Assembly (NCBI GenBank): GCA_030620115.1
Contig: JAUXFG010000136.1
Coordinates: forward strand, 1-10,528
Direction of reading: 5' to 3'
Length of the DNA stretch: 10,528 nt
Source: Candidatus Fermentibacterota bacterium
GTDB lineage: Bacteria; JAFGKV01
Below, in pieces: positions 1 to 10,528 of the stretch (its first letter is position 1; each line of letters begins with the position of its first letter). The notes below the pieces were generated by a model that was not told the DNA's origin, searched no databases, and saw only the letters and a program-made list of their open reading frames with translations. The translations under genes and the position numbers were made by a program.

Positions 1-1215
1 GATTATGGCCCGTGGTATGTAGTGGACGGCAGCAACCAGGTAGGGATTGTTGATTTCCCCTACAATCGTCCCCGACCACAAGACGATGACATTCCCATCA
101 GGATGACGGAGTTTCTTGGTATTCCCCTCTACGGAATGGATCTGACTCACTCAGGCGGCAACTACATGACCGACGGGATGGGGATCTCGGCATCCACCAC
201 CCTGGTCTGGGAAGAGAACCTCGGGATGACACATGCGGAGATCGATCAGATGGTTGAGGATTACCTTGGTGTTGAAACCTACCATGTAGTTCCTGATCCC
301 AACAATACATATATCGATCACATCGACTGTTGGGGGAAGTTCCTTGCTGTGGACAAGGTCATGATCCGAGAAGTTGGTCCCAGTCATCCTCAGTATGACG
401 AGATCGAAGCGGCTGCCGATTACTTCGCCTCTCAGATATCTGCCTGCGGTACGCCATACAGGGTGTACCGGGTGTACACATCCTCCTTGGATCGACCCTA
501 CACGAATTCGTTGATTCTCAACAACAAGGTTCTTGTGCCTATGATGAATTCGGTTTGGGACGACGACGCCATAGCCTCCTACGAGGAGGCCATGCCCGGC
601 TATGAGGTCTTGGGTTTCACCGGCGGCTGGGTGAGCACGGACGCGCTGCATTGTCGGACCAAGGGCATCGCTGACCGAGGCATGCTCTACATCCGGCATC
701 TGCCTGTGGTGGGGAACATGCCCGTGGGTGAAGACTGCGAGATTGCCGCGGACATCATTCCCTACAGCGACGAAGCGATCATCGCTGATTCGGTACTTGT
801 CTATTACCGGTTGGACAGCGGATCATACACCCCGATCAACATGGCTGCCGCAGGCGGTGATACATGGACTGCCACCATCCCCGCGCAGCCGGAAGGCACC
901 AAGATTGCCTACTACCTCCATGCCGCAGATCAATCAGGCCGTAGCGAGAATCATCCATATATTGGAGCCCCTGACCCGCATGTCTTCTACTCGGGCTACG
1001 CCATTCCATCCAATCTCACCATCACTCGCCAGGTCGACGAAGTCAGCCTCAGCTGGGAGCCCGTTTCTGGAGCCACCTCATACAGAGTGTACTCCTCAAA
1101 TTCGCCCTATGCCGGATTCATGGAGGACCTTTCCGGGGCATTTGACGGGACCACATGGACAGCACCCATCATCAACGAGAAGGGATTCTATTACGTCACC
1201 GCGGTGAGCGACTAG
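1..1215 (+). CDS. Secreted-type peptidylarginine deiminase family protein, C-terminal part (5' cut by window)
   Basis: The reading frame is open from base 1, so the start, any signal peptide and roughly the first hundred-plus residues lie outside the window. Counting codons from base 1, the motif DYGPW opens the fragment, H-I-D sits at codons 107-109, YTNS has its Asn at codon 169, and DALHC has its Cys at codon 218. These match the guanidino-modifying deiminase fold of Porphyromonas gingivalis PPAD (known residues Asp130, His236, Asp238, Asn297, Cys351), and the Asp-to-His distance of 106 is the same. The family hydrolyses peptidyl-arginine or agmatine-like guanidino groups to citrulline-type products and ammonia. 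After the catalytic domain come an Ig-like module (about codons 240-325, TWTATIPAQ and YYLHAAD) and an Fn3-like module (about codons 335-404, LSWEPVSGATSYRVY to FYYVTAVSD). Extra modules favour an extracellular enzyme over cytosolic agmatine deiminase. No type IX secretion C-terminal signal is obvious. The exact substrate is uncertain. Confidence 0.85.
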   Translation, partial: DYGPWYVVDGSNQVGIVDFPYNRPRPQDDDIPIRMTEFLGIPLYGMDLTHSGGNYMTDGMGISASTTLVWEENLGMTHAEIDQMVEDYLGVETYHVVPDPNNTYIDHIDCWGKFLAVDKVMIREVGPSHPQYDEIEAAADYFASQISACGTPYRVYRVYTSSLDRPYTNSLILNNKVLVPMMNSVWDDDAIASYEEAMPGYEVLGFTGGWVSTDALHCRTKGIADRGMLYIRHLPVVGNMPVGEDCEIAADIIPYSDEAIIADSVLVYYRLDSGSYTPINMAAAGGDTWTATIPAQPEGTKIAYYLHAADQSGRSENHPYIGAPDPHVFYSGYAIPSNLTITRQVDEVSLSWEPVSGATSYRVYSSNSPYAGFMEDLSGAFDGTTWTAPIINEKGFYYVTAVSD

Positions 1216-1388
1216 ACTTTGCACGCCATCAACTCCTAATCGACCGAAGGTCGCAAGAAGAATCCTCTTTGCGTCTTTGTCCAAGACCCTGAGCAGCGTC
1301 AAAAGGCGCCTTCTTGTCACAGCGCAGCTCCAGTGCGAAGGCGGATGCGTGAGGCTCCCATCCCGCATTTCCCCATTCTCCTCCCCGC

Positions 1389-1489
1389 AGATTCTTCGGT
1401 CGCGTCGCTCCCTCAGAATGACACGCAGTGCCAAATATGCTTGCGCGCAACCCCTGTCATTCTGAGCGACTGCAAGAAGTGAAGAATCT
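1389..1489. repeat. Nested palindromic element, copy 1 (CTCAGAATGACA / TGTCATTCTGAG family)
   Basis: Outer arms AGATTCTTC (1389-1397) and GAAGAATCT (1481-1489) are perfect inverted copies. Inner arms CTCAGAATGACA (1412-1423) and TGTCATTCTGAG (1455-1466) are also perfect inverted copies, with a non-repeated core between them. A second element with the same two-tier architecture and nearly the same length (101 versus 99 bp) lies at 5812-5910. Both lie between genes. No transposase is present. It may be a REP-like or MITE-like non-autonomous element. Confidence 0.8.
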
Positions 1490-1499
1490 CTCCCTCTGC

Positions 1500-1523
1500 T
1501 TTGCGTCTTTGCGCCTTTGCGTG
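1500..1523 (+). repeat. Octamer tandem array, unit TTTGCGYS, three copies
   Basis: Three adjacent 8-bp units read TTTGCGTC (1500-1507), TTTGCGCC (1508-1515) and TTTGCGTG (1516-1523). A partial copy of the same word occurs at 1268-1275. This array abuts the right end of the nested palindrome at 1389-1489. It is non-coding and its function is unknown. Confidence 0.8.
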
Positions 1524-1672
1524 AGGCTCCCTCCCCTTCAACTTCTGCAACATGTTGTAGATCGCTGTGACCCAAGCGGCTGGATTTTTCTTGTAAGAAA
1601 ATGCCTGGTGACAAAATAAGAGGAACAAAGAGTGTACTGTGGAATATCCCTCCAGGATGGTAAGGAGCGAGC

Positions 1673-1747
1673 ATGATCATCCGAAACCTCTACAAAAGAA
1701 CAACCGCCTTCCCGATGGGAGGCCCCAGAGGAGCGGGTGCGTCATAG
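1673..1747 (+). CDS. Putative 24-residue leader peptide upstream of ABC exporter genes
   Basis: A short frame starts with ATG at 1673 and stops with TAG at 1745-1747. A strong Shine-Dalgarno sequence, AAGGAG at 1662-1667, sits 5 nt before the ATG, which is better than the site in front of the following ABC gene. The peptide begins MIIRNLYKRTT and ends in a Gly/Pro/Ala-rich stretch. No signal peptide or bacteriocin features are evident. Codons 20-22 (GGA GCG GGT) contain the 8-mer GAGCGGGT (1731-1738), which is the antiterminator arm of the downstream attenuator, so a ribosome at the stop codon would cover that arm. This placement is what makes a regulatory leader peptide more likely than a chance ORF. 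Translation is not proven, and the peptide sequence itself matches nothing I recognise. Confidence 0.6.
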   Translation: MIIRNLYKRTTAFPMGGPRGAGAS

Positions 1748-1835
1748 CTTGATATAGAAAAGCTTCTGCACAAACCCGCTCACGCCCCACGAGCGGGTTT
1801 TTCATTATCAACCCCAGACAATCCCACCCGCTCGT
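1731..1835 (+). promoter_or_regulatory. Transcription attenuator with four alternating complementary 8-mers, upstream of the ABC exporter
   Basis: GAGCGGGT occurs at 1731-1738 (segment 1) and 1791-1798 (segment 3); its exact complement ACCCGCTC occurs at 1774-1781 (segment 2) and 1826-1833 (segment 4). Segments 2 and 3 form the terminator hairpin. Segments 1 and 2 can pair perfectly over 8 bp and would prevent it. Segments 3 and 4 can pair over 10 bp (1789-1798 with 1826-1835), extended by three more pairs past one bulged base. Segment 1 lies in the last codons of the leader ORF at 1673-1747. By established attenuation logic, a ribosome reaching the stop masks segment 1 and allows termination, while an upstream stall leaves it free to antiterminate. 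The function is inferred; the segments are directly visible. Confidence 0.72.
1772..1802 (+). terminator. Rho-independent terminator in the leader of the ABC exporter genes
   Basis: Perfect 10-bp arms AAACCCGCTC (1772-1781) and GAGCGGGTTT (1791-1800) enclose a 9-nt loop, and the transcript carries five consecutive T residues at 1798-1802. It sits 25 nt after the leader ORF stop and 95 nt before the first ABC start codon. It could end transcripts from the upstream deiminase gene, but the competing upstream arm at 1731-1738 makes a conditional role more likely. Confidence 0.85.
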
Positions 1836-1896
1836 TGGTCGTTCCAAACACAACAATCGAACGTACAGGTTACCGCATTTTTCGAGGACGGGCGAG

Positions 1897-3738
1897 ATGA
1901 ATTCAAAGTATAGAATGATTTGGAATTTGATGGCGGGGCAGCGCCTCACCTATGGATTGGCAATAGCGGCACTGGTCTTGGGCTCATGCTTCATGTATTT
2001 GGTCCCAATGGTACCTCAAATCATCATGGATGGCGTGCTGTCAAGCGAGCCGGAAAAGGCCTCCGACTTCGTCGGGCGTGCCGTTGAGCTGACCGGAGGA
2101 CGTGAGTTCCTCAAGGGTCATCTATGGATTCCAGCCATATGGATTCTTTCACTCACGGCGATCTCCGGAATCCTTACCTACCTTCGGAGCCGCTTCGCTG
2201 CAATGGCCAGCGAGGAGATCACGCGGAAGCTGAGAGACCGGCTCTACGACCAGCTTCAACACCTGCCGTGCTCATACCACGACAAGGTGGAAACAGGAGA
2301 TCAGGTTCAGCGTTGTACGTCGGATGTGGAGACGTTTCGTCGATTTCTGGCACATCAAACCGTCGAAATCGGCCGTGCGTTGATCATGATGGTGGTTCCC
2401 CTCCCTCTGATGGTGGCGCTCGATGTGAGAATGACGATAGTTTCTGTGGTGACCATTCCGCCCATCGTCGTTTTTTCGTTCCTCTTCTTCCGCAAAGTTC
2501 AGGCTTCGTTCAAACTGGTTGACGAGGCAGAGGGGCGAATGACGAGCCGATTGCAGGAGAACCTGAGCGGCATCCGGGTGGTGAGAGCGTTCGCCAGACA
2601 GGATTATGAGCAGGAGAAGTTCGGCGAGCGGAATCGGACTCATCGTGACCTCGATTACAGGCTGTACAAGCTCTTTGCCTGGTACTGGTCGATTTCCGAC
2701 TTCCTCTGCATGGGGCAGAAAGCACTGGTGGTCGGCGCCGGCGGATACTTTCTCGCCATGGGACAACTGCAGGTCGGGACATTCTTCTTCTTCCTGGCAG
2801 TGGTGAACATGTTCATCTGGCCGATCCGGATGATGGGTCGGATCCTCTCCGAGTTAGGCAAAGCCCTCGTGGCCATCGGGCGGATAGGTGAAATCCTGGA
2901 TCACCCCAGGGAAAGCAAGCCACCCATCTCCCAGCGGCAGATCCTTCCCATGGATTCCCATGTGGGAAGCGAGATCGTCTTCGAGAGCGTCAGCTTCTCC
3001 CATGATGGATCGGGCCAGGTACTCACGGACATCTCTTTTCGGGCCGCACCGGGGCAGACCGTGGCGCTCCTCGGCCCATCCGGGTCGGGGAAATCGACCA
3101 TCGTCAACCTCCTCCTCAGGTTCTATAACCCCAACAAGGGGTTCATCACCATCGATGGGGTCGATATCGGGAAAGCTAAACGCAAGGATGTGCGGTCGAG
3201 GATCGCAGTGGTCATGCAGGAGCCCTTCCTCTTCTCCAAAACAGTTGGAGAGAACATCAAGTTGGGCAGGACAGAGGCAGACGAGAGCGAGATCGCCCAC
3301 GCCGCAACCACGGCCTGCGTGCATGACGCCATTCTGGAGTTTGATGACGGCTATGAGACAGTGGTCGGCGAGCGCGGGGTCACCCTCTCTGGTGGGCAAC
3401 GCCAGAGGGTAGCCCTGGCACGAGCGCTCCTGGAGGATCCAAGGATCCTGATCCTCGACGACGCGATGAGCTCGGTGGATACGGAAACCGAGACCATGAT
3501 CTTGGACGCACTGTCGCACAAGCTGGGGCAGCACACGACCCTGGTGATCGCACATCGGCTGTCTACGCTGATGCATGCCGACAAAATCGTGGTGATTGAG
3601 CATGGCCGTATAGTCCAGCAGGGAGCGCACGAGACCCTCGTGACCCAAGAAGGACTGTATAGAAGACTCTGGCGAATTCAGAGTATGGTGGAGGACGATG
3701 TGGCTGAATTCAAGGCAGTGGCCGGTGACGCCGCGTGA
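1897..3738 (+). CDS. ABC half-exporter, degenerate catalytic-site subunit (canonical LSGGQ, Walker B Asp-Asp)
   Basis: This 613-residue protein has the usual half-exporter layout: an N-terminal transmembrane domain with about six membrane segments (roughly 16-36, 75-95, 155-175, 178-199, 265-290, 293-315) followed by a cytoplasmic ATPase domain. Visible ATPase motifs are Walker A GPSGSGKST (393-401), Q-loop Gln441, signature LSGGQ (497-501), Walker B ILILD ending at Asp521, and H-loop His553. The residue after Walker B, normally the catalytic Glu, is Asp522. GAGG at 1884-1887 precedes the ATG by 9 nt. Together with the next gene it has the asymmetry known from heterodimeric exporters such as TM287/288 and BmrCD: its own Walker site is degenerate, but it supplies the intact signature to its partner. 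The substrate cannot be read from the sequence; drugs, lipids or peptides are all possible. No peptidase C39 domain is present. Confidence 0.93.
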   Translation: MNSKYRMIWNLMAGQRLTYGLAIAALVLGSCFMYLVPMVPQIIMDGVLSSEPEKASDFVGRAVELTGGREFLKGHLWIPAIWILSLTAISGILTYLRSRFAAMASEEITRKLRDRLYDQLQHLPCSYHDKVETGDQVQRCTSDVETFRRFLAHQTVEIGRALIMMVVPLPLMVALDVRMTIVSVVTIPPIVVFSFLFFRKVQASFKLVDEAEGRMTSRLQENLSGIRVVRAFARQDYEQEKFGERNRTHRDLDYRLYKLFAWYWSISDFLCMGQKALVVGAGGYFLAMGQLQVGTFFFFLAVVNMFIWPIRMMGRILSELGKALVAIGRIGEILDHPRESKPPISQRQILPMDSHVGSEIVFESVSFSHDGSGQVLTDISFRAAPGQTVALLGPSGSGKSTIVNLLLRFYNPNKGFITIDGVDIGKAKRKDVRSRIAVVMQEPFLFSKTVGENIKLGRTEADESEIAHAATTACVHDAILEFDDGYETVVGERGVTLSGGQRQRVALARALLEDPRILILDDAMSSVDTETETMILDALSHKLGQHTTLVIAHRLSTLMHADKIVVIEHGRIVQQGAHETLVTQEGLYRRLWRIQSMVEDDVAEFKAVAGDAA

Positions 3739-3770
3739 TAGTCCGGATAGGGTAAGGATGATCGTTCAAA

Positions 3771-3880
3771 GGTTCAGGGTTCGGGGTTCAGGGTTCACCG
3801 GAAATCCGAGCTGATTTCAGGCAACCCTGCCTCCGGCCCATGGGGCCTAGGGCCCGGCGGGAACGGTGAACCCTGAACCC
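3771..3880. repeat. Heptamer array plus 17-bp inverted repeat between the two ABC genes
   Basis: Four adjacent heptamers of the GGTTCRS type run from 3771 to 3798 (GGTTCAG, GGTTCGG, GGTTCAG, GGTTCAC). The end of the array, GGGTTCAGGGTTCACCG (3784-3800), has a perfect inverted copy, CGGTGAACCCTGAACCC, at 3864-3880. The 63-nt interior is GC-rich and has its own palindromic words. The whole element sits in the 165-bp gap between the two ABC genes, upstream of the second ribosome site (AGGA, 3891-3894). There is no T-run after the right arm, so it is not a standard terminator in the forward direction. Confidence 0.85.
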
Positions 3881-3903
3881 GTCAACGAATAGGAAAGATT
3901 ATA

Positions 3904-5739
3904 ATGGATGAACAAGAACTACAACAAGAAGAAAGTCAGAGACGACTGGACATCGGGCTCTGGCGGAGAATCCTGGTTTATGCCAGGCCATATCGCTGGT
4001 CCCTCATCTGCTTGGGGATCACAGGTTTCGTGTTTGCATGGATCGATGCGGTGCTGCCGCGCATTACCGGGTTGATCATTGACGAGGCCACGACGAATGG
4101 ACTAGGGCCCGGACTCGTCAAACAAAGCTTGTACTATCTCGGGCTCGTGACCCTGATGGCCTTCCTGATTTGGCTGTTCATCGTGAAGGCAGGGCGCGCG
4201 GCAACGGGCTTCGCCTTTGACATACGCCGGGCTGCGTTCTCGCGCCTCCAGGAGCTGTCATTCTCGTTCTATGACCAACGGCCGGTGGGATGGCTGATGG
4301 CGCGGCTCACTTCAGATTGTGAGCGTGTCTCTTCCATCATCCCATGGTTCCTGTTGGATCTCGTGTGGGGCAGTACGCTCATCGTAGGCATAAGCATCAT
4401 GATGCTTCATCTCAATAAGCACCTGGGGCTCTTGGTGATGCTGATCCTGCCTCCCCTGGCCGTGGTGAGCGTTTTCTTCCAGCGCAAGCTTCTCGGGAGC
4501 CAACGCGCTGTCCGGAAGACGAACTCGGAGATCACTGCAAGCTTCAACGAGGCAATCATGGGCGTGCGCACCACCAAGACGCTTGTCAGGGAGCGGGAGA
4601 ACCTGGAGGAGTTTGAGGTTCGATCCACTGCCATGTATGGCCACTCCGTGCGTAATGCTCTGCAGGCCGCGGTCTATCTTCCCATCGTCATCACCCTGGG
4701 TAGTATCGGCGTCGGGCTCGCGCTCTGGCGGGGAGGTCTTCAGATCGGTGGGGAGATGAGCTTCGGAACCATGATCGCCTTCATGCAGTATGCCGCATTT
4801 TTCTATATCCCGGTGCAGGAGCTTGCCGAAAGGTTCACGCAGCTTCAAGCAGCACAGGCCTCGGCTGAGCGCCTGCAGGGGCTTATCGACACCGAACCGG
4901 ACATCAAGGATTCTCCGGAGGTGATCGAAAACATGGAACAAGAGATCAAGCTCGGGCGATTCGAGGAAAAAATTCACTCGGTGGAATTCGAGAAAGTCTC
5001 ATTTCACTACAAGGAAGGGGAGCCTGTGCTCGTGGACTTCGATCTCCGCGTAGGCGCAGGAGAGACCATCGCTCTCGTAGGTCCCACCGGAGGCGGGAAG
5101 AGCACAATCGTGAGTCTGCTCTGCCGGTTTTATGAACCGACCTCAGGGTCGATCAAGATCAATGGAATCGACTACCGCCAGCGGGGTCTCCTCTGGCTCC
5201 AATCGAAGCTTGGTATCGTGCTCCAATCGCCCCACCTCTTCAGCGGGAGCATCCGTGATAACATCCGTTATGGGAGTCTCGAGGCCAGCGATAAGGATGT
5301 TATCGAGGCAGCCAAGGTGGTGAATGCACATGAGTTCATCTCGGCTCAGGAAAATGGCTATGAGACGGATGTAGGGGAAGGAGGGACTCGTCTTTCCACC
5401 GGCCAGAAACAGCTCATCTCTCTTGCACGGGCAGTCCTCTCCGATCCGGAGATCTTCATCATGGACGAGGCGACCTCATCGGTGGACACTGAGACAGAGA
5501 GGCTGATTCAAGAAGGGATCAAGACGGTACTCCAGGGGCGGATCAGCTTCATCATTGCGCATCGCCTCTCCACGGTCCGATCAGCTGATCGAATCATGGT
5601 TATCGAGCAGGGACGAATCGTGGAACAGGGCAACCATGAGGAATTGATCCGGCTCCAAGGCCGCTACCACTATCTCTACACGGGTCAGTTTGCCCGGGAG
5701 CGCCAGGAAGGGATTCTCCAGGAAGTAGCAAGCGAATGA
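3904..5739 (+). CDS. ABC half-exporter, catalytic-site subunit (Walker B Glu, degenerate LSTGQ)
   Basis: This 611-residue protein is a second half-exporter with an N-terminal membrane domain and a C-terminal ATPase domain. It has Walker A GPTGGGKST (393-401), Q-loop Gln441, signature LSTGQ (497-501) in place of LSGGQ, Walker B Asp521 followed by catalytic Glu522, and H-loop His553. These numbers are identical to those in the upstream subunit. The intact Glu here would pair with the intact LSGGQ of the first subunit, and its altered LSTGQ with the first subunit's Asp522 site, giving one working and one degenerate ATP site. AGGA at 3891-3894 lies 9 nt before the ATG. The first ~20 residues are rich in Glu and Gln and cytoplasmic. 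It follows the first subunit on the same strand with only repeat DNA between, so co-transcription is likely. The substrate is unknown. Confidence 0.94.
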   Translation: MDEQELQQEESQRRLDIGLWRRILVYARPYRWSLICLGITGFVFAWIDAVLPRITGLIIDEATTNGLGPGLVKQSLYYLGLVTLMAFLIWLFIVKAGRAATGFAFDIRRAAFSRLQELSFSFYDQRPVGWLMARLTSDCERVSSIIPWFLLDLVWGSTLIVGISIMMLHLNKHLGLLVMLILPPLAVVSVFFQRKLLGSQRAVRKTNSEITASFNEAIMGVRTTKTLVRERENLEEFEVRSTAMYGHSVRNALQAAVYLPIVITLGSIGVGLALWRGGLQIGGEMSFGTMIAFMQYAAFFYIPVQELAERFTQLQAAQASAERLQGLIDTEPDIKDSPEVIENMEQEIKLGRFEEKIHSVEFEKVSFHYKEGEPVLVDFDLRVGAGETIALVGPTGGGKSTIVSLLCRFYEPTSGSIKINGIDYRQRGLLWLQSKLGIVLQSPHLFSGSIRDNIRYGSLEASDKDVIEAAKVVNAHEFISAQENGYETDVGEGGTRLSTGQKQLISLARAVLSDPEIFIMDEATSSVDTETERLIQEGIKTVLQGRISFIIAHRLSTVRSADRIMVIEQGRIVEQGNHEELIRLQGRYHYLYTGQFARERQEGILQEVASE

Positions 5740-5773
5740 CTCGGGAATCCCAGGTTTCTGAGAGAAGAAGAGA

Positions 5774-5794
5774 GCGTTCAGCGTTCAGCGTTGA
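5774..5794 (+). repeat. Heptamer tandem array, unit GCGTTCA, three copies
   Basis: Units at 5774-5780 and 5781-5787 are identical (GCGTTCA) and the third at 5788-5794 differs by one base (GCGTTGA). It begins 34 bp after the stop codon of the second ABC gene. Confidence 0.8.
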
Positions 5795-5811
5795 GATTGC
5801 AGAGGAAGGCG

Positions 5812-5910
5812 AGATTCTTCGCTCCTCATGGTCGCTCAGAATGACAGTGGTAGTGCAAAAAGACGCGTGAATACCTGTCATTCTGAGGGAACGGAGCGAC
5901 TGAAGAATCT
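5812..5910. repeat. Nested palindromic element, copy 2 (CTCAGAATGACAG / CTGTCATTCTGAG family)
   Basis: Outer arms AGATTCTTC (5812-5820) and GAAGAATCT (5902-5910) and inner arms CTCAGAATGACAG (5835-5847) and CTGTCATTCTGAG (5875-5887) are both perfect inverted pairs. The outer arms are identical to those of the element at 1389-1489 and the inner arms match it over 12 bases, while the core differs. This conservation of ends but not of middle suggests an element family with conserved arms, although gene conversion or simple hairpin selection could also explain it. Confidence 0.82.
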
Positions 5911-5991
5911 GGGTGGGGGAAATGGGGAGAGAAGCGAAGGCGGGGGAATGGGAAAATGGGGGATTGAATCCGCCGGCTGGCGGAAACATTC

Positions 5992-6153
5992 AACATCGAA
6001 CGTCGAATTAGCCCATCAGGCGCTTTGTGACGCAACATCGACCACGCGAGGGACGCGTGGTCGATATGGAGATCCGGGAACATCACATATGCAATCCACC
6101 GGCCGGCCGAGGCTCCCACTTCGGCGTTGGACGTTCGATGTTCGATGTTCGAT
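5992..6153. repeat. GTTCGAT heptamer array with a distant inverted copy
   Basis: Three perfect tandem GTTCGAT units occupy 6133-6153. The left end of the array, GACGTTCGATGTT (6130-6142), has an exact inverted copy, AACATCGAACGTC, at 5992-6004. The enclosed 125 bp contain the 12-bp hairpin at 6037-6065. Again the array and its inverted partner bracket a unique core, as in the spacer between the ABC genes. Confidence 0.82.
6037..6065. repeat. Perfect 12-bp hairpin with 5-nt loop
   Basis: Arms ATCGACCACGCG (6037-6048) and CGCGTGGTCGAT (6054-6065) are exact complements around the loop AGGGA. No T-run follows on either strand, so it is not a typical intrinsic terminator. It sits inside the larger inverted repeat 5992-6142. 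Confidence 0.8.
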
Positions 6154-6157
6154 GTTT

Positions 6158-6185
6158 CTTCTTCCGAGCGAAGTCTCGGAAGAAG
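6158..6185. repeat. Perfect 11-bp hairpin with 6-nt loop
   Basis: Arms CTTCTTCCGAG (6158-6168) and CTCGGAAGAAG (6175-6185) are exact complements around CGAAGT. It begins 4 bp after the GTTCGAT array ends. There is no poly-T after it on the plus strand. Confidence 0.78.
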
Positions 6186-6266
6186 CATAGCCCCTTTGTC
6201 CGACACATCCGCGTTTTTTGCGTAGATAATGATGGAAGCTCATCGCGCGGAGAAGTTCGCGAGAAA

Positions 6267-6290
6267 GCTCCCGACGAAGCTCCCAACGAA
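6267..6290 (+). repeat. 12-nt direct repeat, two adjacent copies
   Basis: GCTCCCGACGAA (6267-6278) is followed directly by GCTCCCAACGAA (6279-6290), one mismatch apart. Too short to interpret alone; it is another tandem word in the same spacer. Confidence 0.65.
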
Positions 6291-6300
6291 GTTGTCCGGC

Positions 6301-6321
6301 TGACCTTTGACCTCTGACTTC
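6301..6321 (+). repeat. Heptamer tandem array, unit TGACCTY, three copies
   Basis: Units TGACCTT (6301-6307), TGACCTC (6308-6314) and TGACTTC (6315-6321) are adjacent, and a further partial TGA follows. It is the fourth period-7 array in the window, each with a different word. Confidence 0.75.
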
Positions 6322-6325
6322 TGAT

Positions 6326-6358
6326 CCCGCCGCCGGCGGGATTGCGGCCGGAGGCCGC
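6326..6358 (-). repeat. Pair of GC-rich hairpins just downstream of hypB
   Basis: On the minus strand, 9 nt past the hypB stop, arms GCGGCC and GGCCGC (6358-6344, 3-nt loop) are followed by CCCGCC and GGCGGG (6340-6326, 3-nt loop). Their position suggests 3'-end formation or mRNA protection for hypAB, but no U-tract follows, so a terminator call is not justified. Confidence 0.5.
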
Positions 6359-6367
6359 CTTAGGGGG

Positions 6368-7036
6368 CTAGGATTTCGAATTCGTTTTTGCGGGGTTCCT
6401 GGAGAAGCCCCGCAACCAGCCCATCAGCGGATCAATGCCCTCGCCGGTCTTGCACGAGACCTTGAATACTCGCGCCTTGGGACAGATCTGGGCCAAGCCG
6501 TCTTTCACCTGGTCCATGGAAAAATCCAGGTAGGGCAAAAGATCAATCTTGTTGATGACAACCGCCTTCGCGGTTTTGAATGCCGCGGGATATTTGAATG
6601 GCTTATCAGCGCCTTCGGCGGTGCTAAGCACTACCCAACGCATGGTCTCCCCCAGATCGAAGCTGGCAGGGCAGAGGAGGTTGCCGACATTCTCCACGAA
6701 AAGGAAGTCCCGGTTGCGATAGTCTAACCGGGGCAAGGCGAGCTGCACCATGTTCGCGTCCAAATGACAGGTTCCACGGGTTACGACCTGGATCACGGCG
6801 GCGCCAGCCTTCTCCATGCGCTCCGCATCCATGGCGGTCTCCGGATCCCCTTCCAGCACAGCCATGGAGAGATCATTGCTCCCGGCGATCCTTTCCAGGA
6901 GCGCCGTCTTTCCCGCCCCCGGAGAACCCAGGATATTGACCACGCAGACCCGCTCACGCGAGAACCGTGCGCGATTTTCGCGCGCTGCTTGACTATTGGC
7001 TTTCAGGATCTTTTGTCTGACAGCGATCACCTTCAT
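6368..7036 (-). CDS. hypB: HypB, GTPase for nickel insertion into [NiFe]-hydrogenase
   Basis: HypB is the SIMIBI-class GTPase that works with HypA to load nickel into the hydrogenase large subunit in the cytoplasm. The 222-residue product shows the P-loop GSPGAGKT (37-44), a metal-site Cys90-His91 in GTCHLDA, ENVGNL (115-120) with Cys122, and the guanine-specificity motif NKID (162-165). The Cys-His to Cys spacing (90/91 to 122) equals that of the E. coli HypB metal site (Cys166, His167, Cys198). The His-rich stretch and the N-terminal Cys motif of some HypB proteins are absent, so it is the short form. The start at 7036 is supported by GGAGGT at 7053-7048 on the minus strand, 11 nt upstream and inside hypA. 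It overlaps hypA by 44 bp, so translation is probably coupled. No hydrogenase structural gene is in the window. Confidence 0.95.
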   Translation of the reverse strand: MKVIAVRQKILKANSQAARENRARFSRERVCVVNILGSPGAGKTALLERIAGSNDLSMAVLEGDPETAMDAERMEKAGAAVIQVVTRGTCHLDANMVQLALPRLDYRNRDFLFVENVGNLLCPASFDLGETMRWVVLSTAEGADKPFKYPAAFKTAKAVVINKIDLLPYLDFSMDQVKDGLAQICPKARVFKVSCKTGEGIDPLMGWLRGFSRNPAKTNSKS

Positions 7037-7382
7037 TATTATCTTCTACCTCCAGAGACACCAGCTCCAAATCGCGCCCCCCGGTATGGTCAATACGTGC
7101 CTTCCCGCATGAAGGGCACACAACGGGGAAGGTATCAAACGTGAAATGCTCGCCGCAATCAAGGCAACGCCCGGAAACAAGTACCTCTTCGATTTCGAGC
7201 CCAGGACTACATCCCAGTATGTCTGTGGCCGCAAACCCAAAGGAGAACCGCAGGACATCCGGCACGATGCCTGCAAGACAGCCAATCCGGATGCGTATCG
7301 AAATGGGCGTCACATCGCCATGCTCGAGGAGTACTTCCTTCACATTCTCTGCGATGCTCAAGGCAATGCTCATTTCATGCAT
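6993..7382 (-). CDS. hypA: HypA, zinc-finger nickel chaperone for hydrogenase maturation
   Basis: HypA hands nickel to the hydrogenase large subunit together with HypB. The 129-residue product starts MHEMSIA, the canonical family N-terminus in which the amino terminus and His2 bind nickel, and carries a zinc ribbon with Cys73, Cys76, Cys89 and Cys92 (two CxxC pairs). The family is usually about 113-118 residues; the extra acidic and polar C-terminal tail is what overlaps the hypB start. The start at 7382 is fixed by the MHE motif even though only a weak purine-rich site (AAGGGA type) precedes it. The opposite strand here carries the 5' end of the transglycosylase gene, so its promoter must lie inside that gene. 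Confidence 0.94.
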   Translation of the reverse strand: MHEMSIALSIAENVKEVLLEHGDVTPISIRIRIGCLAGIVPDVLRFSFGFAATDILGCSPGLEIEEVLVSGRCLDCGEHFTFDTFPVVCPSCGKARIDHTGGRDLELVSLEVEDNNEGDRCQTKDPESQ

Positions 7383-8520
7383 GTTAACGCTTTCCCTTTC
7401 ATTGCCTTGCGGGGCGGAACTGAATCATATCGATCCATTCTGGCTCCCATGCATTGCCCAGAGTGGTCCCGGACCAGTGATCTGGAGAAATCCTGCGGCC
7501 TTGGCAAGAAGCTCCGGCATGCGCGTCTGGGCAATGGCCACACTTGCTGAAGATGGCCACGAAACGATACTCCGCTCCGGTGGAGCCTCAGTGGCTATGG
7601 GATTTGGTATTCCCCTCTTCTGCACTACTGAGATACCACCTGTGGCGCGCCGTGTTGGAATCGACTCCGCGTTGGCGGCCGCGTTGGTGGCCGCGGAATC
7701 GGGTTTCGATCCACGAGCGGTGAGCCATACCGGCGCGCGGGGGCTCACCCAGCTTACCTCGAGAACGGCTCGTTCGCTGGGCGTCTACAACCGACATTGG
7801 CCCCGGTGGAATCTCTGGGGTGGTCTCACCTATCTCTCGCAACAACAAAAACGGTTCGGCGATGACGACTTGGCGCTGGCGGCATACAACGTAGGCCCTA
7901 CCAGGGTCGCACGCAAAGGGAAATCCGTGCTCAAGGATCCCGCGGTCTCACAGTATGTTTCAAGGATTCGGAGTCTCAGACGGGCCTATGCCAAGCGATA
8001 TCCGCAGAAATGCTTGAGTGGCGGGAACTCTGTAGGTGTGGCATTCGCCGAACACAACGATGCAAAAATCTATGCGCTCGGTTGGGGCATAGATCTCCAG
8101 GCCTTTCTGGAGTTCGGCATCGGGGCCGTTTTCACCGATGATGGCGATTCGACCACGCGTGACCCCATTGTGGGGACTAGAATCTACCTTTTCGACCCGT
8201 TCTTCGTTGCAGGGACATACAACTGGGATTCCCGTGAGTGGGTGGTGGGCGCCCTGACGTCGGTACGTGGAGAGAGGGTACTCCTTCATGCTGAACTCGA
8301 GCAGGACAACAGATTCCATCTGGGCGTCGATGTTGCACTGCCTCTCGGTCTTGGTGTGGGGATACGGTGGCGGAAGAAGACCCTGGGGGTCAATCTATCG
8401 GCAACAGCCGGCTCCTGGCATGTGACCTATGCGCAATCAAGGCACGATGGAGATGAACAGCCCGATCCCGAGATATCGCATACGATATCATTCTCCATCG
8501 GCCATACGCCAATGCTCTGA
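7354..8520 (+). CDS. Exported lytic-transglycosylase-domain (SLT) protein with beta-barrel-like flanks
   Basis: With the start at 7354 the product is 388 residues: a Lys at position 3, a hydrophobic stretch and LPCGAE give a plausible signal peptide of about 22 residues. The SLT domain (about 95-210) has the catalytic Glu115 in AAESGFDP, GARGLTQL, and AAYNVGP (176-182), the signature of family 23-type transglycosylases that cleave murein with 1,6-anhydro products. Before it lies WRNPAALA, a phrase common near the N-terminus of bacterial outer-membrane barrel proteins; after it about 180 residues of alternating strands end in ISFSIGH. This may place murein cleavage at the outer membrane. The frame is open back to 7141, antisense to hypA, but that part lacks secretion features. 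No Shine-Dalgarno precedes 7354; ATGs at 7366 and 7381 are alternatives. Cys19 follows Pro, so a lipobox is doubtful. Confidence 0.8.
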   Translation: MLKAMLISCMLTLSLSLPCGAELNHIDPFWLPCIAQSGPGPVIWRNPAALARSSGMRVWAMATLAEDGHETILRSGGASVAMGFGIPLFCTTEIPPVARRVGIDSALAAALVAAESGFDPRAVSHTGARGLTQLTSRTARSLGVYNRHWPRWNLWGGLTYLSQQQKRFGDDDLALAAYNVGPTRVARKGKSVLKDPAVSQYVSRIRSLRRAYAKRYPQKCLSGGNSVGVAFAEHNDAKIYALGWGIDLQAFLEFGIGAVFTDDGDSTTRDPIVGTRIYLFDPFFVAGTYNWDSREWVVGALTSVRGERVLLHAELEQDNRFHLGVDVALPLGLGVGIRWRKKTLGVNLSATAGSWHVTYAQSRHDGDEQPDPEISHTISFSIGHTPML

Positions 8521-8562
8521 ACCACGCAAATTGAGCACTGATACAACATCATCATATACAAC

Positions 8563-8568
8563 GAGGAG
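8563..8568 (+). promoter_or_regulatory. Ribosome binding site of hutU
   Basis: GAGGAG lies 6 nt before the ATG at 8575 and settles that start. The gap back to the transglycosylase stop is only 54 bp with no terminator, so read-through from that gene is possible. Confidence 0.8.
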
Positions 8569-8574
8569 AATACC

Positions 8575-10528
8575 ATGACCAATCTTGATATCTCCACCGC
8601 GATGACCGTAAAACTCCCTTCGGTCCTGCCCCCAAAGAAGGAGTTCAAAGAGGGGATCCGTCGAGCCCCTGATCGGGGTTTCCCTCTTACGAAGCACGAG
8701 ACTGTGACATCACTGAAGAATGCATTGCGGTACATTCCGGAGGAACTCCACGACACCCTGGCTCCGGAATTCCTGGAAGAACTCACGTCCATGGGAAGGA
8801 TCTATGGCTATCGCTACCGCCCCGGGGAACGCATCTGTGGCAAACCCGTGGACGAGTACAAGGGCATTCTGGAGGCACGAGCGCTTCAGGTAATGATCGA
8901 TAATAACCTCGATTTCGAAATCGCATTGTATCCGTACGAACTGGTCACCTATGGCGAGACAGGTCAAATCTTCCAGAACTGGATGCAATATGGACTAGTG
9001 AAACAGTACCTCGAGATCATGCGGGAAGATCAAACACTTGTGGTGAGCTCGGGGCATCCGGTGGGCCTGTTCCCGTCAGAACGAACCTCGCCTCGCGTGA
9101 TCTCAACCAACGGATTGCTCGTTGGGGAATGGGACAATCCTGAACAGTTCAAGAAGCTGGCTGCCATGGGAGTATCCAACTACGGTCAGATGACTGCCGG
9201 AGGATGGATGTACATCGGCCCTCAGGGCATTGTCCATGGGACGTATCTGACTCTGCTCAATGCGGGCCGGAAGTATCTCGGGATTCCTGCTGACAAGGAT
9301 CTTGAAGGAGTCTTCTTCGTCACATCTGGTCTTGGCGGCATGTCCGGTGCACAAGCAAAAGCAGTGGAGATCGCAGGCGGAATCGGGGTTATCGCGGAGG
9401 TGGACTACAGTCGAATCCAAACCAGGCATTCCCAGGGCTGGGTGAGCAAAGTCTCGGACAACCTTGATGAGATCGCCGGATGGATGGCGGAGCACAAAAG
9501 GACCGGGCAATCCACCTCCATCGCCTACCACGGGAATGTGGTAGATCTTCTTGAATATCTTGATGCCAATAGTATCCATGCCGAACTGCTCTCGGATCAG
9601 ACATCCTGCCACGCAGTGTATGAGGGCGGGTATACGCCGGCGGGGATCACTTTTGAGGCTGGCCGTAAGCTCCTGAAGGAAAACCCAGAGGAGTTCAAAC
9701 GACTGGTTGATCGATCGCTCAAGCAGCACTTCCGCGTCTTGAAACGTTTGACGCAAAAGGGATCATTTTTCTGGGACTATGGCAATAGCTTCATGGCCTC
9801 GGTCTTCGAGGCCGGGGAGAAGGAGATCGCGCAGAACGGAAAAGACACCTCACAAGGCTTTATCTGGCCATCCTATGTGGAAGACATCATGGGGCCAATC
9901 TGCTTTGACCGTGGCTTTGGCCCATTCCGGTGGGTATGCCTGAGTGGCCGCGCTGAGGATCTCCAAACGACCGACAAGGCAGCCATGGCACATATCGATC
10001 CAAAGCAAAGCGCCACCCACAGGGATAACTATTCTTGGATCGCCACCGCCGAACAGAACAAACTCGTAGTCGGCACCAAAGCGAGAATCCTCTATGCCGA
10101 CGAAGAGGGGCGGGTCAAGATCGCCCTGAAATTCAATGAATTAGTGAGAACCGGAATGATCGGTCCCGTGATGCTGGGCCGGGATCATCATGATGTCTCC
10201 GGCACTGATTCTCCCTACCGGGAAACAGCCAATATCTATGATGGAAGCCGACCCACGGCTGACATGTCCGTGCAGTGCTTCGGCGGGAACATCGCCAGGG
10301 GAATGACTCTGGTGGTGCTCTCCAACGGTGGCGGTGTGGGCATCGGCCGCGCCAGCAATGGCGGCAATGGTATCGTGCTCGATGGTAGCGAGCGAATCGA
10401 TAACGTGATTCGGAAAGGGCTTTCCTGGGACGTCATGGGCGGCGTTGCAAGGAGAAGTTGGGCACGCAATGAGAACGCCGTAGAAACCGCCGCGGCTTGG
10501 AACAAAAAACGCGAAGGCAGTGGCCACA
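8575..10528 (+). CDS. hutU: Urocanate hydratase (long form), 3' end beyond window
   Basis: Urocanate hydratase converts urocanate to 4-imidazolone-5-propanoate, the second step of histidine breakdown, using tightly bound NAD+ as an electrophile. The frame is uninterrupted for 651 codons to the window edge. It shows the dinucleotide-binding loop GLGGMSGAQ (252-260), the GPFRWVC segment near 455, and RDHHDVSGTDSP (536-547) followed by RETANIYDGS and NGGGVGIG, all family hallmarks. Length and wording (HHDVSGTDSP, SWDVMGGVARR) match the roughly 670-residue animal/Bacteroidetes-type enzyme rather than the roughly 555-residue Pseudomonas/Bacillus type, so only a short tail should be missing. Where the short form has the signature ARICW with its active-site Cys, this protein reads ARILY (503-507). 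Other hut genes (hutH, hutI) would be expected downstream but cannot be seen. Confidence 0.96.
   Translation, partial: MTNLDISTAMTVKLPSVLPPKKEFKEGIRRAPDRGFPLTKHETVTSLKNALRYIPEELHDTLAPEFLEELTSMGRIYGYRYRPGERICGKPVDEYKGILEARALQVMIDNNLDFEIALYPYELVTYGETGQIFQNWMQYGLVKQYLEIMREDQTLVVSSGHPVGLFPSERTSPRVISTNGLLVGEWDNPEQFKKLAAMGVSNYGQMTAGGWMYIGPQGIVHGTYLTLLNAGRKYLGIPADKDLEGVFFVTSGLGGMSGAQAKAVEIAGGIGVIAEVDYSRIQTRHSQGWVSKVSDNLDEIAGWMAEHKRTGQSTSIAYHGNVVDLLEYLDANSIHAELLSDQTSCHAVYEGGYTPAGITFEAGRKLLKENPEEFKRLVDRSLKQHFRVLKRLTQKGSFFWDYGNSFMASVFEAGEKEIAQNGKDTSQGFIWPSYVEDIMGPICFDRGFGPFRWVCLSGRAEDLQTTDKAAMAHIDPKQSATHRDNYSWIATAEQNKLVVGTKARILYADEEGRVKIALKFNELVRTGMIGPVMLGRDHHDVSGTDSPYRETANIYDGSRPTADMSVQCFGGNIARGMTLVVLSNGGGVGIGRASNGGNGIVLDGSERIDNVIRKGLSWDVMGGVARRSWARNENAVETAAAWNKKREGSGH

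Follow-up and report, generated by a model that had tools for sequence, protein, structure and literature searches.

Analysis of a 10,528-nt stretch of DNA from a Candidatus Fermentibacterota bacterium (contig JAUXFG010000136.1; the whole stretch is hereafter the window) uncovered a short leader ORF and a set of competing RNA hairpins in front of two ABC exporter genes, which quite likely form a ribosome-mediated transcription attenuator controlling the exporter pair. On the basis of folding models, the system is best read as a bmrB/trp-like ribosome-mediated attenuator, in a variant that appears not to have been described before. A first-pass annotation had proposed ribosome-controlled attenuation before a heterodimeric ABC exporter, with pairing of segments 1 and 2 (1:2) excluding that of segments 2 and 3 (2:3), and both RNA folding and the anatomy of the genes support this proposal (Table 1).

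Table 1 Putative leader elements and exporter genes of the window.
Feature	Position	Strand	Basis or remark
Shine-Dalgarno (SD) of leader ORF	1662..1667	+	AAGGAG; 7-nt match TAAGGAG from 1661
Segment 0, start region (codons 1-4), predicted protector / anti-antiterminator	1669..1683	+	pairs with 1734-1750
Leader ORF (predicted), 24 codons, MIIRNLYKRTTAFPMGGPRGAGAS	1673..1747	+	sequence; Met-Ile start in common with short SD-preceded ORFs before orthologues
Small hairpin within leader ORF (GCCUUCC CGAU GGGAGGC)	1706..1723	+	folding
Segment 1, putative antiterminator 5′ arm, GAGCGGGT, codons 20-22	1731..1738	+	pairs with 1774-1781
Segment 2, terminator 5′ arm / putative antiterminator 3′ arm	1772..1781	+	sequence, folding
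Segment 3, terminator 3′ arm	1791..1800	+	hairpin -15.6 kcal/mol
T-run of intrinsic terminator	1798..1802	+	sequence
Segment 4, complementary to segment 3 and terminator loop, 17 nt (88%)	1826..1842	+	sequence
Shine-Dalgarno of first ABC gene (GAGGA)	1884..1888	+	sequence; weakly sequestered in any state
ABC exporter half-transporter A (ABC-A), degenerate Walker B (LILDDA)	1897..3738	+	sequence, relatives
ABC exporter half-transporter B, catalytic Glu (IMDEA), deviant signature LSTGQ	3904..5739	+	sequence, relatives

Leader, terminator and exporter genes in the window

Both downstream proteins are ABCB-type half-transporters. In half-transporter A, Asp replaces the catalytic Glu and the signature is a normal LSGGQ; half-transporter B has IMDEA and the deviant LSTGQ. 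The same set of features characterizes heterodimeric exporters such as TM287/288, TmrAB, and BmrCD, all of which are among the relatives of the pair. The BmrD chain is matched at an E of about 1e-80, behind TM288 and TmrAB, so the relationship to the Bacillus exporter is a distant one. The tetranucleotide profile and dispersed repeats of the contig match the rest of the 4.1 Mb draft genome, which indicates that the contig is not stray DNA, and contamination was rejected as an explanation.

Other content of the window includes the C-terminal part of an agmatine-deiminase-like protein (1-1215, + strand) that has an extra C-terminal region and scores well below the curated family, overlapping hypB and hypA genes for nickel insertion into hydrogenase on the opposite strand (6368-7382), and a urocanate-hydratase-like gene (8575-10527, + strand) whose product exceeds 651 aa, has its family domain preceded by about 100 residues, and is open at the contig edge. 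A dispersed repeat family (ATTCTTCGGTCGC...CTCAGAATGACA...), typically intergenic and a source of spurious ORFs, is present at 1364-1500 and at about 5830-6000, with at least 50 matches in 0.95 Mb of the genome. The copy at 1364-1500 ends before the leader.

The leader ORF, with its AAGGAG 5 nt before the ATG at 1673, had been placed correctly by the first-pass annotation in all coordinates. Its Shine-Dalgarno sequence is a 7-nt match to TAAGGAGGT. Of 478 ATG-started genes scored in this genome, only about 16 have a better one, which ranks it in the top ~3% by longest match. Translation of the ORF is predicted from sequence. Between the ORF and the first ABC gene lies a perfect 10-bp stem with a T-run, again as annotated, which at the sequence level has the form of an intrinsic terminator; RNA 3′ ends would be expected near 1802. 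An 8-mer occurs four times in alternating orientation (GAGCGGGT at 1731 and 1791; ACCCGCTC at 1774 and 1826), and the earlier description of segment 1 as an exact competitor for the terminator 5′ arm, embedded in the coding sequence, is right base for base.

Such an arrangement is rarely produced by chance. When the 97 nt upstream were shuffled with dinucleotide content preserved, 0.06% of the shuffles contained an exact competitor of the 5′ arm of at least 8 nt, as did 0.32% of genuine 97-mers from the same genome; the fourth 8-mer copy (segment 4) arose in 0.22% of shuffles. The folding z-score of the whole leader region is -3.7. Across the 4.1 Mb genome, the stem pattern ACCCGCTC-N3-20-GAGCGGGT occurs just once and the 8-mers show no over-representation, and a repeat-element origin of the 8-mers was rejected on these grounds. 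A simple scan of 0.95 Mb of this genome (loci L018-L097) recovered 36 sites at which a hairpin is followed by a T-run (hairpin+T sites) versus 28 with an A-run instead; most of the 36 are intragenic and about 14 are intergenic, including the terminator ending in T1798-1802.

The default reading for a single hairpin between genes on the same strand is an ordinary intrinsic terminator, which here would separate the upstream gene (ending at 1215) from ABC genes transcribed from their own promoter after 1802, with the ORF and the 8-mers being accidental. A search of 1200-2000 for a sigma-70-like promoter was negative, so transcription from upstream is possible. However, the hairpin is separated from the upstream gene by 556 nt and from the ABC gene by 96 nt, a position made notable by the rarity of intrinsic terminators in this genome; the chance of the competitor is below 0.4%; and terminators and leader ORFs recur before orthologues in several other phyla. 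We consider an ordinary terminator unlikely on this evidence, and favor an attenuator.

Ribosome position and the predicted switch

In the unconstrained fold of 1660-1802, the start region of the leader ORF pairs with the segment 1 region at pair probabilities of 0.98-0.997. This protector, which the first-pass annotation does not mention, is extended by 1660-1668 and 1687-1691, the whole comprising 1660-1691 paired with 1727-1769, and its duplex energy of -28.7 kcal/mol was equalled by none of 1000 shuffles. The terminator forms in naked RNA (p(2:3) = 1.00), segment 1 being held by the protector. Locally, the antiterminator 1:2, which shares the 5′ arm of the terminator, is the more stable fold (-21.3 vs -15.6 kcal/mol), whereas in the whole RNA to 1802 the order is reversed (-44.4 for 1:2 vs -53.5 for 2:3) as the protector contributes to 2:3. 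A competing fold of similar energy to the terminator, without which the first-pass reading would fall, is thus present. The predicted layout is that of protector, antiterminator, and terminator, as in trp and bmrB, and in the folding the protector gives termination without translation.

The effect of ribosome position was modeled by removing the RNA under or behind the ribosome at each codon and folding the remainder at successive transcript ends. With the ribosome on codons 1-15, 1:2 dominates at ends 1785 and 1791 (p 0.99-1.00), while segment 3 is still unfinished. By end 1802, p(1:2) is 0.84-0.91 with the ribosome at codons 9, 10, 13, and 14, about even at codon 12, and lower at other codons. 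For codons 1-5 the terminator wins at equilibrium in the window, so a switch there would need kinetic trapping. A ribosome anywhere from codon 16 to the stop covers segment 1, and p(2:3) is 1.00. The pattern is stable over two energy models and from 15 to 50 C, and when the upstream part was swapped for random genomic DNA, the full three-state logic appeared in 3 of 383 replacements.

These results bear directly on how the first-pass annotation had the switch operate. Its claim that a ribosome at the stop masks segment 1 and permits termination is borne out by folding with masking. The accompanying claim, that a stalled or absent ribosome leads to expression, divides into two: a ribosome stalled at about codons 6-14 does leave segment 1 free, but since the start region sequesters segment 1, an absent ribosome is predicted to give termination rather than expression.

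In the proposed mechanism, three hairpins would exclude one another in a chain: the protector, the antiterminator (1:2), and the terminator (2:3 and its U-run). With no ribosome, the protector would keep segment 1 and the terminator would form. A ribosome translating freely to the stop would open the protector but cover segment 1, again allowing the terminator. Only a ribosome that begins translation and then stalls at around codons 6-14 would leave the protector open and segment 1 free, so that 1:2 could pair before segment 3 is made and polymerase could read into the ABC genes; the freed segment 3 could then pair with segment 4.

The stalling signal may be a translation-inhibiting compound exported by the pump, although we infer an antibiotic as inducer solely from the nature of the downstream genes. 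Thr/Ala contexts such as TTA favor arrest by chloramphenicol-type drugs, and for codons 6-14 of the leader (LYKRTTAFP) this is a lead only. The same three-hairpin logic would serve a trp/his-like attenuator that senses the charging of a particular tRNA rather than a ribosome-binding compound, and codons 6-14 include KRTT and a less-used AGA. Yet the leader peptide contains no run of one amino acid of the kind expected in a biosynthetic attenuator, its codons are not notably rare (lowest share 0.14 in the codon usage of the same genome), and the controlled genes encode exporters, not biosynthetic functions. Sensing of tRNA charging is accordingly very unlikely in our judgment.

Segment 4 lies beyond the T-run and so has no part in the termination decision itself. 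It might instead act on ABC-A translation, its partner being either segment 3 or the Shine-Dalgarno region of ABC-A, in a combined form of control. In RNA ending at 1930, segment 4 pairs with CGAG-GA-CGGG around the Shine-Dalgarno sequence at p 0.72, and VmlR is, according to the abstract of its description, a precedent for joint transcription and translation attenuation (PMC9226507). This pairing drops to p 0.17 with RNA to 1960, however, and accessibility of the Shine-Dalgarno sequence is nearly constant between states (0.39 vs 0.50-0.61). Combined control is therefore improbable, and segment 4 as a sequestrator of the ABC-A Shine-Dalgarno sequence was set aside as weak and dependent on RNA length.

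Leaders before orthologous exporter genes

Orthologues of ABC-A, full-length or nearly so, with 43-57% identity and from outside the phylum of the window, were obtained from whole-genome searches and located in several other phyla. These loci are partly non-independent, since several stem from related genomes that share a family or genus. The 330 nt preceding the gene contain 1.57 hairpin+T sites per kb, about 12 times the 0.13 per kb counted elsewhere in the same loci and on their other strand. Met-Ile starts are found in 8 of 21 SD-preceded short ORFs compared with 12 of 250 in control DNA (Fisher p = 2.3e-5, in a test made after the pattern had already been noticed). The first-pass annotation would lose ground if homologous loci lacked both the ORF and the competing 8-mers, and here the outcome is mixed: a sizeable minority carry an ORF, a terminator, and a competitor, but a clear hairpin+T near the gene is absent from about two thirds of the scanned orthologous loci.

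Leaders before transporter genes are often riboswitches, and the leader of the window could in principle be a metabolite riboswitch, a T-box, or a protein-binding leader in which the short ORF has no role. A covariance-model search detected no Rfam family in the leader at E up to 1, Met-Ile SD-preceded ORFs are enriched before orthologues, and a conserved aptamer-like core is not evident in the compared leaders, all of which makes this explanation highly improbable.

Competitors of the 5′ arm in the preceding 110 nt exceed those in shuffles, with a combined p of 2.5e-6 for the leader-proximal terminators of 11 orthologues (window excluded); taken singly, the competitors of L098, L099, L122, L125, and L132 are weak. 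In eight loci (the window, L098, L099, L100, L101, L108, L125, and L126) the center of the competitor lies no more than ~22 nt from the stop of a short ORF. The clearest parallel is L126, where MVITAMKLWGYTA ends in a TGA that belongs to a 10-nt competitor. The terminator is ahead at equilibrium for every stall position in L098, L099, L100, L111, L122, L125, L126, and L129, so in most orthologues the antiterminator would have to act kinetically. By eye, the leader peptides gave no convincing alignment beyond Met-Ile. A possible P-x-G-[GND] motif was noticed, also by eye, near the leader-peptide ends of the window, L098, L099, L100, and L108 (PMGG, PVGN, PTGD, PVGG, and PIGD), where it would lie near the stall site that folding predicts to be required.

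Seven orthologous loci (L098, L099, L100, L101, L108, L122, and L129) contain a pair of successive terminator-like hairpins. In all of them but L129 the two stem sequences match fully or almost fully, and the pair stands immediately upstream of the ABC-A orthologue, on the reverse strand in L098, L100, L101, and L122. In the five loci scored (L098, L099, L100, L108, and L122), the 5′ arm of the second terminator finds its best complement in the 3′ arm of the first (p 0.002-0.015). Such pairing would give a chain 1:2, 2:3, 3:2′, 2′:3′, with the two terminators switched on together or off together, and this chain would account for the four alternating 8-mer copies in the window. Segment 4 is probably the counterpart of the 5′ arm of the orthologues' second tandem terminator (2′), here lacking a 3′ arm, an assignment made from resemblance of the sequences rather than from alignment. 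Tentatively, and with a little less than even confidence, we suggest an undescribed, widespread family of leader-peptide attenuators in one clade of heterodimeric ABC exporters from uncultivated or little-studied phyla. Its fuller form would have two tandem terminators of one repeated stem governed by one ribosome decision (2:3 and 2′:3′ on, or 1:2 and 3:2′ off), and the window would be a reduced form that keeps 1, 2, 3, and 2′.

Five further loci (L102, L104, L105, L106, and L107) have very short SD-preceded ORFs of 6-10 codons, without a terminator, 50-150 nt before the ABC-A orthologue. Their peptides are MIKTDVII, MIYSGVILGN, MIILYS, MFLTINTAL, and MTTFSRLII; the MIKTD of the first is reminiscent of the cat-86 leader. 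These ORFs are possibly translation attenuators. The leader DNA of the window had no similarity match in 59 other genomes, exact peptide patterns searched in GTDB 220 contigs returned only matches of at most 40% identity, and targeted searches of the phyla or order to which other matches belong yielded no further orthologues. The closest locus in the contig scan, from a Bacillota MAG (L014, 40% identity), carries an SD-preceded 40-codon ORF (2243-2365) and a GC-rich hairpin before the ABC gene.

Relation to known attenuators and biological meaning

The nearest described system is bmrB-bmrCD of Bacillus subtilis, for which a terminator, an antiterminator, and an anti-antiterminator have been predicted, and which is induced by 50S-targeting drugs (PMC4191407). 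It resembles the window in having a short leader ORF, a chain of three structures, and a heterodimeric multidrug-type ABC exporter downstream. Translation of bmrB is needed for induction, and blocking it lowers expression (PMC4191407), matching the protector prediction for the window. The two differ in that bmrB has 53 codons with the terminator inside the coding sequence, while the 24-codon ORF of the window ends at 1747 and its terminator begins at 1772, 24 nt after the stop. Attenuators of the trp/his type likewise combine protector, antiterminator, and terminator, let ribosome position choose between them, and terminate when there is no translation; unlike them, the window has no run of regulatory codons and controls exporters.

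At the level of their abstracts, the antibiotic-sensing uORFs with premature termination of vmlR (PMC9226507), tlrB/yxjB (PMC6851288), and topAI (PMC12121999) resemble the window in having a short ORF before a stress or resistance gene, with stalling-dependent expression as is predicted for the window, but involve other genes, lineages, and leader peptides. Premature terminators were reported to be frequent before ABC transporter genes in the survey of Naville and Gautheret, as 'ABC-leaders' (PMC2965389); the sections of that survey drawn on here do not mention Planctomycetes, tandem terminators, or this exporter family. Literature searches returned nothing relevant on leader-peptide attenuation of ABC transporters in Planctomycetes, or on tandem-terminator attenuators with leader peptides.

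For a multidrug ABC exporter, ribosome-mediated attenuation is already understood in Bacillus subtilis. Comparative sequence evidence suggests that several distant and for the most part uncultivated phyla follow this logic too, their leader ORFs having little in common except a Met-Ile start. In the window, the position of the ribosome on a 24-codon ORF probably decides whether the pump genes are read. If true, such leaders would offer a way to infer that these organisms sense ribosome-targeting compounds in nature, and the testable linked-terminator design would place two terminators under the control of a single ribosome through a chain of repeated stems.
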